Below the pieces are notes generated by a model, which did no database searches, was not told where the DNA came from, and worked only from the letters and a program-made list of their open reading frames with translations. Positions 1 to 64,000 of a DNA stretch of 64,000 bases are shown one piece after another. The stretch comes from Colwellia sp. (GTDB lineage Bacteria > Pseudomonadota > Gammaproteobacteria > Enterobacterales > Alteromonadaceae). The position numbers and the translations under genes are program-made. The stretch covers positions 124,001-188,000 of the forward strand of contig JABSOY010000010.1 in NCBI GenBank assembly GCA_013215385.1, written 5' to 3'. Within the stretch, counting starts at the first letter, position 1; each line of letters opens with the position of its first letter.

Positions 1-2
1 AA

Positions 3-704
3 AGCCTATCAAGTACCGGAGCATACGACGGCCAAAAATTGAAAATGGCTAACCCTTGTTTCTTAATTAGCCACCCTAAAGGTGACTTACTATGGGAAAC
101 AGGGCATGTCGATAGCTTAGCTGATACGGTTGATGGAGTCGTTGCTGGTGTTTGGCATTCAAAATTAAAAACTAAATTAGTTACACAACTTGCTCAACTG
201 AACATTAAACCACAAGACATTGAATATCTGTCACTTTCTCATATACATCCTGATCATGCAGGTAATGCCAATAAATTTGCTTCATCAACGTTTATAGTAA
301 ATAAACTGGAGCATGACTTTATGTTTTCAGAGCCCGCGAAATCAAATTTCGGCGCATACTACTCAGCACTAAAACAGTCTAAAACCCTTATATTTAACGG
401 TGAATATGATGTATTTGATGATAGTTCTGTGGTTATAACTTCTATGCCAGGGCATACTCCTGGCAGTTCTGTACTGCTGATTCGATTGAATAATGCGGGT
501 AATATTTTGTTAACCGGTGATTTATATCTTCATGCTCGAGGTCGAAAATTAAATACAGTTCTTCAATATAATGCGAAGGAGTTAACTCTTGACTCAAGAG
601 TTAAATTTGAAACCTTAGCCAAAAAAGAAAACGCGAGAGTTATTATTCAACATGACAAGCAAGACTTTGCAAAATTACCTGTGTTTCCAAAGTATCTAGA
701 TTAA
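3..704 (+). CDS. MBL-fold hydrolase, N-acyl homoserine lactonase-like (5' truncated by window)
   Basis: The metallo-beta-lactamase fold is shown by the HxHxDH motif (SHIHPDHAG), the later GHTPGS histidine, the TGDLYLH aspartate and a terminal QHDKQDF histidine. These are the dinuclear zinc ligands of the AiiA/AttM-type lactonase group. The reading frame is open to the left edge and already reads as family sequence upstream of the first in-frame ATG at 39 (SLSSTGAYDG...). The true start, and probably a signal peptide or N-terminal strand, therefore lie outside the window. Such enzymes open lactone rings, including quorum-sensing acyl-homoserine lactones; the substrate cannot be read from sequence. 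A strong terminator follows directly, so this is the last gene of its transcript. Confidence 0.8.
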   Translation, partial: SLSSTGAYDGQKLKMANPCFLISHPKGDLLWETGHVDSLADTVDGVVAGVWHSKLKTKLVTQLAQLNIKPQDIEYLSLSHIHPDHAGNANKFASSTFIVNKLEHDFMFSEPAKSNFGAYYSALKQSKTLIFNGEYDVFDDSSVVITSMPGHTPGSSVLLIRLNNAGNILLTGDLYLHARGRKLNTVLQYNAKELTLDSRVKFETLAKKENARVIIQHDKQDFAKLPVFPKYLD

Positions 705-734
705 CTGTGTGGATTGATAGAAGGTTGATTTTTT

Positions 735-757
735 AAGCCCCACTTAGGGGCTTTTTA
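735..757 (+). terminator. Rho-independent terminator after the lactonase-like gene
   Basis: A 7-bp stem AAGCCCC/GGGGCTT with loop ACTTA is followed by a T run. It lies about 30 bp after the stop codon. Confidence 0.8.
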
Positions 758-947
758 TTGGCTGTTATTTTATTATTCATTTTTATTTTGAAAGTCATCC
801 ATGTGCAAAAAGTGAAGTTATCCTTAACCATGTGCATGTCGTTGCTTGATTTAGAAATGTAGAGGTAAGTTAGCAGCATTACTTGACCAGAGCAGGTTTT
901 GCACTTATCGTTTAACGCTTTTCAATTCAGTAATATGTAATAAGAAT

Positions 948-1556
948 ATGATGAATAAATTTAGTCTTTTATTAACAACAGTGGCGAGTAGCTTAATCGT
1001 TATTTCTACCAGTGCTTTAGCACAATCTCCCGTGGTTTCAATTCCTAGCCAAGATGGTTTTTTTAACCATTTAAAGTCACTTTGTGGTAAATCTTTTCTG
1101 GGCAAGGTTGTTATTGATAATGCGCCACCTAGTAAGTTTAATACCAGTAAATTGGTTATGCATATTCGTAAATGTACTGATAATGAATTACAGATACCGT
1201 TTCACGTTGGCAAAGATGCCTCTCGTACTTGGATAATAACTAAAACGGGTAGTGGTTTAAGCCTAAAACACGACCACCGTCATGAAGATGGTACTAGCGA
1301 TGTTTCTACTATGTATGGTGGACACACTCTTGATGCTGGTTGGCCCCAAGTGCAATCTTTCCCCGCTGATCAATATTCAAAAGAATTGTTTGTTAATCTA
1401 GCTATGCCGCAATCAGTAAATAATACCTGGCACATGTATATTTACCCTGAAAAATTCACCTACAGATTAACTCGTCAAGGACGAGAATTTCGAGTAGATT
1501 TTGATTTAACACAAACAACTGAGCAACCAGTTACCCCTTGGGGATATACAGATTAG
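948..1556 (+). CDS. Secreted hypothetical protein
   Basis: This is a 202-residue protein with a clear Sec signal peptide (about residues 1-26, hydrophobic SSLIVISTSALAQ with AxA-type cleavage). The mature part has two conserved-looking cysteines (SLCGKSF and IRKCTDN), a DHRHEDG histidine-rich turn and a C-terminal beta-rich section (MYIYPEKFTYRL). The family is not recognised by name and no catalytic motif could be assigned. It is monocistronic, with terminator-bounded DNA on the left and a regulator promoter on the right. The start is the first ATG after a weak AAGAAT purine stretch; the second ATG (951) is an equally good start. Confidence 0.7.
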   Translation: MMNKFSLLLTTVASSLIVISTSALAQSPVVSIPSQDGFFNHLKSLCGKSFLGKVVIDNAPPSKFNTSKLVMHIRKCTDNELQIPFHVGKDASRTWIITKTGSGLSLKHDHRHEDGTSDVSTMYGGHTLDAGWPQVQSFPADQYSKELFVNLAMPQSVNNTWHMYIYPEKFTYRLTRQGREFRVDFDLTQTTEQPVTPWGYTD

Positions 1557-1811
1557 CCAGTGCCAGTTCAGTAATTTATGTGCTGACATTTAATCATATG
1601 ATTAAATAGCCAGCTACATTTGTGTGCATATTCGAGCGTTATCCGAAGAAATTGACTTCCTTCTCGCCCATGTACGCAATGCTAATCTTGTCGCTTTTAC
1701 TTGTTTGGTCAACTTTTGGCTGTACTTGACAAAAAAAACAATCATTATAATATTTTTAGTAATTACCGTGCTACGATTTAAGTGATTGTTAAGTAGATGT
1801 TTTATGGTTTT

Positions 1812-1872
1812 TTCCGTGTAAGTGTCGTCTTGATGTCGTGTTACTGTCGCCTTTTTATCGTTAAAGTAACGT
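1812..1872 (+). promoter_or_regulatory. 11-bp-periodic TGTCGT repeat array upstream of XRE regulator
   Basis: TGTCGT-like hexamers occur every 11 bp. Positions 1823 (TGTCGT), 1834 (TGTCGT) and 1845 (TGTCGC) are strong, 1856 (TATCGT) is good, and 1812 (TTCCGT) and 1867 (TAACGT) are degenerate. One copy per helical turn places all sites on one DNA face, as expected of a cooperative operator. The array ends about 60 bp before the start codon of the HTH gene. The rest of the 1557-1931 gap holds no convincing ORF; an AT-rich TTGACA-like segment is at about 1727. Confidence 0.6.
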
Positions 1873-1931
1873 CACTCTTATGAATATCTCCCTGTTAATC
1901 TTGCTTTCGAGCTAACCGAGGAGACTGAGCT

Positions 1932-2474
1932 ATGTATATGCAAGTAAATGCAGTAAAAATTAAATACCTAAGAGAACAACGTTGTTGGTCCCAACTACAA
2001 TTGTCAGAAATGGCCGGTATCAGCGTACGTACACTACAGCGTCTGGAAGCAAAATCTGCGGCCTCTCAAGAAACCATAAAGAGTATTGCCGCGGTATTAG
2101 AAATTGATTGTGACAAACTTTTACCCGATAGAAGTAATCCGTTAGCAAGTTCAGATGAACATAATGTTAACCGTTTAGTAATAGAACAAACATCGGCAGC
2201 AACTTTGCCGATTAGCCCGTCTAATGACAACCAGCAGGAACAAGATAAACTAAGCAAGTTACGTCGTAAGCTTTCTCTGGCATTTTTTATCGTAATTGCA
2301 TCAAATCTGTTCGGATTTTACAGTGTCTATAGTGCATTCGATGCAGCTAAAATTGATTTAGAGACCTTTGGTTTTCTTAAAAACTTAATTTCTATGACAT
2401 TAATCTTTTGTACAGGCCTGCTTTGTTTTAAGGCTTATCGTAACGGTTTATTCAAAAAATCAGATTTATTCTGA
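1932..2474 (+). CDS. Membrane-anchored XRE-family transcriptional regulator
   Basis: Residues about 8-60 form an HTH_XRE/Cro-C1 domain (LREQRCWSQLQLSEMAGIS then RTLQRLEAK and a helix ending in EIDCDKLL). A polar linker (about 65-110) follows, then two hydrophobic segments (about 113-137 and 144-166: FFIVIASNLFGFY and LISMTLIFCTGLLCF) predicted to span the inner membrane. The start at 1932 is supported by GAGGAGA 8-14 bases upstream. This architecture implies a DNA-binding domain tethered to the membrane. It lies 61 bp before a small membrane protein, which may be its signalling partner, and behind an 11-bp repeat array that may be its own operator. The ligand and targets are unknown. Confidence 0.8.
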   Translation: MYMQVNAVKIKYLREQRCWSQLQLSEMAGISVRTLQRLEAKSAASQETIKSIAAVLEIDCDKLLPDRSNPLASSDEHNVNRLVIEQTSAATLPISPSNDNQQEQDKLSKLRRKLSLAFFIVIASNLFGFYSVYSAFDAAKIDLETFGFLKNLISMTLIFCTGLLCFKAYRNGLFKKSDLF

Positions 2475-2535
2475 GTTAATTCGCTTTATACAACAAACAA
2501 TTCTTATTTATTGAGCCAAAGCTTAAGGGATCATT

Positions 2536-2964
2536 ATGTCTACAAAATTCGCAACAACTAAATTATTTACCATCGCCTTTTTCGGTTATCTGATTATTAC
2601 GATCACTTTAGCGGCTTTATTACTGTCACTATGGTTATCAGGACAAAATACTCAGGATATGAACCAAATTCAGCTACAAATCTTAGCGGAGTCTTCGCTG
2701 GAAATTCAATTTTGCAGTGCGGTAATCGGCGTAGCCACAGCATTATTCATCAGCATGGTACTAGCTCATAAGACGCGGCACGAAAATAACTCGGCGCTGA
2801 TAGTTTTTACCGTTTTGTTGACTTGTATCTCCCTACTCAGTATCTGGTTACACCCAGAGCACTCTATGATTTACCAGCTGATGAAACCCGTTTCGCCTGC
2901 TGTTGTATGCTTTTTTGGGCATTGGTTAATCAACAAAAAGGGCAATAATGCACAGTTTGACTGA
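2536..2964 (+). CDS. Small four-helix membrane protein paired with the XRE regulator
   Basis: The 142-residue protein has four predicted transmembrane helices: about 11-34 (FFGYLIITITLAALLLSLWL), 53-76, 87-106 and 117-134. It has short polar ends and no recognised catalytic motif. An AAGGGA Shine-Dalgarno precedes the ATG. It follows the membrane-anchored HTH regulator with a 61-bp gap, so the two are probably co-transcribed. By analogy with other membrane DNA-binding-protein/inhibitor pairs it could sequester or sense for that regulator; this is inference only. Confidence 0.6.
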   Translation: MSTKFATTKLFTIAFFGYLIITITLAALLLSLWLSGQNTQDMNQIQLQILAESSLEIQFCSAVIGVATALFISMVLAHKTRHENNSALIVFTVLLTCISLLSIWLHPEHSMIYQLMKPVSPAVVCFFGHWLINKKGNNAQFD

Positions 2965-3307
2965 GAAAAAGGTTGTCTATAAGACCAGCTGATACTAATG
3001 AAAGTTACTGCCGCTATTGGATATTTACAATAGCGGTTACTTAATAAAATTGACAGCTAAGGAGAAATAATTTCATCTGCGCTAGTCATTGCTCATCGAA
3101 TCTTTTTTCATACAAATTCTAATAAATTATTTGTTTTAACTAATTTAGCTATACTGTTTAGATAGGTTATATATAGACCTAAACTATCGTGAAAATCAGT
3201 CAGTAGAGAGTTATATTTTTTAGAAACAACAACAATTTTTTTGTTCGGTTTACAGGTAGTATTAATTTTAAAGCGCTATTTAAAATGGTAATTTAATTAG
3301 TGCAATA
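2965..3307. other. 343-bp gap with one hairpin
   Basis: A perfect 9-bp inverted repeat CCGCTATTG/CAATAGCGG (3011-3036, 8-base loop) may end the XRE/membrane-protein transcript, but no T run follows. The remainder is AT-rich and presumably carries the promoter of the HDOD gene. No ORF or repeat was recognised. Confidence 0.4.
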
Positions 3308-4759
3308 GTGAATACCGTGATGATAAAAAACAGGCAAAAAAAAAGTCCACAGCAATGGATAGAAAAAATTACTCAGCACGAGTTACCCGCAATCACATCA
3401 ACAGCCAATCTATTAAGTAAATTTGCTGATGATGACGTTACCTCTTTACCTAAATTAAGCCAAGCCATTTTACATGACCAAGCGTTGTCATCATGTATGA
3501 TAAAAGTTGCTAATACCAACCGGCGTGGTGTGGTATCTAAGATCACTACTGTTTCAAGAGCTACAGTTTTTCTAGGACTTCAAACGGTTAAAAATATCTG
3601 TATAACGGCTAAAGTATTAGACTCACTGCTAACTAATCATCATTTGCAACATGAAGTTTTCGAACGCTTGATAAAGCTTATGAGTAATAGTTTTTATGCG
3701 GGCTTATTAGCTAAGATGATGTTGCCTGGTCACAACGAAAAGTTACAAGAAGAAATATACCTTGCGGCAATGTTATATCGCATCGGAGAAACTTCCTTTT
3801 GGAGTATGGGAGGGCGAGAAGTCGAGCAATTAATTGATCACATTTCTCTTCCCGACGAAGAGTTTCAAGAGAAAAGTAAAGAAATTCTGGGCCTGAGTTT
3901 TCAAGAGTTAAGTGTGGGTCTTGCAAGGAACTGGGGGTTAGGAAGTTTATTAATTAAATCTTTAGATAGCCCCACAACCCGTACAAAAGAAGTACAGGTG
4001 ATTTTTTATGCGGATAAACTTAGTTCGTTTATCGCATCTCCTCCGAAAAGCAAACAAGACTTTGATCAAGTCACTGAGCACATTTGTCAATTGATGGGAA
4101 TTAAAGAGCGGCAGTTAAAAGAACGTATTTCGCATGTTTTAACTGATGCTAAAAGTTTATTAAGTTCGTACGAAGCAAACATTTTAATTGATAATTTAAA
4201 GGAATACCCAACAGAAAAAGACTTTATTGAACAAAGCGAAAACGACAGCTCTCTGGCAAATAATCCAGAAAAACAGCAATTAGCTGCTTTACAGCACTTA
4301 ATTAAGTTAACGAGAAGCTGCAATGATTTAAATGAAATTTTGCATTTTACCCTTAAAAGTATTGCGCAAATATTACAGTTTGATCAGTGCTGCTTAATGG
4401 TATTAACAACAGATAAAACACAAATTAAATCCCGGTTTAATTATAATAATAAAGGACTTTCTGAAGAGTTTTCAGCTTTGATTTCAATCAAAGCATCACC
4501 TTTTGAAAAAGCATTAAAAACCCATCAATCACTGGTTATCAACGACTTTAAAGCAGAGAATAATCAATGTGGGCTGATTAATTTATTAGAAAAAGGCTCG
4601 GTCTGTATTGCACCTGTTGAAATAAACCACCAGCCAATTGCTATTATTTTTGCGCAACTACATGATTTAGATAAATGCATTAACAAAGACAAATTTGAGA
4701 AGTTTGATTACTTTATCTGTCAATTGAATATGTGCTTGTCCAGTATTAGTCGTAAGTAA
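3308..4759 (+). CDS. HDOD domain protein with C-terminal GAF domain
   Basis: Residues about 12-215 match the HDOD (HD-related output) domain: ELPAITSTANLLSKFADDD, SQAILHDQALSS, KVANTN and TVSRATVFLGLQTVKNI are typical of its helices. The metal-binding HD pair is absent, as is normal for HDOD. Residues about 325-478 resemble a GAF sensor domain (LNEILHFTLKSIAQILQFDQCCLMVL ... CIAPVEINHQPIAIIF). Such proteins act as signalling adaptors in chemotaxis, biofilm or c-di-GMP networks; the specific role is unknown. The start is ambiguous: GTG at 3308 or ATG at 3320, neither with a clear Shine-Dalgarno. It appears to be transcribed alone. Confidence 0.8.
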   Translation: MNTVMIKNRQKKSPQQWIEKITQHELPAITSTANLLSKFADDDVTSLPKLSQAILHDQALSSCMIKVANTNRRGVVSKITTVSRATVFLGLQTVKNICITAKVLDSLLTNHHLQHEVFERLIKLMSNSFYAGLLAKMMLPGHNEKLQEEIYLAAMLYRIGETSFWSMGGREVEQLIDHISLPDEEFQEKSKEILGLSFQELSVGLARNWGLGSLLIKSLDSPTTRTKEVQVIFYADKLSSFIASPPKSKQDFDQVTEHICQLMGIKERQLKERISHVLTDAKSLLSSYEANILIDNLKEYPTEKDFIEQSENDSSLANNPEKQQLAALQHLIKLTRSCNDLNEILHFTLKSIAQILQFDQCCLMVLTTDKTQIKSRFNYNNKGLSEEFSALISIKASPFEKALKTHQSLVINDFKAENNQCGLINLLEKGSVCIAPVEINHQPIAIIFAQLHDLDKCINKDKFEKFDYFICQLNMCLSSISRK

Positions 4760-4801
4760 TTGTTAATTAGCAAAAAACACCTAGTGCTGAGTAATAAGTA
4801 G

Positions 4802-4832
4802 ACAGCTCTCATGTTGAATAACCAAGAGCTGT
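4802..4832. terminator. Candidate bidirectional terminator hairpin between convergent genes
   Basis: An 8-bp stem ACAGCTCT/AGAGCTGT with a 15-base loop lies in the convergent gap between the HDOD gene and the SUMF1-like gene. It has no strong T run, so support is weak. Confidence 0.35.
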
Positions 4833-4867
4833 TCCAATGTTAATAATCTCTACTGTTACTTAAATGG

Positions 4868-6532
4868 CTATATTGCTTTTAGTGTTAACCAATTCAACTT
4901 CCAATTATTATCTAGTGACTTTATTATCAAGGTGTTTTTTCCTTTATTAAGATTAATGGTAATACCTTGTTGTGTTTGCCATTTATGATATCCGTCCGTT
5001 TTAAGTACTGTGTTTACACCTAATTTTTTATCCTTGTTATATAAGTCAAAACCTTTTGTATCGCGTGGCGCAGCAACACGGTATTCAAGTTTATAACGTC
5101 CTGTTTGTGGTACTTTAACTTGATATTTTATTACCGCTTTTTCGCCAATTCCACCAGGCCCTGTTAAAACACTATTACCACGCGCATCAAGGGAGTCACT
5201 ACTAAAAGAGATTGAACTGTCGTTAAATTCTGCCGCCCATTCAGCTTCTATTCTATTAGAAATATCAAGCCAACCCGGCTGTGTTGTTACGGGCTCGTTA
5301 TAGCTACTTTGAAGATGTTGTCGCACGGCGACAACAAAGTAGTCATATGTATGTTGGTCGATATTGCTATCCGTAAAAGTGGTATTAGTTAAATTACTTG
5401 CAAGTAACTTAATCATTCCGCCAGCAATTACGTTGCGATATACCCGATAACTTTCTACGTCACTTTGTTTACTTTTATCCCAGGTTAACGTAACTGAATC
5501 ATCATCTTGACTTAGTACTACATTGGTCACAGGTTCTGGAATACTTGGTGCAATTTCTCGGCGTTGCTGTTCTTGTTTTTGAGCAAAGGTAAGTGCAGAT
5601 AAAAAAGTTTTACTCTTTTTAGATGGTGCTGCCGACTTTCCGTCAAGCGCTAATCGAAAGCCATCGACACCACCTGCGAAATTATCAGGTATTGCGCCAC
5701 GTTGAAACAATGGCCCATGACTCCAATGCCAACTGCCTCCTCTAACCGAACGTTGTTCACAGGCCTCTGTTAAATACGCAGAGCCATCGTTTGCAACATG
5801 GCTATAGCCCCGCACATAACAGTCGGCTAAAAACTCTTGTACATTACTTAACACATCGTACAAACCAAAACCATTTGGCTGGTACATACCAACAATACTG
5901 GCATAACCTGAATGATCACTACAATTTGCTATATCGCCGCTCCAATTTAAATAACTGCTGTTACTGTCGCGCTGTAATATATTTTCACCGCTAAGGTCAC
6001 CAACGTTAGCATATTCACATACTTGGGTATTATTCACATCATCCCCAAAATAATAATCGGTTTTTGTACCTGCTCTTGCTGCATATTCCCATTCAGCTTC
6101 TGTTGGTAAACGATAAGGTTTTCCTGTTTCTTTGGCTAACCATTGAACATAAGCATTAGCTGCTTGCCAGTCGATACATACTACAGGTTGAAACTCACTG
6201 GTATTTAAAGCGTTAGTTTCCCAATTGCCTTTTGATGAAGATAAAAACCAGGCATTCATCTCATGGCGACAGCTTTGTGGCGCGGCGTAATTTGTCGCTT
6301 CAATAAATTGTCGAAATTCATTTACAGTAACTTCATATTTGCCCATGCTAAATTCTTCAATAGTAACCGTGTGAATCGGTTGAGTGCTTTCGTTTTTAGA
6401 CGAACCCATTTCAAAACTGCCGGCAGGAATAGTCGCCATAATAGGCTCTATTGGTTGTATTGTTTGTGCGGCATAAAGTTGATAACTAGTGGTCGTAAAA
6501 CAAAGAGTAAGTAGTAATTTGTTTAATGTCAT
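4868..6532 (-). CDS. Secreted SUMF1/FGE-fold protein with FN3 and carbohydrate-binding-like modules
   Basis: The signal peptide is residues 1-22 (ending YAAQ). Residues about 32-300 are a formylglycine-generating-enzyme (SUMF1) fold: IPAGSFEMGS, KYEVTVNEFRQFI, YRLPTEAEWEYAARAG, NGFGLYDVLSNVQEF, SVRGGSWHW and DGFRLA. The cysteine pair used by true FGEs is not present in the RGGSW region (RGGSWHWSHGPLFQRG), so this is probably not a sulfatase activator. Residues about 335-420 form a fibronectin type III domain (DDDSVTLTWDKS, YRVYRN). Residues about 430-554 look like a CBM6/35-type jelly roll (RIEAEW, GRYKLEYRVAAP, KGKNTLIIKS, LNWLTL). It may act on, or bind, extracellular polysaccharide or modified protein; the reaction is unknown. 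Confidence 0.8.
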   Translation of the reverse strand: MTLNKLLLTLCFTTTSYQLYAAQTIQPIEPIMATIPAGSFEMGSSKNESTQPIHTVTIEEFSMGKYEVTVNEFRQFIEATNYAAPQSCRHEMNAWFLSSSKGNWETNALNTSEFQPVVCIDWQAANAYVQWLAKETGKPYRLPTEAEWEYAARAGTKTDYYFGDDVNNTQVCEYANVGDLSGENILQRDSNSSYLNWSGDIANCSDHSGYASIVGMYQPNGFGLYDVLSNVQEFLADCYVRGYSHVANDGSAYLTEACEQRSVRGGSWHWSHGPLFQRGAIPDNFAGGVDGFRLALDGKSAAPSKKSKTFLSALTFAQKQEQQRREIAPSIPEPVTNVVLSQDDDSVTLTWDKSKQSDVESYRVYRNVIAGGMIKLLASNLTNTTFTDSNIDQHTYDYFVVAVRQHLQSSYNEPVTTQPGWLDISNRIEAEWAAEFNDSSISFSSDSLDARGNSVLTGPGGIGEKAVIKYQVKVPQTGRYKLEYRVAAPRDTKGFDLYNKDKKLGVNTVLKTDGYHKWQTQQGITINLNKGKNTLIIKSLDNNWKLNWLTLKAI

Positions 6533-6959
6533 TTTCGATTCCTTTTTTAAGAAGGCTGATAATGAGCAGCAGACAATTTAAAGTCTTACTAAAAAGTTAG
6601 GATTTATAAAAATAGAAAAATTATAGAAAAATGTTTTTTGTAAGTAATTACAAACATTGAGTTTATTTATGCCTCCATAAATATGCACGCACGTTTTTAT
6701 TGGTTTGATTTTCTTTTATATTCAGATAAATATATTAATAGCTATCTTTTTAAACGACTTTAATTTCAAAATAAGCCATTATATTTCTTAAGCTGTTCCG
6801 TTTGGTAAACGTATAAACTTACAATTGTTAGTCATATAAATGTGTGTGTTTTATTAGACTCCTACACTACTTGTTTCGGTTCGTTGTTGTGGTAAGTTAT
6901 GTGCCGTTAAGATTGTTATTGCCTCTTAATGAGGTATTTTATCACTAAGGAAATATAGA
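6533..6959. other. 427-bp divergent AT-rich promoter region
   Basis: This lies between the SUMF1-like gene (left-going) and the FMN reductase gene (right-going). It is strongly AT-rich and must hold both promoters. Only a small hairpin, GCCTC/GAGGT with loop TTAAT near 6920, was seen. No ORF was found. Confidence 0.4.
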
Positions 6960-7493
6960 GTGGAAAAAACGATTGCTGTAATCGGTAGTTCAAGACGTAA
7001 TGGAAATACAGGGAAATTACTTGACCATATTGCTAATGAATTAGGTATTGAGGTTATAGATTTAGCTTCCAAGAACATCTCACCCTTTGATTATGATCAT
7101 AAAAATATCGATGATGATTTTTTACCCCTTATGGATCACCTATTGAAGTATGAAAATATAATTTTTGCTTCTCCGGTATATTGGTTTGCCATGAGCGCTC
7201 AAATGAAAATATTTATCGATAGAATGTCTGATTTTTTGTCTGTGGAAGAATTAAAAGATAAAGGTCGTGAATTAAGAAATAAGGTTGGTTATATTGTATC
7301 GACTTCAATCAGTGAAGAGCTAGATCGTTCTTTTATTAATTCTTTTGCGGATACCTTTGGATATTTAGGGATAAAATACGGAGGTTTTATACATATGAAC
7401 TGTAATAATGGTTTTGATTTATCAGCGGCTGAAAAAAATATTGATAATTTCGTTTCTAAGTTGAATATAGCTAATGTTAATGTCGTGATATAA
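6960..7493 (+). CDS. NADPH-dependent FMN reductase-like flavodoxin-fold oxidoreductase
   Basis: The N-terminus IAVIGSSRRNGNTGKLL is the FMN phosphate-binding loop of the NADPH-dependent FMN reductase/NAD(P)H oxidoreductase family. The second signature, FASPVYWFAMSAQMKIFIDRM, is the usual flavin-contact segment. At 177 residues it is the normal family length. It starts with GTG at 6960 behind AAGGAAA. Members reduce quinones, FMN or related electrophiles; the substrate is not readable. It is the first gene of a loose run of small redox/detoxification genes in the same direction. Confidence 0.85.
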   Translation: MEKTIAVIGSSRRNGNTGKLLDHIANELGIEVIDLASKNISPFDYDHKNIDDDFLPLMDHLLKYENIIFASPVYWFAMSAQMKIFIDRMSDFLSVEELKDKGRELRNKVGYIVSTSISEELDRSFINSFADTFGYLGIKYGGFIHMNCNNGFDLSAAEKNIDNFVSKLNIANVNVVI

Positions 7494-7622
7494 CCATTTT
7501 CCAAATAATACTAGATACTTGGGCTAGCGCCATACAGGATTGTTTTAACTGAAAATTTTATTGTCTCTAAACGAGACGTTAACTGTTATTTACCGTTCGC
7601 AACTTATAATTAAAGAGATTAA

Positions 7623-7979
7623 ATGAAACTTATAATAATACCTATCATCTTACTTTTCTTCTCAATCACTAGTCTTGCCGATGACAAACGCGGAAAAAGA
7701 GAAGTATTGTTAGATAATTCATCCGTTGAAGTGGTTCGGTTAACCTATCCTGTGGGCGCTGAGTCAGGTATGCATACTCACAAACATCCGAACAGAGTGG
7801 TATATTTTGTTAAAGGTGGAAAATTAGCGTTAATTCCAGAGGACAAAAAACATCAGTCAACAGTTATAAATGTTGCTGATGGTCAAACGCTGTTTCTCCC
7901 CGCAACAACTCATAATGTTAAAAATATTGGCCATACAAAAATAATTATTGTTGAGACTGAAATTAAAAGTAGCAAATAA
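7623..7979 (+). CDS. Exported cupin-domain protein
   Basis: The 118-residue protein has a Sec signal peptide (residues 1-19, ending SLADD). A single cupin barrel follows: GAESGMHTHKHPNRVVYFVKGG gives the first cupin motif, and DGQTLFLPATTHNVKNIG the second with its histidine. The usual motif-1 glutamate is replaced (HTHKHPNRV), so metal ligation may use the extra histidine. The start is supported by AAAGAG upstream. Function unknown; periplasmic location is inferred. Confidence 0.75.
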   Translation: MKLIIIPIILLFFSITSLADDKRGKREVLLDNSSVEVVRLTYPVGAESGMHTHKHPNRVVYFVKGGKLALIPEDKKHQSTVINVADGQTLFLPATTHNVKNIGHTKIIIVETEIKSSK

Positions 7980-8078
7980 GTTATTTAAACGGAAGTAAGT
8001 CGTTAGCGGTTATCGCTCTTTCAATATGTTAGCTAAATACAAACGCCTTCATTATGGTGTTATACGAAAAGGTATTTT

Positions 8079-8528
8079 ATGTTCATTAATGGAATATCCA
8101 TTATTCTCACTGGCACGAATGATGATTATAAAGGAATGGCAATTGCTTGGGTTTCTCAAGTTGAAAAAGAGCATTTAATTGTTTCAGTTCCCAAAGGTGC
8201 ACAAGCGACTAATTTATTACTTGAACGAAAAATGTTTTCGGTTAATGAACTTGGTTTAGGGCAAGAAAATTTAGCTCTGCAATTTGGCGGAAAAAATTGC
8301 CATCGAGATCTAATATCTATTATACCTCAAATCAAGGGCACAGAGCATAACCTCCCTATACTGTTAAATTGCTGTTCATCTAGTATTTGTAGCGTGCAAA
8401 GTTTAGGAGAAATAAATGAACAAGTTGTGATCACAGCTAAAATTATTAGCACGACAAAGGGTATCGATATGCCTTCATTAGTATTTAATAAAGCTACTTA
8501 TTTTGGTGATATGGAAAAGGAGCATTAA
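8079..8528 (+). CDS. Flavin reductase-like domain protein
   Basis: The sequence reads as a short flavin-reductase-like (split-barrel FMN-binding) protein. Its N-terminal part is ILTGTNDDYKGMAIAWVSQVEKEHLIVSVPKGAQATNLLLERKMFSVNELG, the pattern in which the family binds FMN and lists substrate-specific loops (described here in pieces: TGTNDDYKGMAIAWVSQ, LIVSVPKGAQATNLL, FSVNELG). At 149 residues it is within the small-member range. AAAAGG precedes the ATG. The stop codon abuts the next gene, indicating translational coupling to the ClbS/DfsB-like protein. The partner oxidoreductase and substrate are unknown. Confidence 0.7.
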   Translation: MFINGISIILTGTNDDYKGMAIAWVSQVEKEHLIVSVPKGAQATNLLLERKMFSVNELGLGQENLALQFGGKNCHRDLISIIPQIKGTEHNLPILLNCCSSSICSVQSLGEINEQVVITAKIISTTKGIDMPSLVFNKATYFGDMEKEH

Positions 8529-9041
8529 TTGTCATCTGTACCTAAAAATAAAACCGAGTTACAAAATGCCATTACGGTAGCCTTTGATAAAATATTAGTT
8601 GATTACTCTACTATCCCAGCTGTCATTTCTCGGAAAAAGGCTATCGTTGGCAATGTAAAAAACACTGAAATTAGTGTTGGTGATACGGTTGCTTATTTGA
8701 TTGGTTGGGGGAAATTAGTCTTAAAGTGGCACGCTAAAAAGTCTCAAGGGTTAGCCGTCGATTTTCCAGAAACTGGCTATAAATGGAATGAACTAGGCCA
8801 ATTGGCTCAGTCTTTTCATAAAGAGTATCAAGAATGGGCTTATGAAACGCTCCTTGAAGAATTTAAAGTAACTATTACTAATATTTTAACTTTGATTGAA
8901 TCCTTAGATAATCAAAAGCTTTACGGTGAACCTTGGTTTGAAAAATATACCTTAGGTAAAATGATTCAATTTAATACCTCATCACCAATGAGTAATATGC
9001 GCAGTAAGGTCAGGAAGTTCAAAAAAATAAACAATATTTAA
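8529..9041 (+). CDS. ClbS/DfsB family four-helix-bundle protein
   Basis: VPKNKTELQNAITVAFDKILVDYSTIP, followed by DTVAYLIGWGKLVLKWH and ETGYKWNELGQLAQSFHKEY, matches the ClbS/DfsB (DUF1706) family, a DinB-like four-helix bundle; the segments are quoted as landmarks. The start is a TTG at 8529 directly after the upstream stop. It is supported by AAGGAG at 8517-8522 and by the family-typical N-terminus SxVPKNKxEL. ClbS protects against colibactin in its best-known member; here a general electrophile/stress role is only an analogy. The normal length of about 170 residues is kept. Confidence 0.8.
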   Translation: MSSVPKNKTELQNAITVAFDKILVDYSTIPAVISRKKAIVGNVKNTEISVGDTVAYLIGWGKLVLKWHAKKSQGLAVDFPETGYKWNELGQLAQSFHKEYQEWAYETLLEEFKVTITNILTLIESLDNQKLYGEPWFEKYTLGKMIQFNTSSPMSNMRSKVRKFKKINNI

Positions 9042-9163
9042 TAATGTATAAGGTAACAGCAATTCACTCGTGGGGAAATATCTAGTGTTGTTATTCATTG
9101 TTCAATACTTAATAGCTTCTATATTGCATCTTTGAAGGGACCTAGCACGTAATTATTGCCTGC

Positions 9164-9213
9164 TGTCGTATAACTGTCGTAATGTATACGTAATATTGTC
9201 GTAATGTATTCGT
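9164..9213 (+). promoter_or_regulatory. Second 11-bp-periodic TGTCGT repeat array
   Basis: TGTCGT starts at 9164, 9175 and 9197, with degenerate copies in register at 9186 (ATACGT) and 9208 (ATTCGT), so every unit is 11 bp. The unit pattern is close to TGTCGTAATGT. The array ends about 65 bp before the inferred start codon of an XRE-family gene, the same geometry as at 1812-1872. Confidence 0.65.
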
Positions 9214-9277
9214 AAAGTATTCCGAGACCATGAAGGATAATTTATTGGTCTCCACACTAAACACGTTAAAGGTCACT

Positions 9278-9703
9278 ATGAAAATTAATGCAGAGTTAAT
9301 TCTCGAATTAAGAAAAAAAAAGTTATGGTCACAAGATGAGTTGGCTATTGCCTCTGGTCTTAACCTAAGGACTATACAACGAATAGAGAAAGAGGCCTCT
9401 GCTTCGTTACAGTCTAGAAAAGCTTTAGCATCAGCATTAGATGTAGATACCTTAGAACTTGAATACAAGGAATCAAGAAAAATGAAACAATACGAATATA
9501 AAACAATAGACATTAAAAGCAAAGAAGGTTTTCTTACCGGTATAAAAAAACAAAAATCACCAGATTTAGCCGCGATTTTTAATCAAGAAGGTAAGAGCGG
9601 TTGGCTGGTTGTTCAAATTCTGACACCCGATTTAGCGCAAGGCGTTTGGTCTGCAAAAACTGGGGATATGGTGGCGGTAATGCAAAGAGAAGTGTTGGAG
9701 TAA
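9278..9703 (+). CDS. XRE-family regulator fused to a DUF4177 domain
   Basis: Residues 1-60 from the ATG at 9278 are an HTH_XRE domain of the same subtype as the gene at 1932 (ELRKKKLWSQDELAIASGLNLRTIQRIEK). Residues about 68-141 resemble DUF4177 (MKQYEYKTIDI ... GKSGWLVVQILTP), a small alpha/beta domain usually found alone. The start at 9278 is preferred over the upstream in-frame ATG at 9230 because AAAGG lies 5 bases before it and family members begin MKINAELI. The 11-bp repeat array upstream suggests autoregulation. The function of DUF4177 is unknown. Confidence 0.8.
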   Translation: MKINAELILELRKKKLWSQDELAIASGLNLRTIQRIEKEASASLQSRKALASALDVDTLELEYKESRKMKQYEYKTIDIKSKEGFLTGIKKQKSPDLAAIFNQEGKSGWLVVQILTPDLAQGVWSAKTGDMVAVMQREVLE

Positions 9704-9721
9704 TACGCTAACCATAGGTTT

Positions 9722-9760
9722 AAGCGGAGCAAAATACAGTTGGTTTTTTTCGTTCCGCTT
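9722..9760 (+). terminator. Candidate terminator after the XRE-DUF4177 gene
   Basis: A 7-bp inverted repeat AAGCGGA/TCCGCTT with a long, T-rich loop lies about 20 bp after the stop. It is weak because of loop length. Confidence 0.35.
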
Positions 9761-9828
9761 TATATTTAGTCATCTTTAGCTAATAATACGTTCCCCTTAA
9801 TAAAGGCGTAATACTCGAAGAGGTATTC

Positions 9829-10572
9829 ATGAAGTTTGCTGTATTATCTGATATTCATAGTAATGTCTTTGCCCTAGAGGCGGTGCTAGCGGATGCAAAA
9901 AAGCACTCTGTAGATTTAATAATAAATCTTGGAGATATTCTTTACGGGCCTATTGCCCCTAAAGCGACTTACGATCTTTTAATGCAGCATGACATTGTTA
10001 CCATTTGTGGAAACCAAGATCGTCAGATATTTGCAGCAAGCGTAGCAGAGATTGCATCAAATCCGACCATGAAATTTATCATCGATAACCTTGGCGAAGC
10101 GCCGATAAAATGGATGAAGTCATTACCTTTTGATAAGCAATTAAATAATGATGTTTATTTATGTCATGGCACACCTAGTGATGACTTAATATATTTACTC
10201 GAAAACGTTGAGCTTGGCTATGCCTGTTTACGCTCTGATAGCGAAATTATAAAGCGCTTAAATGGTCAAAAGTCTACGCTTATATGTTGTGGCCATACCC
10301 ATACGCCGAGAACCGTTTCTTTAACTACGGGTCAAGTCATAATAAATCCTGGAAGTGTCGGATTGCAAGCCTACACTGACGATGAACCTAATGTCCATTC
10401 AATGGAAAACTTTAACGCGATGGCGTCATATGCAGTTATTGAAAAAACGATCAATAGCTGGAATGTTGAACATATTAATGTTCCATACGATATTGAGTTA
10501 GCCGTTGCCGAGTGTAAAAAAAGAGACAGAATGGACTGGGTGCACTTTCTAACAACAGGGCGTAAGGTGTAA
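9829..10572 (+). CDS. Calcineurin-like metallophosphoesterase (YfcE/MJ0936-type)
   Basis: Metallophosphoesterase motifs appear in order: DIHSN (metal ligands D and H near residue 8), LGDILYG, CGNQD (family GNH/D position), CHGTPSD, and CGHTHTPR followed by INPGSVG. At 247 residues it is the size of the YfcE/MJ0936 phosphodiesterase group. It is cytosolic, with no signal peptide. The next gene starts 2 bases after its stop, so the two are probably co-translated. The natural substrate is unknown. Confidence 0.85.
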   Translation: MKFAVLSDIHSNVFALEAVLADAKKHSVDLIINLGDILYGPIAPKATYDLLMQHDIVTICGNQDRQIFAASVAEIASNPTMKFIIDNLGEAPIKWMKSLPFDKQLNNDVYLCHGTPSDDLIYLLENVELGYACLRSDSEIIKRLNGQKSTLICCGHTHTPRTVSLTTGQVIINPGSVGLQAYTDDEPNVHSMENFNAMASYAVIEKTINSWNVEHINVPYDIELAVAECKKRDRMDWVHFLTTGRKV

Positions 10573-10574
10573 AA

Positions 10575-10970
10575 ATGAAGTTCAAGTTTGCTAGTTCAAT
10601 TCTTGCGGTCTATGCCATTATTGCTCTGGGTGTTTTTATATTTTCTGGCTTTGAACATAAGGCGGTTATTAACCTTTTTTCTTATGCCTTTCTTTATATA
10701 GTTATACCCGCATATGGGGCTTTTGGTATATGGAAACACAAGCAAAGAAGTGTATTTATTTCTTTATTGTTCTTTGTCTCGCAAAGTATAAGAACCATAG
10801 GCGGGGATAATTGGTTCATATATGGGGCACCATTTTCATTAGGTATGGCATTTGGTGACTTTTCCGATGGGCAAGGTTATTTGGTTGATTACTTTGCTAT
10901 TTCTATGGCTGTATTTTTGGCATTATTATTCTGGACTTTATATAGCGCTAACAAACAATTAAGCAATTAA
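10575..10970 (+). CDS. Small membrane protein, four predicted helices
   Basis: The 131-residue protein is hydrophobic throughout, with helices at about 6-25 (SILAVYAIIALGVFIFSG), 33-52, 62-80 and 105-124. No family was recognised. TAAGGTG lies inside the end of the preceding phosphoesterase gene, consistent with coupled translation. The role is unknown. Confidence 0.6.
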   Translation: MKFKFASSILAVYAIIALGVFIFSGFEHKAVINLFSYAFLYIVIPAYGAFGIWKHKQRSVFISLLFFVSQSIRTIGGDNWFIYGAPFSLGMAFGDFSDGQGYLVDYFAISMAVFLALLFWTLYSANKQLSN

Positions 10971-11110
10971 ACCAACAGTAAAATAGACTTTATAGAGAAG
11001 GGCACTGCTAATAAATTTAATAGCGTCTGATATCTTCAGGCGACTAGAGTCTACTATTACAATGTTTATCAGGCGTTATAAGTTACAAACGCCATAGATT
11101 ATCGACAGTT

Positions 11111-11932
11111 TTACTTATCTTTTACCGCGCTGGTCGGGTAACCAAACAATACTTTAAGTTTTGCCTTTAGGCCTTTAGTATTCACCATACTTTTTATTAA
11201 ATAAGCCCACTGATGAAAAGTAATGGTAAGTGGATTATTACTGTTTAGTTGTCCGATAATGCCGTATTTACAGGGTTTTGATGCTTCTTCCTCCGCGTAG
11301 GTGCCAAATAGTTTATCCCAAATAATCAATACCCCGGCAAAATTTCTATCGAGATACCCCGCGTTAATGGCATGGTGTACTCTATGATGTGAAGGCGTGT
11401 TAAATACTTTTTCAAACCAGCCAAGTTTATTCACCATTTGAGTGTGGACAAAAAACTGATAGGCTAAATTAAGTGCGACTACCGTAAAAACCGTCATGGG
11501 ATCGAAACCTATTAATATCATAGGTAACCAAAACAGCCACATGCCAGCAAGTGGATACATTAAGCTTTGTCTAAAGGCCGTAGAAAAATTCATTTTGGTC
11601 GAGCTATGATGCACTATATGTGCGGCCCATAACCAATGAATATGGTGCGAAGCTTTATGAAACCAATAATACAAAAAATCTTGTAATATAAAAGCGCCAA
11701 AAATACTGACTACCGATAGTTCTATATCAAATAATCGATACTCGTAAAGCCAATAAAAAAATGGCATTAATACCAGTAAAGCAACAGCATCTGAGCCTTG
11801 GTGCATCAGGGCAAGCGCAGTATTGGCCAGGCTATCCTTTATATCGTAGTGGCGTCGATACTTAATAAATTCATAGCTAATAAAAAGTATAAAAATAGGA
11901 CTAAGCGCGAGTAAAATAACTTCTATAGTCAT
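11111..11932 (-). CDS. Sterol desaturase / fatty acid hydroxylase family protein
   Basis: An integral membrane di-iron enzyme: hydrophobic N-terminal helices, then the histidine boxes WFHKASHH, AAHIVHHSS and SHHRVHHAIN, which coordinate the iron pair in this superfamily. At 273 residues it is a typical bacterial size. Its start overlaps the stop of the upstream SRPBCC gene (ATGA), so the two form an operon. The divergent AraC-type gene is the probable regulator. The substrate is likely a lipid, but this is not readable. Confidence 0.85.
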   Translation of the reverse strand: MTIEVILLALSPIFILFISYEFIKYRRHYDIKDSLANTALALMHQGSDAVALLVLMPFFYWLYEYRLFDIELSVVSIFGAFILQDFLYYWFHKASHHIHWLWAAHIVHHSSTKMNFSTAFRQSLMYPLAGMWLFWLPMILIGFDPMTVFTVVALNLAYQFFVHTQMVNKLGWFEKVFNTPSHHRVHHAINAGYLDRNFAGVLIIWDKLFGTYAEEEASKPCKYGIIGQLNSNNPLTITFHQWAYLIKSMVNTKGLKAKLKVLFGYPTSAVKDK

Positions 11933-12390
11933 ACCGCACCGCTTTTAAAGTTATTTGCTAATTTGTTAAGTGCTTGCGCGATATCTTTTTTAATAAAAAA
12001 ACCAAGTACAAAACTAGATAACCACCAAGGTGCTTTACAACTAATCTTGTAGTTGACCTGGGTCATAGGCGTTACGGTATTATTATCTTCATAAAAATAA
12101 ATATCACCACGATGCTCTGCAACGGGTTTGTTACCCATTATTTGATAGCTAATATGCTGGTTATCTGCGCTAATAATTTGCTCTTTAAATTTAATACCAA
12201 GCATACTCACTTGTCTGACCGCACCTTTGCCACCTGCTATTTCACCTTCGTTTTGTTTTTTAATGAGTTGAAAGTCGGCATTGAAAAAGCGATTTAATTG
12301 CTCATGTTCAAGCAAAACCTCGCTAATTTGTGAAGGTGTAGCCGCAATGTTTTGTGTTATGTTTATTGATATCATTCTTACATCAGCCAT
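11929..12390 (-). CDS. SRPBCC (START/Bet v1-like) domain protein
   Basis: The 153-residue sequence has the SRPBCC layout: N-terminal strand (ISINITQNIAATPSQI), a helix with LLEHEQLNRFF, a run of beta strands (AVRQVSMLGIKFKEQI, SYQIMGNKPVAEHRGDIYF, VTQVNYKISC), and a long C-terminal helix. Such proteins bind hydrophobic ligands. Translational overlap with the sterol-desaturase-like gene suggests a shared lipid pathway. The start could be the ATG at 12375 (MISINIT) instead; neither has a strong Shine-Dalgarno. Confidence 0.75.
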   Translation of the reverse strand: MADVRMISINITQNIAATPSQISEVLLEHEQLNRFFNADFQLIKKQNEGEIAGGKGAVRQVSMLGIKFKEQIISADNQHISYQIMGNKPVAEHRGDIYFYEDNNTVTPMTQVNYKISCKAPWWLSSFVLGFFIKKDIAQALNKLANNFKSGAV

Positions 12391-12472
12391 TATTTATACA
12401 TTGCACTAGCATATAAAAATATTCCGTGGCAGACTTGCTGTTACACGACCATTTTTTAGCTTTAGGCGACAA

Positions 12473-13477
12473 ATGAGCACGATTGCCGATCATTATTTTT
12501 CCAGTAGCCTTGATTACCTTGAAACTCTCGGGCTTAAGAGTCAAGGTGTTTTGTCGGCCATTAATTTTAATGAGTACAGTAACAAACAGGCTCTGCAGCT
12601 AGCGCCACGCATTAGCTTAACAAGTTACAATGAACTCCTTGATTATGCACAACGTACGTTAAATGAGCCATTGTTTGGTTTCAAGCTCGGTCAACAAATT
12701 CGTACCGCTGACTTTGGGGTCTTAGGGTATTTAATCGAGTCGAGTAATAACTTAGCCAGTGCAATTTCGGCGCTGCTTCATTATGACAGTTTGGTCGCTG
12801 ATATTGGCAAGGCACAATTTGAGCAGCAAGACGATATTGCTACTATTCGATGGTTACCTGATCCTATTTGTAATCCGCAGGTTATTCTACGAAACATGAC
12901 CGCTTGGGTGTGTGTTATTCGGCAATTACTTAACCCGCAGTTGTCGCCTAGTGCCATTTGTTTTACTGGGTTATGGCCTGACACCGAAAAAAAAACACTG
13001 GCTAATTGGTTTAATTGTCCGATTGAAACCAATGCTCAATACAATCAAATATCCTTTCCTAGTAGCTACCTAGCACTGCCTTTTAAAACTGATAACACAC
13101 AGATTAACCTTGCCCTTAAACAAGTATCAGATCAGCAATTATCACGTTTTAAAAGCCAGCAATTATTCACCGAAAAAGTTCATCATTTACTGATGGCTAA
13201 AAGTGATTTAAATGATTGCAGTTTACTACGGACAGCAAGCGCTTTAAACATGACCCCTCGAACCTTGCAACGTCATTTAAAACAAGAGCAAATATCGTTT
13301 GTTTATTTACTTGAGCGCGAACGAAAAAGGCGGCTACTACTATATATTGGCAAACAGCCATTAAGCACTATTGCGATTAAGCTGGGTTTTAACGATCAAA
13401 GTTCGTTTAACCGTGCCTTTAAACGTTGGTATGGCTGCAGCCCGTTATATTATTTAAAGCATAAATTAAGTCGTTAA
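12473..13477 (+). CDS. AraC-family transcriptional regulator
   Basis: Residues about 15-200 are an Arabinose_bd-type (OruR/ArgR-like) sensor region. Residues about 235-334 form the double helix-turn-helix DNA-binding domain (RTASALNMTPRTLQRHLKQE and LSTIAIKLGFNDQSSFNRAFKRWYGCSPLYY as landmarks). It is divergent from the SRPBCC/sterol-desaturase pair with only 82 bp between them, the usual arrangement for a local activator. The inducer is probably a lipid-like molecule, inferred from the neighbours only. Confidence 0.9.
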   Translation: MSTIADHYFSSSLDYLETLGLKSQGVLSAINFNEYSNKQALQLAPRISLTSYNELLDYAQRTLNEPLFGFKLGQQIRTADFGVLGYLIESSNNLASAISALLHYDSLVADIGKAQFEQQDDIATIRWLPDPICNPQVILRNMTAWVCVIRQLLNPQLSPSAICFTGLWPDTEKKTLANWFNCPIETNAQYNQISFPSSYLALPFKTDNTQINLALKQVSDQQLSRFKSQQLFTEKVHHLLMAKSDLNDCSLLRTASALNMTPRTLQRHLKQEQISFVYLLERERKRRLLLYIGKQPLSTIAIKLGFNDQSSFNRAFKRWYGCSPLYYLKHKLSR

Positions 13478-13860
13478 ATAGTACCCTAAAGAGACTGACC
13501 TTTATGGAGTGGACCTCTGCTCAAATCAAAGATTGAATGTTATGCCAATTTTCATGATTTCACTTCGCAGCCAGCGATGAGATTGAACATGCTCCATTCC
13601 CCTTTACAATTAATTATTATTCTTGATTCAGACGATTTAATTAACAACAAAATACTATTTTAATCTTATAAATTTTCTAGACTTTATTGCAAAACAACTC
13701 TACTTTTAATGTAAAGGATAATTACATAAATAATTGTAAACAATAGAAATAAAGAATATATATATTAGAGTTTGAAAAGGCACTTTTTCACTTAGTTAAA
13801 TTTACTTCTTTTGGTAAATTAAGTTAAATCAGTTTTTAAATATAAATAGGACATTTATAG
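13478..13860. other. 383-bp gap, AT-rich leader region of the yiaW operon
   Basis: Just before the yiaW homologue an imperfect inverted repeat (TTAGTTAAATTTAC / GTAAATTAAGTTAA, about 13794-13824) may be an operator or leader hairpin. On the minus strand near 13540-13610 a 23-codon frame (MEHVQSHRWLRSEIM...) reads like protein but is isolated and may be the remnant of a dispersed element. No full gene was found. Confidence 0.4.
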
Positions 13861-14214
13861 ATGTTAGATTATATCGCGTTATTTTTAGTGTTTTTTGTGT
13901 TTATTGTTATTTTCTACGGGATCATTGTTGTACACGATATTCCGTATGAAATCGCAGTACATCGTGGTCATCCACATCAAGATGCTATACATGTAGCAGG
14001 TTGGATTAGTTTATTTACCTTAGGCGCCATTTGGCCATTTTTATGGATTTGGGCAACGTTATACAAACCCGGTATCGGTTGGGGCATGTTGAATAAAGAA
14101 ACGGGCGCTGATAGTGGCAGTGGTGATCAGTTGCAGATTGAAATAGCTGAGTTACAAAAACAAGTCGCGGTATTAAATGAACGCCAAGCGCAATTAGATA
14201 AGGGAGAAAAGTAA
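13861..14214 (+). CDS. yiaW: DUF3302 inner-membrane protein, YiaW homologue
   Basis: The 117-residue sequence has an N-terminal transmembrane helix, then YGIIVVHDIPYEIAVHRGHPH and a second helix ending WPFLWIWATLYKP. This is the DUF3302 pattern of E. coli YiaW. The C-terminus is a short coiled coil (EIAELQKQVAVLNERQ). Its stop overlaps the next start (TAATG), and the next gene is an HlyD-type protein as in the E. coli yiaW-yiaV pair. The pair probably forms an inner-membrane component of an export or envelope system; the role is uncharacterised. Confidence 0.85.
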   Translation: MLDYIALFLVFFVFIVIFYGIIVVHDIPYEIAVHRGHPHQDAIHVAGWISLFTLGAIWPFLWIWATLYKPGIGWGMLNKETGADSGSGDQLQIEIAELQKQVAVLNERQAQLDKGEK

Positions 14215-15362
14215 TGGATTTATTAATTATTCTCACGTATACCGCTATTTGTGTCGTTATTTTTAAAGCTTTTAAAATACCGTTAAATAAATGGTCTGTG
14301 CCAACAGCGGTATTAGGCGGTGTTTTTATTCTTTCTGCTATTTTAATGGTAATGAATTATAACCATCCTTATGCAAAATATGGCAAGGAAGTTTTTGTTA
14401 ATATCCCTATTGTTCCCCAAATTTCAGGAACGGTTGCTGAAGTAAATGTTATCGCTAATAAAAAAGTGAAAAAAGGCGATATACTTTTTAGCTTACAAAA
14501 TGAAGAGCAAAAAATTACGCTGCAAAGAACAGAAGCCGCTTTAGCGGAAGCAAAAAATGCTGTTTTTCAAAAAGACGAAGCACTACTTGCCGCTATCGCC
14601 ATAGTTGCCAAAGCAAAAGCGAATGAAGAAAGAGCACAAACCACTTATCAACGCTACAACGACGCCCATAAAAATGGCGGCACTAATTCTCCTTTTACGC
14701 AACAACAAGTTGATACTAAGAAAAAACTCTTTGAATCAGCTCAAGCCTCTACCAATGCAGCCAAGGCTGACGCACGTAGACTACGCTTGATTACTGAATC
14801 CAAATTTTTAGGTGAAAATACTCAAGTTGCTCAATTACAAGCAAATAGAGATAAAGCAAAACTCGACTTAGCACGCACTATTATAAGAGCGCCAGTTGAT
14901 GGCACACCAACGCAAATAGCAATTCGCCCAGGCGTAAGAGCAAGTTCACTGCCCTTAAGACCTGTTATGTCGTTTATACCAGATGAAAAAAGACGTTTCG
15001 CTGCCGCATTTTGGCAGAATTCTTTGTTACGTTTAGAGGTGGGTATTGATGCTGAAGTTATTCTTGATGCCGTTCCTGGTCATGTATTTACAGGGAAAGT
15101 GGTTGATGTTCTACCGGCAATGTCTGAAGGTGAAATTCAAGCGAATGGCAGTTTGTTACCTTCGAGTATGTTAATGCGTCACGGCTTTGTTATTGCGATA
15201 ATCGAATTAGACGAAGACTTGAACGATTATAACTTACCGCTTGGTGTACAAGGGCAGGCAGCAACCTTAAATTACGAACATGATATTTTACATGTTTCAT
15301 TAGTCAGACGTATTTTACTGAGAATGATGTCGTGGTTGAAATATGTTTACCCAATTAAATAA
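14214..15362 (+). CDS. yiaV: HlyD/EmrA-type membrane fusion protein, YiaV homologue
   Basis: At 382 residues it has an N-terminal membrane anchor (about 25-47) and a first half-lipoyl domain (IPIVPQISGTVAEVNVIANKKVKKGDILFSL). A helical hairpin (about 85-215, rich in Ala/Lys/Glu) follows, then the second half-lipoyl segment (TIIRAPVDGT) and a beta-barrel C-terminus. This is the periplasmic adaptor architecture. It is translationally coupled to the DUF3302 gene. No transporter gene follows directly, so the efflux partner is unknown. Confidence 0.85.
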   Translation: MDLLIILTYTAICVVIFKAFKIPLNKWSVPTAVLGGVFILSAILMVMNYNHPYAKYGKEVFVNIPIVPQISGTVAEVNVIANKKVKKGDILFSLQNEEQKITLQRTEAALAEAKNAVFQKDEALLAAIAIVAKAKANEERAQTTYQRYNDAHKNGGTNSPFTQQQVDTKKKLFESAQASTNAAKADARRLRLITESKFLGENTQVAQLQANRDKAKLDLARTIIRAPVDGTPTQIAIRPGVRASSLPLRPVMSFIPDEKRRFAAAFWQNSLLRLEVGIDAEVILDAVPGHVFTGKVVDVLPAMSEGEIQANGSLLPSSMLMRHGFVIAIIELDEDLNDYNLPLGVQGQAATLNYEHDILHVSLVRRILLRMMSWLKYVYPIK

Positions 15363-15403
15363 TATAAATACACATTAACGATCAGTTTGAATCATAAGAA
15401 TAG

Positions 15404-15445
15404 AATCTACGTTTTTCTTAAAAAGATAGAGCGTAGATTTTTAAA
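15404..15445 (+). terminator. Candidate terminator after yiaV
   Basis: An 8-bp stem AATCTACG/CGTAGATT encloses an A/T-rich loop that can itself pair, and is followed by TTTT. It sits in the 121-bp gap before the DUF3313 lipoprotein gene. Confidence 0.5.
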
Positions 15446-15483
15446 TTTAACGATAAGACAACATCAATAAACGGAGTTCTACT

Positions 15484-16158
15484 ATGTATAATAAAACCAA
15501 AGTGTTTTTAGTTGCTTTAGCCTTTTCACTTAGTGCTTGTATCTCTACATCATCAGATAATTCTAATGATGAGCCCTCGAAAAATCATTCTGGATTTTTA
15601 AGTGATTATAGCCAATTAAAATCCGTTGATGTTGACGATGATTCAACGTTAACACGCTTTATTAGTAAGGAACTAAAAGCGAGAAAGTATACCAAGGTAA
15701 TGTTAGACCCTATTTCTTATTATCCTGCGCCTAAAACAACGGATACTGTTTCTCAAAAAGTATTAGGTGAGATAAGCCAATACTTTAATAAAACCATATC
15801 GACAGCAGTCGCTAAAGAAGTGGCTGTAGTAACTGAAGCTGGAGAAGGTACTTTACGATTTAAAATGGCTATTACAGGCGTAAAAATTCTCGATAAAGAA
15901 TTAGCCTTGTATCAATATGTTCCTATTGCCTTTGTTATTAATGCGGCGAAGGGCGGATTAAGCGATGTAGAAGTTCATTTTCAAATTGAAGCAGAAGTTG
16001 TTGATTCGTTAACCGGAGAAGTCATGGCAAGTGCCGTAAAAAGTGGTGTTGGCGAAACACTTGCAAACGACGAAACAGCACTTACATTAGTTAACCTTAA
16101 GCCGTTAATCGATAAATGGTCAATAGTGATGCAAAATACCATTAAGCAAAACTTATAA
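15484..16158 (+). CDS. DUF3313 family lipoprotein
   Basis: The 224-residue protein has a lipoprotein signal peptide (lipobox LSAC, Cys at about 19). The mature part begins with a Ser/Asn/Glu-rich linker, then SGFLSDYSQLK, the N-terminal mark of DUF3313 proteins. Further landmarks are VMLDPISYY and EVHFQIEAEVVDSLTGEVMA. Predicted to be attached to the outer membrane and facing the periplasm. Its function is not known. A hairpin downstream separates it from pldA. Confidence 0.8.
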   Translation: MYNKTKVFLVALAFSLSACISTSSDNSNDEPSKNHSGFLSDYSQLKSVDVDDDSTLTRFISKELKARKYTKVMLDPISYYPAPKTTDTVSQKVLGEISQYFNKTISTAVAKEVAVVTEAGEGTLRFKMAITGVKILDKELALYQYVPIAFVINAAKGGLSDVEVHFQIEAEVVDSLTGEVMASAVKSGVGETLANDETALTLVNLKPLIDKWSIVMQNTIKQNL

Positions 16159-16178
16159 CCGCTTAAATTCATTAATAT

Positions 16179-16216
16179 ACCTATCGAGTACATGTAATTT
16201 ATCGATAGGTTCTTTA
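16179..16216 (+). terminator. Candidate terminator between the DUF3313 gene and pldA
   Basis: A perfect 9-bp stem ACCTATCGA/TCGATAGGT with a 14-base loop is followed by a T-rich TCTTTAT. Confidence 0.55.
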
Positions 16217-16255
16217 TCATCTTTAAATAGATTTTTCTTATAGAAAGGCAATGAA

Positions 16256-17284
16256 GTGACCATTAAAAAATATACGGCTCTAGTTAAATTATCTATATGT
16301 ATTACCATAGGTAGTATTTCACAAGTTACTTATGCGGCAGATGACAATAATATAAATGAATGTTTATTAAGCGAACTAAAAGCTTCAGCTCAACATGTCA
16401 CGGTAAAGCAACTTTATTTATTATGCGAAAAGAAGCTAAGTGAGCAACAAGCCGTTAATAAACCCGTAAAGCTAGGGGTAATCTCTCGAAGGATCATACA
16501 AGAGAGAAAAACAGAATTTGACCCTTATGTGCTTACCCCACATAAAATGAATTACATCTTACCTGTTCTTACCACAGATAAGATAAATAGAAGTGCCTAC
16601 GAGGACTTTGGAGATTGGTCTGAACACATTGAAGAGGTAGAAGCTAAATTTCAAATAAGTTTAAAAGTACCACTGAACAATAACGACTTGTTTGTAAAAG
16701 GTGACGGTCTATTTTTTGGCTTTACCTTAAAGTCGTGGTGGCAAATATATTCGGATAATATCTCTAAACCTTTTAGAGAAACCAATTACCAACCCGAAGT
16801 TTTTTATTTAGCACCATTAGACTGGCATCCGTTAGGCGGAAATACCGGTCTAATCGTTGGTTTCGAGCATCAATCTAATGGACGTAGTCAGTTAATATCT
16901 CGCAGTTGGAATAGAGCTTATTTAAATTTCCTTTATGAAAAAGATAATTTTGCTTTATCATTCAGACCTTGGTTCAGATTAAGCGAAGATGCTAAAGAAG
17001 ATGAACTATCTGCTGAAGGAGACGACAATCCTGATATTGGTGATTATATGGGACACTTTGAATTGTCTGCTATATATAAAACCTCAGATTATGAGTTTTC
17101 TATTCAAGGTCGGCAAAACTTTTCAGAACATCATGGTGGATTAGAACTCGGTGTAACCTTTCCATTGTGGGGTAAACTTAGAGGTTATGTTCAGTTTACT
17201 AAAGGTTATGGGGAAAGTTTAATCGATTATAATCATGATCAACAAAGGTTTGGACTTGGCGTCGCATTAACAAACATTCTTTAA
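16256..17284 (+). CDS. pldA: Outer-membrane phospholipase A (PldA-like)
   Basis: It has a signal peptide (about 1-27, ending TYAADD). The OMPLA active-site segment is intact: EHQSNGRSQLISRSWNRAYLNF contains the His and Ser of the catalytic pair (H-x-S in HQSNGRS) and the SWNR asparagine. SDNISKPFRETNYQPEVFYL also matches the family. The protein is 342 residues, longer than the E. coli enzyme because of an extra N-terminal region (about 30-110). It hydrolyses acyl chains of outer-membrane phospholipids and acts as a beta barrel dimer in known members. The start is GTG at 16256 with AAAGGC upstream; the nearby ATG is immediately stopped. Confidence 0.9.
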   Translation: MTIKKYTALVKLSICITIGSISQVTYAADDNNINECLLSELKASAQHVTVKQLYLLCEKKLSEQQAVNKPVKLGVISRRIIQERKTEFDPYVLTPHKMNYILPVLTTDKINRSAYEDFGDWSEHIEEVEAKFQISLKVPLNNNDLFVKGDGLFFGFTLKSWWQIYSDNISKPFRETNYQPEVFYLAPLDWHPLGGNTGLIVGFEHQSNGRSQLISRSWNRAYLNFLYEKDNFALSFRPWFRLSEDAKEDELSAEGDDNPDIGDYMGHFELSAIYKTSDYEFSIQGRQNFSEHHGGLELGVTFPLWGKLRGYVQFTKGYGESLIDYNHDQQRFGLGVALTNIL

Positions 17285-17359
17285 TATTCCCTTTCTATTT
17301 TACTTAGGGTTTATCAAGCTATATCCGTGAACTCTAGGTGGTTGCTTAAACCAAATAGC

Positions 17360-17433
17360 AAGCGTTACCGATAATACTCGAGTAACGCTTTTAAAATGTT
17401 AATACACACCGTTGTCGGCAGTGTGTATTAACA
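17360..17433 (+). terminator. Tandem hairpins after pldA
   Basis: The first hairpin is AAGCGTTAC/GTAACGCTT (17360-17390) followed by TTTTAAAA. The second is a perfect 13-bp stem TGTTAATACACAC/GTGTGTATTAACA (17397-17433, 11-base loop). They lie in the convergent gap between pldA and the M9 peptidase gene and probably act as back-to-back terminators. The rest of the 303-bp gap is featureless. Confidence 0.6.
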
Positions 17434-17587
17434 ACTTAAAGTAAACCAAAACAGTTTTGACAAGAGCCTCATAAGTTAACTTTAAATAATCAGCCCTCCA
17501 CTCAGTTACACCCACACAATGATTCATGAATTACTGAAAACTCATATTTTATGGTTTTATATAATCTAATAATCAGTGAGTTATATA

Positions 17588-19573
17588 TTATTTGTTTTTT
17601 AGCGCATTAGCATGCCAGTACTGCCAGTGCATGTGCTCAGATGTTTCGAGTAAATGTTTTGGCTGTAAATAATCTTTGTACGTATAACGATAAAACTGTC
17701 TTGGTTTGTTTTCTTTATTTTCATTTTCTTGCACATTTTTGATGTTTTCTTTTTCGTGGCTAACTAACCATGCTTTGAATGAATCTGCATGTTTTTCACC
17801 TAGGGTAGTTAATAAGGTTTTATAACCAGAAAAATAATCAGTTTTCAGAAAATTCGCTAACTGACGATATTGTTTTTGATGATTTTCATACATGTAACGT
17901 ACGGCTAAATAGCCCCATTTATACACACGATCGCCACCATCTTTGTATTCGGTATTAAAAACATCAGACAAACTTGGCCAGTCTTTTTGTTCTGTATCGG
18001 CCATTTTTTTGAAGGCTTTCGGATTGACATCGCCTTTAGATATATATTCAGCTAGGCCTTCAGACCACCACACCATATGTGATGGGAAGTGGTTAAAGGT
18101 ATCATATTTGATAAAACGGCCATCAAGGTAATGCACGTATTCGTGATTTAAGTTCCATACTTTAAACTCAGGACGAACCCAAAAATGCTCGTAAGAATAA
18201 AACGTGGCAATATTATCGGGATCTTGCACTGTACCTTCAATATACATACCACCATTATCGGTATTAATGTCAAAAACTAGCTGACCAAACTTGTTATATT
18301 CACTCGCATTTTCAAATACGACAACTCGTAATGAGTCGTTATAGTCATTAGCAACGGGTTGCTTTTTTGTCGCGAGCTTTTCATGAAAGCTAGACTCTTG
18401 AGCAGTTAATTGTTGACATGAATCGCTCAACTGAGCTTCTGTCATCTCTTGGCTTAGAATATATAAACTTGCCGAGCACACATGTTTATTGGGGAGGGTT
18501 TGTTCAATAGTCGGGGTTATACAGCGGTTTGCTAGCGTGCCTTCTTCACATTCAGACTTACCTCGAAACGTACTGACCACGTAAGGAATACTAAACTGTG
18601 TTTTAATTTGTACTCTTGTCAGGCTTTTATCACTAGAAAGTGCTGACCAAACAGTATTGTCTAACTCGCTCATTTTCTGCTGAACAGGCAGTGTTAATAT
18701 GTCGTCATCGAGCTTTTTTTGATCACCTTCACTACGCAGATAATATTCGTTTAAATACTGTTTGTTATAAAGATTATAGTAATTAGCTAATGCCCATGTG
18801 GCATGTTGTTGTGGCCAATTATCGCCCCGTAGTGTGGAATTTTTAGCGGTTAAAAAATTACTTAATGACGTCGCTATAATTTCACCTTTTAACACGGCAT
18901 TGATATGAATGTCTTTATTTTTCCGCCTCGCTTCATAAGGTAAAATTGCTGCTGAACGTAGTATTTCCCATAAAGCATAATCAACGGCTAGCTCGTCAGG
19001 CAGGTCAGTATTGGCATATAAGTCGATAAGTTTACTCAACGGCTTTACATGATCGGCAAGAGAGGCTTGTAATGGCTCTAAATAATACAATCGATATAAG
19101 GCTACCGCATAGTTTTCATGTAATCGAGCCGAGTTAACATTTACTTGATAAAACCCTGGCATGGCCTGTAATGCCAGTAGGGCATTATTTAACGATGAGG
19201 CAGTGTGCTCAGGCCAATCTTTATCCTTGCCGAAGCTAGTATAAATACGTAAATAGTAGCTCAACTTATTTAACGCTTGGTTTGACATATCACCTTGCTG
19301 AGCATAATAAGTAATAGCATTTGCCACATCATGCAATAAATTTTCTTGCATATGGTCAAAGTCGTTACTCCATTGCAGACTAAGCTCAGTATCCAGTAAT
19401 TTAGTTATCGAAAGCTTTTCTATCGCCGCACGAGAGATATTTGCTGACTGCTTAATCATGTTTGTCATGACCACAGGTTTAGTTATATCAGTTAGTTGTG
19501 AACATGCACCGAGTAAAGCGCAACTACTTAGTATTGAAAGCAATACACGGCTTGGTTTGATTTTTTTATTCAT
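17588..19573 (-). CDS. M9 collagenase-like metallopeptidase lipoprotein
   Basis: It has a lipoprotein signal peptide with lipobox LLGAC (Cys near 24). The zinc site is HEYVH in NHEYVHYLDGRF, with the downstream glutamate in WWSEGLAEYIS. This spacing and sequence match the Vibrio-type M9 collagenase catalytic domain. The region before it (about 90-330) resembles the helical M9 N-terminal activator domain. At 661 residues it lacks the PKD/PPC collagen-binding C-terminal domains of secreted collagenases. A cell-attached protease acting on collagen-like or other peptides is plausible; the substrate is unknown. Confidence 0.85.
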   Translation of the reverse strand: MNKKIKPSRVLLSILSSCALLGACSQLTDITKPVVMTNMIKQSANISRAAIEKLSITKLLDTELSLQWSNDFDHMQENLLHDVANAITYYAQQGDMSNQALNKLSYYLRIYTSFGKDKDWPEHTASSLNNALLALQAMPGFYQVNVNSARLHENYAVALYRLYYLEPLQASLADHVKPLSKLIDLYANTDLPDELAVDYALWEILRSAAILPYEARRKNKDIHINAVLKGEIIATSLSNFLTAKNSTLRGDNWPQQHATWALANYYNLYNKQYLNEYYLRSEGDQKKLDDDILTLPVQQKMSELDNTVWSALSSDKSLTRVQIKTQFSIPYVVSTFRGKSECEEGTLANRCITPTIEQTLPNKHVCSASLYILSQEMTEAQLSDSCQQLTAQESSFHEKLATKKQPVANDYNDSLRVVVFENASEYNKFGQLVFDINTDNGGMYIEGTVQDPDNIATFYSYEHFWVRPEFKVWNLNHEYVHYLDGRFIKYDTFNHFPSHMVWWSEGLAEYISKGDVNPKAFKKMADTEQKDWPSLSDVFNTEYKDGGDRVYKWGYLAVRYMYENHQKQYRQLANFLKTDYFSGYKTLLTTLGEKHADSFKAWLVSHEKENIKNVQENENKENKPRQFYRYTYKDYLQPKHLLETSEHMHWQYWHANALKNK

Positions 19574-19671
19574 TTTATTTTTATAACTGTTTAAATGTGA
19601 TTGGATACAATATACATCAAGCGAATTAAGATGAATAGTAGAAAGATATTTTAGCTTAAAGAAGATAAATG

Positions 19672-19700
19672 ACGTGCTTATTCTTGATAAATAAGCACGT
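19672..19700 (-). terminator. Hairpin after the NhaC-type antiporter gene
   Basis: A 10-bp perfect stem ACGTGCTTAT/ATAAGCACGT with a 9-base loop lies about 30 bp past the antiporter stop. There is no strong T run on the minus strand, so termination is likely but unproven. Confidence 0.45.
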
Positions 19701-19730
19701 TAGGCAGGATACTTGGGCGTTACTTGGGTA

Positions 19731-21059
19731 TTATTTGGTGATACGCCAAAAAGCAATACTGGCAACAACGAGCAATATCATTGGGTAAAAAGCGCTTGAG
19801 ACCACTGCTAATGGTGATATTTTTAATGTTGCCCCTAATAATAATGCTTGCGCACCATAAGGCAGTAATCCTTGGTTAATACAGGCATAAATATCTAATA
19901 AACTTGCTGAGTGCGCAGGGCTAACTTCGCCATCTTCGGCAAGTTCTTTCGCGGTTTCACCGGTCACAATAATTGATACTGTGTTATTAGCAGTAAAAAA
20001 ATTACAAATAAAAGCTAGCGATGCTATGCCTAGACCTGCGGCACGTTTTTTATTATTTGGGTTAAGCTTGCGTGCGAAACTTTCGATAATATCTGTTAAT
20101 GCGGCTAAACCACCTTGGCGTTTTATTAACTCACTTAAGCCACCAATGAACAGTGATAATATAAAGATGTCCTGCATGCTACCAAAGCCGGTATTGATAT
20201 CGCTTACCCAAGCAGATAATTGGTAGCTATTGTCAAACATGCCAATGGCTGCGGCGAGAATGATTCCAACAATTAACACCACAAAAACATTAATACCCAT
20301 TAATGCTAGCGTTAAAATAGCAATGTATGGTAACAAACCAAGGATTTTAATATCTTGAACTTGCTCATGAGGAATGCTCACGCCCATCGAAGCATAAATA
20401 ATTAAACATAACAGAGCGGCTGGCACAGCAAATTTAAAGTTCACCTTAAACTTATCTTTCATGTGTGCGCCCTGACTTCTCGTGGACGCTATAGTCGTAT
20501 CAGATATTATTGATAAATTGTCGCCAAAAATAGCGCCAGAAATAATACAACCAGCCACTATTGACGCATCTAAATTGGCTGATTCAATAAAACCTAATGC
20601 AACAGGGGCAATCGCGGCAATAGTGCCCATTGATGTGCCCATGGCAGTAGCAATAAAAGCAGAGACTAAAAATAAACCAGGCAGTAACAAGTAATCAGGA
20701 AAAAACGACAAACCTAATTGTACGCTAGCATCAACACTACCGGTCGATTTTGCTACTATTGCAAAGGCGCCCGCGAGTAAATAAATAATGCACATGGTAA
20801 TAATGTTTGAATGGCCAGCACCAGTAATAAATTGGCTCACTTGCTCATTTATACTGTCCTTGCCTAAAAACACCGCGACTAATATCGCCGGAATGATGGC
20901 AATGCTGGCAGGGAGTTGATAAAAAGCAAAGTCCTCACCTTGTAGGGTCAGAACAATGCCCGTACCGAGAAAAAGCCCGAGAAAAACCCCAAATGGCAGT
21001 AAGCTTAATAAGCTTTTTTCGGGCGAAGAATTTAAGGGTTTTGTTAGTTCATTACTCAT
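19731..21059 (-). CDS. NhaC-type Na+/H+ antiporter family transporter
   Basis: A multi-spanning membrane protein (about 11 hydrophobic segments, 442 residues from this start). Landmarks are SAFIATAMGTSMGTIAAIAPVA, ISGAIFGDNLSIISDTTIAST and FICNFFTANNTVSIIVTG, which match the NhaC/Na+:H+ antiporter superfamily (the GDNLSxISDTT segment is diagnostic). It probably exchanges sodium or an amino-acid-like solute for protons, fitting a marine cell. The ATG at 21059 (MSNELTKP) is chosen; an in-frame ATG at 21077 is possible and neither has a clear ribosome site. Confidence 0.85.
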   Translation of the reverse strand: MSNELTKPLNSSPEKSLLSLLPFGVFLGLFLGTGIVLTLQGEDFAFYQLPASIAIIPAILVAVFLGKDSINEQVSQFITGAGHSNIITMCIIYLLAGAFAIVAKSTGSVDASVQLGLSFFPDYLLLPGLFLVSAFIATAMGTSMGTIAAIAPVALGFIESANLDASIVAGCIISGAIFGDNLSIISDTTIASTRSQGAHMKDKFKVNFKFAVPAALLCLIIYASMGVSIPHEQVQDIKILGLLPYIAILTLALMGINVFVVLIVGIILAAAIGMFDNSYQLSAWVSDINTGFGSMQDIFILSLFIGGLSELIKRQGGLAALTDIIESFARKLNPNNKKRAAGLGIASLAFICNFFTANNTVSIIVTGETAKELAEDGEVSPAHSASLLDIYACINQGLLPYGAQALLLGATLKISPLAVVSSAFYPMILLVVASIAFWRITK

Positions 21060-21146
21060 AAAATTTATCTTTAACATTAAGTTAAGGCTAGTCTAGCGTA
21101 AACACCTTTGATAACAAAATGATAAAGCACCATTTACGCATCCAGT

Positions 21147-21507
21147 TATACCAATTCCAATAAGTTTCTTCCTTTTCAGAGCTTTCCAGCGGTTTGAGAA
21201 CAAACATAATTTTTTTGCATATAGTTATTCTCGGCTTTGTCTCCTGAGTCGCTCTACCTCCTGCATCCATGCAGTCGTATATGAAAGAAATTATGTGCGG
21301 TTATCTAATCGCTGGAAAACTCCCGTAGGGTGAGTTTAAAAGGCTTACACACTGCGTTATTGATTTTGATAAGGTTCCTACATGGATGTAGGATATTAGG
21401 GTAATGCAGGAGCAATTACCGAGGATAACCATTCTCTTCAATCAAGGCCTTGCCTCTAAGCTTTTTAAATCTCACTGAGTAGGAACTAACTTAATGGACT
21501 TGGTATT
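21147..21507. mobile_element. MITE-like element with terminal inverted repeats
   Basis: The left end (21147-21172, TATACCAATTCCAATAAG...) and right end (21482-21507, ...CTTAATGGACTTGGTATT) are inverted repeats matching at 21 of 26 positions. Inner inverted pairs are GTGAG.TTTAAAAGGCTTA (21330-21347) with TAAGCTTTTTAAATCTCAC (21457-21475), plus short palindromes CTGCATCCATGCAG and TCCTACATGGATGTAGGA. The interior has no credible gene. This looks like a non-autonomous transposable or dispersed repeat of about 361 bp. It fills the 581-bp gap between the antiporter gene and fklB; the remaining bases to the right carry the fklB promoter. Confidence 0.65.
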
Positions 21508-21640
21508 ATTATAATTTATAACAAAATGTCGCAAATTCAAGCTACAGACCTTTAGCAGTTTATGTTATCCTTTCGCGAATTTTTTATCATATCGCCATAT
21601 TGTACAATGATTGTGCTGGTGAAAACATTAAGTGGATATC

Positions 21641-22264
21641 ATGTCAGAAAAAACATTTGAAACTATCGAACAACGCGTAAGTTACGGTGTAGGTCGTCAA
21701 TTAGGTGATCAATTACGTAGCAATCCTTTTAAAGAATTTGACATATCTGCTGTACAAGCAGGTTTAGCTGATGCTCTTGCTAATGCAAAAAGCCAAGTGT
21801 CAGACGAAGATTTGAACGAAGCATTCTCTGTTATTTCTAAAAAGATGCAAGAATTAGAGCAAACTGCAGCTAAAGAAAAGTCAGCTGAAGGCGAAGCGTA
21901 TTTAGCTGAAAATGCTAAACGTGACGAAGTTACTGTTTTAGAATCAGGCTTGCAATATGAAGTATTAGCAACCGGCGAAGGCGAAAAGCCAACAGCTGCT
22001 AGTACCGTTCGTACGCATTACCACGGTTCTTTCATCAATGGCGACGTTTTTGATAGCTCTGTAGATCGTGGCCAACCTGCTGAATTTCCAGTAGGCGGCG
22101 TTATCGCTGGTTGGACTGAAGCATTACAGTTAATGACTGAAGGTTCAAAATGGCGTTTATACGTACCTTACAACTTAGCTTATGGTGAGCAAGGTTCACA
22201 AGGTTCTATTCCTCCTTATGCAACATTGATATTTGATGTTGAATTATTAGCAATCGTTAGCTAA
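21641..22264 (+). CDS. fklB: FKBP-type peptidyl-prolyl isomerase, FklB/FKBP22
   Basis: The N-terminal dimerisation helices (TFETIEQRVSYGVGRQLGDQL) are followed by a long helix, then the C-terminal FKBP domain (VRTHYHGSFINGDVFDSS, FPVGGVIAGWTEALQLM, YVPYNLAYGEQGSQGSIPPYATLIFDVELL). The FK506-site residues Y, F, V-I and W are in place. At 207 residues it is normal for FklB. It is cytosolic, with no signal peptide. The ATG at 21641 (MSEKTFETIE) is chosen over GTG at 21632 by family alignment. It is monocistronic with its own terminator. Confidence 0.93.
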   Translation: MSEKTFETIEQRVSYGVGRQLGDQLRSNPFKEFDISAVQAGLADALANAKSQVSDEDLNEAFSVISKKMQELEQTAAKEKSAEGEAYLAENAKRDEVTVLESGLQYEVLATGEGEKPTAASTVRTHYHGSFINGDVFDSSVDRGQPAEFPVGGVIAGWTEALQLMTEGSKWRLYVPYNLAYGEQGSQGSIPPYATLIFDVELLAIVS

Positions 22265-22272
22265 TAAATTTT

Positions 22273-22297
22273 AAAGCCCTCAATTGAGGGCTTTTTT
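22273..22297 (+). terminator. Rho-independent terminator of fklB
   Basis: Stem AAGCCCTC/GAGGGCTT with loop AATT and a run of six T, about 10 bp after the stop. Confidence 0.9.
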
Positions 22298-22389
22298 ATG
22301 AATGCACTTTAGCTATAGCGCTAAAATATATTCATAAAAAACTGCTGAACCTTAACTGATTAAACACGCATAGTAGAATAAGTCTCAAT

Positions 22390-22812
22390 ATGAAAAGCAA
22401 ACAGCTCGACCATTTGTTCCAAGCATATATTTCTGCTTTTAAGCATTATGACTTATCGGCAGTACAAGCGTGTTATCAATTGCCTTGTACTTTGCATACC
22501 CCAGATAAGATCGCATATATTGCTAACAATGTTAGTTTTAAGCAAGAATTTGACGATATATTTACTGTCTTACGACATGCTAATACCGAAAATATTATTG
22601 CGACTAAAGCGACTTACAGTTTAGGTATAGACGATACTATCGACGTTTGTATCGACTGGGCGTTTATTGATAAGAGCAAAGAAGTGTTCGCCGATTTTTG
22701 TGCTTTTTATCATTTAGTTAAAGTAGCAGAACAATATAAAATTATCAGTGTGGTATCACATGATTTATCTAACAGTGTTGCCTTAACGTTTGATTTAGCA
22801 ATAACGAATTAA
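22390..22812 (+). CDS. Hypothetical NTF2/SnoaL-like protein
   Basis: The 140-residue cytosolic protein starts HLFQAYISAFKHYDLSAVQACYQLPCTLHTPD, the usual first helices and strand of the NTF2-like/SnoaL fold (quoted in part). It then has beta strands with IDVCIDWAFID and FADFCAFYHLVKVAEQYKI. No active-site residues can be assigned. It sits 21 bp upstream of dapB in the same direction and may share its transcript. The fold assignment is tentative. Confidence 0.6.
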   Translation: MKSKQLDHLFQAYISAFKHYDLSAVQACYQLPCTLHTPDKIAYIANNVSFKQEFDDIFTVLRHANTENIIATKATYSLGIDDTIDVCIDWAFIDKSKEVFADFCAFYHLVKVAEQYKIISVVSHDLSNSVALTFDLAITN

Positions 22813-23649
<837 letters not shown>

Positions 23650-23663
23650 GTAAAATATAATAG

Positions 23664-23687
23664 AAAACAGCTACTTTTAGCTGTTTT
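23664..23687 (+). terminator. Rho-independent terminator of dapB
   Basis: A perfect 10-bp stem AAAACAGCTA/TAGCTGTTTT with loop CTTT, about 15 bp after the stop. Confidence 0.8.
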
Positions 23688-23769
23688 AGATGAAAATTGA
23701 ATTAAACACTTAGTTTTTTACAATTATCGCTAGACGAAAATGCGATACAAGCGTAAAATAAGTGGATTT

Positions 23770-23815
23770 TGTCAAAAATTTAGTCATTCGATTAACAATA
23801 ACGAAATTTTTGACA
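23770..23815 (+). promoter_or_regulatory. carA upstream inverted repeat with TTGACA
   Basis: A perfect 12-bp inverted repeat TGTCAAAAATTT (23770-23781) / AAATTTTTGACA (23804-23815) lies about 120-165 bp before carA. Its right arm ends in a consensus -35 TTGACA, although a matching -10 at the right spacing is poor. It may be a regulator site over a carAB promoter. The regulator is not identified; carAB in enterics is controlled by arginine and pyrimidines. Confidence 0.45.
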
Positions 23816-23934
23816 TTTTTTTGTGGGTGTTCCTCTATGAAATAAATTAGAGAGCAAGCCACGCGTAATTAATACTTAATGATGTTTCTTTAGTTGTACA
23901 TCGTTAAGCTTCTTTCTTCTTTACGGAGGTTAAA

Positions 23935-25074
23935 TTGACTAAATCTGCTATTTTAGTGCTTGAAGACGGCACTGTATTTAAAGGCACCGCAATCGGTGCA
24001 GACGGAGCGGCTGTTGGTGAAGTAGTATTCAATACTTCAATGACCGGTTACCAAGAAATTCTCACCGACCCTTCATATGCAGAGCAAATTATTACCCTAA
24101 CTTACCCGCATATTGGTAATACAGGTACCAATAGTGAAGATGAAGAATCAAACACTATTTCGGCAAAAGGTTTAGTTATTCGAGATTTACCGCTTTTAGC
24201 GAGTAATTTTCGAAATGAACAAAATTTAAGCGATTACCTAAAAGCGAATAATATATTGGGAATTGCCGATATTGATACGCGTAAATTAACCCGTATTCTC
24301 CGTGAAAAAGGTGCACAAAACGGTTGTATCATGACTGTTGATACAATCACTGAAGCCGCAGAAACAGAAGCTTTAACACAAGCTAAAGCATTTCCGGGTC
24401 TTAAGGGCATGGACTTAGCGAAAGTTGTTTCAACGAAAGAGCAATACCAATGGACAGAAGGAAGTTGGGAATTAGGAAAAGGCTACATTACCCCTGAAAA
24501 TTCTCAGTTTCACGTAGTTGCTTACGATTTCGGTGCAAAACGTAATATTTTACGTATGTTAGTAGACCGTGGTTGTAAAGTAACGGTAGTTCCTGCGCAA
24601 ACATCGGCAAGCGATGTTTTAGCGATGAAACCTGATGGGATTTTCTTATCAAATGGACCGGGTGATCCAGAACCATGTGATTACGCTATTGCTGCAATTA
24701 AAACATTCTTAGAAACAGATACACCTATCTTTGGTATTTGTTTAGGTCATCAACTGCTTGGTTTAGCCAGTGGTGCCAAAACAATTAAAATGAAATTTGG
24801 CCATCATGGTGGTAATCATCCGGTTAAAGATTTTGATCGTAATGTAGTGATGATCACTGCGCAAAACCATGGTTTTGCCATTGATGAAGATAATATGCCA
24901 GCAAACTTGAAAGTAACACACGTATCGTTATTTGATAATTCAATTCAAGGTGTTCATCGTACAGACAAGCCAGCGTTTAGTTTTCAAGGTCATCCTGAAG
25001 CGAGCCCTGGACCAGCAGATGCTGCACCATTGTTTGATCATTTCATCGACTTAATGAACGATGCAAAAGCTTAG
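23935..25074 (+). CDS. carA: Carbamoyl-phosphate synthase small subunit
   Basis: The glutamine amidotransferase subunit supplies ammonia to CarB for pyrimidine and arginine synthesis. The N-terminal CPSase_sm_chain domain ([23 protein letters not shown]) is followed by a class I GATase: ISNGPGDP-like [12 protein letters not shown], nucleophile Cys in [15 protein letters not shown], and the His/Glu of [11 protein letters not shown]. The length of 379 residues is normal. It starts with TTG at 23935 behind a strong ACGGAGGT; a TTG start is also known for E. coli carA. It forms an operon with carB 31 bp downstream. Confidence 0.97.
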
Positions 25075-25105
25075 CACTTAAACAAGATATAGAGAGAACT
25101 GAAAA

Positions 25106-28100
25106 ATGGCAAAACGTACTGATATAAAAAGTATCTTGATTTTAGGCGCAGGCCCAATTGTTATTGGTCAAGCCTGTGAATTTGATTACTCTGGCGCACA
25201 AGCCTGTAAAGCACTTCGAGAAGAAGGCTACCGAGTTATTTTAGTTAACTCAAATCCTGCAACAATAATGACTGACCCTGAAATGGCCGATGCAACTTAT
25301 ATCGAACCTATTCACTGGGAAGTTGTGCGTAAAATCATTGAAAAAGAACGTCCTTGTGCTGTTCTCCCAACAATGGGTGGTCAAACGGCTTTGAACTGTG
25401 CTTTAGAGCTTGAAGCAAAAGGCGTATTAAAAGAATTTAATGTTGAGATGATCGGCGCCACAGCTGATGCGATTGATAAAGCTGAAAACAGAAGTCGTTT
25501 CGACAAAGCAATGAAAGCGATTGGATTAGACACGCCAAATGCTGAAATTGTCCATACCATTGAAGAAGCGCATAAAGCGGTTAAGCATTTAGGTTTTCCT
25601 TGTATTATTCGTCCGTCATTTACCATGGGTGGCACCGGCGGTGGTATCGCATACAATATCGAAGAATTTGATGAAATTTGTACCCGCGGTTTAGATCTTT
25701 CGCCAACCTCAGAATTATTAATTGATGAATCATTAATCGGTTGGAAAGAATATGAAATGGAAGTGGTGCGCGACAAAAATGATAACTGTATCATTATTTG
25801 TTCGATTGAAAACGTCGACCCTATGGGTATTCATACCGGTGACTCAATCACCGTTGCACCTGCTCAAACGCTAACTGACAAAGAATACCAAATCATGCGT
25901 AATGCCTCGATTGCGGTATTGCGTGAAATTGGTGTTGAAACAGGTGGTTCAAACGTACAATTTGGCATTTGTCCTGAGACTGGCCGTATGGTTATTATTG
26001 AGATGAATCCACGTGTCTCTCGTTCATCAGCCTTAGCATCGAAAGCAACGGGTTTCCCAATTGCTAAAATCGCGGCTAAGTTAGCGGTCGGTTATACGCT
26101 TGATGAATTAACTAACGATATTACTGGCGGTAAAACACCGGCATCATTTGAACCAACTATCGATTATGTTGTTACTAAAATACCACGTTTTAACTTTGAA
26201 AAATTTGCCGGTTGTGAAGACAGATTAACTACCCAGATGAAGTCTGTCGGTGAAGTGATGTCGATTGGTCGTAATCAACAAGAATCATTACAAAAAGCGT
26301 TACGTGGTTTAGAAGTTGGCGTAAATGGTTTTGACTCTATGGTTGATGTGACTCAACCTGGTGCTAAAACGAAAATAATGCATGAACTGCAAGAAGCCGG
26401 TGCCGACCGTATTTGGTATATCGGTGATGCTTTTCGTTTAGGTTTAACGGTTGATGATATTTACCGCTTAACTATGATTGATCGTTGGTTCCTGATTCAA
26501 ATCGAAGATATTATTTTAGAAGAAGCAAAAGTGATTGAAGGCGGCTTGAAAATATTAACCCCTGAATATTTGCGTCAACTAAAACGCAAAGGGTTTGCTG
26601 ACTCTCGTCTTGCCGATTTAATTGGTATAGCAGAAGCTGAAGTTCGTAAAAAACGCCACAACGCAGATATTTACCCTGTTTATAAACGTGTAGATACTTG
26701 TGCTGCTGAATTTAGTTCTGATACCGCTTATATGTATTCAACTTACGACGAAGAATGTGAAGCTAATCCGACCGATAAAGAATCAATCATGATCTTAGGT
26801 GGCGGGCCAAACCGTATTGGCCAAGGTATTGAATTTGATTACTGTTGTGTACATGCTGCATTAGCATTACGTGAAGACGGTTATGAAACCATTATGGTGA
26901 ACTGTAACCCTGAAACTGTTTCTACTGATTATGATACTTCTGACCGTTTATATTTTGAATCAATCACCTTTGAAGATGTATTAGAAATCGTTCGTATTGA
27001 AAAGCCAAAAGGCGTTATCGTGCAATACGGTGGTCAAACACCACTTAAATTAGCACGTGCTTTAGAAGCGGCTGGTGTACCTATTATCGGTACTTCTCCA
27101 GATGCTATTGATAGAGCTGAAGACAGAGAACGTTTCCAACAAGCCGTTGACCGTTTAGGTTTATTACAGCCTGAAAATGCTACGGTAACCTCATTAGAAG
27201 AAGCCATGGCCAAAGCCGAAGGTATTGGTTTCCCTCTTGTTGTACGTCCGTCATATGTTCTCGGTGGCCGTGCAATGGAAATCGTTTATGACCTTGACGA
27301 TTTACGTCGCTATATGACAGAAGCTGTTAGCGTTTCAAATGATTCACCCGTATTACTTGATCACTTCCTTGATGACGCTATTGAAGTTGATATTGATCTT
27401 GTTTGTGATGGCACTGATGTTGTTATTGGCGGTATTATGCAACATATTGAACAAGCGGGTGTTCACTCAGGTGATTCGGCCTGTTCATTACCTGCTTATA
27501 GTTTAAGTAAAGAAATACAAGATGTTATGCGTAAGCAAGTGACTGACTTAGCCTTTGAGTTAGGTGTCATTGGCTTAATGAATACGCAAATGGCCGTAAA
27601 AGATAACGAGGTTTATATCATTGAAGTAAACCCACGTGCTGCTCGAACTATTCCATTTGTATCAAAAGCAACGGCAGTACCTCTAGCTAAAGTAGGCGCT
27701 CGGGTAATGGCAGGTAAATCACTGAAAGAGCTGGGTATAACGACAGAAGTAATTCCTCCATATTTCTCCGTGAAAGAAGTGGTAATTCCTTTTAACAAGT
27801 TTCACGGCAGTGACCCATTAGTTGGCCCAGAAATGCGCTCAACAGGTGAAGTTATGGGCGTTGGAGATACATTTGAAGAAGCATATGCTAAAGCTAGTTT
27901 AGGTGCTGGTGTTTCTGTGCCTAAATCAGGACGTGCGTTAATATCTGTTCGTGATAGTGATAAAAAACGTGTGGTTGATTTAGCGAAACAGCTGGTTGCT
28001 TTAGGATATGATGTAGATGCTACTCACGGAACGGCAGTTATTTTAGGCGAAGCCAATATACCATGTCGCTTAGTGAATAAAGTTCAAGAAGGTCGTCCAC

Positions 28101-28324
28101 ATATTCTTGATAGAATAAAAAATGGTGAATATAGTTATATTATTAACACCACAGAAGGTCGTAAAGCGATTGAAGATTCTAAAGTATTGCGTGGCGGAGC
28201 TTTGCGTTATAAAGTAGCTTACACTACAACGCTTAATGCAGCTTTTGCTACTTGTCAGGCTCATGCCGCAGATGACAGGAATACAGTAACTTCTATTCAA
28301 GAATTGCATAAAAAGTGTAAATAG
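25106..28324 (+). CDS. carB: Carbamoyl-phosphate synthase large subunit
   Basis: At 1072 residues it is full length. It has two homologous halves, each with a pre-ATP-grasp and an ATP-grasp domain: [19 protein letters not shown] and [16 protein letters not shown] in the first, [19 protein letters not shown] and [16 protein letters not shown] in the second. The C-terminal MGS-like allosteric domain ([21 protein letters not shown] ... [14 protein letters not shown]) binds UMP/ornithine in known enzymes. Makes carbamoyl phosphate together with CarA. Confidence 0.98.
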
Positions 28325-28331
28325 GAAGATA

Positions 28332-28420
28332 GGCGTTTATTGCTTAATTATTAATAAATGCATAAACGCCGTTCATTAATTTTTATAAAGGTGGTGGTCA
28401 CTTAATGTGCTGCCGCCTTT
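28332..28420 (+). promoter_or_regulatory. Two hairpins between carB and greA
   Basis: GGCGTTTAT/ATAAACGCC (28332-28370) and AAAGGTGG/CCGCCTTT with one G-T pair (28387-28420). The first may terminate carB; the second lies in the probable greA leader, where enteric greA also has an attenuating leader. The functional assignment is inference. Confidence 0.45.
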
Positions 28421-28443
28421 ATCGTTAGAATAAGAAGAACATA

Positions 28444-28920
28444 ATGATTAAATATCCAATGACCCTTCGGGGTGCAGAATTGCTACACGAAGAGCTTAAG
28501 GTTTTAAAAACAGAAAAACGTCCACGCATTGTTAAAGATATTGCCACTGCTCGTGAACATGGCGATTTGAAAGAAAATGCAGAATACCATGCCGCAAAAG
28601 AAGAGCAGGGTTTTTGTGAAGGGCGTATTCAAGATATTGAAGGCCGATTGTGTAACGCACAAGTTATTGATGTAACTTCAATACCTAATCACGGTAAAGT
28701 TGTTTTTGGTACCACCGTTAAGTTATTAAATATTGATACCGAAGTTGAAGTGACCTATCAAATTGTTGGTGACGATGAGGCTGACTTTAAAACAGGAAAA
28801 ATTTCTTTAAATTCTCCTATTGCTCGTGGTTTGATTGGTAAAGAAGTTGATTCCGAAGTTGAAATCACTATACCTGGCGGCGTCGTTGAATATGAAATCG
28901 TGTCAGTTGACTATATTTAA
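28444..28920 (+). CDS. greA: Transcription elongation factor GreA
   Basis: GreA rescues backtracked RNA polymerase by stimulating transcript cleavage. The N-terminal coiled coil carries [19 protein letters not shown] with the acidic tip residues. The C-terminal FKBP-like domain contains [25 protein letters not shown] and [16 protein letters not shown]. The 158-residue length is exact for the family. It follows carAB, the common gammaproteobacterial order, and is ended by a strong terminator. Confidence 0.97.
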
Positions 28921-28947
28921 TTACTGATCGCTTCTATTTAAATACTG

Positions 28948-28980
28948 AAGGCCCATTACGAAAGTAATGGGCCTTTTTAT
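28948..28980 (+). terminator. Rho-independent terminator of greA
   Basis: A 12-bp perfect stem AAGGCCCATTAC/GTAATGGGCCTT with a GAAA tetraloop and a T tail. Confidence 0.92.
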
Positions 28981-29075
28981 TGATATAAAACTAGTGTGAA
29001 GAACTGTTGTTTTATGCACTATTATATACGTTATTATCAAGCTGAACTTTTTGCTTGAATTTACTCGGAGTTAAC

Positions 29076-29942
29076 ATGAAAAAAGTAGCATTTATTGGTT
29101 TAGGTGTCATGGGATATCCTATGGCCGGGCATCTACAGTCATCAGGTTTTGACGTTTGCGTTTATAACAGAACTACTGCAAAAGCAGAGCAATGGGTGAA
29201 GGAATTTGGTGGTAGCCTTGCTCTGACCCCGAAAGAGGCCGCTACGGGCTGTGACATCGCCTTTTCTTGTGTCGGTAATGATAATGATGTTAGACAAGTT
29301 GTTTTAGGTGATGACGGGATTCTAGCTGGCTTATCCATTGGTGCTACTTTAGTTGATCATACGACTGCTTCTGCAGAGCTCGCTAGAGATTTATATGCCT
29401 TAGCTGAACTGCAAAATAAGCATTTTGTTGATGCCCCCGTCTCTGGTGGACAAGCAGGGGCAGAAAACGGAGCATTAACCATTATGGCTGGCGGTGAAGC
29501 CGATATTTTTGAGCAAGTGCAACCTGTTATGGCTGCGTACGCTCGATTTAGTCAATTAATGGGGAAGGTTGGCTCGGGTCAATTGGCAAAAATGGTCAAC
29601 CAAATATGTTTTGTCAATGCGGTGCAAGGCTTAGCTGAAGGCTTAAATTTTGCACAAAAAGCAGGTTTAGATACCGATAAACTCATTGAAACTATTTCGA
29701 AAGGGGCAGCAGGCTCCTGGCAAATGGATAATCGTGGTAAAACAATGTGTGCTCGCGAATTTGATTTTGGCTTTGCCGTTGACTGGGTTCGAAAGGATCT
29801 TGCGATGGCATTTAACGAAGCCGAAAAAATTGGTGCTGATTTGACGATAACCAAACAATTGGATGGCTATTATGAGGAAGTTCAACAAAAAGGTGGCAAT
29901 CGTTGGGATACCTCGAGCTTAATTGCTCGGCTTGATGATTGA
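29076..29942 (+). CDS. Beta-hydroxyacid dehydrogenase (3-hydroxyisobutyrate dehydrogenase/GlxR family)
   Basis: It has a Rossmann NAD(P)-binding N-terminus (AFIGLGVMGYPMAGHL), the substrate-site DAPVSGGQAGAENGALTIMAGG, and the catalytic lysine in GQLAKMVNQ. The C-terminal all-helical domain includes DFGFAVDWVRKDLAMA. The 288-residue length is normal. It oxidises a beta-hydroxyacid such as 3-hydroxyisobutyrate or tartronate semialdehyde/glycerate; which one cannot be told. The ATG at 29076 has CGGAG five bases upstream and is preferred over a TTG at 29055. Confidence 0.88.
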   Translation: MKKVAFIGLGVMGYPMAGHLQSSGFDVCVYNRTTAKAEQWVKEFGGSLALTPKEAATGCDIAFSCVGNDNDVRQVVLGDDGILAGLSIGATLVDHTTASAELARDLYALAELQNKHFVDAPVSGGQAGAENGALTIMAGGEADIFEQVQPVMAAYARFSQLMGKVGSGQLAKMVNQICFVNAVQGLAEGLNFAQKAGLDTDKLIETISKGAAGSWQMDNRGKTMCAREFDFGFAVDWVRKDLAMAFNEAEKIGADLTITKQLDGYYEEVQQKGGNRWDTSSLIARLDD

Positions 29943-29997
29943 GTCACCGTTCTTTAGTCATCGCTTAAAAGCCTCTTGAAGGCCATCACTTTAAGAT

Positions 29998-30025
29998 AAA
30001 AAAAGCCTGCAAATAATTGCAGGCT
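29998..30025 (-). terminator. Terminator copy 1, downstream of the tRNA-Asn pseudogene
   Basis: On the minus strand GCCTGCAA/TTGCAGGC with loop TTAT is followed by seven T. It is essentially identical to the hairpin at 30142-30171. In the plus direction it may also end the dehydrogenase transcript. Confidence 0.8.
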
Positions 30026-30034
30026 TATCTTATT

Positions 30035-30133
30035 TGGCTCCTTAGCTCTTTATTAGGAATGGACTTGAACCAGGGACAAACGCCTATTTATATAAGCACA
30101 GTCCGTTGCTCTACCAACTGAGCTATTGATATA
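30035..30133 (-). pseudogene. Decayed tRNA-Asn duplicate
   Basis: Reading the minus strand, the D-arm and anticodon 5' strand (TCAATAGCTCAGTTGGTAGAGC, then AACGGACTGT) and the T-arm start (TTTGTCCCTGGTTCAAGTCCA) are identical to the intact tRNA-Asn 50 bp away. The anticodon loop carries about 10 inserted bases that destroy the GTT anticodon. The 3' acceptor strand carries about 12 inserted bases, and the 5' acceptor no longer pairs with it. The terminal GGAGCCA survives. It cannot fold as a tRNA, so it is a relic of tandem duplication together with its terminator. Confidence 0.85.
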
Positions 30134-30141
30134 TTTTAACC

Positions 30142-30171
30142 AAAAAAAAGCCTGCAAATAATTGCAGGCTT
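30142..30171 (-). terminator. Terminator of tRNA-Asn
   Basis: A minus-strand stem AGCCTGCAA/TTGCAGGCT followed by eight T directly downstream of the intact tRNA. Same hairpin as at 29998-30025. Confidence 0.88.
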
Positions 30172-30180
30172 ATTCTTATG

Positions 30181-30256
30181 TGGCTCCTCAACCTGGACTT
30201 GAACCAGGGACAAACGGATTAACAGTCCGTTGCTCTACCAACTGAGCTATTGAGGA
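30181..30256 (-). tRNA. tRNA-Asn (GTT)
   Basis: A complete 76-base cloverleaf on the minus strand. The acceptor is TCCTCAA/TTGAGGA, the D-arm GCTCAGTTGGTAGAGC, and the anticodon stem-loop ACGGA-CTGTTAA-TCCGT with anticodon GTT. The T-arm is CCTGG-TTCAAGT-CCAGG, discriminator G, with an encoded CCA. It closely resembles the E. coli tRNA-Asn. Confidence 0.97.
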
Positions 30257-30442
30257 ATCGTTTTGTTTGCCAAGCGTCTGGCTAACGGGGCGAGATATTA
30301 AAGGGGGTTGAGCTAACTGTCAACACAATATTTATAAAAAAATCATTATTTTGTTTGTTTGCTTGTTTTGTCGTCACTCAGTCTGCTTTGTCTACGGATG
30401 TAGTGCTAATTTTGCACATTGCTATGTAAGCAGCTGTGACAA

Positions 30443-30473
30443 AAAGTTATCCACGTAATCTGTGGATAACTTT
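30443..30473. promoter_or_regulatory. Palindrome of two DnaA boxes
   Basis: A perfect 12-bp inverted repeat AAAGTTATCCAC/GTGGATAACTTT with a 7-base spacer. Its arms contain TTATCCACG (30447-30455) and, on the other strand, the consensus DnaA box TTATCCACA (30461-30469). It lies in the 570-bp gap between tRNA-Asn and the MATE gene. The gap also holds a GTGC/GCAC mini-hairpin near 30409-30419 and is otherwise AT-rich without an ORF. Confidence 0.5.
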
Positions 30474-30826
30474 GTGGGCGAAAGTGTAATAAATAGTTAC
30501 CTAAACGAAAGAATGGGTGCTGTAGCTTAGTTTGCAGATTATGCAATATTTAATTATATTCAACTATAACAATAAGATACTTCAATAATATACATTACCA
30601 CATTTTTCTGTATGTTTTTTGTTCAATGGTGTGTTTATAGGATTGTGCTGTGGGTTATACGAAAGTTTAGGTATGAAACCTTGATACTATTTAATGAATA
30701 AAAATAAATTTAACGAATAAAAGCCAGAATTAGGGCGAAATTAAATATATACATAGCGAGTCTTATCACTATCTTTTACAATACTTTTGCATTTTCCTGC
30801 ACAGACAACCAATAGCTAATACTGAA

Positions 30827-32197
30827 ATGACCCAAATAAAGAAAAATAGCCAAATTAGTTTACTTGAAGACCCTGTTTCCCCCACCCTAAAACGTATGAC
30901 CATTCCAATGATATACGGCATGGTATTACTGATGACTTTTAATTTAGTAGACACTTTTTTTGTCGGTTTGTTAGGAACGCAACCTTTAGCAGCAATAAGT
31001 TTTACTTTTCCTATTACTTTTACGGTGATCAGCTTAACGATTGGTCTTGGTATTGGAACTTCAGCGGTTATTGCTAAAGCTTTAGGTAAGGGAAATAACG
31101 AATCGGCAAAAAATTCAGGCACGGCGGCTATTTATTTAGCGGCGATTGTTGTTGGGATATTATCTTATATTGGCTACTGCTTTATAGATGAAATGTTCAT
31201 ATTGCTGGGGGCAAGTGAAGAATTGTTACCGCTTATTCATCAGTACATGGATATTTGGTTTATTGGCAGTATTTGTTTAATTGGACCTATGATTGGTAAT
31301 GCAATATTACGTGCATCCGGTGATACTAAAACACCGAGTATAATAATGGGTAGTGCAGGTTTAATTAATGCGATATTAGATCCCATTCTTATTTTTGGTT
31401 TAGGCCCTATTCCAGCGATGGGAATACAAGGTGCCGCAATTGCAACGTTAATCTCTTGGGTATTTGGCATGTTGCTGGTGTTATATATTATCGGCATTAA
31501 TCGTCAATTAATTCATACTAAGCTCCTCTCATTAAAGACATTTATTGCTTCAAGTAAAGACATTTTACATATAGGTTTACCTGCTGCAGGAGCCAATATG
31601 CTGACACCGATTGCCGCAGCTATTTTAACGGCTATTGTTGCAAATTATGGCGAGTCTGCGGTTGCTGCTTTCGGGGTAGGTTCGCGTATCGAGTCTATTG
31701 CTTGTTTGGTTGTTCTTGCACTGTCTATGACATTACCGCCTTTTATCAGTCAAAACTTTGGTGCGAGTAATATGCTGCGTGTCGAACAAAGCTATAAAAC
31801 GTCGGTAAAATTTGTCCTCGTTTGGCAACTGCTTATTTATCTAATCTTAGTGTTAATTGCGCCATTTATCGCTGATGTTTTTTCAACAGAGCAAGCCGTA
31901 GCCGATATTATTATTTTGTTTATTTGGATATTACCCCTAGGTTATGGCCTACAAGGGGTTATCATTTTAACCAACTCTTCTTTTAATGCCCTTCACAAGC
32001 CTATGGTCGCGTTGATACTCAGTATTATTCGTCTCTTTGTCTGTTATGTGCCATTGGCCTATTTAGGCAACATTTATTATGGAATTGAAGGTTTTTTCAT
32101 TGGCGGGCTCTGTGGCAACTTGATAATGGCAATGATCTCCTATCGTTTATTTGATAAGCAGTTTCCCCATGAGCTTGTTGAAATCAAGGAAACATAG
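30827..32197 (+). CDS. MATE family efflux transporter
   Basis: The 456-residue membrane protein has about 12 hydrophobic helices in two homologous halves. Landmarks are [42 protein letters not shown] and [19 protein letters not shown], quoted in part and typical of the MATE/NorM-DinF superfamily. It is driven by sodium or protons in known members and exports cationic drugs or metabolites. It ends 2 bases before uvrB, so the two may be co-transcribed. Confidence 0.9.
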
Positions 32198-32199
32198 GC

Positions 32200-34197
32200 A
32201 TGAAATCCATGGATTTGAAGTCAGATTACACGCCTAATGGTGATCAACCTACCGCCATTAAACAATTACTAGACGGTATTGAAAATGGTTTAGCTCATCA
32301 AACATTACTCGGGGTAACGGGCTCAGGAAAAACATTTACTATTGCTAATGTTGTTGCAACATTGAATCGTCCAACCATGATGATAGCGCCTAATAAAACA
32401 CTTGCGGCGCAGCTTTACAGTGAGATGAAGGAGTTCTTTCCAAATAATGCGGTTGAGTACTTTGTTTCTTATTATGACTATTATCAGCCAGAGGCTTATG
32501 TACCTACGACGGATACCTTTATTGAAAAAGATGCTTCAGTGAATGAGCATATTGAGCAAATGCGTTTGTCAGCAACTAAAGCATTGCTTGAACGTCGTGA
32601 CGTTATTATTATTGCCTCGGTATCAGCTATTTATGGTTTAGGTGACCCTGACTCATATCTTAAAATGATGCTACACATTAGTGTCGGTGACATTATTAAT
32701 CAGCGTGACATTTTACGTCGGTTAGCTGAATTACAGTATAAACGTAATGATGTCGCATTTCAGCGAGCTACATACCGCGTACGTGGTGACGTGATTGATA
32801 TATTTCCCGCAGAGTCTGATCGCTTAGCACTACGTATTGAACTTTTTGATGAAGAAATAGAGCGCTTATCGATGTTTGACCCATTAACCGGACAAGTTGA
32901 TCGAACATTAGCGCGCGTAACTGTTTATCCTAAAACTCACTATGCTACGCCACGAGATAAAGTATTAGCGGCGATTGATAAAATAAAAATTGAATTAAAA
33001 GAGCGCGCAACGTTTTTAAGAGAGAATAATCGTTTAGTTGAAGAACAACGCATCGTCCAGCGCACCGAGTTTGATATTGAAATGATGACCGAGCTAGGTT
33101 ATTGCTCGGGCATCGAAAACTATTCTCGTTACTTATCTGGTCGAGGAGAAGGAGAACCACCACCGACACTCTTTGATTATTTACCAGATGATGGTCTATT
33201 AATTATCGATGAGTCTCATGTTACTGTGCCGCAAATTGGCGCTATGTATAAAGGGGACCGTTCACGAAAGGAAAACCTGGTTAACTATGGTTTTCGTTTA
33301 CCTTCAGCCCTTGATAACCGTCCGATGAAGTTCGACGAATTTGAAGCTTTAGCGCCACAAACTATTTATGTATCAGCAACACCGAGTCATTATGAGATAG
33401 AAAAGTCAGGCGGAGATATTGCTCAGCAAGTTGTTCGACCAACGGGCTTACTTGACCCAATTATTGAAGTTAGACCCGTCGAAACCCAAGTTGATGATTT
33501 ACTCTCTGAAATTAGAAAACGTGTTGCCATACAAGAACGTGTTCTGGCGACAACGTTAACGAAACGAATGGCAGAAGATCTCACTGATTATTTAGATGAG
33601 CATAATGTCAAAGCTCGTTATTTGCATTCAGATATAGATACCGTCGAGCGGGTCGAGATTATTCGTGACTTTCGTTTAGGCAAGTTTGATGTACTGGTCG
33701 GTATTAATTTATTACGCGAAGGCTTGGATATGCCAGAAGTCTCGTTAGTCGCCATTTTAGATGCTGATAAAGAAGGTTTCTTACGTTCAGAGAGGTCACT
33801 TATTCAAACAATAGGTCGTGCTGCTCGTAATATTAATGGTCGGGCTATTTTGTATGCTGGACGCATTACGGGGTCAATGAAGAAGGCTATTGATGAAACA
33901 GATCGCCGACGGGCAATGCAACATCAATATAATCTTGATAATAATATCACTCCTACTGGTGTAAAAAGTAAAATTAGTGATGCGCTTCATAATGGTACAG
34001 TATCTTCAAGTGATACGTTATTAAATGTAGCAGAACAAGCTACAGATTATAAAGTACTCTCGATTAAAGAGATTGATGGAAAAATTAAGCAGCTTGAAAA
34101 TACTATGATTACCCATGCTCAAAATCTAGAGTTTGAACAAGCTGCTAATATACGAGATGAAATAGCCAAATTACGTGAGCAACAATTATCACGTTAA
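32200..34197 (+). CDS. uvrB: Excinuclease ABC subunit B
   Basis: The damage-recognition helicase of nucleotide excision repair. Walker [14 protein letters not shown], the beta-hairpin [16 protein letters not shown]-like [11 protein letters not shown], helicase motif [11 protein letters not shown], and the C-terminal UVR motif ([23 protein letters not shown]) that contacts UvrC are all present. The length of 665 residues is normal. The start at 32200 has AAGGA about 9 bases upstream; an in-frame ATG at 32209 is also possible. No LexA box was seen directly in front of it. Confidence 0.97.
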
Positions 34198-34212
34198 TAT
34201 TTAATGACAGAG

Positions 34213-34425
34213 CTATTTCAGCTCAAGCATTGTATATTGGCTAATGATATTTGATACTGCTTCACTATTGCAATGCACTAAATGACTAATATCATTTATT
34301 ATTTTGTCTTGAATGTCGACAGGAAAAAGCATTAATTGCTCTAAATAAAGATGAGCTTGCACTTCGTTATTATTACTAACGAAGTCAACCAGCCTAGTTG
34401 CATGACTTATCCAAATTGCACTCAT
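34213..34425 (-). CDS. Small hypothetical protein, convergent with uvrB
   Basis: The 70-residue protein is largely helical with two halves (WISHATRLVDFVSNNNEVQ and DKIINDISHLVHCNSEAVSNII). No family was recognised. GAGGT lies about 8 bases upstream of the ATG on the minus strand, and the gene fills the gap between uvrB and the regulator gene. Likely real but unproven. Confidence 0.5.
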   Translation of the reverse strand: MSAIWISHATRLVDFVSNNNEVQAHLYLEQLMLFPVDIQDKIINDISHLVHCNSEAVSNIISQYTMLELK

Positions 34426-34627
34426 AGTACTACCTCATAAACTTAAATAACTTTATGTTTTTTCCGTTATTTCCTTCTAAACAGAGCTTATAAACATAGG
34501 TGTAACCGTTGTTAATAACGCTTAAACCTATACTAAGTCTAGAACATTAAAACGTCGTAGCTATACAGTTTTGTAATTAAAAAAGTTTATTTAATACTTA
34601 ATAATATAATTGATTAGGACATTTGTT

Positions 34628-35989
34628 CTAACTATGTGATATTTTGAATTTTTCTAAGCGGTATAAAAAAGCTTTATAAGGCAAATTTAAATACTTTGCT
34701 GCTTTAGTTCTATTACCTTGGTTAAATTCTAGTGCTTGGGATAGGCAATAGCGTTCGAATTGCTCCCAATTAAAGCCATCTGCTGGCATTTTAAAGCGAG
34801 GAAAATCGGTAGAGTTAGGCGAGCCAGTAAAGTTCATCTCCATATTTTGTGTAAGCTCTTCTTCATCGTCTAATAAGATATAACGTTCAATACGGTTTGA
34901 CAGCTCACGAACATTACCTGGCCAATGATAATCGAGTAATAATCGATAACATTCAGGCGTTAGTTTTTTAGCTTCACTTTGGTATTGTTTGGCATGAAGT
35001 TGAATAAAGTGATCGGTTAAAATGGCGATGTCTTCTTGGCGTTCGCGTAATGCTGGCATTTTAATGGGTACAACATTTAAGCGGTAAAATAAATCTTCGC
35101 GAAAGCGACCCTGTGCAACTTCTTCGGGTAAATCTCGATGAGTAGCAGCTATCACGCGTATATCTAATTTTATTTCGTCATTACTGCCTAAGCGGGTGAT
35201 AGTACTCTCTTGGAGAAATCGTAATAAATGAGATTGTAAAGATGGTGACAATTCGCCTATTTCGTCGAGAAAAATAGTGCCATGGTTCGCAGATTCAAAT
35301 CGGCCAATTTTACTAGAATTTGCACCAGTATATGCGCCTTTTTCTGCACCAAAAAGTTCTGCTTCGGCAATAGATTCAGCAATAGCACCACAATTTATCG
35401 CGACAAATTTTTCATGGGCACGGTTTGAATTGTCATGTAACGCTCGTGCAGCTAACTCTTTACCGGTTCCACTTTCTCCTAGAATCAATACCGTAGCATT
35501 TGTGGCGGAGACCTTGCCAATGCGCTGATAGACTTTTTGCATGCAAGGTGCCTTACCAACTAAGCCCACTAACTGTTTTTGCTCGCCTAATTGAGCGCTT
35601 AATGCTTTGTTCTGACCTCTTAGCTGATTCGCTTTTAATGCTTTGTCTATGGTGATCAGTAATTCTTGGCGCTTGAATGGCTTGGGTAAATAATCATCAG
35701 CACCTTGCTGTAAGGCTTCTACAGCATGATTAATTGTGCCGTAAGCGGTCGCAATGACAAAGCCAAGTTCAGCTTGATTTCTTCGAACATAATTGAGTAA
35801 ATCCAATCCTGAAAGTTCACCTAGTTTCCAGTCTGAGAAAACAACATCAAATTTGTTACTTTTAATATATAAAATAGCTTGTTCTACACAATCGGCACTC
35901 ATTACTTGAAAGCCACTCGCCGTTAAAATATCACAAATTAACTCGCGTTGATCATGTTCGTCTTCAACGACTAATATATTTACCTTCAT
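34628..35989 (-). CDS. NtrC-family sigma-54-dependent response regulator
   Basis: The receiver domain (residues 1-120: VVEDEHDQRE, phospho-Asp in VVFSDWKLGELSG, Lys in LPKPF) is followed by a sigma-54 AAA+ domain. This has Walker A GESGTGKE, the sigma-54 contact loop GAYTGA (Tyr replaces the usual Phe), Walker B TIFLDEIGEL and an arginine finger region. A Fis-type HTH ends the protein (RTKAAKYLNLPYKAFLYRL). At 453 residues it is normal. It overlaps the upstream kinase gene by 4 bp, forming a two-component pair. A likely target lies divergent at 37842. Confidence 0.93.
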   Translation of the reverse strand: MKVNILVVEDEHDQRELICDILTASGFQVMSADCVEQAILYIKSNKFDVVFSDWKLGELSGLDLLNYVRRNQAELGFVIATAYGTINHAVEALQQGADDYLPKPFKRQELLITIDKALKANQLRGQNKALSAQLGEQKQLVGLVGKAPCMQKVYQRIGKVSATNATVLILGESGTGKELAARALHDNSNRAHEKFVAINCGAIAESIAEAELFGAEKGAYTGANSSKIGRFESANHGTIFLDEIGELSPSLQSHLLRFLQESTITRLGSNDEIKLDIRVIAATHRDLPEEVAQGRFREDLFYRLNVVPIKMPALRERQEDIAILTDHFIQLHAKQYQSEAKKLTPECYRLLLDYHWPGNVRELSNRIERYILLDDEEELTQNMEMNFTGSPNSTDFPRFKMPADGFNWEQFERYCLSQALEFNQGNRTKAAKYLNLPYKAFLYRLEKFKISHS

Positions 35990-37524
35990 GATATTTCCTT
36001 ACTTTCAGTTAGTCTTATTTGTCGTGTCGGCATAACCTTATTGAACTCTGCATAGGCAATACAGCCACTAATTTTACCATCTGCTAAATATTCATTATTT
36101 AAACTAATAGAACCATGGTAGTGCAATGATATAATACGTTTCGCAATATATAGTCCCATACCCGCACCTTCCGGTTTTGAAGAAATATGTGGCTGAAATA
36201 AGCTTTCTTCGATATTTTTTGCAAGCCCACAGCCTTGATCTACTACCGTTACGCAAACGTGTTCATCGCTCTCTGTCGTTTTAATTATCACCGTTTTATT
36301 TTCGTTGTTATCATTTTTTATGCCTTCATTATTACTTTCACAGGCATTAATTATTAGGGTATGAAGAATACTTCTAATTTCTGACTCAGCGCCGATGATA
36401 GATAAATCGGGTGATACCTCAAGTTCAAATTTTTGCGGCTTACCATGACAAGACTTATACTCAAGCATAATGTCTTGAACAACGGCGAGAACAGGAACAC
36501 TATCGTTACGGCTTAATCCACCGGTAGTGAGTGTTAATAAGGCTTTAATATTTTTATCAATATGAACAATTTTATTTTGAATCGTTTTAATGAGTTTATC
36601 TCGGTAGCTAGGCGTTAATTCATCATCATTCAACTGTTCTATTGATAACCCTATGGTGTGTATTGGGTTTCTCAATGAGTGTGCTAAACCACGACTGACT
36701 TCACCTAATTCTGCTAAGTGCTTTATTTCATTGTGTTGTTGTGCTGATTTTGTTAGTTGATCGAGCCGCTTTACCATGTTATTAAAATGTTGAATGGTCA
36801 GGCGCATTTCTTGGATACCTTGCTCTGCAACGTGATGTTGATAGTCACCATTAGCCAGTTTTTTAAAACCTGCAGAGAGTAACGCTAACGGTTTATTAAA
36901 TTGTGCACTAAGCCAGTAAGCTGCAATTAAAGCAATAATACAGCAAAGTATTAATACCCATTGAATATTGTTCAATAATTTCTTAGTTTTACTTTCAGGT
37001 GATAGTCCTTTAATTAATCGACTATTGAAAACTTGGGCTGGGTGAACAATCACATCATGCGCCGTTATAAATTCATTTTCTTCCATACGTTTATTCTTCC
37101 GATAAATCCGTTCGACAATGGTTTTAAATTCTTTTTTAACCACATGCAGCTCAACCTCATTAATATAAGAATTTTCTTTAGCTATTTCTGCTAATTCTAC
37201 GTTTTTAGGAAGGTTATCATTAATATTCTTTTGTAGGGATTTCTTAAAAATTACTTGCTGATTTCCGAAGTCATCATGAGTAAATATAGTAATCCCATCG
37301 GCGCTAATATTTTCAGAAATAAATTTTATGTTTGTCCTATGGCCAACATCTTTATCTAATTCTTTGAAAGCCAACTCTAACACTTGCTCGCTAATATGGC
37401 GTGCTTGCACATTGACTTCTTTATTAAGGTTTTGCTCAATCCAATAGACAAGAAATAGTTGGGTAATAGTAAGTAAAACGATCAAGCTACCGATCAGGGC
37501 AAATAAATAACTGCGTAATGACAT
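35986..37524 (-). CDS. Membrane sensor histidine kinase with HAMP domain
   Basis: TM1 is residues about 5-27 and TM2 about 187-208, with a periplasmic sensor region of about 160 residues between them. A HAMP domain follows (about 208-265). The dimerisation box RGLAHSLRNPIHTIG holds the phospho-histidine, and the ATPase domain has LIINACESN, VVDQGCGLAKN and GAGMGLYIAK. The periplasmic domain is not a recognised family. It phosphorylates the NtrC-type regulator encoded immediately downstream (ATGA overlap). Confidence 0.9.
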   Translation of the reverse strand: MSLRSYLFALIGSLIVLLTITQLFLVYWIEQNLNKEVNVQARHISEQVLELAFKELDKDVGHRTNIKFISENISADGITIFTHDDFGNQQVIFKKSLQKNINDNLPKNVELAEIAKENSYINEVELHVVKKEFKTIVERIYRKNKRMEENEFITAHDVIVHPAQVFNSRLIKGLSPESKTKKLLNNIQWVLILCCIIALIAAYWLSAQFNKPLALLSAGFKKLANGDYQHHVAEQGIQEMRLTIQHFNNMVKRLDQLTKSAQQHNEIKHLAELGEVSRGLAHSLRNPIHTIGLSIEQLNDDELTPSYRDKLIKTIQNKIVHIDKNIKALLTLTTGGLSRNDSVPVLAVVQDIMLEYKSCHGKPQKFELEVSPDLSIIGAESEIRSILHTLIINACESNNEGIKNDNNENKTVIIKTTESDEHVCVTVVDQGCGLAKNIEESLFQPHISSKPEGAGMGLYIAKRIISLHYHGSISLNNEYLADGKISGCIAYAEFNKVMPTRQIRLTESKEIS

Positions 37525-37659
37525 AGTTGTCCGGAATTTAATGAATATTAGGGTAAGTAATCCAAGTATAATGCCAATTTACTTAAAATATAAATGATTA
37601 ATAAAACAGATACTTATAAATATGAATACTATTTATAAAATTAAAATCATCATATATTC

Positions 37660-37691
37660 CTTATATCGGGATATTAACTTCCTGATATAAG
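37660..37691. promoter_or_regulatory. Candidate enhancer (UAS) for the sigma-54 regulator
   Basis: The inverted repeat CTTATATC(G)GGA / TCC(T)GATATAAG lies about 100 bp upstream of the predicted sigma-54 promoter, between the kinase gene and the divergent secreted-protein gene. This is where an NtrC-type protein would bind. Confidence 0.5.
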
Positions 37692-37757
37692 TAAAACAGA
37701 TAAGTTTTAATTTTACGTTTTATATCTACTTTATTGTTTATTATCGTTTTTTCATGG

Positions 37758-37774
37758 TTGGTATGAAAGTAGCT
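37758..37774 (+). promoter_or_regulatory. Sigma-54 (-24/-12) promoter
   Basis: TTGGTATGAAAGTAGCT has the required GG (37760-37761) and GC (37772-37773) separated by exactly 10 bases. It lies about 70 bp before the start codon at 37842. The rest of the 317-bp gap is AT-rich. Confidence 0.65.
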
Positions 37775-37841
37775 ATGTAAGGGAAGCACGTTAGAAACTT
37801 ACTCTAGCGTAAATTACTTATAAATATATTAAGGAGCAACC

Positions 37842-38498
37842 ATGAAATTATTCAATAAAACAGCCATTGCCTTAACACTTTCTTTAATCGGTGCCGCAAG
37901 CAGTGTTTCAGCGTTAGCGATGGCAACAGACAAAACTGAACTTCATAAAATTAGTATAGAAATTGATAGCGACACTCATGAAAATGCTAATGTTTTTGTT
38001 AGTGTCGATGGTGATGTAACAACTTTAGATGTGCCTACATCTGCGCTTAACGATCCACAAGAGCTTGAAATAATACTTGCTGATCTCCCTGATAATATTC
38101 GTGAAAAAATAATTGTTAATTTAACTGATATTAAATTAAACGAGGGAAAATTTCGTGTGCTTGTTGCTGGGGCTGAACATGAACAATTGCATTTTATTTC
38201 AAAAGAATTGACTGAGAGCCTAACTGATGGCGAGCATCATATTAAAATAATTTCTGAAGGTGGGGGGAATAAAGTTATTGTTATGGATTTTGATAACGAA
38301 GAATTAACCGGCGGTAATATGCACCAAGTAATCAAAAAAATGATGCTGCCATCGATAATAAATTCAACACATAACAATGTGAAATTCATTCATAAAGGCC
38401 AAATGACAGCCGACAGCCTTATTCGAATGGTTAAACATAGTGAGTTTACTGCCGATGAGTTAAACAAGATACAACAAGCACTAGATGCTAAAAGATAA
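37842..38498 (+). CDS. Secreted hypothetical protein, probable sigma-54 target
   Basis: The 218-residue protein has a Sec signal peptide (about 1-27, ending SALAMA). The mature part is acidic and beta-rich (ISIEIDSDTHENANVFVSVDGDVTTLDVP, in part) with a helical C-terminus (TADELNKIQQALD). No family was recognised. AAGGAG precedes the start. It is divergent from the sensor kinase/NtrC-type pair and has a -24/-12 promoter plus an inverted repeat upstream. It is therefore likely the output, or the periplasmic accessory sensor, of that system. Confidence 0.7.
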   Translation: MKLFNKTAIALTLSLIGAASSVSALAMATDKTELHKISIEIDSDTHENANVFVSVDGDVTTLDVPTSALNDPQELEIILADLPDNIREKIIVNLTDIKLNEGKFRVLVAGAEHEQLHFISKELTESLTDGEHHIKIISEGGGNKVIVMDFDNEELTGGNMHQVIKKMMLPSIINSTHNNVKFIHKGQMTADSLIRMVKHSEFTADELNKIQQALDAKR

Positions 38499-38515
38499 CG
38501 GGTAAAAACGATTCT

Positions 38516-38555
38516 ATTGGCAGATTGAAAGTCGCTTTTAATCTGCCAATATTTT
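38516..38555. terminator. Bidirectional terminator between convergent genes
   Basis: A perfect 11-bp stem ATTGGCAGATT/AATCTGCCAAT with a 13-base loop, followed by ATTTT on the plus strand. Confidence 0.75.
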
Positions 38556-38603
38556 AAAGACGTTGTGCTCTCATGTTGATATTTATTGCACGACTGTTAC
38601 GAG

Positions 38604-39086
38604 TTAAGCACCACAACAACGTTTAAATTTTTTATCACTGCCACAAAAACACTGCTCGTTTCTGCTTGGTAACCCTAATTCATCGCTTTGTGATACCTCA
38701 CCGTCGAGATATCGCCATTGTTCGTCTTCAAAACAAAACTTAGACTTTTCAGTCAACTGATAATACTTACTCTGGTGTTGATAATATGCAGAGAAATGTA
38801 CTGTTGGCATTGCAGATTCACTGTGCTTGCTATCAAATGTACTTGCTGAGTGGATAACAAGTTTGAGCCATGTTGTTTGTTCAGCCCAGTCCTTTATTTC
38901 ATTTATTGATTGTGCAACTTGGCTTTTTTTTGCATAGGTTTTATAAATATATTCAGCATTATTTGTTGCATAAGCACTATAGCGAGAGCGCATAAGTTGC
39001 TCAGGTGATTGTGCAAATTTATTGTTGGTGATTATTAAATCGCAACATTGGACAAAATTGTTACCTGATCCGCAAGGGCATAGCAT
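38604..39086 (-). CDS. ychJ: YchJ family SEC-C metal-binding protein
   Basis: It begins MLCPCGSGNNFVQCC and ends RNEQCFCGSDKKFKRCC. These are two SEC-C zinc motifs (CxCx8CC type) flanking the YchJ core (SPEQLMRSRYSAYATNNAEYIYKTY, HFSAYYQHQSKYYQLTEKSKF, WRYLDGEV). The core has an NTF2-like fold. The length is about 160 residues. The ATG at 39086 is preferred; a TTG at 39098 would add four residues. Function is unknown; the motifs suggest zinc binding in the cytoplasm. Confidence 0.88.
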   Translation of the reverse strand: MLCPCGSGNNFVQCCDLIITNNKFAQSPEQLMRSRYSAYATNNAEYIYKTYAKKSQVAQSINEIKDWAEQTTWLKLVIHSASTFDSKHSESAMPTVHFSAYYQHQSKYYQLTEKSKFCFEDEQWRYLDGEVSQSDELGLPSRNEQCFCGSDKKFKRCCGA

Positions 39087-39182
39087 AAAGAGTTTCAATC
39101 ATTTAAAAGAGAAGTTGGTCTATTTTAGCAGAACAAACCGACATTTTCTTTTGTATAAACTGAACAATGTTTTCTAAATTCA

Positions 39183-39671
39183 TTAGTGAAGCTCCAATGA
39201 TAAATTTTGAATGTTCATGTTTTTTTGTACTAAATTGATCGAGGTGTTTAGTGTCTGTTTGTTCAAAATAATGCATCGGGTTTGCCCTTTTTTTGCGTAA
39301 TACTTTAATTGGTCAACTTGTGAATTTTCGAGTGTCGCATTGCATAATATTACCGCTGAGCAATGTCCTTTTTCTAATGCTTCTTCAATAGACTTCATCT
39401 TAATATTACGTTGATGAATATTTACTTTTAATATTCTTTTAGGGTCTATTATTCCTTGTTTGGATAATTGCAATAATGGCTTTTCGTCAGGATTTATCAT
39501 CAGTACCCATTTGTTATTGAGCTTATGTTGTTGACAAATATCGGCATATTGTAATGAAAGATCTTGCTTACTGGTTATGCTTCTAATATCGCACCAGCTA
39601 CTTTCTAGCTTAGTGTTATGCATACTATTCGATATTAGTGCCTTGTTATTAAAGGTGTTTGTAGTCAACAT
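39183..39671 (-). CDS. sulA: SulA-like SOS cell-division inhibitor
   Basis: The sequence fits the SulA/RecA-like family: WVLMINPDEKPLLQLSKQGIIDPKRILKVN, ALEKGHCSAVILCNATL and AKKGQTRCIILNKQ are the conserved segments (quoted in part). At 162 residues it is normal. A near-perfect LexA box lies 17 bp upstream of the start, so it is SOS-induced. Known SulA blocks FtsZ polymerisation during DNA damage. GGAGAT precedes the ATG. The N-terminal 30 residues are diverged. A free-standing gene, with no recA or lexA next to it. Confidence 0.85.
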   Translation of the reverse strand: MLTTNTFNNKALISNSMHNTKLESSWCDIRSITSKQDLSLQYADICQQHKLNNKWVLMINPDEKPLLQLSKQGIIDPKRILKVNIHQRNIKMKSIEEALEKGHCSAVILCNATLENSQVDQLKYYAKKGQTRCIILNKQTLNTSINLVQKNMNIQNLSLELH

Positions 39672-39687
39672 AATTTAAATCTCCATG

Positions 39688-39707
39688 TACTGTATGCATA
39701 TACAGTA
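39688..39707 (-). promoter_or_regulatory. LexA (SOS) box of sulA
   Basis: TACTGTATGCATATACAGTA matches the enterobacterial consensus CTGT-N8-ACAG with perfect outer symmetry. It lies 17 bp upstream of the sulA start and 125 bp from the divergent small gene. Confidence 0.93.
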
Positions 39708-39831
39708 TCGTGTTTTTGTAGATTATTCAAGCACTATATTGAAAAAAATGATTATTGGTCTATATTTATAAATCAATAAAATCAGTGTGAAAAACACTCA
39801 ATAAAAACAACCAATAACAAACAGGAAAATC

Positions 39832-40020
39832 ATGGAACATCAGCTAAATACAGGTAAAAGTGTCAACGAAGTTAAGTCTTCATTAGATGATCTACAAAAC
39901 GTTATCGGTGGCGATAACTGTTCAGCCGATTCGTTGATCAGGCTAACAAGAGCATTAAAAGATATTAACGAAGAAGTGAATATGCTGCGCACGGTTATTC
40001 AAATCCAAACTCAACCATAA
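39832..40020 (+). CDS. Small helical hypothetical protein
   Basis: The 62-residue protein reads as two amphipathic helices (SVNEVKSSLDDLQNVIGG and LIRLTRALKDINEEVNMLRTVIQ). No family was recognised. ACAGGAAAA precedes the ATG. It is divergent from sulA, and the LexA box between them might also affect it. Confidence 0.5.
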   Translation: MEHQLNTGKSVNEVKSSLDDLQNVIGGDNCSADSLIRLTRALKDINEEVNMLRTVIQIQTQP

Positions 40021-40508
40021 ATCGCAGACAAATAAAAAATAAATTTAGCCATAATTTCATCTTAAACTTTACTTTAAAAAGCCTGACGGTAACTCTGCCA
40101 GAGGTCGATTATTGCTGAGCACATTTTTCTGCAAAACTTTCGCTGGGCTTATCAGCGGTTATCTCACCATGAGTCCCTTTTTTTCCATGCCCTAAATAGT
40201 TCCACAACAAAACAAAAGTTGATTGTGTTATTAGGAGGGCTGACAGCAATTTTTAGATTTTCGTTAACACAAAATAAATACCCGTTAACGAGCAAATATA
40301 TAGGCATAGATATTAATTACTTTTATCAAAAAAATTTGTATGATAACCATGAATATATAACAGATAAATGTTATTTGTTTTTCGCGTAACCAATACCCGC
40401 TTTCACAAGGATAAGAACTGTAGTGTCGTTATCGTCAACAATAAATAATAATCTGTTTTATAACCTGCTAAATAATTTAATATAAAGACCGATAAGGCTT
40501 AAAGGAAT
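40021..40508. other. 488-bp gap upstream of the DUF1461 gene
   Basis: It contains a possible 46-codon minus-strand frame (40109-40249, listed separately). The remainder is AT-rich with one TGTCGT at 40422 that is not part of a periodic array. No RNA gene or repeat was recognised. Confidence 0.4.
40109..40249 (-). CDS. Possible small membrane peptide (TTG start)
   Basis: A 46-codon frame on the minus strand: a hydrophobic N-terminus (LLITQSTFVLLWNYLGHG) followed by a polar tail (KKGTHGEITADKPSESFAEKCAQQ, quoted in two parts). The composition looks protein-like. The only start is TTG and no ribosome site is evident, so it may be a real small protein or the end of a decayed gene. Confidence 0.25.
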   Translation of the reverse strand: MLSALLITQSTFVLLWNYLGHGKKGTHGEITADKPSESFAEKCAQQ

Positions 40509-40565
40509 ATGCGAATATTGTTCGTTGAAGAAGTCATGCCATTAGCAATAGGGGATAAATTTTGA
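40509..40565 (+). CDS. 18-codon leader ORF resembling a response-regulator N-terminus
   Basis: ATG at 40509 behind AAAGGAA encodes MRILFVEEVMPLAIGDKF and stops in a TGATG overlap with the DUF1461 gene start. The first residues resemble an OmpR-type receiver start (MRILLVEDD). It is either a coupling leader peptide or the stub of a lost regulator gene. Confidence 0.35.
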   Translation: MRILFVEEVMPLAIGDKF

Positions 40566-41314
40566 TGCTAAAGCGAATTTTAAATAATTCCCGTTCGTTC
40601 ACCAATATATTATGGTTACTTTGCTGTATTTCCTTATTCGTTTTTTCGTTGGGTTTAAGTTGGCAAGTGAATAAAAGTGCCGATTTTTTTTACGGATTTT
40701 GGTATCAACAGCTTAATATAGAACAAACTATCACCAGCTATGTTCCTGATAATACCTTTGATAAACAAGATTATGTAGAAACCACCACCCAGCAGCGCAT
40801 AGATAACTTTAGTGAAATTGTCACAGAGATTCATAATAATGGTGAACAGTTAGCACTGTTAAGTTACGTAAATAAAAATCAACAAATTAAAAAATTACTG
40901 ACCCCCGCAGAAATCATACATTTAGAAGATGTTAGTCAATTAATTCAAAAATTAACCTTAGTCTCTGTTGGTAATTTTATTATGCTATTTATTCTCGTTG
41001 GCGTTATTTTTAAGAATAAATTATGCTTACCAAATAGAAAAGACCAGATTTTTGCTGTCGCATTGCCGAGCTTATTGCTTCTTCTTCTATTAATGCTGTT
41101 TGGCTTTACGGAACTATTTTATTATTTACATACCGTCGTTTTTCCTGACAATCATCAATGGTTTTTCTATTATCAAGAATCTTTAATGAGTAGTCTGATG
41201 AAGGCACCTGACTTATTTGCCGGAATATCAGTAACATTAACTGTTATTGCGCTCATTATTTATCTGATCTTTTACCGGTTATTAATCACAATAATTTTCA
41301 GTGGCAGAGCTTGA
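40565..41314 (+). CDS. DUF1461 integral membrane protein
   Basis: The 249-residue protein has transmembrane helices at about 17-37, 135-155, 165-190 and 215-240 and a large extracytoplasmic loop after the first helix. The segment FYYLHTVVFPDNHQWFFYY is the typical DUF1461 (TIGR01906-like) signature. Function is unknown in this family. Start: ATG at 40565, overlapping the stop of the short leader ORF; a TTG at 40562 is in frame. Confidence 0.75.
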   Translation: MLKRILNNSRSFTNILWLLCCISLFVFSLGLSWQVNKSADFFYGFWYQQLNIEQTITSYVPDNTFDKQDYVETTTQQRIDNFSEIVTEIHNNGEQLALLSYVNKNQQIKKLLTPAEIIHLEDVSQLIQKLTLVSVGNFIMLFILVGVIFKNKLCLPNRKDQIFAVALPSLLLLLLLMLFGFTELFYYLHTVVFPDNHQWFFYYQESLMSSLMKAPDLFAGISVTLTVIALIIYLIFYRLLITIIFSGRA

Positions 41315-41405
41315 ACATTATCAAAAGTAATAGGGAAGATACTTAACTTAACCAAGGATTAGAGCTTAGTTGTCGCGGAGAAGGGCAGGTGAAATATAAT
41401 AACAA

Positions 41406-41429
41406 GTAAGAAGCTGAAAACCTTCTTAC
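41406..41429. terminator. Hairpin between convergent DUF1461 and LprI-like genes
   Basis: An 8-bp perfect stem GTAAGAAG/CTTCTTAC with loop CTGAAAAC; T-rich in the minus direction only within the loop. Confidence 0.5.
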
Positions 41430-41447
41430 CCATTATTATAAATAGCA

Positions 41448-41852
41448 TTAAGGATTAATTGCCGTAAGCTCTTTGATACGGTCTCGGCTGACTAATATAT
41501 AACACTTTTTAAACGCAGCAGCGGCACCTTTCCCTGGCGATATTGCTAAGTATTGCCAGCGGCAGTCATTTTCTCTGAAAGTAATAAAATTGCGTTGTGA
41601 ACGTTTAAACATTTCCAATGCAGACCTACGTCCGGTTGATAAAGCAAATTCTTCAAGAATAAATACTTGATTATTTATCCATGTTTGCAATTCTCGGTCA
41701 ACCGCTTCTTTAACTATGTCGAAACAACTTGATAAACCTGACGTTGTTTGTTGAGTTGACTCGCAGTGGTCAATCGTTTTTTTTGCATAGCTGATGTTTG
41801 ATAATAAACAAAAAGCTAAGGTAAAAAGGTAGGTAGGTATTATTTTTATCAT
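41448..41852 (-). CDS. LprI-like (DUF1311) exported protein
   Basis: It has a signal peptide of about 23 residues (ending ISYAKK). The mature part follows the LprI/DUF1311 pattern: CESTQQTTSGLSSCF, then MFKRSQRNFITFRENDCRW and a third cysteine region KKCYILVSRDRIKEL. Four cysteines probably form disulfides in the periplasm. The best-studied member inhibits lysozyme, but most are uncharacterised. The length of 134 residues is normal. Confidence 0.8.
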   Translation of the reverse strand: MIKIIPTYLFTLAFCLLSNISYAKKTIDHCESTQQTTSGLSSCFDIVKEAVDRELQTWINNQVFILEEFALSTGRRSALEMFKRSQRNFITFRENDCRWQYLAISPGKGAAAAFKKCYILVSRDRIKELTAINP

Positions 41853-41896
41853 ACGTTTGATTACTTATTTTATTACAATAAAAGCATAGCTCAACT

Positions 41897-42199
41897 TTAA
41901 GCGGGCAGAACTTTTTTATAGGGTTTTACCGTCACTTTTTTATAAACGCCAGCATCAATATAAGGGTCTTTATCAGCCCATGCTTGAGCAGCGACCAAGT
42001 CAACAAACTCGGCAACAATTAACGAACCGGTGAAACCAGCTTCCCCTGGATCTTCGTTATCAATTGCCGGACAAGGACCTGCAATTAACAAGCGTCCTTG
42101 GTTTTGCAATTCACGTAAGCGTGCTAGGTGTTGCTCACGTACAGACATACGTAATGCTAAGCTATTTTCTACATCTTCAGAGTAAATAAGATAAAACAT
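41897..42199 (-). CDS. yciI: YciI-like protein
   Basis: [30 protein letters not shown], then [25 protein letters not shown] and [16 protein letters not shown], follow E. coli YciI closely (quoted in parts). It has a ferredoxin-like fold with a conserved His and Asp. It sits next to yciB as in many gammaproteobacteria. The ATG at 42199 (MFYLIYS) is chosen by family alignment and the GGAAAA before it, not the ATG at 42214. The enzymatic role is unproven. Confidence 0.9.
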
Positions 42200-42238
42200 T
42201 TGTTTTCCATTCATTAACTAATTAAAAGTGATGTGTTT

Positions 42239-42826
42239 TTATTTGTTGTTTTTTTCAGCCGTTTTTTCGGGTTTGTTATCAGCGTCATTATCTTCTTCAT
42301 CATCAGGTAGGTATTTAGATAAAATCAACACTGAACCTATTGAAAATACAAACATGAGTCCGGTCAAACCAAAAACCTTAAAGTTCACCCAAGTGTCTAA
42401 GTCAAAGTTAAACGCGACATACCAATTTAAAACAGCACATAAGGTGAAAAATAGTGCCCAAGCTAAGTTGAGTTTTCCCCAAATAACTTCGGGTAAGGTT
42501 AATGCTTCACCTAGAAAGTCTTTAATTATATTTTTGTTAAATATTTTATCGCTTACGATGAGTGCAATAGCAAAAAATAAATTGATAATAGTCACTTTCC
42601 ATTTTAGAAAGGTTTCATCGTGCAGAAAAATAGTTAAACCACCAAACACGGCAATAAGAATAAAGAAAATGAGTGTTCTTTTTGGAATAGGTTCTTTTTT
42701 TATCAGGTAATATATAATCTGCAGACCAGCAAGAACAATTAGTGAACCGGTAGCCCAGTAGATATCTACGGCTTTGAAAAGAATAAAAAAAACAACGAGT
42801 GGCAGATATTCAAAAAGCGCATGCAT
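42239..42826 (-). CDS. yciB: Inner-membrane septation protein A (YciB)
   Basis: The 195-residue membrane protein has five to six helices: LPLVVFFILFKAVDIYWATG, LPEVIWGKLNLAWALFF and NWYVAFNFDLDTWVNFKVFG match YciB/IspZ strongly. The C-terminal tail is acidic and disordered (DDEEDNDADNKPE). It is implicated in septation and envelope homeostasis. It lies directly upstream of yciI in the same direction, probably co-transcribed. Confidence 0.93.
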   Translation of the reverse strand: MHALFEYLPLVVFFILFKAVDIYWATGSLIVLAGLQIIYYLIKKEPIPKRTLIFFILIAVFGGLTIFLHDETFLKWKVTIINLFFAIALIVSDKIFNKNIIKDFLGEALTLPEVIWGKLNLAWALFFTLCAVLNWYVAFNFDLDTWVNFKVFGLTGLMFVFSIGSVLILSKYLPDDEEDNDADNKPEKTAEKNNK

Positions 42827-42968
42827 AGTATAAAATTTTCAACCTGTTATATGTTAATAAGTTGATTCTACGCAATGCTTGGGCATTAGCCAAACAATAA
42901 TTGCAGTGAAATAATGAGAGTAGACGATTCAAGGGGCTCTACTCTCTGTTTTATGCATTCGAAAGATA

Positions 42969-44213
42969 TTATTCTTGCATTAAACCAAAAGGATCATCAA
43001 TTGAATATGAAGGCTCTGTAAACCATTTTGCCCCCGTTGCTGTCATGTAAAAATGATCTTCTAAACGGATACCAAACTCGTTGGGTATTACCAACATCGG
43101 CTCATTAGAAAAGCACATACCAACCGCTAGTGGTGTTTGGTCACTACGTACTAAATATGGCCATTCATGAATGTCTAAGCCAATACCATGCCCTGTTCGA
43201 TGAGGACAACCTGGGGTTTGATAATCAGGCCCCATATCTAAACTGGCTAAGTAGCTTCGTGCCGCGACATCCACATCACCACAAGGTGCGCCTAATTGCG
43301 CTGCTGCAAAAGCGCTTAGTTGGGCATTCTTTTCAGCAAGCCACATTTCGCGTTGGCGCTCGTTTGCTTGACCAAAAACATAGGTTCTGGTGATATCTGA
43401 ATTATAGCCTTCTACCTGACAACCGGTATCAATAAGAACAATGTCATTTAATGACAAAGCTTTTGGTGTTTTTACACCATGAGGGTAAGAAGAGTCTTCA
43501 CCAAATAATACAATACAGAAATAAGAACCAGCAGGCGCTCCTACTTTTATATGCGCTTGATTAATAAAGTCGGTAACTTCTTGGGTACTGATACCTTGAT
43601 ATAATATTTTTCCGACGGCTTTGTGGACAGTGATAGTCATGTCTTTCGCTTGTTGCAATAAGGCAATTTCGTGCGCTGACTTAACACTACGACAACCTGC
43701 TGTTATTGCCTTCGCATCAATAAGTTGATAACTGCTTTGCGATTTTTTCGCGCACTGGTTAATACCATCAGCAATAAAAAAGGCGGTCGATTCATCGATT
43801 GCGATAGAACCAGAATCTATTGCCATAGTTTTAAGGGTATCAATAAAAAGTTGATAAGGGCTTTCATGCTCTTGCCAACCGTTAATTTTACCTTTTATGA
43901 CCATGTATTGGTTCAGGGTATTCACTTCAAAATATGGTGTGATATACACAAGGTCACCTTCTTGAGGAATAATAGCGCCAACCATACGTTCGCTTGCATA
44001 CCATTTTGTACCGGTAAAATAATATAAATTGGTACCTGCATTAATATAGGTGGCAGCAATATTATTTACTTTCATTAATTGTTGGGCTTTGCAGATGCGT
44101 GCTTGAAATTCAGCAGCTGAAATAGGTTGCACACCAGTTGTCATATCACTAAGTTTAGCTAGTTCTGTAGCAGCGTTAGAACCACCCACGCCAATAGGCA
44201 TTGTTTGCGTCAT
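42969..44213 (-). CDS. M24 family Xaa-Pro-type metallopeptidase
   Basis: The N-terminal creatinase-like domain (about 30-180) is followed by the pita-bread M24 domain. The metal ligands are visible: VLIDTGCQVEGYNSDITRTY (two Asp), HRTGHGIG (His), SNEPMLV (Glu) and RLEDH (Glu). At 414 residues it is a typical prolidase/aminopeptidase P-like size. It cleaves Xaa-Pro bonds or a related substrate in the cytosol; specificity is unknown. Confidence 0.88.
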   Translation of the reverse strand: MTQTMPIGVGGSNAATELAKLSDMTTGVQPISAAEFQARICKAQQLMKVNNIAATYINAGTNLYYFTGTKWYASERMVGAIIPQEGDLVYITPYFEVNTLNQYMVIKGKINGWQEHESPYQLFIDTLKTMAIDSGSIAIDESTAFFIADGINQCAKKSQSSYQLIDAKAITAGCRSVKSAHEIALLQQAKDMTITVHKAVGKILYQGISTQEVTDFINQAHIKVGAPAGSYFCIVLFGEDSSYPHGVKTPKALSLNDIVLIDTGCQVEGYNSDITRTYVFGQANERQREMWLAEKNAQLSAFAAAQLGAPCGDVDVAARSYLASLDMGPDYQTPGCPHRTGHGIGLDIHEWPYLVRSDQTPLAVGMCFSNEPMLVIPNEFGIRLEDHFYMTATGAKWFTEPSYSIDDPFGLMQE

Positions 44214-44314
44214 AATATTACCTGAAGTTATCGATTAGATTGACTAATTATTACATGAAACGTAGATTTTATACAATATACATTCTCAGGTTGTTTGGTA
44301 AATATCATTTTTTA

Positions 44315-45124
44315 TTAAGAGGAATAGACTTGTTCGGTTAAACCTAATGCTTGTTGATAAAGTTCAGGTTCATTCTCTTGAAAATGCTTTACCCGCTCAA
44401 CCGCTTGAGGAAGAGCTTGCTTTGCTGCATGAATCAGCCAGGCAAGCCCAATAGAATGATCCTCTTCTGTACCTTCACCCAAAAAAAATGATCGGCCCAT
44501 AGCGCCCATCGACTTCGCATGCCCAAGTTTAGCTGCTTGCTCAAACAATTGAAAAGCTTGCTCTATATCTCCAGATTTTCTTTTTAAAATGGCCTGATCA
44601 AATAGCCCTTCATCGTCAATATTTGCTGCTATTTCTGTTGATAGGTCTGCTGTGTTTTCGACAATTTGATGGATAAAATTATCATTTTCAGTTAATTGGT
44701 TTGGCCTTGTCTCTGCAATATTTGCAATTAAGTTGCTTGATTCTTCGACAAAATCTTCTCTAGAAAAGATATCTTTAATATTAATAGCTTGCTTCTTTTC
44801 AGATAATAAACAGCTCATCATTGCATCGTAACGACCATTAAGTTGCTCAATAGTTTGTTGCTGTTGAGCTATTTGTTCTTTGTAATAATTTATGTCTGTG
44901 CTTAATTGACTAATTTGCAAACCTTGTTGGTCGATACTTTGCTGATGCATTTGCTTTAAATCATCGATATGAGATTGATTTGCTTGATCTAATCTTAATT
45001 GTTGGTTTTGATTATTCCGTTCGAAGTGCTGCAATACGCCTTGAACATTTTGTCCATAGTTAGTTTTAAATTTTTCAAACCAGCGAAACACTCGACTTGG
45101 TACTTTTTGACTATCTTGTGACAT
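44315..45124 (-). CDS. Coiled-coil protein with Sel1-like repeats
   Basis: Residues about 30-105 are a Gln-rich coiled coil (HIDDLKQMHQQSIDQQ, IAQQQQTIEQLNGRY). A linker (about 105-180) follows, then Sel1/TPR-like repeats (DIEQAFQLFEQAAKLGHAKSMGAMG and GIGLAWLIHAAKQ-type GLAWLIHAAKQALPQAVE). A protein-interaction scaffold is likely. ATG at 45124 with TTGAGAG upstream is chosen over the TTG at 45136. It is divergent from the chemotaxis operon; no signal peptide. Confidence 0.7.
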   Translation of the reverse strand: MSQDSQKVPSRVFRWFEKFKTNYGQNVQGVLQHFERNNQNQQLRLDQANQSHIDDLKQMHQQSIDQQGLQISQLSTDINYYKEQIAQQQQTIEQLNGRYDAMMSCLLSEKKQAINIKDIFSREDFVEESSNLIANIAETRPNQLTENDNFIHQIVENTADLSTEIAANIDDEGLFDQAILKRKSGDIEQAFQLFEQAAKLGHAKSMGAMGRSFFLGEGTEEDHSIGLAWLIHAAKQALPQAVERVKHFQENEPELYQQALGLTEQVYSS

Positions 45125-45404
45125 AACGACTCTCAATGATACGTGCGTATTTTAACCATAATAATTGTTAAAGAGGAAAGCAATATATTCGTTAAAATAT
45201 CTTATTTTCCTGCTTTTTATCCCCCAGTATATTTATTGAACATCTTTGTTGACAATTTGTAAATTATTAAAAAAGAGATGTTTTTTTTAACTATAAACTT
45301 GCAGTTCGCTATTTTTGTCATATCTTTATTTCATAAGTTCACCACATTTTTGTTGTGGTTATATTTTATGCATAGCTTAGCTAATAATTTAAAAAGGGAA
45401 TTCA

Positions 45405-45680
45405 ATGTTCAAGTTACCAGCTCAGTTAACCATTGCTCAAGTTGATAAATGTAAAACTCAATTATTACAAGAAATTAATGATAATGATGAGGTCAGTTTT
45501 GATGACAGTGAAGTAACGAGTATCGATGCCGTTGGTGTGCAACTGTTATTAGCTGCGGTAACTTATATAGCTTCACAAAATAAAGAACTTAACTGGAATT
45601 GCCAATCTTCAGTTATTCAAGAAAGCGTTAAGCAACTAGGGCTTAACGAAGCCATTTTAAATCAATATCTAAATATATAA
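45405..45680 (+). CDS. STAS domain protein, first gene of the chemosensory operon
   Basis: The 91-residue protein is a single STAS (anti-sigma-factor antagonist-like) domain: VSFDDSEVTSIDAVGVQLLLAAV is the central strand-helix (quoted in part). The residue pair after the Asp is Ala-Val, so the Ser/Thr phosphorylated in SpoIIAA-type proteins is missing. It leads the operon, 64 bp before cheY. STAS proteins in this position are common in gammaproteobacterial che clusters. The role is probably a protein-protein switch; the partner is unknown. Confidence 0.85.
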   Translation: MFKLPAQLTIAQVDKCKTQLLQEINDNDEVSFDDSEVTSIDAVGVQLLLAAVTYIASQNKELNWNCQSSVIQESVKQLGLNEAILNQYLNI

Positions 45681-45691
45681 AGGTGTTTTTT

Positions 45692-45748
45692 ATGAAAGCT
45701 ATTAAGCGCCTGTCGTTTATATTTACCTTAAAAAGGAAAAGCATATGA
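45692..45748 (+). CDS. 18-residue cationic mini-ORF overlapping cheY start
   Basis: ATG at 45692 behind AAAGGTG encodes MKAIKRLSFIFTLKRKSI and ends in an ATGA-type overlap with the cheY start at 45745. It has its own ribosome site and could couple cheY translation. No homologue recognised. Confidence 0.3.
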   Translation: MKAIKRLSFIFTLKRKSI

Positions 45749-46107
45749 CCAAAGTATTGGTTGTCGACGACTCTAATTCTATTCGCGATATGGTTAGTTT
45801 TACGTTGAAAAGTGCCGGTTATGAAACGGCCGAAGCAAAAGATGGTCAAGATGGCTTAAATAAGGCCAAATCGACCGCTTTTGACCTTGTGATTTCTGAT
45901 GTAAATATGCCCATCATGGACGGGATTGAACTATGTCAAGAATTAAGGAAATTACCCAACTTTAAATTCACTCCAATTTTAATGTTAACGACTGAAAGCT
46001 CAGGCGACATGAAAATGCGTGGTAAGGCGGCTGGTGCAACTGGTTGGTTGGTTAAACCCTTTAACCCTGAAAAATTATTAGCAACCATTAAACGGGTAGT
46101 TAGGTAA
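45745..46107 (+). CDS. cheY: CheY-type response regulator
   Basis: A stand-alone 120-residue receiver: acidic pocket VVDDSNSIRD, phospho-acceptor D52 in LVISDVNMPIMDG, Thr in MLTTESS, Lys in WLVKPF. It directly precedes cheA, as in the F7-type clusters of Pseudomonas (che2) and Vibrio (cluster III). Whether it binds a flagellar motor or another target is unknown. AAAAAGGAAAAG is the ribosome site. Confidence 0.93.
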   Translation: MTKVLVVDDSNSIRDMVSFTLKSAGYETAEAKDGQDGLNKAKSTAFDLVISDVNMPIMDGIELCQELRKLPNFKFTPILMLTTESSGDMKMRGKAAGATGWLVKPFNPEKLLATIKRVVR

Positions 46108-46113
46108 GCAATT

Positions 46114-48252
46114 ATGAGCGTAGATCTTTCGCAATTTATTCCAAGCTTTTTAGAAGAAAGTTTTGAAGGCCTCGAATTAATGGAATCGAGCTTGCTAAAT
46201 TTAGAGCAAGGTGATGATGAAACGATTAATTCAATTTTTAGAGCTGCCCATTCCATAAAAGGAGGCGCAGGAACCTTTGGTTTTAATGGTGTTACTGAAT
46301 TTACTCATTTAGTTGAAACACTACTTGATGAAATGCGCGATGGTCGGCGTAACATCGAACAAAATGATATTGAAATACTGTTAGAGTCCGTTGATTGCAT
46401 GCGTCTGTTGATTGAAGCCATCAGAGATGAAACCGAATGCGACAGCAATAAAATAACTGAAACGTCAATGTTGTTAGAACATACTTTAGCATTAGACAAC
46501 AGTGTTCCCGCCAATGCCAATGAAAATTCCGTAAGTACATCAGCAAGCGATAGCGACGACGCTTTATCAAAGTGGCAAATAACCTTTATTCCAGAGCACC
46601 ATTTAGTACAAACCGGCAATGACCCGCTATTTTTATTTAATGCTTTAGCTGATTTAGGAGAATTAATATTAGACGCTAATTGCAAAGAACTGCCGGCATT
46701 AAACGATATTGATGCCGAAGAGCTTTATATAAGTTGGCAGCTAACATTATCTTCAAAAGCCAGTGAAGCTGAAATTAGAGAAGTGTTTGAGTGGGTTGCA
46801 GATGAATGCCAATTGGTCATCACTAAAGAAGAAACCATCGATGAACTTGCCTCTATAGAGCCAGAAGCAACGGGAGATTCTTCAAAAGAAGCAATTATAA
46901 ATGGTCAAGTTGAAAGTACAGCTGAGCAACACGTTAGTTCAGCAATTTCTGCAGATAAAAATTCGTCACCGCCCCCCTCTGAGAAAACAGCGAACAAGGC
47001 AAAAAATGACTTAGGCTCAATTCGTGTTGGTGTCGATAAAGTAGATAGTTTAATTAATTTAGTGGGCGAGTTAGTCATTACTCAGTCTATGCTTTCAGAG
47101 CTTGGTAATAATTTTGATTTATCGAAAGTAGAAAAGCTCAATGCAGGATTAGAAGAGTTATTACAAAATACTAAAGAACTACAAGAAAGTGTTATGCGCA
47201 TCCGCATGTTACCGATTAGCTTTGCCTTTAATCGCTTTCCAAGACTCGTTCATGATTTATCTAAAAAAACAGGCAAAGAAATTGAGCTGATTTTAAAAGG
47301 TGAGCAAACCGAATTAGATAAAACAGTGATGGAACAAATTGGCGATCCGTTAGTGCACTTAGTACGTAATGCAGTAGACCATGGTATTGAACCAGCGGAA
47401 GTACGAATTGCCGCGGGTAAATCCCCAAAAGGCACGATTACACTAAATGCATTCCACCAAGGTGGCAATATCGTTATCGAAATTAATGATGACGGTGGCG
47501 GTATCAATCGCCAAGCCGTATTTGATAAAGCCTTAGAGAAAGGCATTGTCGATGCAAGTACCACCTTAACTGATACTCAAATTTTTGATTTGCTCTTCGA
47601 ACCGGGCTTTTCAACAGCGAAAGAACTCAGCGATATTTCTGGCCGTGGTGTTGGTATGGATGTCGTCAAAAAGAATATTCAATCCCTTGGTGGCCGTATC
47701 CAGGTTGAGTCTGAAACTGGTGTCGGCAGTACCTTTAGAATAAATCTTCCGCTTACGCTTGCTATTCTAGATGGGCAGTTGGTCAAGGTAGGCAGTGAAA
47801 CATACATAATCCCATTAATCACCATTGTTGAGTCCTTGCAGCCGCAAAAAGATCTCATCAATCGTGTTTCTGGCGACATGGTTCTTTATCGACTTCGTGA
47901 AGATAATGTCCCCGTTATTCCTATTTACAGTTTATTTAATATTGCTAGTGAATTTAAAGATATCGAGAGCTCTCTATTGGTTGTTGTTGAAGCTGATGGG
48001 CAAAAAATAGGGCTAATGGTTGATGATTTATTAGCACAGCAACAAGTGGTGATAAAAAGTCTCAATGACAACTACCAACAAGTGGAAGGTATTTCAGGGG
48101 CAACTATTTTAGGTGATGGCTCTGTCGCTATGATACTTGATGTTTCTGGCATTATTTTAATGGCGCATAAAAAATCAGAACTTGATCAAAAACACAAAAA
48201 AAATATGCACTTTACGCCAACGCAACAAATATCTGAAGGAGCTAACGTTTAA
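46114..48252 (+). CDS. cheA: Chemotaxis histidine kinase CheA
   Basis: At 712 residues, the domains in order are a P1 Hpt with phospho-His46 in FRAAHSIKGGAGTFGF and a CheY-binding P2-like domain at about 150-250 (WQITFIPEHHLVQTGNDPL). A Pro/Ser linker follows, then P3 dimerisation (IRVGVDKVDSLINLVGELVI), the P4 ATPase (HLVRNAVDHGIE, DDGGGIN, GRGVGMDVV) and a P5 CheW-like domain. It is the central kinase of the array formed with the two CheW proteins and the adjacent receptors. Confidence 0.96.
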   Translation: MSVDLSQFIPSFLEESFEGLELMESSLLNLEQGDDETINSIFRAAHSIKGGAGTFGFNGVTEFTHLVETLLDEMRDGRRNIEQNDIEILLESVDCMRLLIEAIRDETECDSNKITETSMLLEHTLALDNSVPANANENSVSTSASDSDDALSKWQITFIPEHHLVQTGNDPLFLFNALADLGELILDANCKELPALNDIDAEELYISWQLTLSSKASEAEIREVFEWVADECQLVITKEETIDELASIEPEATGDSSKEAIINGQVESTAEQHVSSAISADKNSSPPPSEKTANKAKNDLGSIRVGVDKVDSLINLVGELVITQSMLSELGNNFDLSKVEKLNAGLEELLQNTKELQESVMRIRMLPISFAFNRFPRLVHDLSKKTGKEIELILKGEQTELDKTVMEQIGDPLVHLVRNAVDHGIEPAEVRIAAGKSPKGTITLNAFHQGGNIVIEINDDGGGINRQAVFDKALEKGIVDASTTLTDTQIFDLLFEPGFSTAKELSDISGRGVGMDVVKKNIQSLGGRIQVESETGVGSTFRINLPLTLAILDGQLVKVGSETYIIPLITIVESLQPQKDLINRVSGDMVLYRLREDNVPVIPIYSLFNIASEFKDIESSLLVVVEADGQKIGLMVDDLLAQQQVVIKSLNDNYQQVEGISGATILGDGSVAMILDVSGIILMAHKKSELDQKHKKNMHFTPTQQISEGANV

Positions 48253-48776
48253 TGGATATTCAAATGTTAGCAGAAGAGATTCCTGTTGAAGGTGAGCACT
48301 CCCTTGAAGGAATTGATTTTATCACCAGTGGTGAGCAGTATCTTGCCTTTTTATTGGGCGAGGAACAATACGCGATAGATATTCTCTGCGTTGAAGAGAT
48401 CCGCAGTTGGGAAAATCCAACGCAAATTCCTAATTCGCCGAATTATATTAAAGGTGTCATTAATATGCGCGGCATTATTGTCCCGATTGTTGATTTACGC
48501 ATGAAGTTCAATATAGGTAAAGTCACTTATACCGATACAACGGTTGTCATTGTCTTAACTGTCGAAACAACAGATAAAACGCGCACGATAGGTTTTGTCG
48601 TTGATGCCGTATCAGATGTTCTGAATGTTGATAAAAGTGAAATAAAACCTGCGCCAGCATTTGGTGGTTATGTCCCTCAAAATTACCTTGAAGGCTTAGT
48701 TAATGCCGGCGATAACGTAGTGACGATACTCAATGTTAAAGCGTTACAAGCGGTTGAACCGCATAAATTAAGTTAA
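48252..48776 (+). CDS. cheW: CheW adaptor 1
   Basis: The 174-residue single CheW domain begins after a 25-residue leader (YLAFLLGEEQYAIDILCVEEI ... IPNSPNYIKGVINMRGIIVPIVDLR). It couples receptors to CheA. Its start overlaps the cheA stop (TAATG). It is followed by a second, diverged cheW, the duplicate arrangement also seen in Vibrio cluster III. Confidence 0.94.
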   Translation: MDIQMLAEEIPVEGEHSLEGIDFITSGEQYLAFLLGEEQYAIDILCVEEIRSWENPTQIPNSPNYIKGVINMRGIIVPIVDLRMKFNIGKVTYTDTTVVIVLTVETTDKTRTIGFVVDAVSDVLNVDKSEIKPAPAFGGYVPQNYLEGLVNAGDNVVTILNVKALQAVEPHKLS

Positions 48777-48800
48777 ATTGGCAATGTGAAGGAAGATACC

Positions 48801-49337
48801 ATGGAACAAGAACAAGAATATCTCACCTTTATCCTTAATGGCGAAGAATATGGTGTTGATATTTTATGTGTACAAGAGATAAGGGTATGGAGTTCAGTAA
48901 CCGAGTTGCCAAATAAACCTGATTATATCAAAGGGGTTATTAATCTGCGCGGTATTATTATTCCAATTATCGACTTACGTCAGCGGTTTGGAATTGAACC
49001 CCTTGAATATAACGAACAAACCGTCACCATTATTTTACGTAATCAAGATGCCAAAAGGCCAATGGTCGTCGGTCTTATTATTGATGCTGTTTCTGAAGTG
49101 TATAAGTTTAATAAGAAATCAATTCGTAAAGCGCCAGCTTTTGGTAACAAGGTCGATAGTTGCTTTTTAAAAGGTTTAGCGTCTATAGATGAAAAACTTA
49201 TTATCCTTTTAGACACCACGACTTTATTAGATCAAGACGAAATGTACCGTACCGATAATAAACCCAGTTCAACGAAACAAATTTCCAGTGATAGCCAGGA
49301 AGAACGTCCTTTCGCTGATGCAGAACAAAGTAGCTAA
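48801..49337 (+). CDS. CheW adaptor 2
   Basis: A second CheW domain: [41 protein letters not shown] and [13 protein letters not shown]. It has a 30-residue Ser/Gln-rich C-terminal tail absent from CheW 1. The ATG at 48801 ([10 protein letters not shown]) with AAGGAAG upstream is preferred over the GTG at 48786. The two CheW proteins differ enough to favour different receptors or ring positions. Confidence 0.93.
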
Positions 49338-49363
49338 CAAAAATAGATAATGGAGCAATATTT

Positions 49364-52300
49364 ATGACCCCCAAACAAATAAGTTTAGTGCAAGAAAGCT
49401 GGGCAAAAGTTAAACCTATTGCTCCTCAAGCGGCAGAAATTTTTTATAATACTTTGTTCGAAATGGACCCTTCGCTAAAACCTCTATTTAAAAACGATAT
49501 GACCGAGCAAGGTACTAAATTAATGACCATGCTTGATACCGCGGTGAAGTTGCTCAATAGCCCGGATAAATTAATTCCAGCAGTAGAAAAGTTAGGGGTA
49601 AGACATGTCGACTACGGCGTTACTGCGGCTCATTACGATACCGTTGGCGCCGCGTTACTAAAAACACTCGAAGTCGGTTTAGGTGATGCCTTTACCCCAA
49701 CCGTTAAAAAAGCATGGACGGCGGTTTATACCGTTTTAGCAACCACGATGATAGCAGCAGCTGATGCAAGCATCGCTGAAAAAAAACAATCAACAGGAAC
49801 TACTATGAGCAACAGTAATAACGAACAAAATGCATTTATTCAATCAGCTTTAGATCAGTCTGGCACTGCTGTTATGATGATTGATAGAGACTTTATTATT
49901 ACCTATGCCAATGAGAGCACCATGAAGTTGCTTAAAATCCACGAAGCAACATTTCAGAAAAAATGGCCGAGTTTTGTCGCCAATAAAGACGATATTATCG
50001 GTTTTTGCATCGATGGTTTTCATACCAATCCTGCCCATCAACGTGAGTTGCTCGCAGACCCTAAGAACTTACCTTACAGCACAGATATTGAAATCGAACA
50101 TTTGACCATGGAATTAAATGTTACCGCGATTATGAGTGCTGATAATAAATATATTGGTAATTCACTTGAATGGAGCGACGTTACTGACATAAGAGCTAGC
50201 AGTGACAAGGCAGTACAATTGCAAGGTGCCATTGACCAATCTAATACCCCCAATATGATGATTGACCGTGATTTTTTAATAACCTATGCCAATAAAGCAA
50301 CCTTTGATTTATTAAAAGAACATGAAGCGGTCTTTGCAGCAAGTTTTCCAGGCTTTAAAGCCGATGAAGAGGCGATTATTGGCGCTTGTATTGATGGTTT
50401 TCATAAAGACCCGGCCCATCAACGCAAACTGTTAGACGATCCAAATAATTTACCTTGGCAAACCGACATTCAAGTGCAGCATTTAACCTTTGAATTAAAT
50501 GTTACCGCGATTATGAATACTGCTGGCGAATATATAGGTAATTCACTTGAGTGGAATAATGTCACGCAAGTCAGGGTTGATGCAGACAAAGCCATACAAT
50601 TACAAGGTGCCATTGACCAATCTAATACGCCAACGATGATGATTGACCGCGACTTTTTGATCACTTACGCCAATAAAGCGACCTTTGCTTTATTAAAAGA
50701 AAATGAAGCGGTCTTTGCAGCAAGTTTTCCCGGCTTTAAAGCCGATGAAGACGCGATTATTGGCGCTTGTATTGATGGCTTTCATAAAAAACCGGCCCAT
50801 CAACGAAAACTGTTAGACGATCCAAACAATTTACCGTGGCAAACCGACATTCAAGTGCAGCATTTAACCTTTGAATTAAATGTTACCGCGATTATGAATT
50901 CAGCGGGTGAGTATATAGGTAATTCACTTGAGTGGAGTAATGTCACGCAAGTTAGAGTTGATGCTGACAAAGCCATACAATTGCAAGGTGCCATTGACCA
51001 ATCTAATACGCCAAACATGATGATTGACCGTGATTTCATCATTACCTACGCCAATAAAGCAACCTTTACGCTATTAAAAGACAATGAAGAGACTTTTGCT
51101 AAATCTTTCCCCGGATTTAAAGCCGATGAAGACGCGATTATTGGTGCTTGTATTGATGGCTTTCATAAAAATCCGGCCCATCAACGAAAACTGTTAGACG
51201 ATCCAAACAATTTACCGTGGCAAACCGACATTCAAGTGCAGCATTTAACCTTTGAATTAAATGTCACCGCGATTATGGACTCAGCGGGTGAGTATATTGG
51301 TAACTCACTTGAGTGGAGTGATGTCACGCAAGTCAGAAGTTCTGCTGATAAGGCCATACAATTGCAAGGGGCCATTGATCAATCTAATACCCCAACGATG
51401 ATGATTGACCGCGATTTCATCATTACCTACGCCAATAAAGCAACCTTTACGCTATTAAAAGACAATGAAGAAACGTTTGCTAAATCTTTCCCCGGATTTA
51501 AAGCCGATGAAGACGCGATTATTGGCGCTTGTATTGATGGTTTTCATAAAAATCCGGCCCATCAACGAAAACTTCTTGACGATCCAAATAATTTACCGTG
51601 GCAAACCGACATTCAAGTGCAGCATTTAACCTTTGAATTAAATGTCACCGCGATTATGGATGCTGCAGGCAATTATATTGGTAACTCGCTTGAGTGGGGT
51701 GATGTCACGCAAGTAAGAGCTGCCGCTAACAAGTCAGTGCAATTACAAGGCGCCATCGACCAATCTAATACGGCTACTATGATGATTGACCGTGACTTCT
51801 TGATCACCTATGGCAATAAAGCGACCTTTACTTTATTAAAAGAGAATGAAGAGGTTTTCGCCAAAGCATTTCCTGGTTTTAAAGCCGATGAAGGCTCGAT
51901 TATCGGCGCTTGTATCGATGGTTTTCATAAAAATCCGGCCCATCAACGAAAATTATTAGACGATCCAAACAACTTACCATGGCAAACCGATATTAAAGTG
52001 ATGCATTTAACCTTTGAATTAAATGTTACCGCGATTATGGATGCGGCAGGCGATTACATTGGTAATTCACTTGAGTGGCAAAATGTTACTGCCGCACGAG
52101 AAAAGTCTATTGAAGTCGGGCGATTAACCTCGACCCTGGAAGGCATGACCACGAATGTGATGATGGCCGATACTACCGGTCTAATTGTTTACGCTAACCC
52201 TTCCGTCTGTACAATGTTGAGACGCCGCGAAGCTAAAATTCAAACGGTTTTACCGTCATTTAGTGTCGCGACTATGGTCGGAACTAATTTTGATTCTTTC

Positions 52301-53680
52301 CATGCTAACCCTGCGCATCAACAAAACTTATTAGGTAACCCTGATAACTTGCCATACGACACCGAAATTAATGTTGCTGGGCTAACCTTTCAATTAATCG
52401 CCATCGCTTTAAGAGATGAAGAAGGAAACCATGTTGGCACCGCAGTGCAATGGCTCGATTTAACTGAAGAAAAAGATGCACAAGCGCAAGTTGAAAGTAT
52501 GATCAGTGATGCCATTTCAGGTCAGTTAGATACCCGCATTGAAACCGCAGATTATACCGGCTTTATGAAAGGGCTTGGTGACAATATCAACAATTTAATG
52601 AACGCAATTGTCGAGCCTATTAATGAAGCGATTAATGTTGCACAAGCGCTGTCCGATGGCGACTTGTCACAAACGATGGACGGTGAATATGCCGGAGAGT
52701 TTTTAGCGCTGGCGAATGCTATGAATGGCTCTATTGAAAACTTAAGTAATATGGTTACTGAAATACGCTCAGCTTCAACCAATGTTTTTGATTCAGCAAG
52801 AGAAATTGCTGAAGGTAATAATGAACTAAGCCATAGAACTGAGTCGCAAGCATCAAGCTTAGAAGAAACGGCTTCGGCAATGGAAGAGCTGACCAGCACG
52901 GTACAACAAAATGCAGAAAATGCTTCCGAAGCAAGTCGTTTATCAACTTCGGTGATGACCAAAGCCAGCAATGGTGGCGAGGTGGTGAAAAGTGCAATAA
53001 CCGCGATGAGTGATATTAATAAGTCGAGTAAAAAAATTGCCGACATTATTAGTGTTATTGACGAAATTGCCTTCCAAACCAACTTATTGGCACTAAATGC
53101 TGCAGTAGAAGCGGCCAGAGCAGGTGAACAAGGCCGAGGTTTTGCAGTAGTTGCCGCCGAAGTTCGTAACTTAGCGCAACGTTCAGCAGGAGCGGCAAAA
53201 GAAATTAAAGGCTTAATTAACGACAGTGTTGAAGCCGTAGGGCAAGGAACAAAACTGGTTGATGAAACCGGACAAACCTTTACTGAATTAGTAACCGCCA
53301 TCGAAGAAGTTGGCAAAATGATTAGCGATATAGACAGTGCGGGTAAAGAGCAGTCAGCGGGTATCGGTGAAGTGAGTGCCGCGGTTAGTCAAATGGATGA
53401 AATGACTCAACAAAATGCAGCATTAGTGGAAGAGGCCGCCGCGTCAAGTAAATCAATGGAAGAGCAGTCTCAACTACTACTTGACCAAGTTGCTTTCTTT
53501 AATGATGGTGAAGAAGAAGTCCCAGAAATTAAAACCCCAGTACGTCGTTCAAGACCTGGTGTTAAAAAGCCAACTCGACCTGCTGCCAGAGCTACCTCTA
53601 GACCTGCTGCCAGAACAGCGCCTAAATCAAAAAGTAGGAGAACAAAAACAGAAACTGACCAAGAATGGGAAGAGTTTTAG
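49364..53680 (+). CDS. Globin-PAS(x7)-HAMP-MCP soluble chemoreceptor
   Basis: A 1438-residue receptor with no transmembrane segment. Residues 1-140 are a bacterial single-domain globin with Phe42 (CD1), Gln49 (E7) and proximal His81 (GVRHVDYG). Residues 158-919 are six PAS units of exactly 127 residues. A seventh, diverged PAS is at 920-1045. HAMP-like segments (about 1050-1140) precede the MCP signalling hairpin ([21 protein letters not shown]). The C-terminus is Arg/Pro-rich and ends EWEEF, a CheR-docking pentapeptide like that of Aer2. Each PAS has FHxNPAHQ (FHxxPAHQ in units 2 and 3) and a C-terminal EW/QW Trp, as in Aer2 haem-PAS domains. Gas sensing through several haems is the inferred role. 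AATGGAGC precedes the ATG. Confidence 0.93.
49835..52120 (+). repeat. Six tandem 381-bp repeats encoding PAS units
   Basis: The units start at 49835, 50216, 50597, 50978, 51359 and 51740, each exactly 381 bp with no indels. Units 2-6 are highly similar; units 4 and 5 share a long identical stretch from the MIDRDF codons to the ADEDAIIG codons. Unit 1 is clearly older. This fits repeated duplication and gene conversion in frame. Confidence 0.95.
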
Positions 53681-53692
53681 GACGAGTTAGCC

Positions 53693-54538
53693 ATGACGCA
53701 ACGAGATAAAGCGTATCAGTTAAGTAATCACGATTTTAGCTTTCTCTGTCAGTTTGTTTACGACATTGCTGGTATTGTTCTTAATACCAGCAAACGTGAA
53801 ATGGTTTATCGGCGGCTGACCCGCATTATTCGCGAGCGTAAATTAGCTTCATTCACTGAGTACTGTGACTTATTGAGGAAGGAACCAGAAAAAGAGAAAG
53901 ATTACTTTATCAATGCGATTACCACGAACTTAACCAGTTTCTTTCGTGAGCAACATCATTTTGACTATATGACTCAACATGAATTGCCAAAGTTAATTCG
54001 TAACAGTTTGTCGCATCACAAACGTTTAAGAATTTGGTCGTCTGCAAGCTCAACAGGAGAAGAACCCTACAGTATAGCTATTACCGTATTTGAGGCGATG
54101 AAAGACCAATTAAGTCAATGGAATTTGAAAATATTAGCGACAGATATAGACAGTAATGTTTTAGATACCGGTAGAAAAGGAATTTATGATGAACGTCGTA
54201 TTGAAGATGTGCCGAGAAAGTTTAAAGAAAAATACTTTCATAAAGGCGTGGGTAAAAATTCGAGTAAGGTGAAAGTAGACAAACAATTACAGCAGCTTAT
54301 TACTTTTAAATCGCTAAATTTATTACATGATTGGCCAATAAAAGGGCCATTTGACATTATCTTTTGTCGTAACGTTATTATTTATTTTGATAAAAAAACG
54401 CAACAAGAACTTTTTGCTCGTTTTTATGAAATGTTAACACCAGGTGGACTCTTAATTCTGGGGCATAGTGAAAATTTAGGAGAATACCAAGCACATTTTG
54501 AAAATGTTGGTCGCACGATCTTTAGAAAAGCATTTTAG
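53693..54538 (+). CDS. cheR: Chemoreceptor methyltransferase CheR
   Basis: The N-terminal helical domain (FSFLCQFVYDIAGIVLNTSKREMVYRRL, in part) contacts receptor glutamates. The SAM-binding domain has IWSSASSTGEEPYSIA, ILATDIDSNVLDTG and IFCRNVIIYFD. The length of 281 residues is normal. A beta-subdomain that binds xWxxF pentapeptides is expected at the insertion around 215-235. It lies 12 bp after the receptor gene, whose EWEEF tail is its probable docking site. Confidence 0.95.
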   Translation: MTQRDKAYQLSNHDFSFLCQFVYDIAGIVLNTSKREMVYRRLTRIIRERKLASFTEYCDLLRKEPEKEKDYFINAITTNLTSFFREQHHFDYMTQHELPKLIRNSLSHHKRLRIWSSASSTGEEPYSIAITVFEAMKDQLSQWNLKILATDIDSNVLDTGRKGIYDERRIEDVPRKFKEKYFHKGVGKNSSKVKVDKQLQQLITFKSLNLLHDWPIKGPFDIIFCRNVIIYFDKKTQQELFARFYEMLTPGGLLILGHSENLGEYQAHFENVGRTIFRKAF

Positions 54539-54600
54539 TTCTTTAAGCAACAAATAAAATGTAGCGTCGTTTGGTCGTAAGGGAGTAAACAATAAGTATT

Positions 54601-55266
54601 ATGGTAATAAATAGGAAAAACAATACTCATGTTGAGCTATGTTTAAAGCACTGTTTACCCATTTTCTCACATGTGAATCATTATTGGGATCAAAAGCGTG
54701 AGCAAGTTATTGCGAAAATATTACCTGGTGAGTTTTACATGACTCGCGAAAATGTGGCGATAGCAACAACCTTAGGTTCATGTGTTTCGGCGTGCATTTG
54801 GGATGAACATGTAGGTATTGGTGGTATGAATCATTTTATGTTGCCACTCACGGACAAAGAGGCCCATGAAGTTGATTGGGGCCAACGGGGTATGGCATCA
54901 GATGCAACTCGTTATGGAAACTTTGCCATGGAGCATTTAATTAACATGATTTTAAAATGTGGTGGCCGAAAAATAAATTTGCGAGCAAAGGTCTTTGGCG
55001 GCGGCAAGGTATTAAAACAAATGTCTGATGTCGGTGATAAGAACATTAAATTTGTCCTGCAATATCTTGAAGACGAAGCTATACCGGTTGAAAGTTCTGA
55101 TCTAGGCTCTTTTTATCCGCGAAAAGTTCTATTTGAACCCTATAGCGGTCGAGCCTATGTTAAAACCATTGATAACCTGCATAACGATACCATTGTTCGT
55201 CGAGAAAGTGATTATCGTACTCGGATTGATCAAGCTCCTGTAGAAGGTGACGTAGAGCTATTTTAA
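54601..55266 (+). CDS. cheD: Chemoreceptor glutamine deamidase CheD
   Basis: The catalytic Cys is in TTLGSCVSACIWD and the His in GIGGMNHFMLP; FGGGKVL and VESSDLGSFYPRKVLFEPYSGRA also match CheD (quoted in parts). There is an N-terminal extension of about 40 residues. The C-terminus ends PVEGDVELF, resembling the tails of two other proteins in this operon. It deamidates receptor glutamines to adjust adaptation. Confidence 0.93.
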   Translation: MVINRKNNTHVELCLKHCLPIFSHVNHYWDQKREQVIAKILPGEFYMTRENVAIATTLGSCVSACIWDEHVGIGGMNHFMLPLTDKEAHEVDWGQRGMASDATRYGNFAMEHLINMILKCGGRKINLRAKVFGGGKVLKQMSDVGDKNIKFVLQYLEDEAIPVESSDLGSFYPRKVLFEPYSGRAYVKTIDNLHNDTIVRRESDYRTRIDQAPVEGDVELF

Positions 55267-55285
55267 TAACAATAATGGACTTAGG

Positions 55286-56383
55286 ATGTTAAAAATAATG
55301 AAACCAATCAAAGTATTAATTGTTGATGACTCTTCGGTTATTCGTGCAGTAATTAATGAAGTATTGAAAGGTGACCCTGAAATTGAGGTTGTTGGTGAAG
55401 CTAAAGATCCTATTGTTGCCCGTGATAAAATTAAAAACCTGAATCCAGACGTACTGACCTTAGATATTGAAATGCCAAAAATGGATGGTATTACCTTCTT
55501 GAAAAATTTAATGCGTTTGCGGCCAATGCCAGTGGTCATGTTGTCAACATTAACCACAAAAGGCGCTGATACCACACTCGAGGCACTTGAAGTTGGCGCG
55601 ATAGACTTTATTGCCAAACCAAGTTTTGAAGAGTTAATCGCCAATAAGGCAAACTTTAAAAAGTCGTTGCTCCGAAAAATAAAATTTGCTGCCAGCATAG
55701 ATCAAAAAAATTATAAATTAAATTCTGTTATTACCAAGGTTGATAATACTAAAATATTAGCTTTTCCTGGCTGCAAACGGTCAAACCACTTGATTGCTAT
55801 TGGCGCTTCAACGGGGGGAACAGAAGCGATTAAAACGATTATCACCCAATTACCCAGTAATTCTCCTCCGGTGGTTATTACTCTTCATATTCCTCAAACC
55901 TTTAGTGCACGGTTTGCTGAGCGAATTAATGATTATTGCGCAGTAAATGTACAAGAAGCAAAACACGGTCAAAAAATTAAAGCCGGTAATGTTTATATTG
56001 CTCCCGGTAATATGCACCTTAAAATTGAGAGTAAAAGTGGTGCATTATTTTGCACTTTAGATGACTCAGCAGAAGTGAACCGTCATAAACCATCGGTTGA
56101 TATGCTATTTAACTCACTAGAGCCATTAGCCAGTAATGTACAGGCAGTATTACTAACCGGTATGGGACAAGATGGTGCTGAAGGTCTACTCAACTTAAAA
56201 GAAAATGGCGCAATGACTATTATTCAAGATAAAGCCAGTAGCTTAGTCTGGGGCATGCCTGGTCGCGCGCATGCCTTAAATGCACATATCAGAGAATATG
56301 CTTTAGTTGATATAGCTAAACATCTTTTAAAGTTCTCTCTACTTGAACGTAGTGCTATGAAGGAGGCACTTAATGCAAAATAA
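55286..56383 (+). CDS. cheB: Protein-glutamate methylesterase CheB
   Basis: The N-terminal receiver ([12 protein letters not shown] in [14 protein letters not shown] in FIAKPSF) is linked to a methylesterase. Its triad is visible: Ser in [11 protein letters not shown], His in [16 protein letters not shown] and Asp in [12 protein letters not shown]. The length of 365 residues is normal. The start may be 55286 or the in-frame ATG at 55298 (MKPIKVLIV). It overlaps the next gene by 11 bp. Confidence 0.95.
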
Positions 56384-57560
56384 ACTAAGCTTAATATTAT
56401 CGGCTGGTGGTGTCGTCGCCATTGCCATCGTGCTAGATTTACTTTTTATGCAGTTAAGTTACTTTTCGTTAATTTGCGCCTTGTTATTAGTGATGATCTT
56501 TGCTTTTTTATTTAAAGAAAATAATGAGTTACAGCTTGTTGAAACTGCGATCGAAGCCATTGAAAGTAAAAAATCAACCGACAAAAATGTTGAGAAAACG
56601 TTAGCCAACATTGCAAGTTTACTTAATCAACAAATGAACATTATTGATAGCGAGGTTGATAGGGCAAGTGCCATCATTCGTGATGCGGTTACGGGCATTG
56701 CTGATAGTTTCAAATATTTAAATAACCTCAGTGAAGACCAGCAACAAATGCTCAATACCGTTATTAATTATCAGAAGGGCATTAGTGACGATAAAAGCAT
56801 GACGATAGAGTCATTTGTTCATGACTCTAGTGAAACGTTAGAAGATTTTGTGCAAGTGATTATCTCAACGAGTAAGCAAAGTTTAGAGGCGATGGCATTC
56901 ACTAATGAAATGAGTGAACAGTTAGAAGGTATTTTTAGCTTACTTGGACAAGTAGAAGGTTTAGCAAGTCAAACAAATCTATTAGCGCTTAATGCCGCCA
57001 TAGAAGCTGCGCGGGCTGGAGATGCTGGCCGAGGTTTTGCTGTAGTAGCGAATGAAGTGCGCGCTTTATCTGTAAATTCCACCGAACTTAATAATGATAT
57101 ACGACAAGAAATTTCCAAAGCACAAATTATTATCGAACGTTTGCAAAACTCCGTGGAAACAATGGCGTCAGCAGATATGACATCGACACTTGAAGCTAAA
57201 AATAGAGTCAGTGAAATGGTTGAACATGTCGGTGATGTAAATTATAAAACGAAAATAGTGGTTGAAGAATTAACGCTTATATCTCCTCAAATTAAAGAAA
57301 CTGTAGAGGTGGGGATTCGCTCATTGCAGTTTGAGGATCTTGCTCATCAAACACTTACTTCATTAAAAAGTAATACAGCAACCATAAATTTACTCTATCA
57401 GGAAATGATACAGTTTGATGTTCAACAAGGCGATAGTGTCGAACAGCTAAATATATTACAGCAAAAATGCCAACAACTTATTCAAAAAACCGGCGATGTA
57501 AATGATAAGCGCAGTGTTTCACAAAGCTCGATGGAAGAGGGTGAAGTAGAGTTATTTTAA
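56373..57560 (+). CDS. Short membrane MCP-like protein without sensor domain
   Basis: Two adjacent transmembrane segments (about 7-28 and 30-47) leave almost no periplasmic part. A helical region and the MCP hairpin core follow ([38 protein letters not shown], in part). No HAMP or PAS domain was found. It ends EEGEVELF instead of an xWxxF tether. Similar small MCPs follow cheB in Vibrio cluster III. It may act as a membrane-attached array component or decoy; function unknown. Confidence 0.85.
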
Positions 57561-57591
57561 TTTTATTTAATTATAGTATTGAGGAAGTCAT

Positions 57592-57900
57592 ATGAGTGTA
57601 AAAAAACAAGTCTCAGAGAATAGTAAAAATATAGAAATTAGTATAGATGGCCGTTTCGATTTTTCGTTACATCAGCATTTTCGAGATGCATATGCTAATT
57701 GTAAAGAGCATGGACAGATTTTTACCTTAAACTTAGCCGCGACCAGTTACATGGACAGTTCAGCATTGGGGATGATTTTATTACTTAAAGATCATGCTGA
57801 AAGCCATTCAGGTAAAGTGGTCATTGCTCGGCCTAGTGAGTCAGTTAATAAAATTTTAGAAATTGCCCAATTTCACCGTTTGTTAACCATAGAGCAATAG
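57592..57900 (+). CDS. STAS anti-anti-sigma-type protein
   Basis: The 102-residue STAS domain has the conserved switch segment TSYMDSSALGMILLLKDHAE, keeping the Asp-Ser-Ser of SpoIIAA/RsbV. It is therefore phosphorylatable, unlike the first STAS protein of the operon. It lies 3 bp before a REC-PP2C-HATPase gene, the pairing seen in the Pseudomonas HsbA/HsbR and Vibrio SypA/SypE partner switches. Confidence 0.9.
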   Translation: MSVKKQVSENSKNIEISIDGRFDFSLHQHFRDAYANCKEHGQIFTLNLAATSYMDSSALGMILLLKDHAESHSGKVVIARPSESVNKILEIAQFHRLLTIEQ

Positions 57901-57903
57901 TTT

Positions 57904-59637
57904 ATGACGACTTTTTCTGAAAAACGCCATATTAAATTAGCCTTGGTTGTTGATGATTCTTTAATGCAATGTAAAGTCTTAAGCGTTTTATTAAAAGAAG
58001 AAGGATACCGAGTTTTTACCGCTAATGATGGTGCTCGGGGTGTTGCTATGTATATTAAATACAAGCCGGATCTCGTTTTAATGGACATTAATATGCCCAT
58101 TATGAATGGTTATGAAGCAGCAAGAAAAATTAAGGGGTTATCTCAAGATAATAGCTTATGTCCCTTAATTTTTATTACCAGTATGGATACTGATCAAGCC
58201 TTTATCGAAAGTATCGACGCCGGGGGCGACGGTATTTTAGTTCGTCCCTTTTCTCCTAATGTTTTTAAAGCAAAAATTAAATCTATTCAACGTATTAGCG
58301 ATTTGTACGGGCAAGTTAAAACGCTTCAACAAGCCCAACAAAAAGATGCTGAACTTGCCGAACAGCTAATGTCTGGTGTGATAGAAGCAAGAAATTTTTC
58401 TCGCGACAGAATTGGTATTATCAGACAAGCAGCTGAATTATTTAGTGGCGATATACAACTCACAGCGTTAGCACCTAATGGCGATGTAAATGTAATGTTG
58501 GGCGACTTTACCGGTCATGGTTTACGGTCATCTATTGGAGCCATTCCACTGGCGGAAACTTTTCGCGCGATGACAAAAAAAGGTTTTTCACTGTTTGAAA
58601 TTATTACGCAAGTAAATCATCAGTTATATGATTTACTGCCAGCAGATTTATTTTTAGCGGCAGGCTTTGTCAGTATTTCAACACACAATGCGTCTATGTA
58701 TGCTTTTAATGCTGGGTTACCTGATGGTTATCTCTTTTCTGAGTTAGGCGAGATAAAGTATCAATTATCATCAACACATCCCCCCCTAGGTGTACTTCCT
58801 AACTTATTGCCTGATAGCCAATTAACTGTGGTAAGTATTGCCGAAACAGACAGAATGATTCTGATTAGCGACGGTATAGTAGAAGCTAGAAACGAAGCAG
58901 GTGAAATGTTTGAGTTTGAGCGCTTTGAACACGCGGCAAAACAGGGGGTTCTCGAAGGAAATGTAAGTAAACACGTGCAGCAGACAGTAAATAATTTTTG
59001 TCAAGACATGCCACAAGAAGATGATATATCTCTCATTGATATTCCTTGCGGTGGCTGGCAGCAATTATTAGTTGGGAGTCATGACTTTGAACACTTTCCT
59101 GATAAGCTCTTAAGCGATACCTCAATTAAAACCCTGCCTGCCTGGCATTGGCAACTTTCTTTAAGAGGTAAGCGCTTAGGCATAATAAACCCAATACCTA
59201 TGGCAATGAGCCAAATTAATGAGATAGAAGGTCATGCTGATCATTGGCAAAGCTTGTATACCATATTAACCGAGCTTTTTATTAATTCACTTGATCATGG
59301 TGTTTTAGGCTTGAGCTCAGAACTAAAAGCCAGTGCTGACGGATTTTCAGAATACTTTAAAGAGCGAGAGCACCGCTTACGTAACCTTGAAGAGGGGTTT
59401 GTCGAACTACAGTTAAGTCACCATCCGGTGCCAAATGGTGGCAGAGTTATTATTAAAGTTAAAGATAGCGGGAAAGGTTTTGATATTACTAAATATTATA
59501 AAGATAGAGATGTAGATTCAGCAGCAAAATTGAAATTTAGTGGCCGCGGTATTGATTTAGTCGAGCAGCTTTGTGACAGCTTAGACTACCAAGAAAATGG
59601 CACAGTAGTAGAAGCGTCTTATGTCTGGACATCTTAA
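57904..59637 (+). CDS. Receiver-PP2C phosphatase-HATPase partner-switch regulator
   Basis: At 577 residues, residues about 10-130 are a receiver (VVDDSLMQCKVL, D in LVLMDINMPIMNG, RPF at the Lys position, where Arg replaces the conserved Lys in LVRPF). Residues about 190-385 are a SpoIIE/RsbU PP2C phosphatase (GDFTGHGLRSSIGAIPLAE, RMILISDGIVEARN). Residues about 430-577 are an RsbW-like HATPase (LTELFINSLDHGVLG, VKDSGKGFDI, GRGIDLV). It probably phosphorylates and dephosphorylates the adjacent STAS protein under phosphorelay control. The Lys-to-Arg change in the receiver is unusual. Confidence 0.92.
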   Translation: MTTFSEKRHIKLALVVDDSLMQCKVLSVLLKEEGYRVFTANDGARGVAMYIKYKPDLVLMDINMPIMNGYEAARKIKGLSQDNSLCPLIFITSMDTDQAFIESIDAGGDGILVRPFSPNVFKAKIKSIQRISDLYGQVKTLQQAQQKDAELAEQLMSGVIEARNFSRDRIGIIRQAAELFSGDIQLTALAPNGDVNVMLGDFTGHGLRSSIGAIPLAETFRAMTKKGFSLFEIITQVNHQLYDLLPADLFLAAGFVSISTHNASMYAFNAGLPDGYLFSELGEIKYQLSSTHPPLGVLPNLLPDSQLTVVSIAETDRMILISDGIVEARNEAGEMFEFERFEHAAKQGVLEGNVSKHVQQTVNNFCQDMPQEDDISLIDIPCGGWQQLLVGSHDFEHFPDKLLSDTSIKTLPAWHWQLSLRGKRLGIINPIPMAMSQINEIEGHADHWQSLYTILTELFINSLDHGVLGLSSELKASADGFSEYFKEREHRLRNLEEGFVELQLSHHPVPNGGRVIIKVKDSGKGFDITKYYKDRDVDSAAKLKFSGRGIDLVEQLCDSLDYQENGTVVEASYVWTS

Positions 59638-59676
59638 TTTTAGCCGAGCAATACTCATATCAAAAAAGGTGTCCGT

Positions 59677-60603
59677 GTGAATATTTTAGTTGTCGATGAT
59701 AATAAATTTATCAGACAAGTTGTTAGCGCGATGATCGTTGATAGTGGGCACGTTGCTATTCCAGTTGATGGTCATTTACCCGCATTAGCTGAATTGAGTA
59801 AAGGCACACTTGATTTAGTGTTAATGGATATTGAAATGCCAGAAGTGAATGGTTTTGAGTTAACAAAAATGATGAGAAAATCACAGCCAGAATGGTTTCC
59901 TATTATTTTTCTTAGTTCAAACGATAGTGAAGACTACTTAACTAGAGGCATTGATGCTGGCGGCGACGATTACTTAACTAAGCCGGTAAAACAAGTGATC
60001 TTAAGTGCAAAAATAAGAGCAATGGAACGTATTGTTCAAATGAAAGGGGCACTTGATAGAGCCAATAAGCAACTAGAAATACTGAGTAGTATCGATCCTC
60101 TGACCCAAGTACTTAATCGTCGAGGTTTAGAAGATGTCTTAGCAAATGCTTGGCAAGAAAATACCCGTCAAGAAGCTGAATTATCATTACTGATGTTAGA
60201 TATTGATTTTTTTAAATTATATAACGATAACTATGGTCACCCTCAAGGTGATAAGTGTTTAACACAAGTCGCCAGTGTTTTGAATAAAACACTTAATAGA
60301 GCAACAGAGTCATTGGCTCGTTACGGTGGTGAAGAGTTTATCATTGTTATGCCATTTACACCCATTGATGGTGCAAGGTTTAAAGCCAAAGAGCTAAATT
60401 TAGCCTTGCAAACTATTAAAATAAAGCACGAATATTCATCTGTTTTACCTTATGTAACCATGAGTATTGGTATCGCAACAACCACTCATGGCGCAAGTAA
60501 TATCAGTGAATTAATCAAGCAAGCTGATATTGCCTTGTACCAAGCTAAAAAGAAAGGACGTAATTGCTCGCAAGTATTTCAAAATAAGCAAGCCGAGCAA
60601 TAG
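59677..60603 (+). CDS. Receiver-GGDEF diguanylate cyclase
   Basis: The 308-residue protein has a receiver (VVDDNKFIRQ, D in LVLMDIEMPEVNG, K in LTKPVKQ) joined by a short helix to a GGDEF domain. The active-site loop is ARYGGEEFIIV (GGEEF, catalytically competent). The inhibitory RxxD site five residues upstream reads RATE, so product inhibition is probably lost. It makes c-di-GMP when phosphorylated. Start: GTG at 59677 behind AAAAAGGTG. Its place after the STAS/PP2C pair parallels the Pseudomonas HsbD arrangement. Confidence 0.93.
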   Translation: MNILVVDDNKFIRQVVSAMIVDSGHVAIPVDGHLPALAELSKGTLDLVLMDIEMPEVNGFELTKMMRKSQPEWFPIIFLSSNDSEDYLTRGIDAGGDDYLTKPVKQVILSAKIRAMERIVQMKGALDRANKQLEILSSIDPLTQVLNRRGLEDVLANAWQENTRQEAELSLLMLDIDFFKLYNDNYGHPQGDKCLTQVASVLNKTLNRATESLARYGGEEFIIVMPFTPIDGARFKAKELNLALQTIKIKHEYSSVLPYVTMSIGIATTTHGASNISELIKQADIALYQAKKKGRNCSQVFQNKQAEQ

Positions 60604-60645
60604 TCGTTCACGATATGAATTGAAGAGATCATAAAAGGAATTGTT

Positions 60646-61806
60646 ATGTCTACACCGAGTTTATTAATTATTGATGACGATAAAGATTACTTAGAATTAC
60701 TGAATGAAGCACTAGAAGGAAGTTTTGAGGTCAAGTGTGCGAGTAATTTGGATGAAGCGGAAAAAATTGTCAGCGATAACGAAATTTTTGATATTGCTTT
60801 GGTTGATGAAAATATTGGTGTAGACAAAGGCTCTGAATGGATAAAAGGTAAAGTTCAGCAACATGCGGTTGCTACCTCCTTTGTGCTTTATTCTGGCTTA
60901 GCGAATGAAGATGCAATACTCAAGGGATTAGAATGTGGCGCCGATGACTTTCTTGCCAAACCTTTCTCGCTATTAGCGCTCAATAATAAATTAAAAAAAC
61001 TGATTGCTTATCAAAATAAGATTCATACCTTTGAGTCAGAAATTTGTTCAAAAGACAGGGTTATCAACGTTTCTATGGCCCAAGCCTCGAAGTATGGTAG
61101 CTGTATGCAACTTACTTCTCGCCTTAATAATTGTTTTACCTTAGAAAAAATTCGTGATGAAGTCTTTTCCTTTCTTTACACCATGAACTTGCAAGGTTGT
61201 ATTGCTTTTTATCCTCTTAATGAAAAACCGATATTTTATAGTTCTAAAAATGGCTTTTGTTCACCGGTCGAAATTGATGTAATGAAGTTATTAAAAATAA
61301 AACCTAGGCTTTATCGCTTTAGTTCTAGAACCATTTTTAACCATTCATTATGCTCAATACTCATTTTGAACCTTGAAGAAGGGGCTATTGATACGGACAT
61401 CTATATTGATGCATTAGCTTCAGTTATCGAATGTATTGGCGCTCGTATTGCGTTTATTACTTATAAAAACTCTTTGGTTAAGGTACAAAATAAAATTGAA
61501 CAAGCAGTTAAAACGACTAAAAAAATGATTGAAATTTCTAAGCATCACCAGCAAGAAGTGATGAATGAAATAGTGCAAAAGATAGGTGTGAGCTTTCATG
61601 TTTTAGATTTAAATGAAGAGCAAGAAGACTATTTAACAAGTTTGGTTCATAACGCCCTTAAAAAACATACTCAAGACGATATAAATTTTTTAGAAGTAAC
61701 CCAATTACTTGACGGCGCCTTAAGCAGTGTTAGTGAATTAGAAGTACTTAATCAGCAGCAAGATGAAGAAATTGAAGACTTTGATGATGAGGATGAATTA
61801 TTTTGA
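60646..61806 (+). CDS. Receiver protein with novel C-terminal domain and acidic ELF tail
   Basis: The receiver is residues 1-125 (LIIDDDKDYLELL, D in DIALVDENIG, K in FLAKPFSLL). A coil and an unrecognised domain of about 150 residues follow (170-320: LEKIRDEVFSFLYTMNLQGCIAFYPL ... LCSILILNLEEG, in part), possibly GAF-like. A helix and the acidic tail DFDDEDELF end the protein. There is no known output domain. The tail resembles those of CheD and the short MCP in this operon. It overlaps the next gene by 4 bp. Confidence 0.8.
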   Translation: MSTPSLLIIDDDKDYLELLNEALEGSFEVKCASNLDEAEKIVSDNEIFDIALVDENIGVDKGSEWIKGKVQQHAVATSFVLYSGLANEDAILKGLECGADDFLAKPFSLLALNNKLKKLIAYQNKIHTFESEICSKDRVINVSMAQASKYGSCMQLTSRLNNCFTLEKIRDEVFSFLYTMNLQGCIAFYPLNEKPIFYSSKNGFCSPVEIDVMKLLKIKPRLYRFSSRTIFNHSLCSILILNLEEGAIDTDIYIDALASVIECIGARIAFITYKNSLVKVQNKIEQAVKTTKKMIEISKHHQQEVMNEIVQKIGVSFHVLDLNEEQEDYLTSLVHNALKKHTQDDINFLEVTQLLDGALSSVSELEVLNQQQDEEIEDFDDEDELF

Positions 61807-64000
61807 AACATTTATCTGATGATTTAACGATACCGCTAAATAGTATTCCTTTTTCGGTTGTTCAAACCGATCATAACGGCATAATTACTGGCTGTAATCT
61901 TTGGGCTGAAAGGTTTTCTGGTTACTCAAACTTTGAATTAATAGGACAAAAAATAGAAATGCTCTTGCCCGGCGATATAGTTGATTCACATGTTAAATTT
62001 CGGCATAACTATCAACTTGGCTCAGGGGTTATGTCAGGGGTTAGAGATATTGTTTTATTGAGTAAATCGAAAGAGGAACTTAATTGTACGATAAAAATCA
62101 GCGAAGTCACTGACGGTTATATCGCCTATATTATGGACTCATCTTTAAGTGATATTAGCGATGCTAAGGTTAGTCCTGAGCAAGACAATATTGCTCCGAA
62201 TATGGACTCTGTAAGGTTATCAAAACATACTCATAAAATATTAAATGGTATAGAAGAAGCTTTTTGGGAATGGAATATTCTTGAAGGAACAATATTTTAC
62301 TCAGCTCAAGTGATGGCCATCTTGGGTTATGATGCCGAATCATTTTTAGGACCGGTTTCTTTTTGCGATAAATTGGTGGGAAAAGAAGATTTAGACCGAT
62401 TTAATCAACAAGTAAAAGCGCACTTTATCGGTGAAACACCCTGTATCAATCCTACGTTATCAATTACCACCGAACAAGGCATGACTAAATGGTTAACTGT
62501 CTTTGGTAAAATAATGGAGTATAAAGAAGACCGTGCTTATAAAATGTTTGGTTCAATAAAGGATGTTACTGAAAACTACTTGTTAGTGGAAAAGTTAAAA
62601 GAGAAAAACAACTATTTATCACTTGCTGAAAGCTTAAATCAATCAGGGCATTGGCGTATGGACTGCATTGAGAAAACGTTATATTGGTCGACAGAAGTCT
62701 ACAATATTCATGGCGTTGACCTCACTAATTACCGTCCAAGTGCAAACTCTTCGCTTGATTTTTATTTTGAAGATGAGCAAGACAAAGTGCGAGAGTATTT
62801 TGAAAACGCAATTTCAAACAAACAAGGGTTTCACTTTAAAAGTGCCATAAAACATAAGCTTGGCAGGAAAGTAAAAGTGGAATGTATTGGTGAAGTTGAA
62901 CTTAATACCGCGGGCGATGTTGTTGGGGTCTTTGGTGTTTTGAAAGATATAACTAAGTCAGAAGATATTTTTGAAAAATTAAAATTACTCGCCATGGTAA
63001 ATTACACGATAAAAGTGCCTGTTTTCTTTATTGATGAAAAAGACAATGTTGTTTATCAAGATCTAACGCCACAAACAGCGCATAGCAGCTCGGTACTTTT
63101 TAATTATGTTAACTTTAGTATTACTGATTACCTTGCTTTTAAGCGTAAAGCTAAAGAGTGTGGGCAATTTAAGAAAATTAATATCAGTTTTGATAAATAC
63201 ACCACGGTATTTGACTTATCGGTTACATTTGAAGCCGATGAAGGTATTTATATTTGGATAGTAGAAAATGTTACTGATAAATTTCGTAAGGATCAACAAC
63301 AAATTATCAGTAATCGTTTAGCCTTGTTAGGTAATACCTTTGGTAACGTTTCTCATGATATTAATAATGTCCTAGGGGTTGCCTTAGGAGCAACCGAAAT
63401 GTTGGAAATTAAATTTGCTCAAGGTGAGACAGATATATCAAAGTATATTGAACGGGTAAAAAATGCCATTGATAAAGGTAAATGTGTAACAGAAAGGTTA
63501 CTCGCTTTTACTCGCAAACCAACCATTAAAGTGATTAAATTTGATCCGATACAGGATATTTTAGACAATCAGTATTTATTTAAGCAGCTGTTACTTTCGA
63601 CCATTGACTTCAAAGTTAATATTGAAAATGTACATTGTGAAATAAATTTTCCTCAGGGTGAATTTATTAATATATTGCTGAACTTAGTACTTAATTCTCA
63701 AGATGCAATTCGTGAACAAGGCCTAATGGGACAAATAGAAATATCTGCTAATATTAATGAGGAAAACCGATTAGAGATTCATGTTCAAGACAGTGGTATT
63801 GGTATTGAACAAGAGAATTTGACCAAGGTATTTGATCCCTTTTATAGTAGTAAATCAGTAAACAAAGGCAATGGCATTGGTCTAGCTAATGTTTATAGTA
63901 CGATATATAAGCATAATGGTCATATTCAACTTGAAGGTCATGGTGCCTTGGGTGGCGCGCATTTTACGCTTATCTTTAAGTGCAAGGTGATCCAGAGAAA
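61803..64000 (+). CDS. PAS-domain sensor histidine kinase (3' end beyond window)
   Basis: The frame is open from TTG at 61803, overlapping the preceding stop (TTGA), to the window edge: 732 codons so far. The first PAS is residues about 15-115 (VQTDHNGIITGCNLWAERFSGYS). The second is about 150-270, a third about 275-385, and a fourth, diverged one at about 400-495. The kinase dimerisation box is NVSHDINNVLG, and the ATPase has LLNLVLNSQDAI, DSGIGI and KGNGIGLANVY. No transmembrane segment was seen. A C-terminal receiver may follow outside the window. It is probably the phosphodonor for the operon's receivers. Confidence 0.85.
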   Translation, partial: MKHLSDDLTIPLNSIPFSVVQTDHNGIITGCNLWAERFSGYSNFELIGQKIEMLLPGDIVDSHVKFRHNYQLGSGVMSGVRDIVLLSKSKEELNCTIKISEVTDGYIAYIMDSSLSDISDAKVSPEQDNIAPNMDSVRLSKHTHKILNGIEEAFWEWNILEGTIFYSAQVMAILGYDAESFLGPVSFCDKLVGKEDLDRFNQQVKAHFIGETPCINPTLSITTEQGMTKWLTVFGKIMEYKEDRAYKMFGSIKDVTENYLLVEKLKEKNNYLSLAESLNQSGHWRMDCIEKTLYWSTEVYNIHGVDLTNYRPSANSSLDFYFEDEQDKVREYFENAISNKQGFHFKSAIKHKLGRKVKVECIGEVELNTAGDVVGVFGVLKDITKSEDIFEKLKLLAMVNYTIKVPVFFIDEKDNVVYQDLTPQTAHSSSVLFNYVNFSITDYLAFKRKAKECGQFKKINISFDKYTTVFDLSVTFEADEGIYIWIVENVTDKFRKDQQQIISNRLALLGNTFGNVSHDINNVLGVALGATEMLEIKFAQGETDISKYIERVKNAIDKGKCVTERLLAFTRKPTIKVIKFDPIQDILDNQYLFKQLLLSTIDFKVNIENVHCEINFPQGEFINILLNLVLNSQDAIREQGLMGQIEISANINEENRLEIHVQDSGIGIEQENLTKVFDPFYSSKSVNKGNGIGLANVYSTIYKHNGHIQLEGHGALGGAHFTLIFKCKVIQR

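Follow-up and report, generated by a model that had tools for sequence, protein, structure and literature searches.

A haemoglobin at the front of an Aer2-type chemoreceptor in Colwellia and other Gammaproteobacteria

Aer2 receptors of the F7 class, such as P. aeruginosa Aer2/McpB and those of V. cholerae, V. vulnificus and S. oneidensis, combine haem-PAS domains marked by a His and a Trp with HAMP, an MCP hairpin and a W-x-x-F tether, and their genes lie in che operons. HemAT and the other globin-coupled sensors join an N-terminal haem globin to an MCP. These two kinds of haem gas sensing stand under separate headings in the part of a 2026 review available to us, which also states that the Aer2 PAS haem binds O2 (PMC13401364). 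In Shewanella, the Aer2 operon Che1 is accompanied by genes for a STAS protein and a receiver-PP2C-ATPase protein (CrsA and CrsR), and S. oneidensis Che1 is, in the available parts of two papers, a precedent for an output to RpoS (PMC9855816, PMC6482189).

The receptor described here is encoded in a 64,000-nucleotide stretch of DNA from a marine bacterium, Colwellia sp. (hereafter the window; Table 1). It shares the above features of Aer2 receptors, including their operon genes, and adds an N-terminal haemoglobin; moreover, it has seven PAS domains, compared with one to three in the Aer2 receptors named in the available part of the review (PMC13401364). The original prediction had placed a globin, seven PAS domains, an MCP hairpin and an EWEEF end in one protein, and the domain-profile search confirmed this (1,438 aa, a PF00042 match and seven repeats). 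It had also set the receptor apart from Aer2, which did not hold, as the PAS domains are themselves Aer2-type haem-PAS. By its sequence, the protein is an Aer2 receptor that gained a haemoglobin close to the Hell's Gate globin. As for the new class of gas receptor that had been suggested, we found no description of it among the papers listed in a mostly open-access literature search, but it is an Aer2 receptor with an added globin.

Table 1. Positions, within the window, of the receptor gene, its domains and the surrounding che operon.
Feature	Position	Strand	Basis
CheY	45745..46107	+	Pfam
CheA, dimerisation domain PF02895 found	46114..48252	+	Pfam
CheW 1	48252..48776	+	Pfam
CheW 2	48786..49337	+	Pfam
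Globin-Aer2 chemoreceptor gene, 1,438 aa	49364..53680	+	ORF reading, Pfam, NCBIfam
Globin domain, residues 1-140	49364..49783	+	PF00042, sequence and structure matches
Possible internal start: AGGA 49795-49798, 6-nt gap, in-frame ATG of Met148 49805-49807	49795..49807	+	moderate in the window itself
PAS1, Aer2-type haem-PAS, His and Trp present	49847..50194	+	profile/alignment
PAS2, Aer2-type	50228..50575	+	profile/alignment; structure-sequence matches
PAS3, Aer2-type	50609..50956	+	profile/alignment
PAS4, Aer2-type	50990..51337	+	profile/alignment
PAS5, Aer2-type	51371..51718	+	profile/alignment
PAS6, Aer2-type	51752..52099	+	profile/alignment
PAS7, Aer2-type, adjoins HAMP	52133..52474	+	profile/alignment
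HAMP (PF18947/PF00672)	52580..52744	+	Pfam
MCP signalling domain	52943..53407	+	Pfam
EWEEF C-terminal pentapeptide, CheR tether type	53663..53677	+	sequence
CheR	53693..54538	+	Pfam
CheD	54601..55266	+	Pfam
CheB	55286..56383	+	named from sequence reading and place
Small MCP, McpA-like by VELF end	56373..57560	+	Pfam, C-terminal VELF
STAS protein, CrsA-like	57592..57900	+	Pfam
Receiver + SpoIIE/PP2C phosphatase + HATPase, CrsR-like	57904..59637	+	Pfam
Receiver + GGDEF diguanylate cyclase	59677..60603	+	Pfam
Receiver protein with DELF end	60646..61806	+	Pfam, C-terminal DELF

Globin, PAS array and signalling part

The globin is matched by PF00042 (Pfam), and the pocket residues Tyr28, Phe42, Gln49 and His81 (codon 49604-49606), which we take to be B10, CD1, E7 and F8, respectively, are all present; a globin on the single-domain side with His81, Phe42 and Gln49 had been predicted. 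The nearest solved globins in the sequence search were 3s1i, 3ubc and 3wfw (E 1.9e-26 to 4.8e-26). Hell's Gate globin is the nearest solved relative by sequence and also by the structure prediction that had been proposed as a check, in a fold comparison whose list was filled by globin matches and in which the PAS part was barely probed. Hell's Gate globin I and a Roadblock/LC7-fused globin, both presumably from Methylacidiphilum, have the same pocket residues in the alignments; there the globin stands alone or with a Roadblock domain, whereas that of the window sits on a chemoreceptor.

A globin of the HemAT kind is ruled out, in agreement with the original prediction, since a search of the window protein with the protoglobin profile PF11563 gave no hit at E ≤ 0.1 (Pfam). 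The receptor also differs from HemAT in the PAS array and HAMP that lie between globin and MCP, and in the predicted flexibility of its linker. Among relatives, the protoglobin profile matched below the cut-off in L022, L069 and L130, and a receptor with four tandem globins (L021) scored 66 bits with PF11563 (cut-off 25) and 241 bits with PF00042. Flavohaemoglobins and Vitreoscilla haemoglobin share the broad globin lineage with the window globin, and the NCBI model of NO-inducible flavohaemoprotein matched the window receptor partially and under the cut-off. However, no FAD/NAD reductase domain was matched by Pfam in the receptor. A flavohaemoglobin origin of its globin is not supported, as the flavohaemoglobins group apart as a clade in the globin tree (26 rows, support 100/100).

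In the predicted structure, pLDDT falls below 50 at residues 145-151, between globin and PAS1, and the distance from globin to PAS varies from 11 to 28 residues across receptors. A rigid helix as the link is thus unlikely, and the window globin is predicted to be tied on by a flexible linker.

The haem His and Trp are present in all seven PAS domains of the window receptor. In a set of 356 Aer2-type PAS from 124 receptors, which was gathered with a model derived from the units of the window receptor itself and counts twice the species found in two collections, the His is present in 352 and the Trp in 354. One window unit matches Aer2 PAS structures of V. cholerae and P. aeruginosa (6ceq, 1.6e-22; 3vol; 4hi4). 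Moreover, the protein scores 1,726 bits with the Aer2 equivalog NF041847 of NCBIfam (cut-off 1,200; the repeats may inflate this score), the best stretch being residues 666-1438 on positions 39-804 of the 804 of the model. Given the Aer2-type haem-PAS, the passing of the Aer2 model and the che operon, we assign the receptor to Aer2 (F7), with a haemoglobin added.

The seven PAS follow each other at an exact 127-residue period, and units 2-5 are 84-92% identical at the DNA level; the tandem domains may be partly redundant copies. No receptor in the set of 124, which includes some truncated at contig ends, exceeds seven, and the copy numbers in relatives are minima because draft genomes may collapse PAS repeats. 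In the receptors compared here, PAS spacing is mostly 125-127 residues with a globin and mostly 130-131 without. With one globin and seven PAS, a chain could carry up to eight haems.

The HAMP-like segments of the original prediction stood in part: one HAMP was found by Pfam, and a conserved stretch at the expected place of a second suggests a further HAMP between PAS7 and the first. The MCP part aligns 305 residues to 305 positions of the NCBI MCP model PRK15041 (a comparison of length only), which we take to be E. coli Tsr, a 36-heptad receptor. The EWEEF end fits the tether motif x-[HFYW]-x2-[HFYW] as defined in the available part of PMC7184735. The receptor is probably cytoplasmic.

Globin-bearing relatives

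Of 587 similar loci in named genomes, the best 80 were compared, and 24 of these carry a globin at the front, including loci of Colwellia, Thalassotalea, Glaciecola, Methylophaga, Chromatiales and unclassified gammaproteobacterial assemblies. In the other 56, which include many from Pseudoalteromonas, Shewanella and Oceanospirillaceae and a few truncated at a contig end, no globin was found. PF00042 had a match in 116 of 369 gammaproteobacterial genomes, the window's own included. We analysed 40 regions around open frames of at least 580 aa among the matches listed: all 40 have a frame with a globin and Aer2-type PAS, 39 with an MCP part and 34 with a W-x-x-F tail. The original prediction had named membership of a common, described class as a point against novelty. 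The globin-PAS-MCP receptor gene is indeed not rare, being present in at least 39 of the 369 genomes (38 and the window's own; in one, G124, the globin is broken by two stops), but no prior description was found in the mostly open-access literature searched. This count is a minimum, since the large frames of G149 and G262 lie outside the set and only matches listed were counted. In a draw of 398 genomes from the phylum, listed frames of at least 580 aa were the window's own and those of G744, G676 and G728, all three of the window's family, and of G454 (656 aa), from another class.

In a receptor tree of 108 rows, built by a quick method with globin-bearing rows over-sampled and partly found through their globin, a branch of 63 (SH-aLRT 97) holds 60 globin-bearing rows, and the other 45 rows have none. 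As for the three globin-less rows of this branch, L097 has an assembly gap and a globin in the neighbouring ORF, L063 begins at a contig end, and the absence looks real in L020. On this sequence evidence, the globin-bearing version is a widespread branch of the Aer2 family. The alignment behind the globin trees has 146 columns, and the bootstrap values had not yet converged. When long rows were removed (12 of 128, including the three non-haem rows described below), the globin tree drew two gains, in groups A (the window's) and B. Two separate gains were nevertheless not retained, since the AU test allows a single clade for both groups (p 0.38) and they share one branch of the receptor tree.

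The F8 His is kept in 30 of the 33 globin domains aligned. The three exceptions (Gln in L074, Ser in L093 and L094) also lack the E7 Gln, have PAS of the PAS_3 type and none of the Aer2 type, and share a stem branch of length 2.34 in the globin tree. As they represent one evolutionary event, this joint loss of globin ligands and haem-PAS counts once; it is as expected if the haems of globin and PAS share a task. It should be noted that G002, of the same genus, has both the haem and the non-haem receptor kind, in two che operons.

Globins were also found in other parts of the array, although rarely (CheW, CheA and STAS fusions in five genomes). In L154 and L157, which are 59% identical (G106 and G323, one genus), a globin is inserted inside the CheW domain. 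In the CheA L130, from a single draft genome (G038, 86% complete, 6% contamination), it lies between the post-Hpt part and the dimerisation domain, with Ala/Pro-rich linkers. In G142 and G351, the receptor gene is preceded by one for a globin-STAS protein (L164 and L165), and these STAS globins group with the receptor globins of their own operons (97/94). The four pocket residues are present in all five of these globins, and the F8 His in all four of L021.

A candidate start codon behind the globin

An in-frame ATG occurs within the 26-residue stretch behind the globin in 60 of 61 receptors (the three non-haem receptors excluded), compared with 49% of random stretches. For the 58 receptors with this ATG, of 59 remaining after removal of near-copies, the best upstream pairing with the ribosomal anti-Shine-Dalgarno sequence averaged -7.6 kcal/mol, compared with -3.2 at matched other ATGs. 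Synonymous recoding of the site gave -5.4, and none of 300 sets reached the observed value, whereas other internal ATGs were slightly weaker than their recoded versions, indicating slight avoidance. Start candidates upstream of the globin, taken at their best, were weaker than the internal site (-6.0, n=58, and -7.6, n=63, respectively). The sites of the three non-haem relatives reached -5.9.

The signal is carried by group B, where 49 receptors averaged -8.16 and their recoded versions -5.55, with 0 of 1000 sets as strong; after stricter removal of near-copies (45 receptors), there was still none. Given this Shine-Dalgarno signal, group B receptor genes probably also yield a shorter product that lacks the globin. 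In group A (9 receptors), there was no codon-level signal (-4.44 and -4.42 recoded, 468 of 1000 sets as strong), and the codon test thus gave no support to an internal start there; the window's own site has -4.3 kcal/mol, and 5% of its recodings are as strong. Nor would the short product have the classic Aer2 length, since in globin-less receptors PAS1 is preceded by a longer leader (a median of 71 aa, compared with 21), lengths which rest on a crude choice of start.

If, on the other hand, the ATG were a mere scar of gene fusion, a start codon would remain from the joining of two genes and there would be a single product. This we regard as possible but somewhat doubtful. The group A result agrees with it, as does the outcome for individual group B receptors, of which just 1 in 49 passes the 5% level on its own. 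However, the recoding of group B as a whole and the avoidance at other internal ATGs speak against a scar, and so does L042, in which two stops break the globin but leave the downstream receptor frame intact, with a strong internal site. A second product in group B thus remains our reading.

Output genes and proposed mode of action

The operon runs cheY-cheA-cheW-cheW-receptor-cheR-cheD-cheB-small MCP-STAS-receiver/PP2C/ATPase-receiver/GGDEF-receiver, and its gene content from cheY to cheB is of the F7 type. With RpoS encoded in the genome, the STAS and receiver-PP2C-HATPase genes make up the CrsR-CrsA gene set found beside Shewanella Che1; the likeness is one of domain and gene content, and RpoS binding is putative. 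The genome has two further CheA-type matches, and the dimerisation domain of another CheA lies ~2 kb from a 241-aa sigma factor, presumably FliA-like by its size and place. The STAS and receiver-PP2C pair also occurs in L014-L019, L074, L093, L094 and L097 (region cut). L095 has a STAS match without a receiver-PP2C match, L013 has neither, and neither was detected within the stretch examined in six Shewanella regions. In the 40 class-wide regions, which are short and in many cases cut, STAS was matched in 6 and receiver-PP2C in 2. From the CrsA/CrsR-like neighbours, RpoS, the other CheA near a FliA-like sigma factor and the analogy with S. oneidensis Che1, we infer that the operon is linked to RpoS.

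We consider it reasonably probable that the receptor is an Aer2 (F7) gas receptor with the globin as a second gas module and an output mainly on the RpoS/c-di-GMP arm. The PAS haems would bind O2, and perhaps also NO or CO. PAS7, which adjoins the HAMPs, would relay the signal to CheA while the upstream PAS tune it, by analogy with a three-PAS receptor of V. vulnificus in which, according to the available part of the review, PAS3 transmits downstream and PAS2 regulates PAS3 (PMC13401364). The globin on its flexible linker would be a second gas-binding module of different affinity that extends the range, or else it might supply or scavenge gas beside the PAS haems. In view of the linker, the globin is better explained as a second tier of affinity or as a gas handler on a tether than by a rigid-helix link. 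CheA would act mainly on the CrsR/CrsA-like pair, freeing or holding RpoS, and on the receiver-GGDEF protein; the flagellum would not be its main target. Haem binding, ligands, globin role, signal direction and output are all putative for the window receptor, as the E-values given here measure the fit to models and say nothing of function.

It is possible, though less probable, that the globin gives no signal input at all and is only a gas handler (an O2 buffer or NO dioxygenase) tethered at the array. The Tyr B10/Gln E7 pocket, the sub-threshold flavohaemoprotein match and the flexible linker of varying length fit such a role. So do the globins in CheW, CheA and STAS proteins, whose common factor is the array or operon and no single signalling joint. 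On the other hand, no reductase domain is fused to the globin and a sensor at the receptor tip would be nothing unusual, while the joint loss of globin ligands and haem-PAS fits sensor and handler alike.

More improbable is that the operon drives flagellar aerotaxis via CheY. CheY, which is compatible with a flagellar output, lies in the operon with CheB, CheR and CheD, and P. aeruginosa and other Aer2 receptors change E. coli tumbling in the heterologous assays given in the available part of the review (PMC13401364). However, another CheA is the one near the FliA-like sigma factor, and the partner-switch pair and receiver-GGDEF gene lie inside the operon, the pair being present in most of the closest relatives examined. 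The non-haem version in three Colwellia-type receptors could suggest a relic, or a fold without haem that serves dimerisation alone. For the globin at large this is very improbable given the F8 His in 40 of 40 class-wide receptors and the B10 Tyr, CD1 Phe and E7 Gln each in 39 of the 39 covering them. Moreover, in the window's group the end branches of the 13 haem-bearing rows range from 0 to 0.67, compared with 2.34 for the non-haem stem.

Returning to the receptor as an Aer2 with a second gas module, its globin-bearing branch is apparently undescribed: among the papers listed in a mostly open-access literature search, none was found to name a globin-Aer2, globin-CheW or globin-CheA fusion. 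From the fusions with CheW, CheA and STAS, it seems that a haemoglobin may work at the core array itself or next to it. We tentatively propose that haemoglobin is a standing part of F7 arrays, at the receptor tip (once as four tandem domains) and in some CheW, CheA or STAS proteins, and that two receptor products might set its amount in the array. With up to eight haem sites, one chain would join the two kinds of haem gas sensing. Moreover, natural controls exist, with 1 to 7 PAS, one or four globins, no globin or a haem-dead globin. Given these variants, why gas receptors carry several haem domains could be tested by swapping natural parts.

Receptor variants and PAS repeats

In the window's globin-Aer2 receptor, PAS2 to PAS5 share 84–92% DNA identity, and synonymous codon differences outnumber non-synonymous ones in all six pairs. 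We therefore consider these domains to be tandem copies kept under selection.

Among relatives, one receptor combines four tandem globins with four PAS domains. Three Colwellia-type receptors, in the same operon slot as the globin-Aer2 receptor, carry a globin lacking haem ligand residues (haem-dead) and PAS_3-type PAS domains. In L042, two stop codons break the receptor's globin, while the receptor frame downstream of the globin is intact; these stops are possibly a sequencing error.

Features in the window and in related loci of other genomes (L numbers; positions within each locus)
Feature	Locus	Position	Strand
PAS2–PAS5	window	50228-51718	
CheD	window	54601-55266	
Small MCP	window	56373-57560	
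Last receiver protein	window	60646-61806	
Peptidase_M9 collagenase-type gene	window	17591-19573	-
Four-globin receptor	L021	1-4599	+
Receptor, broken globin	L042	5935-8631	
Receptor, haem-dead globin	L074	5953-8658	
Receptor, haem-dead globin	L093	6714-9782	
Receptor, haem-dead globin	L094	6771-9512	
CheW with globin	L154	6582-7523	-
CheW with globin	L157	4935-5876	+
CheA with globin	L130	4368-6881	+
Globin-STAS	L164	6586-7530	-
Globin-STAS	L165	4918-5868	+

Globins in CheW, CheA and STAS proteins

In two CheW genes, each adjoining a globin-Aer2 receptor, the CheW domain is interrupted by a globin of the haem type. In one CheA, the globin lies after the part behind Hpt and before the dimerisation domain, and the receptor of that operon bears a globin too. 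Two globin-STAS proteins, encoded directly before the receptor, resemble RsbR-type sensors, although the globin here is of the PF00042 family.

C-terminal tails of the operon proteins

Away from the receptor operon, the window carries a collagenase-type gene. Within the operon, CheD and the small MCP both end in VELF and the last receiver protein in DELF. Like ends occur in genus relatives whose stretch includes the gene, and they may represent a docking tail common to the three.
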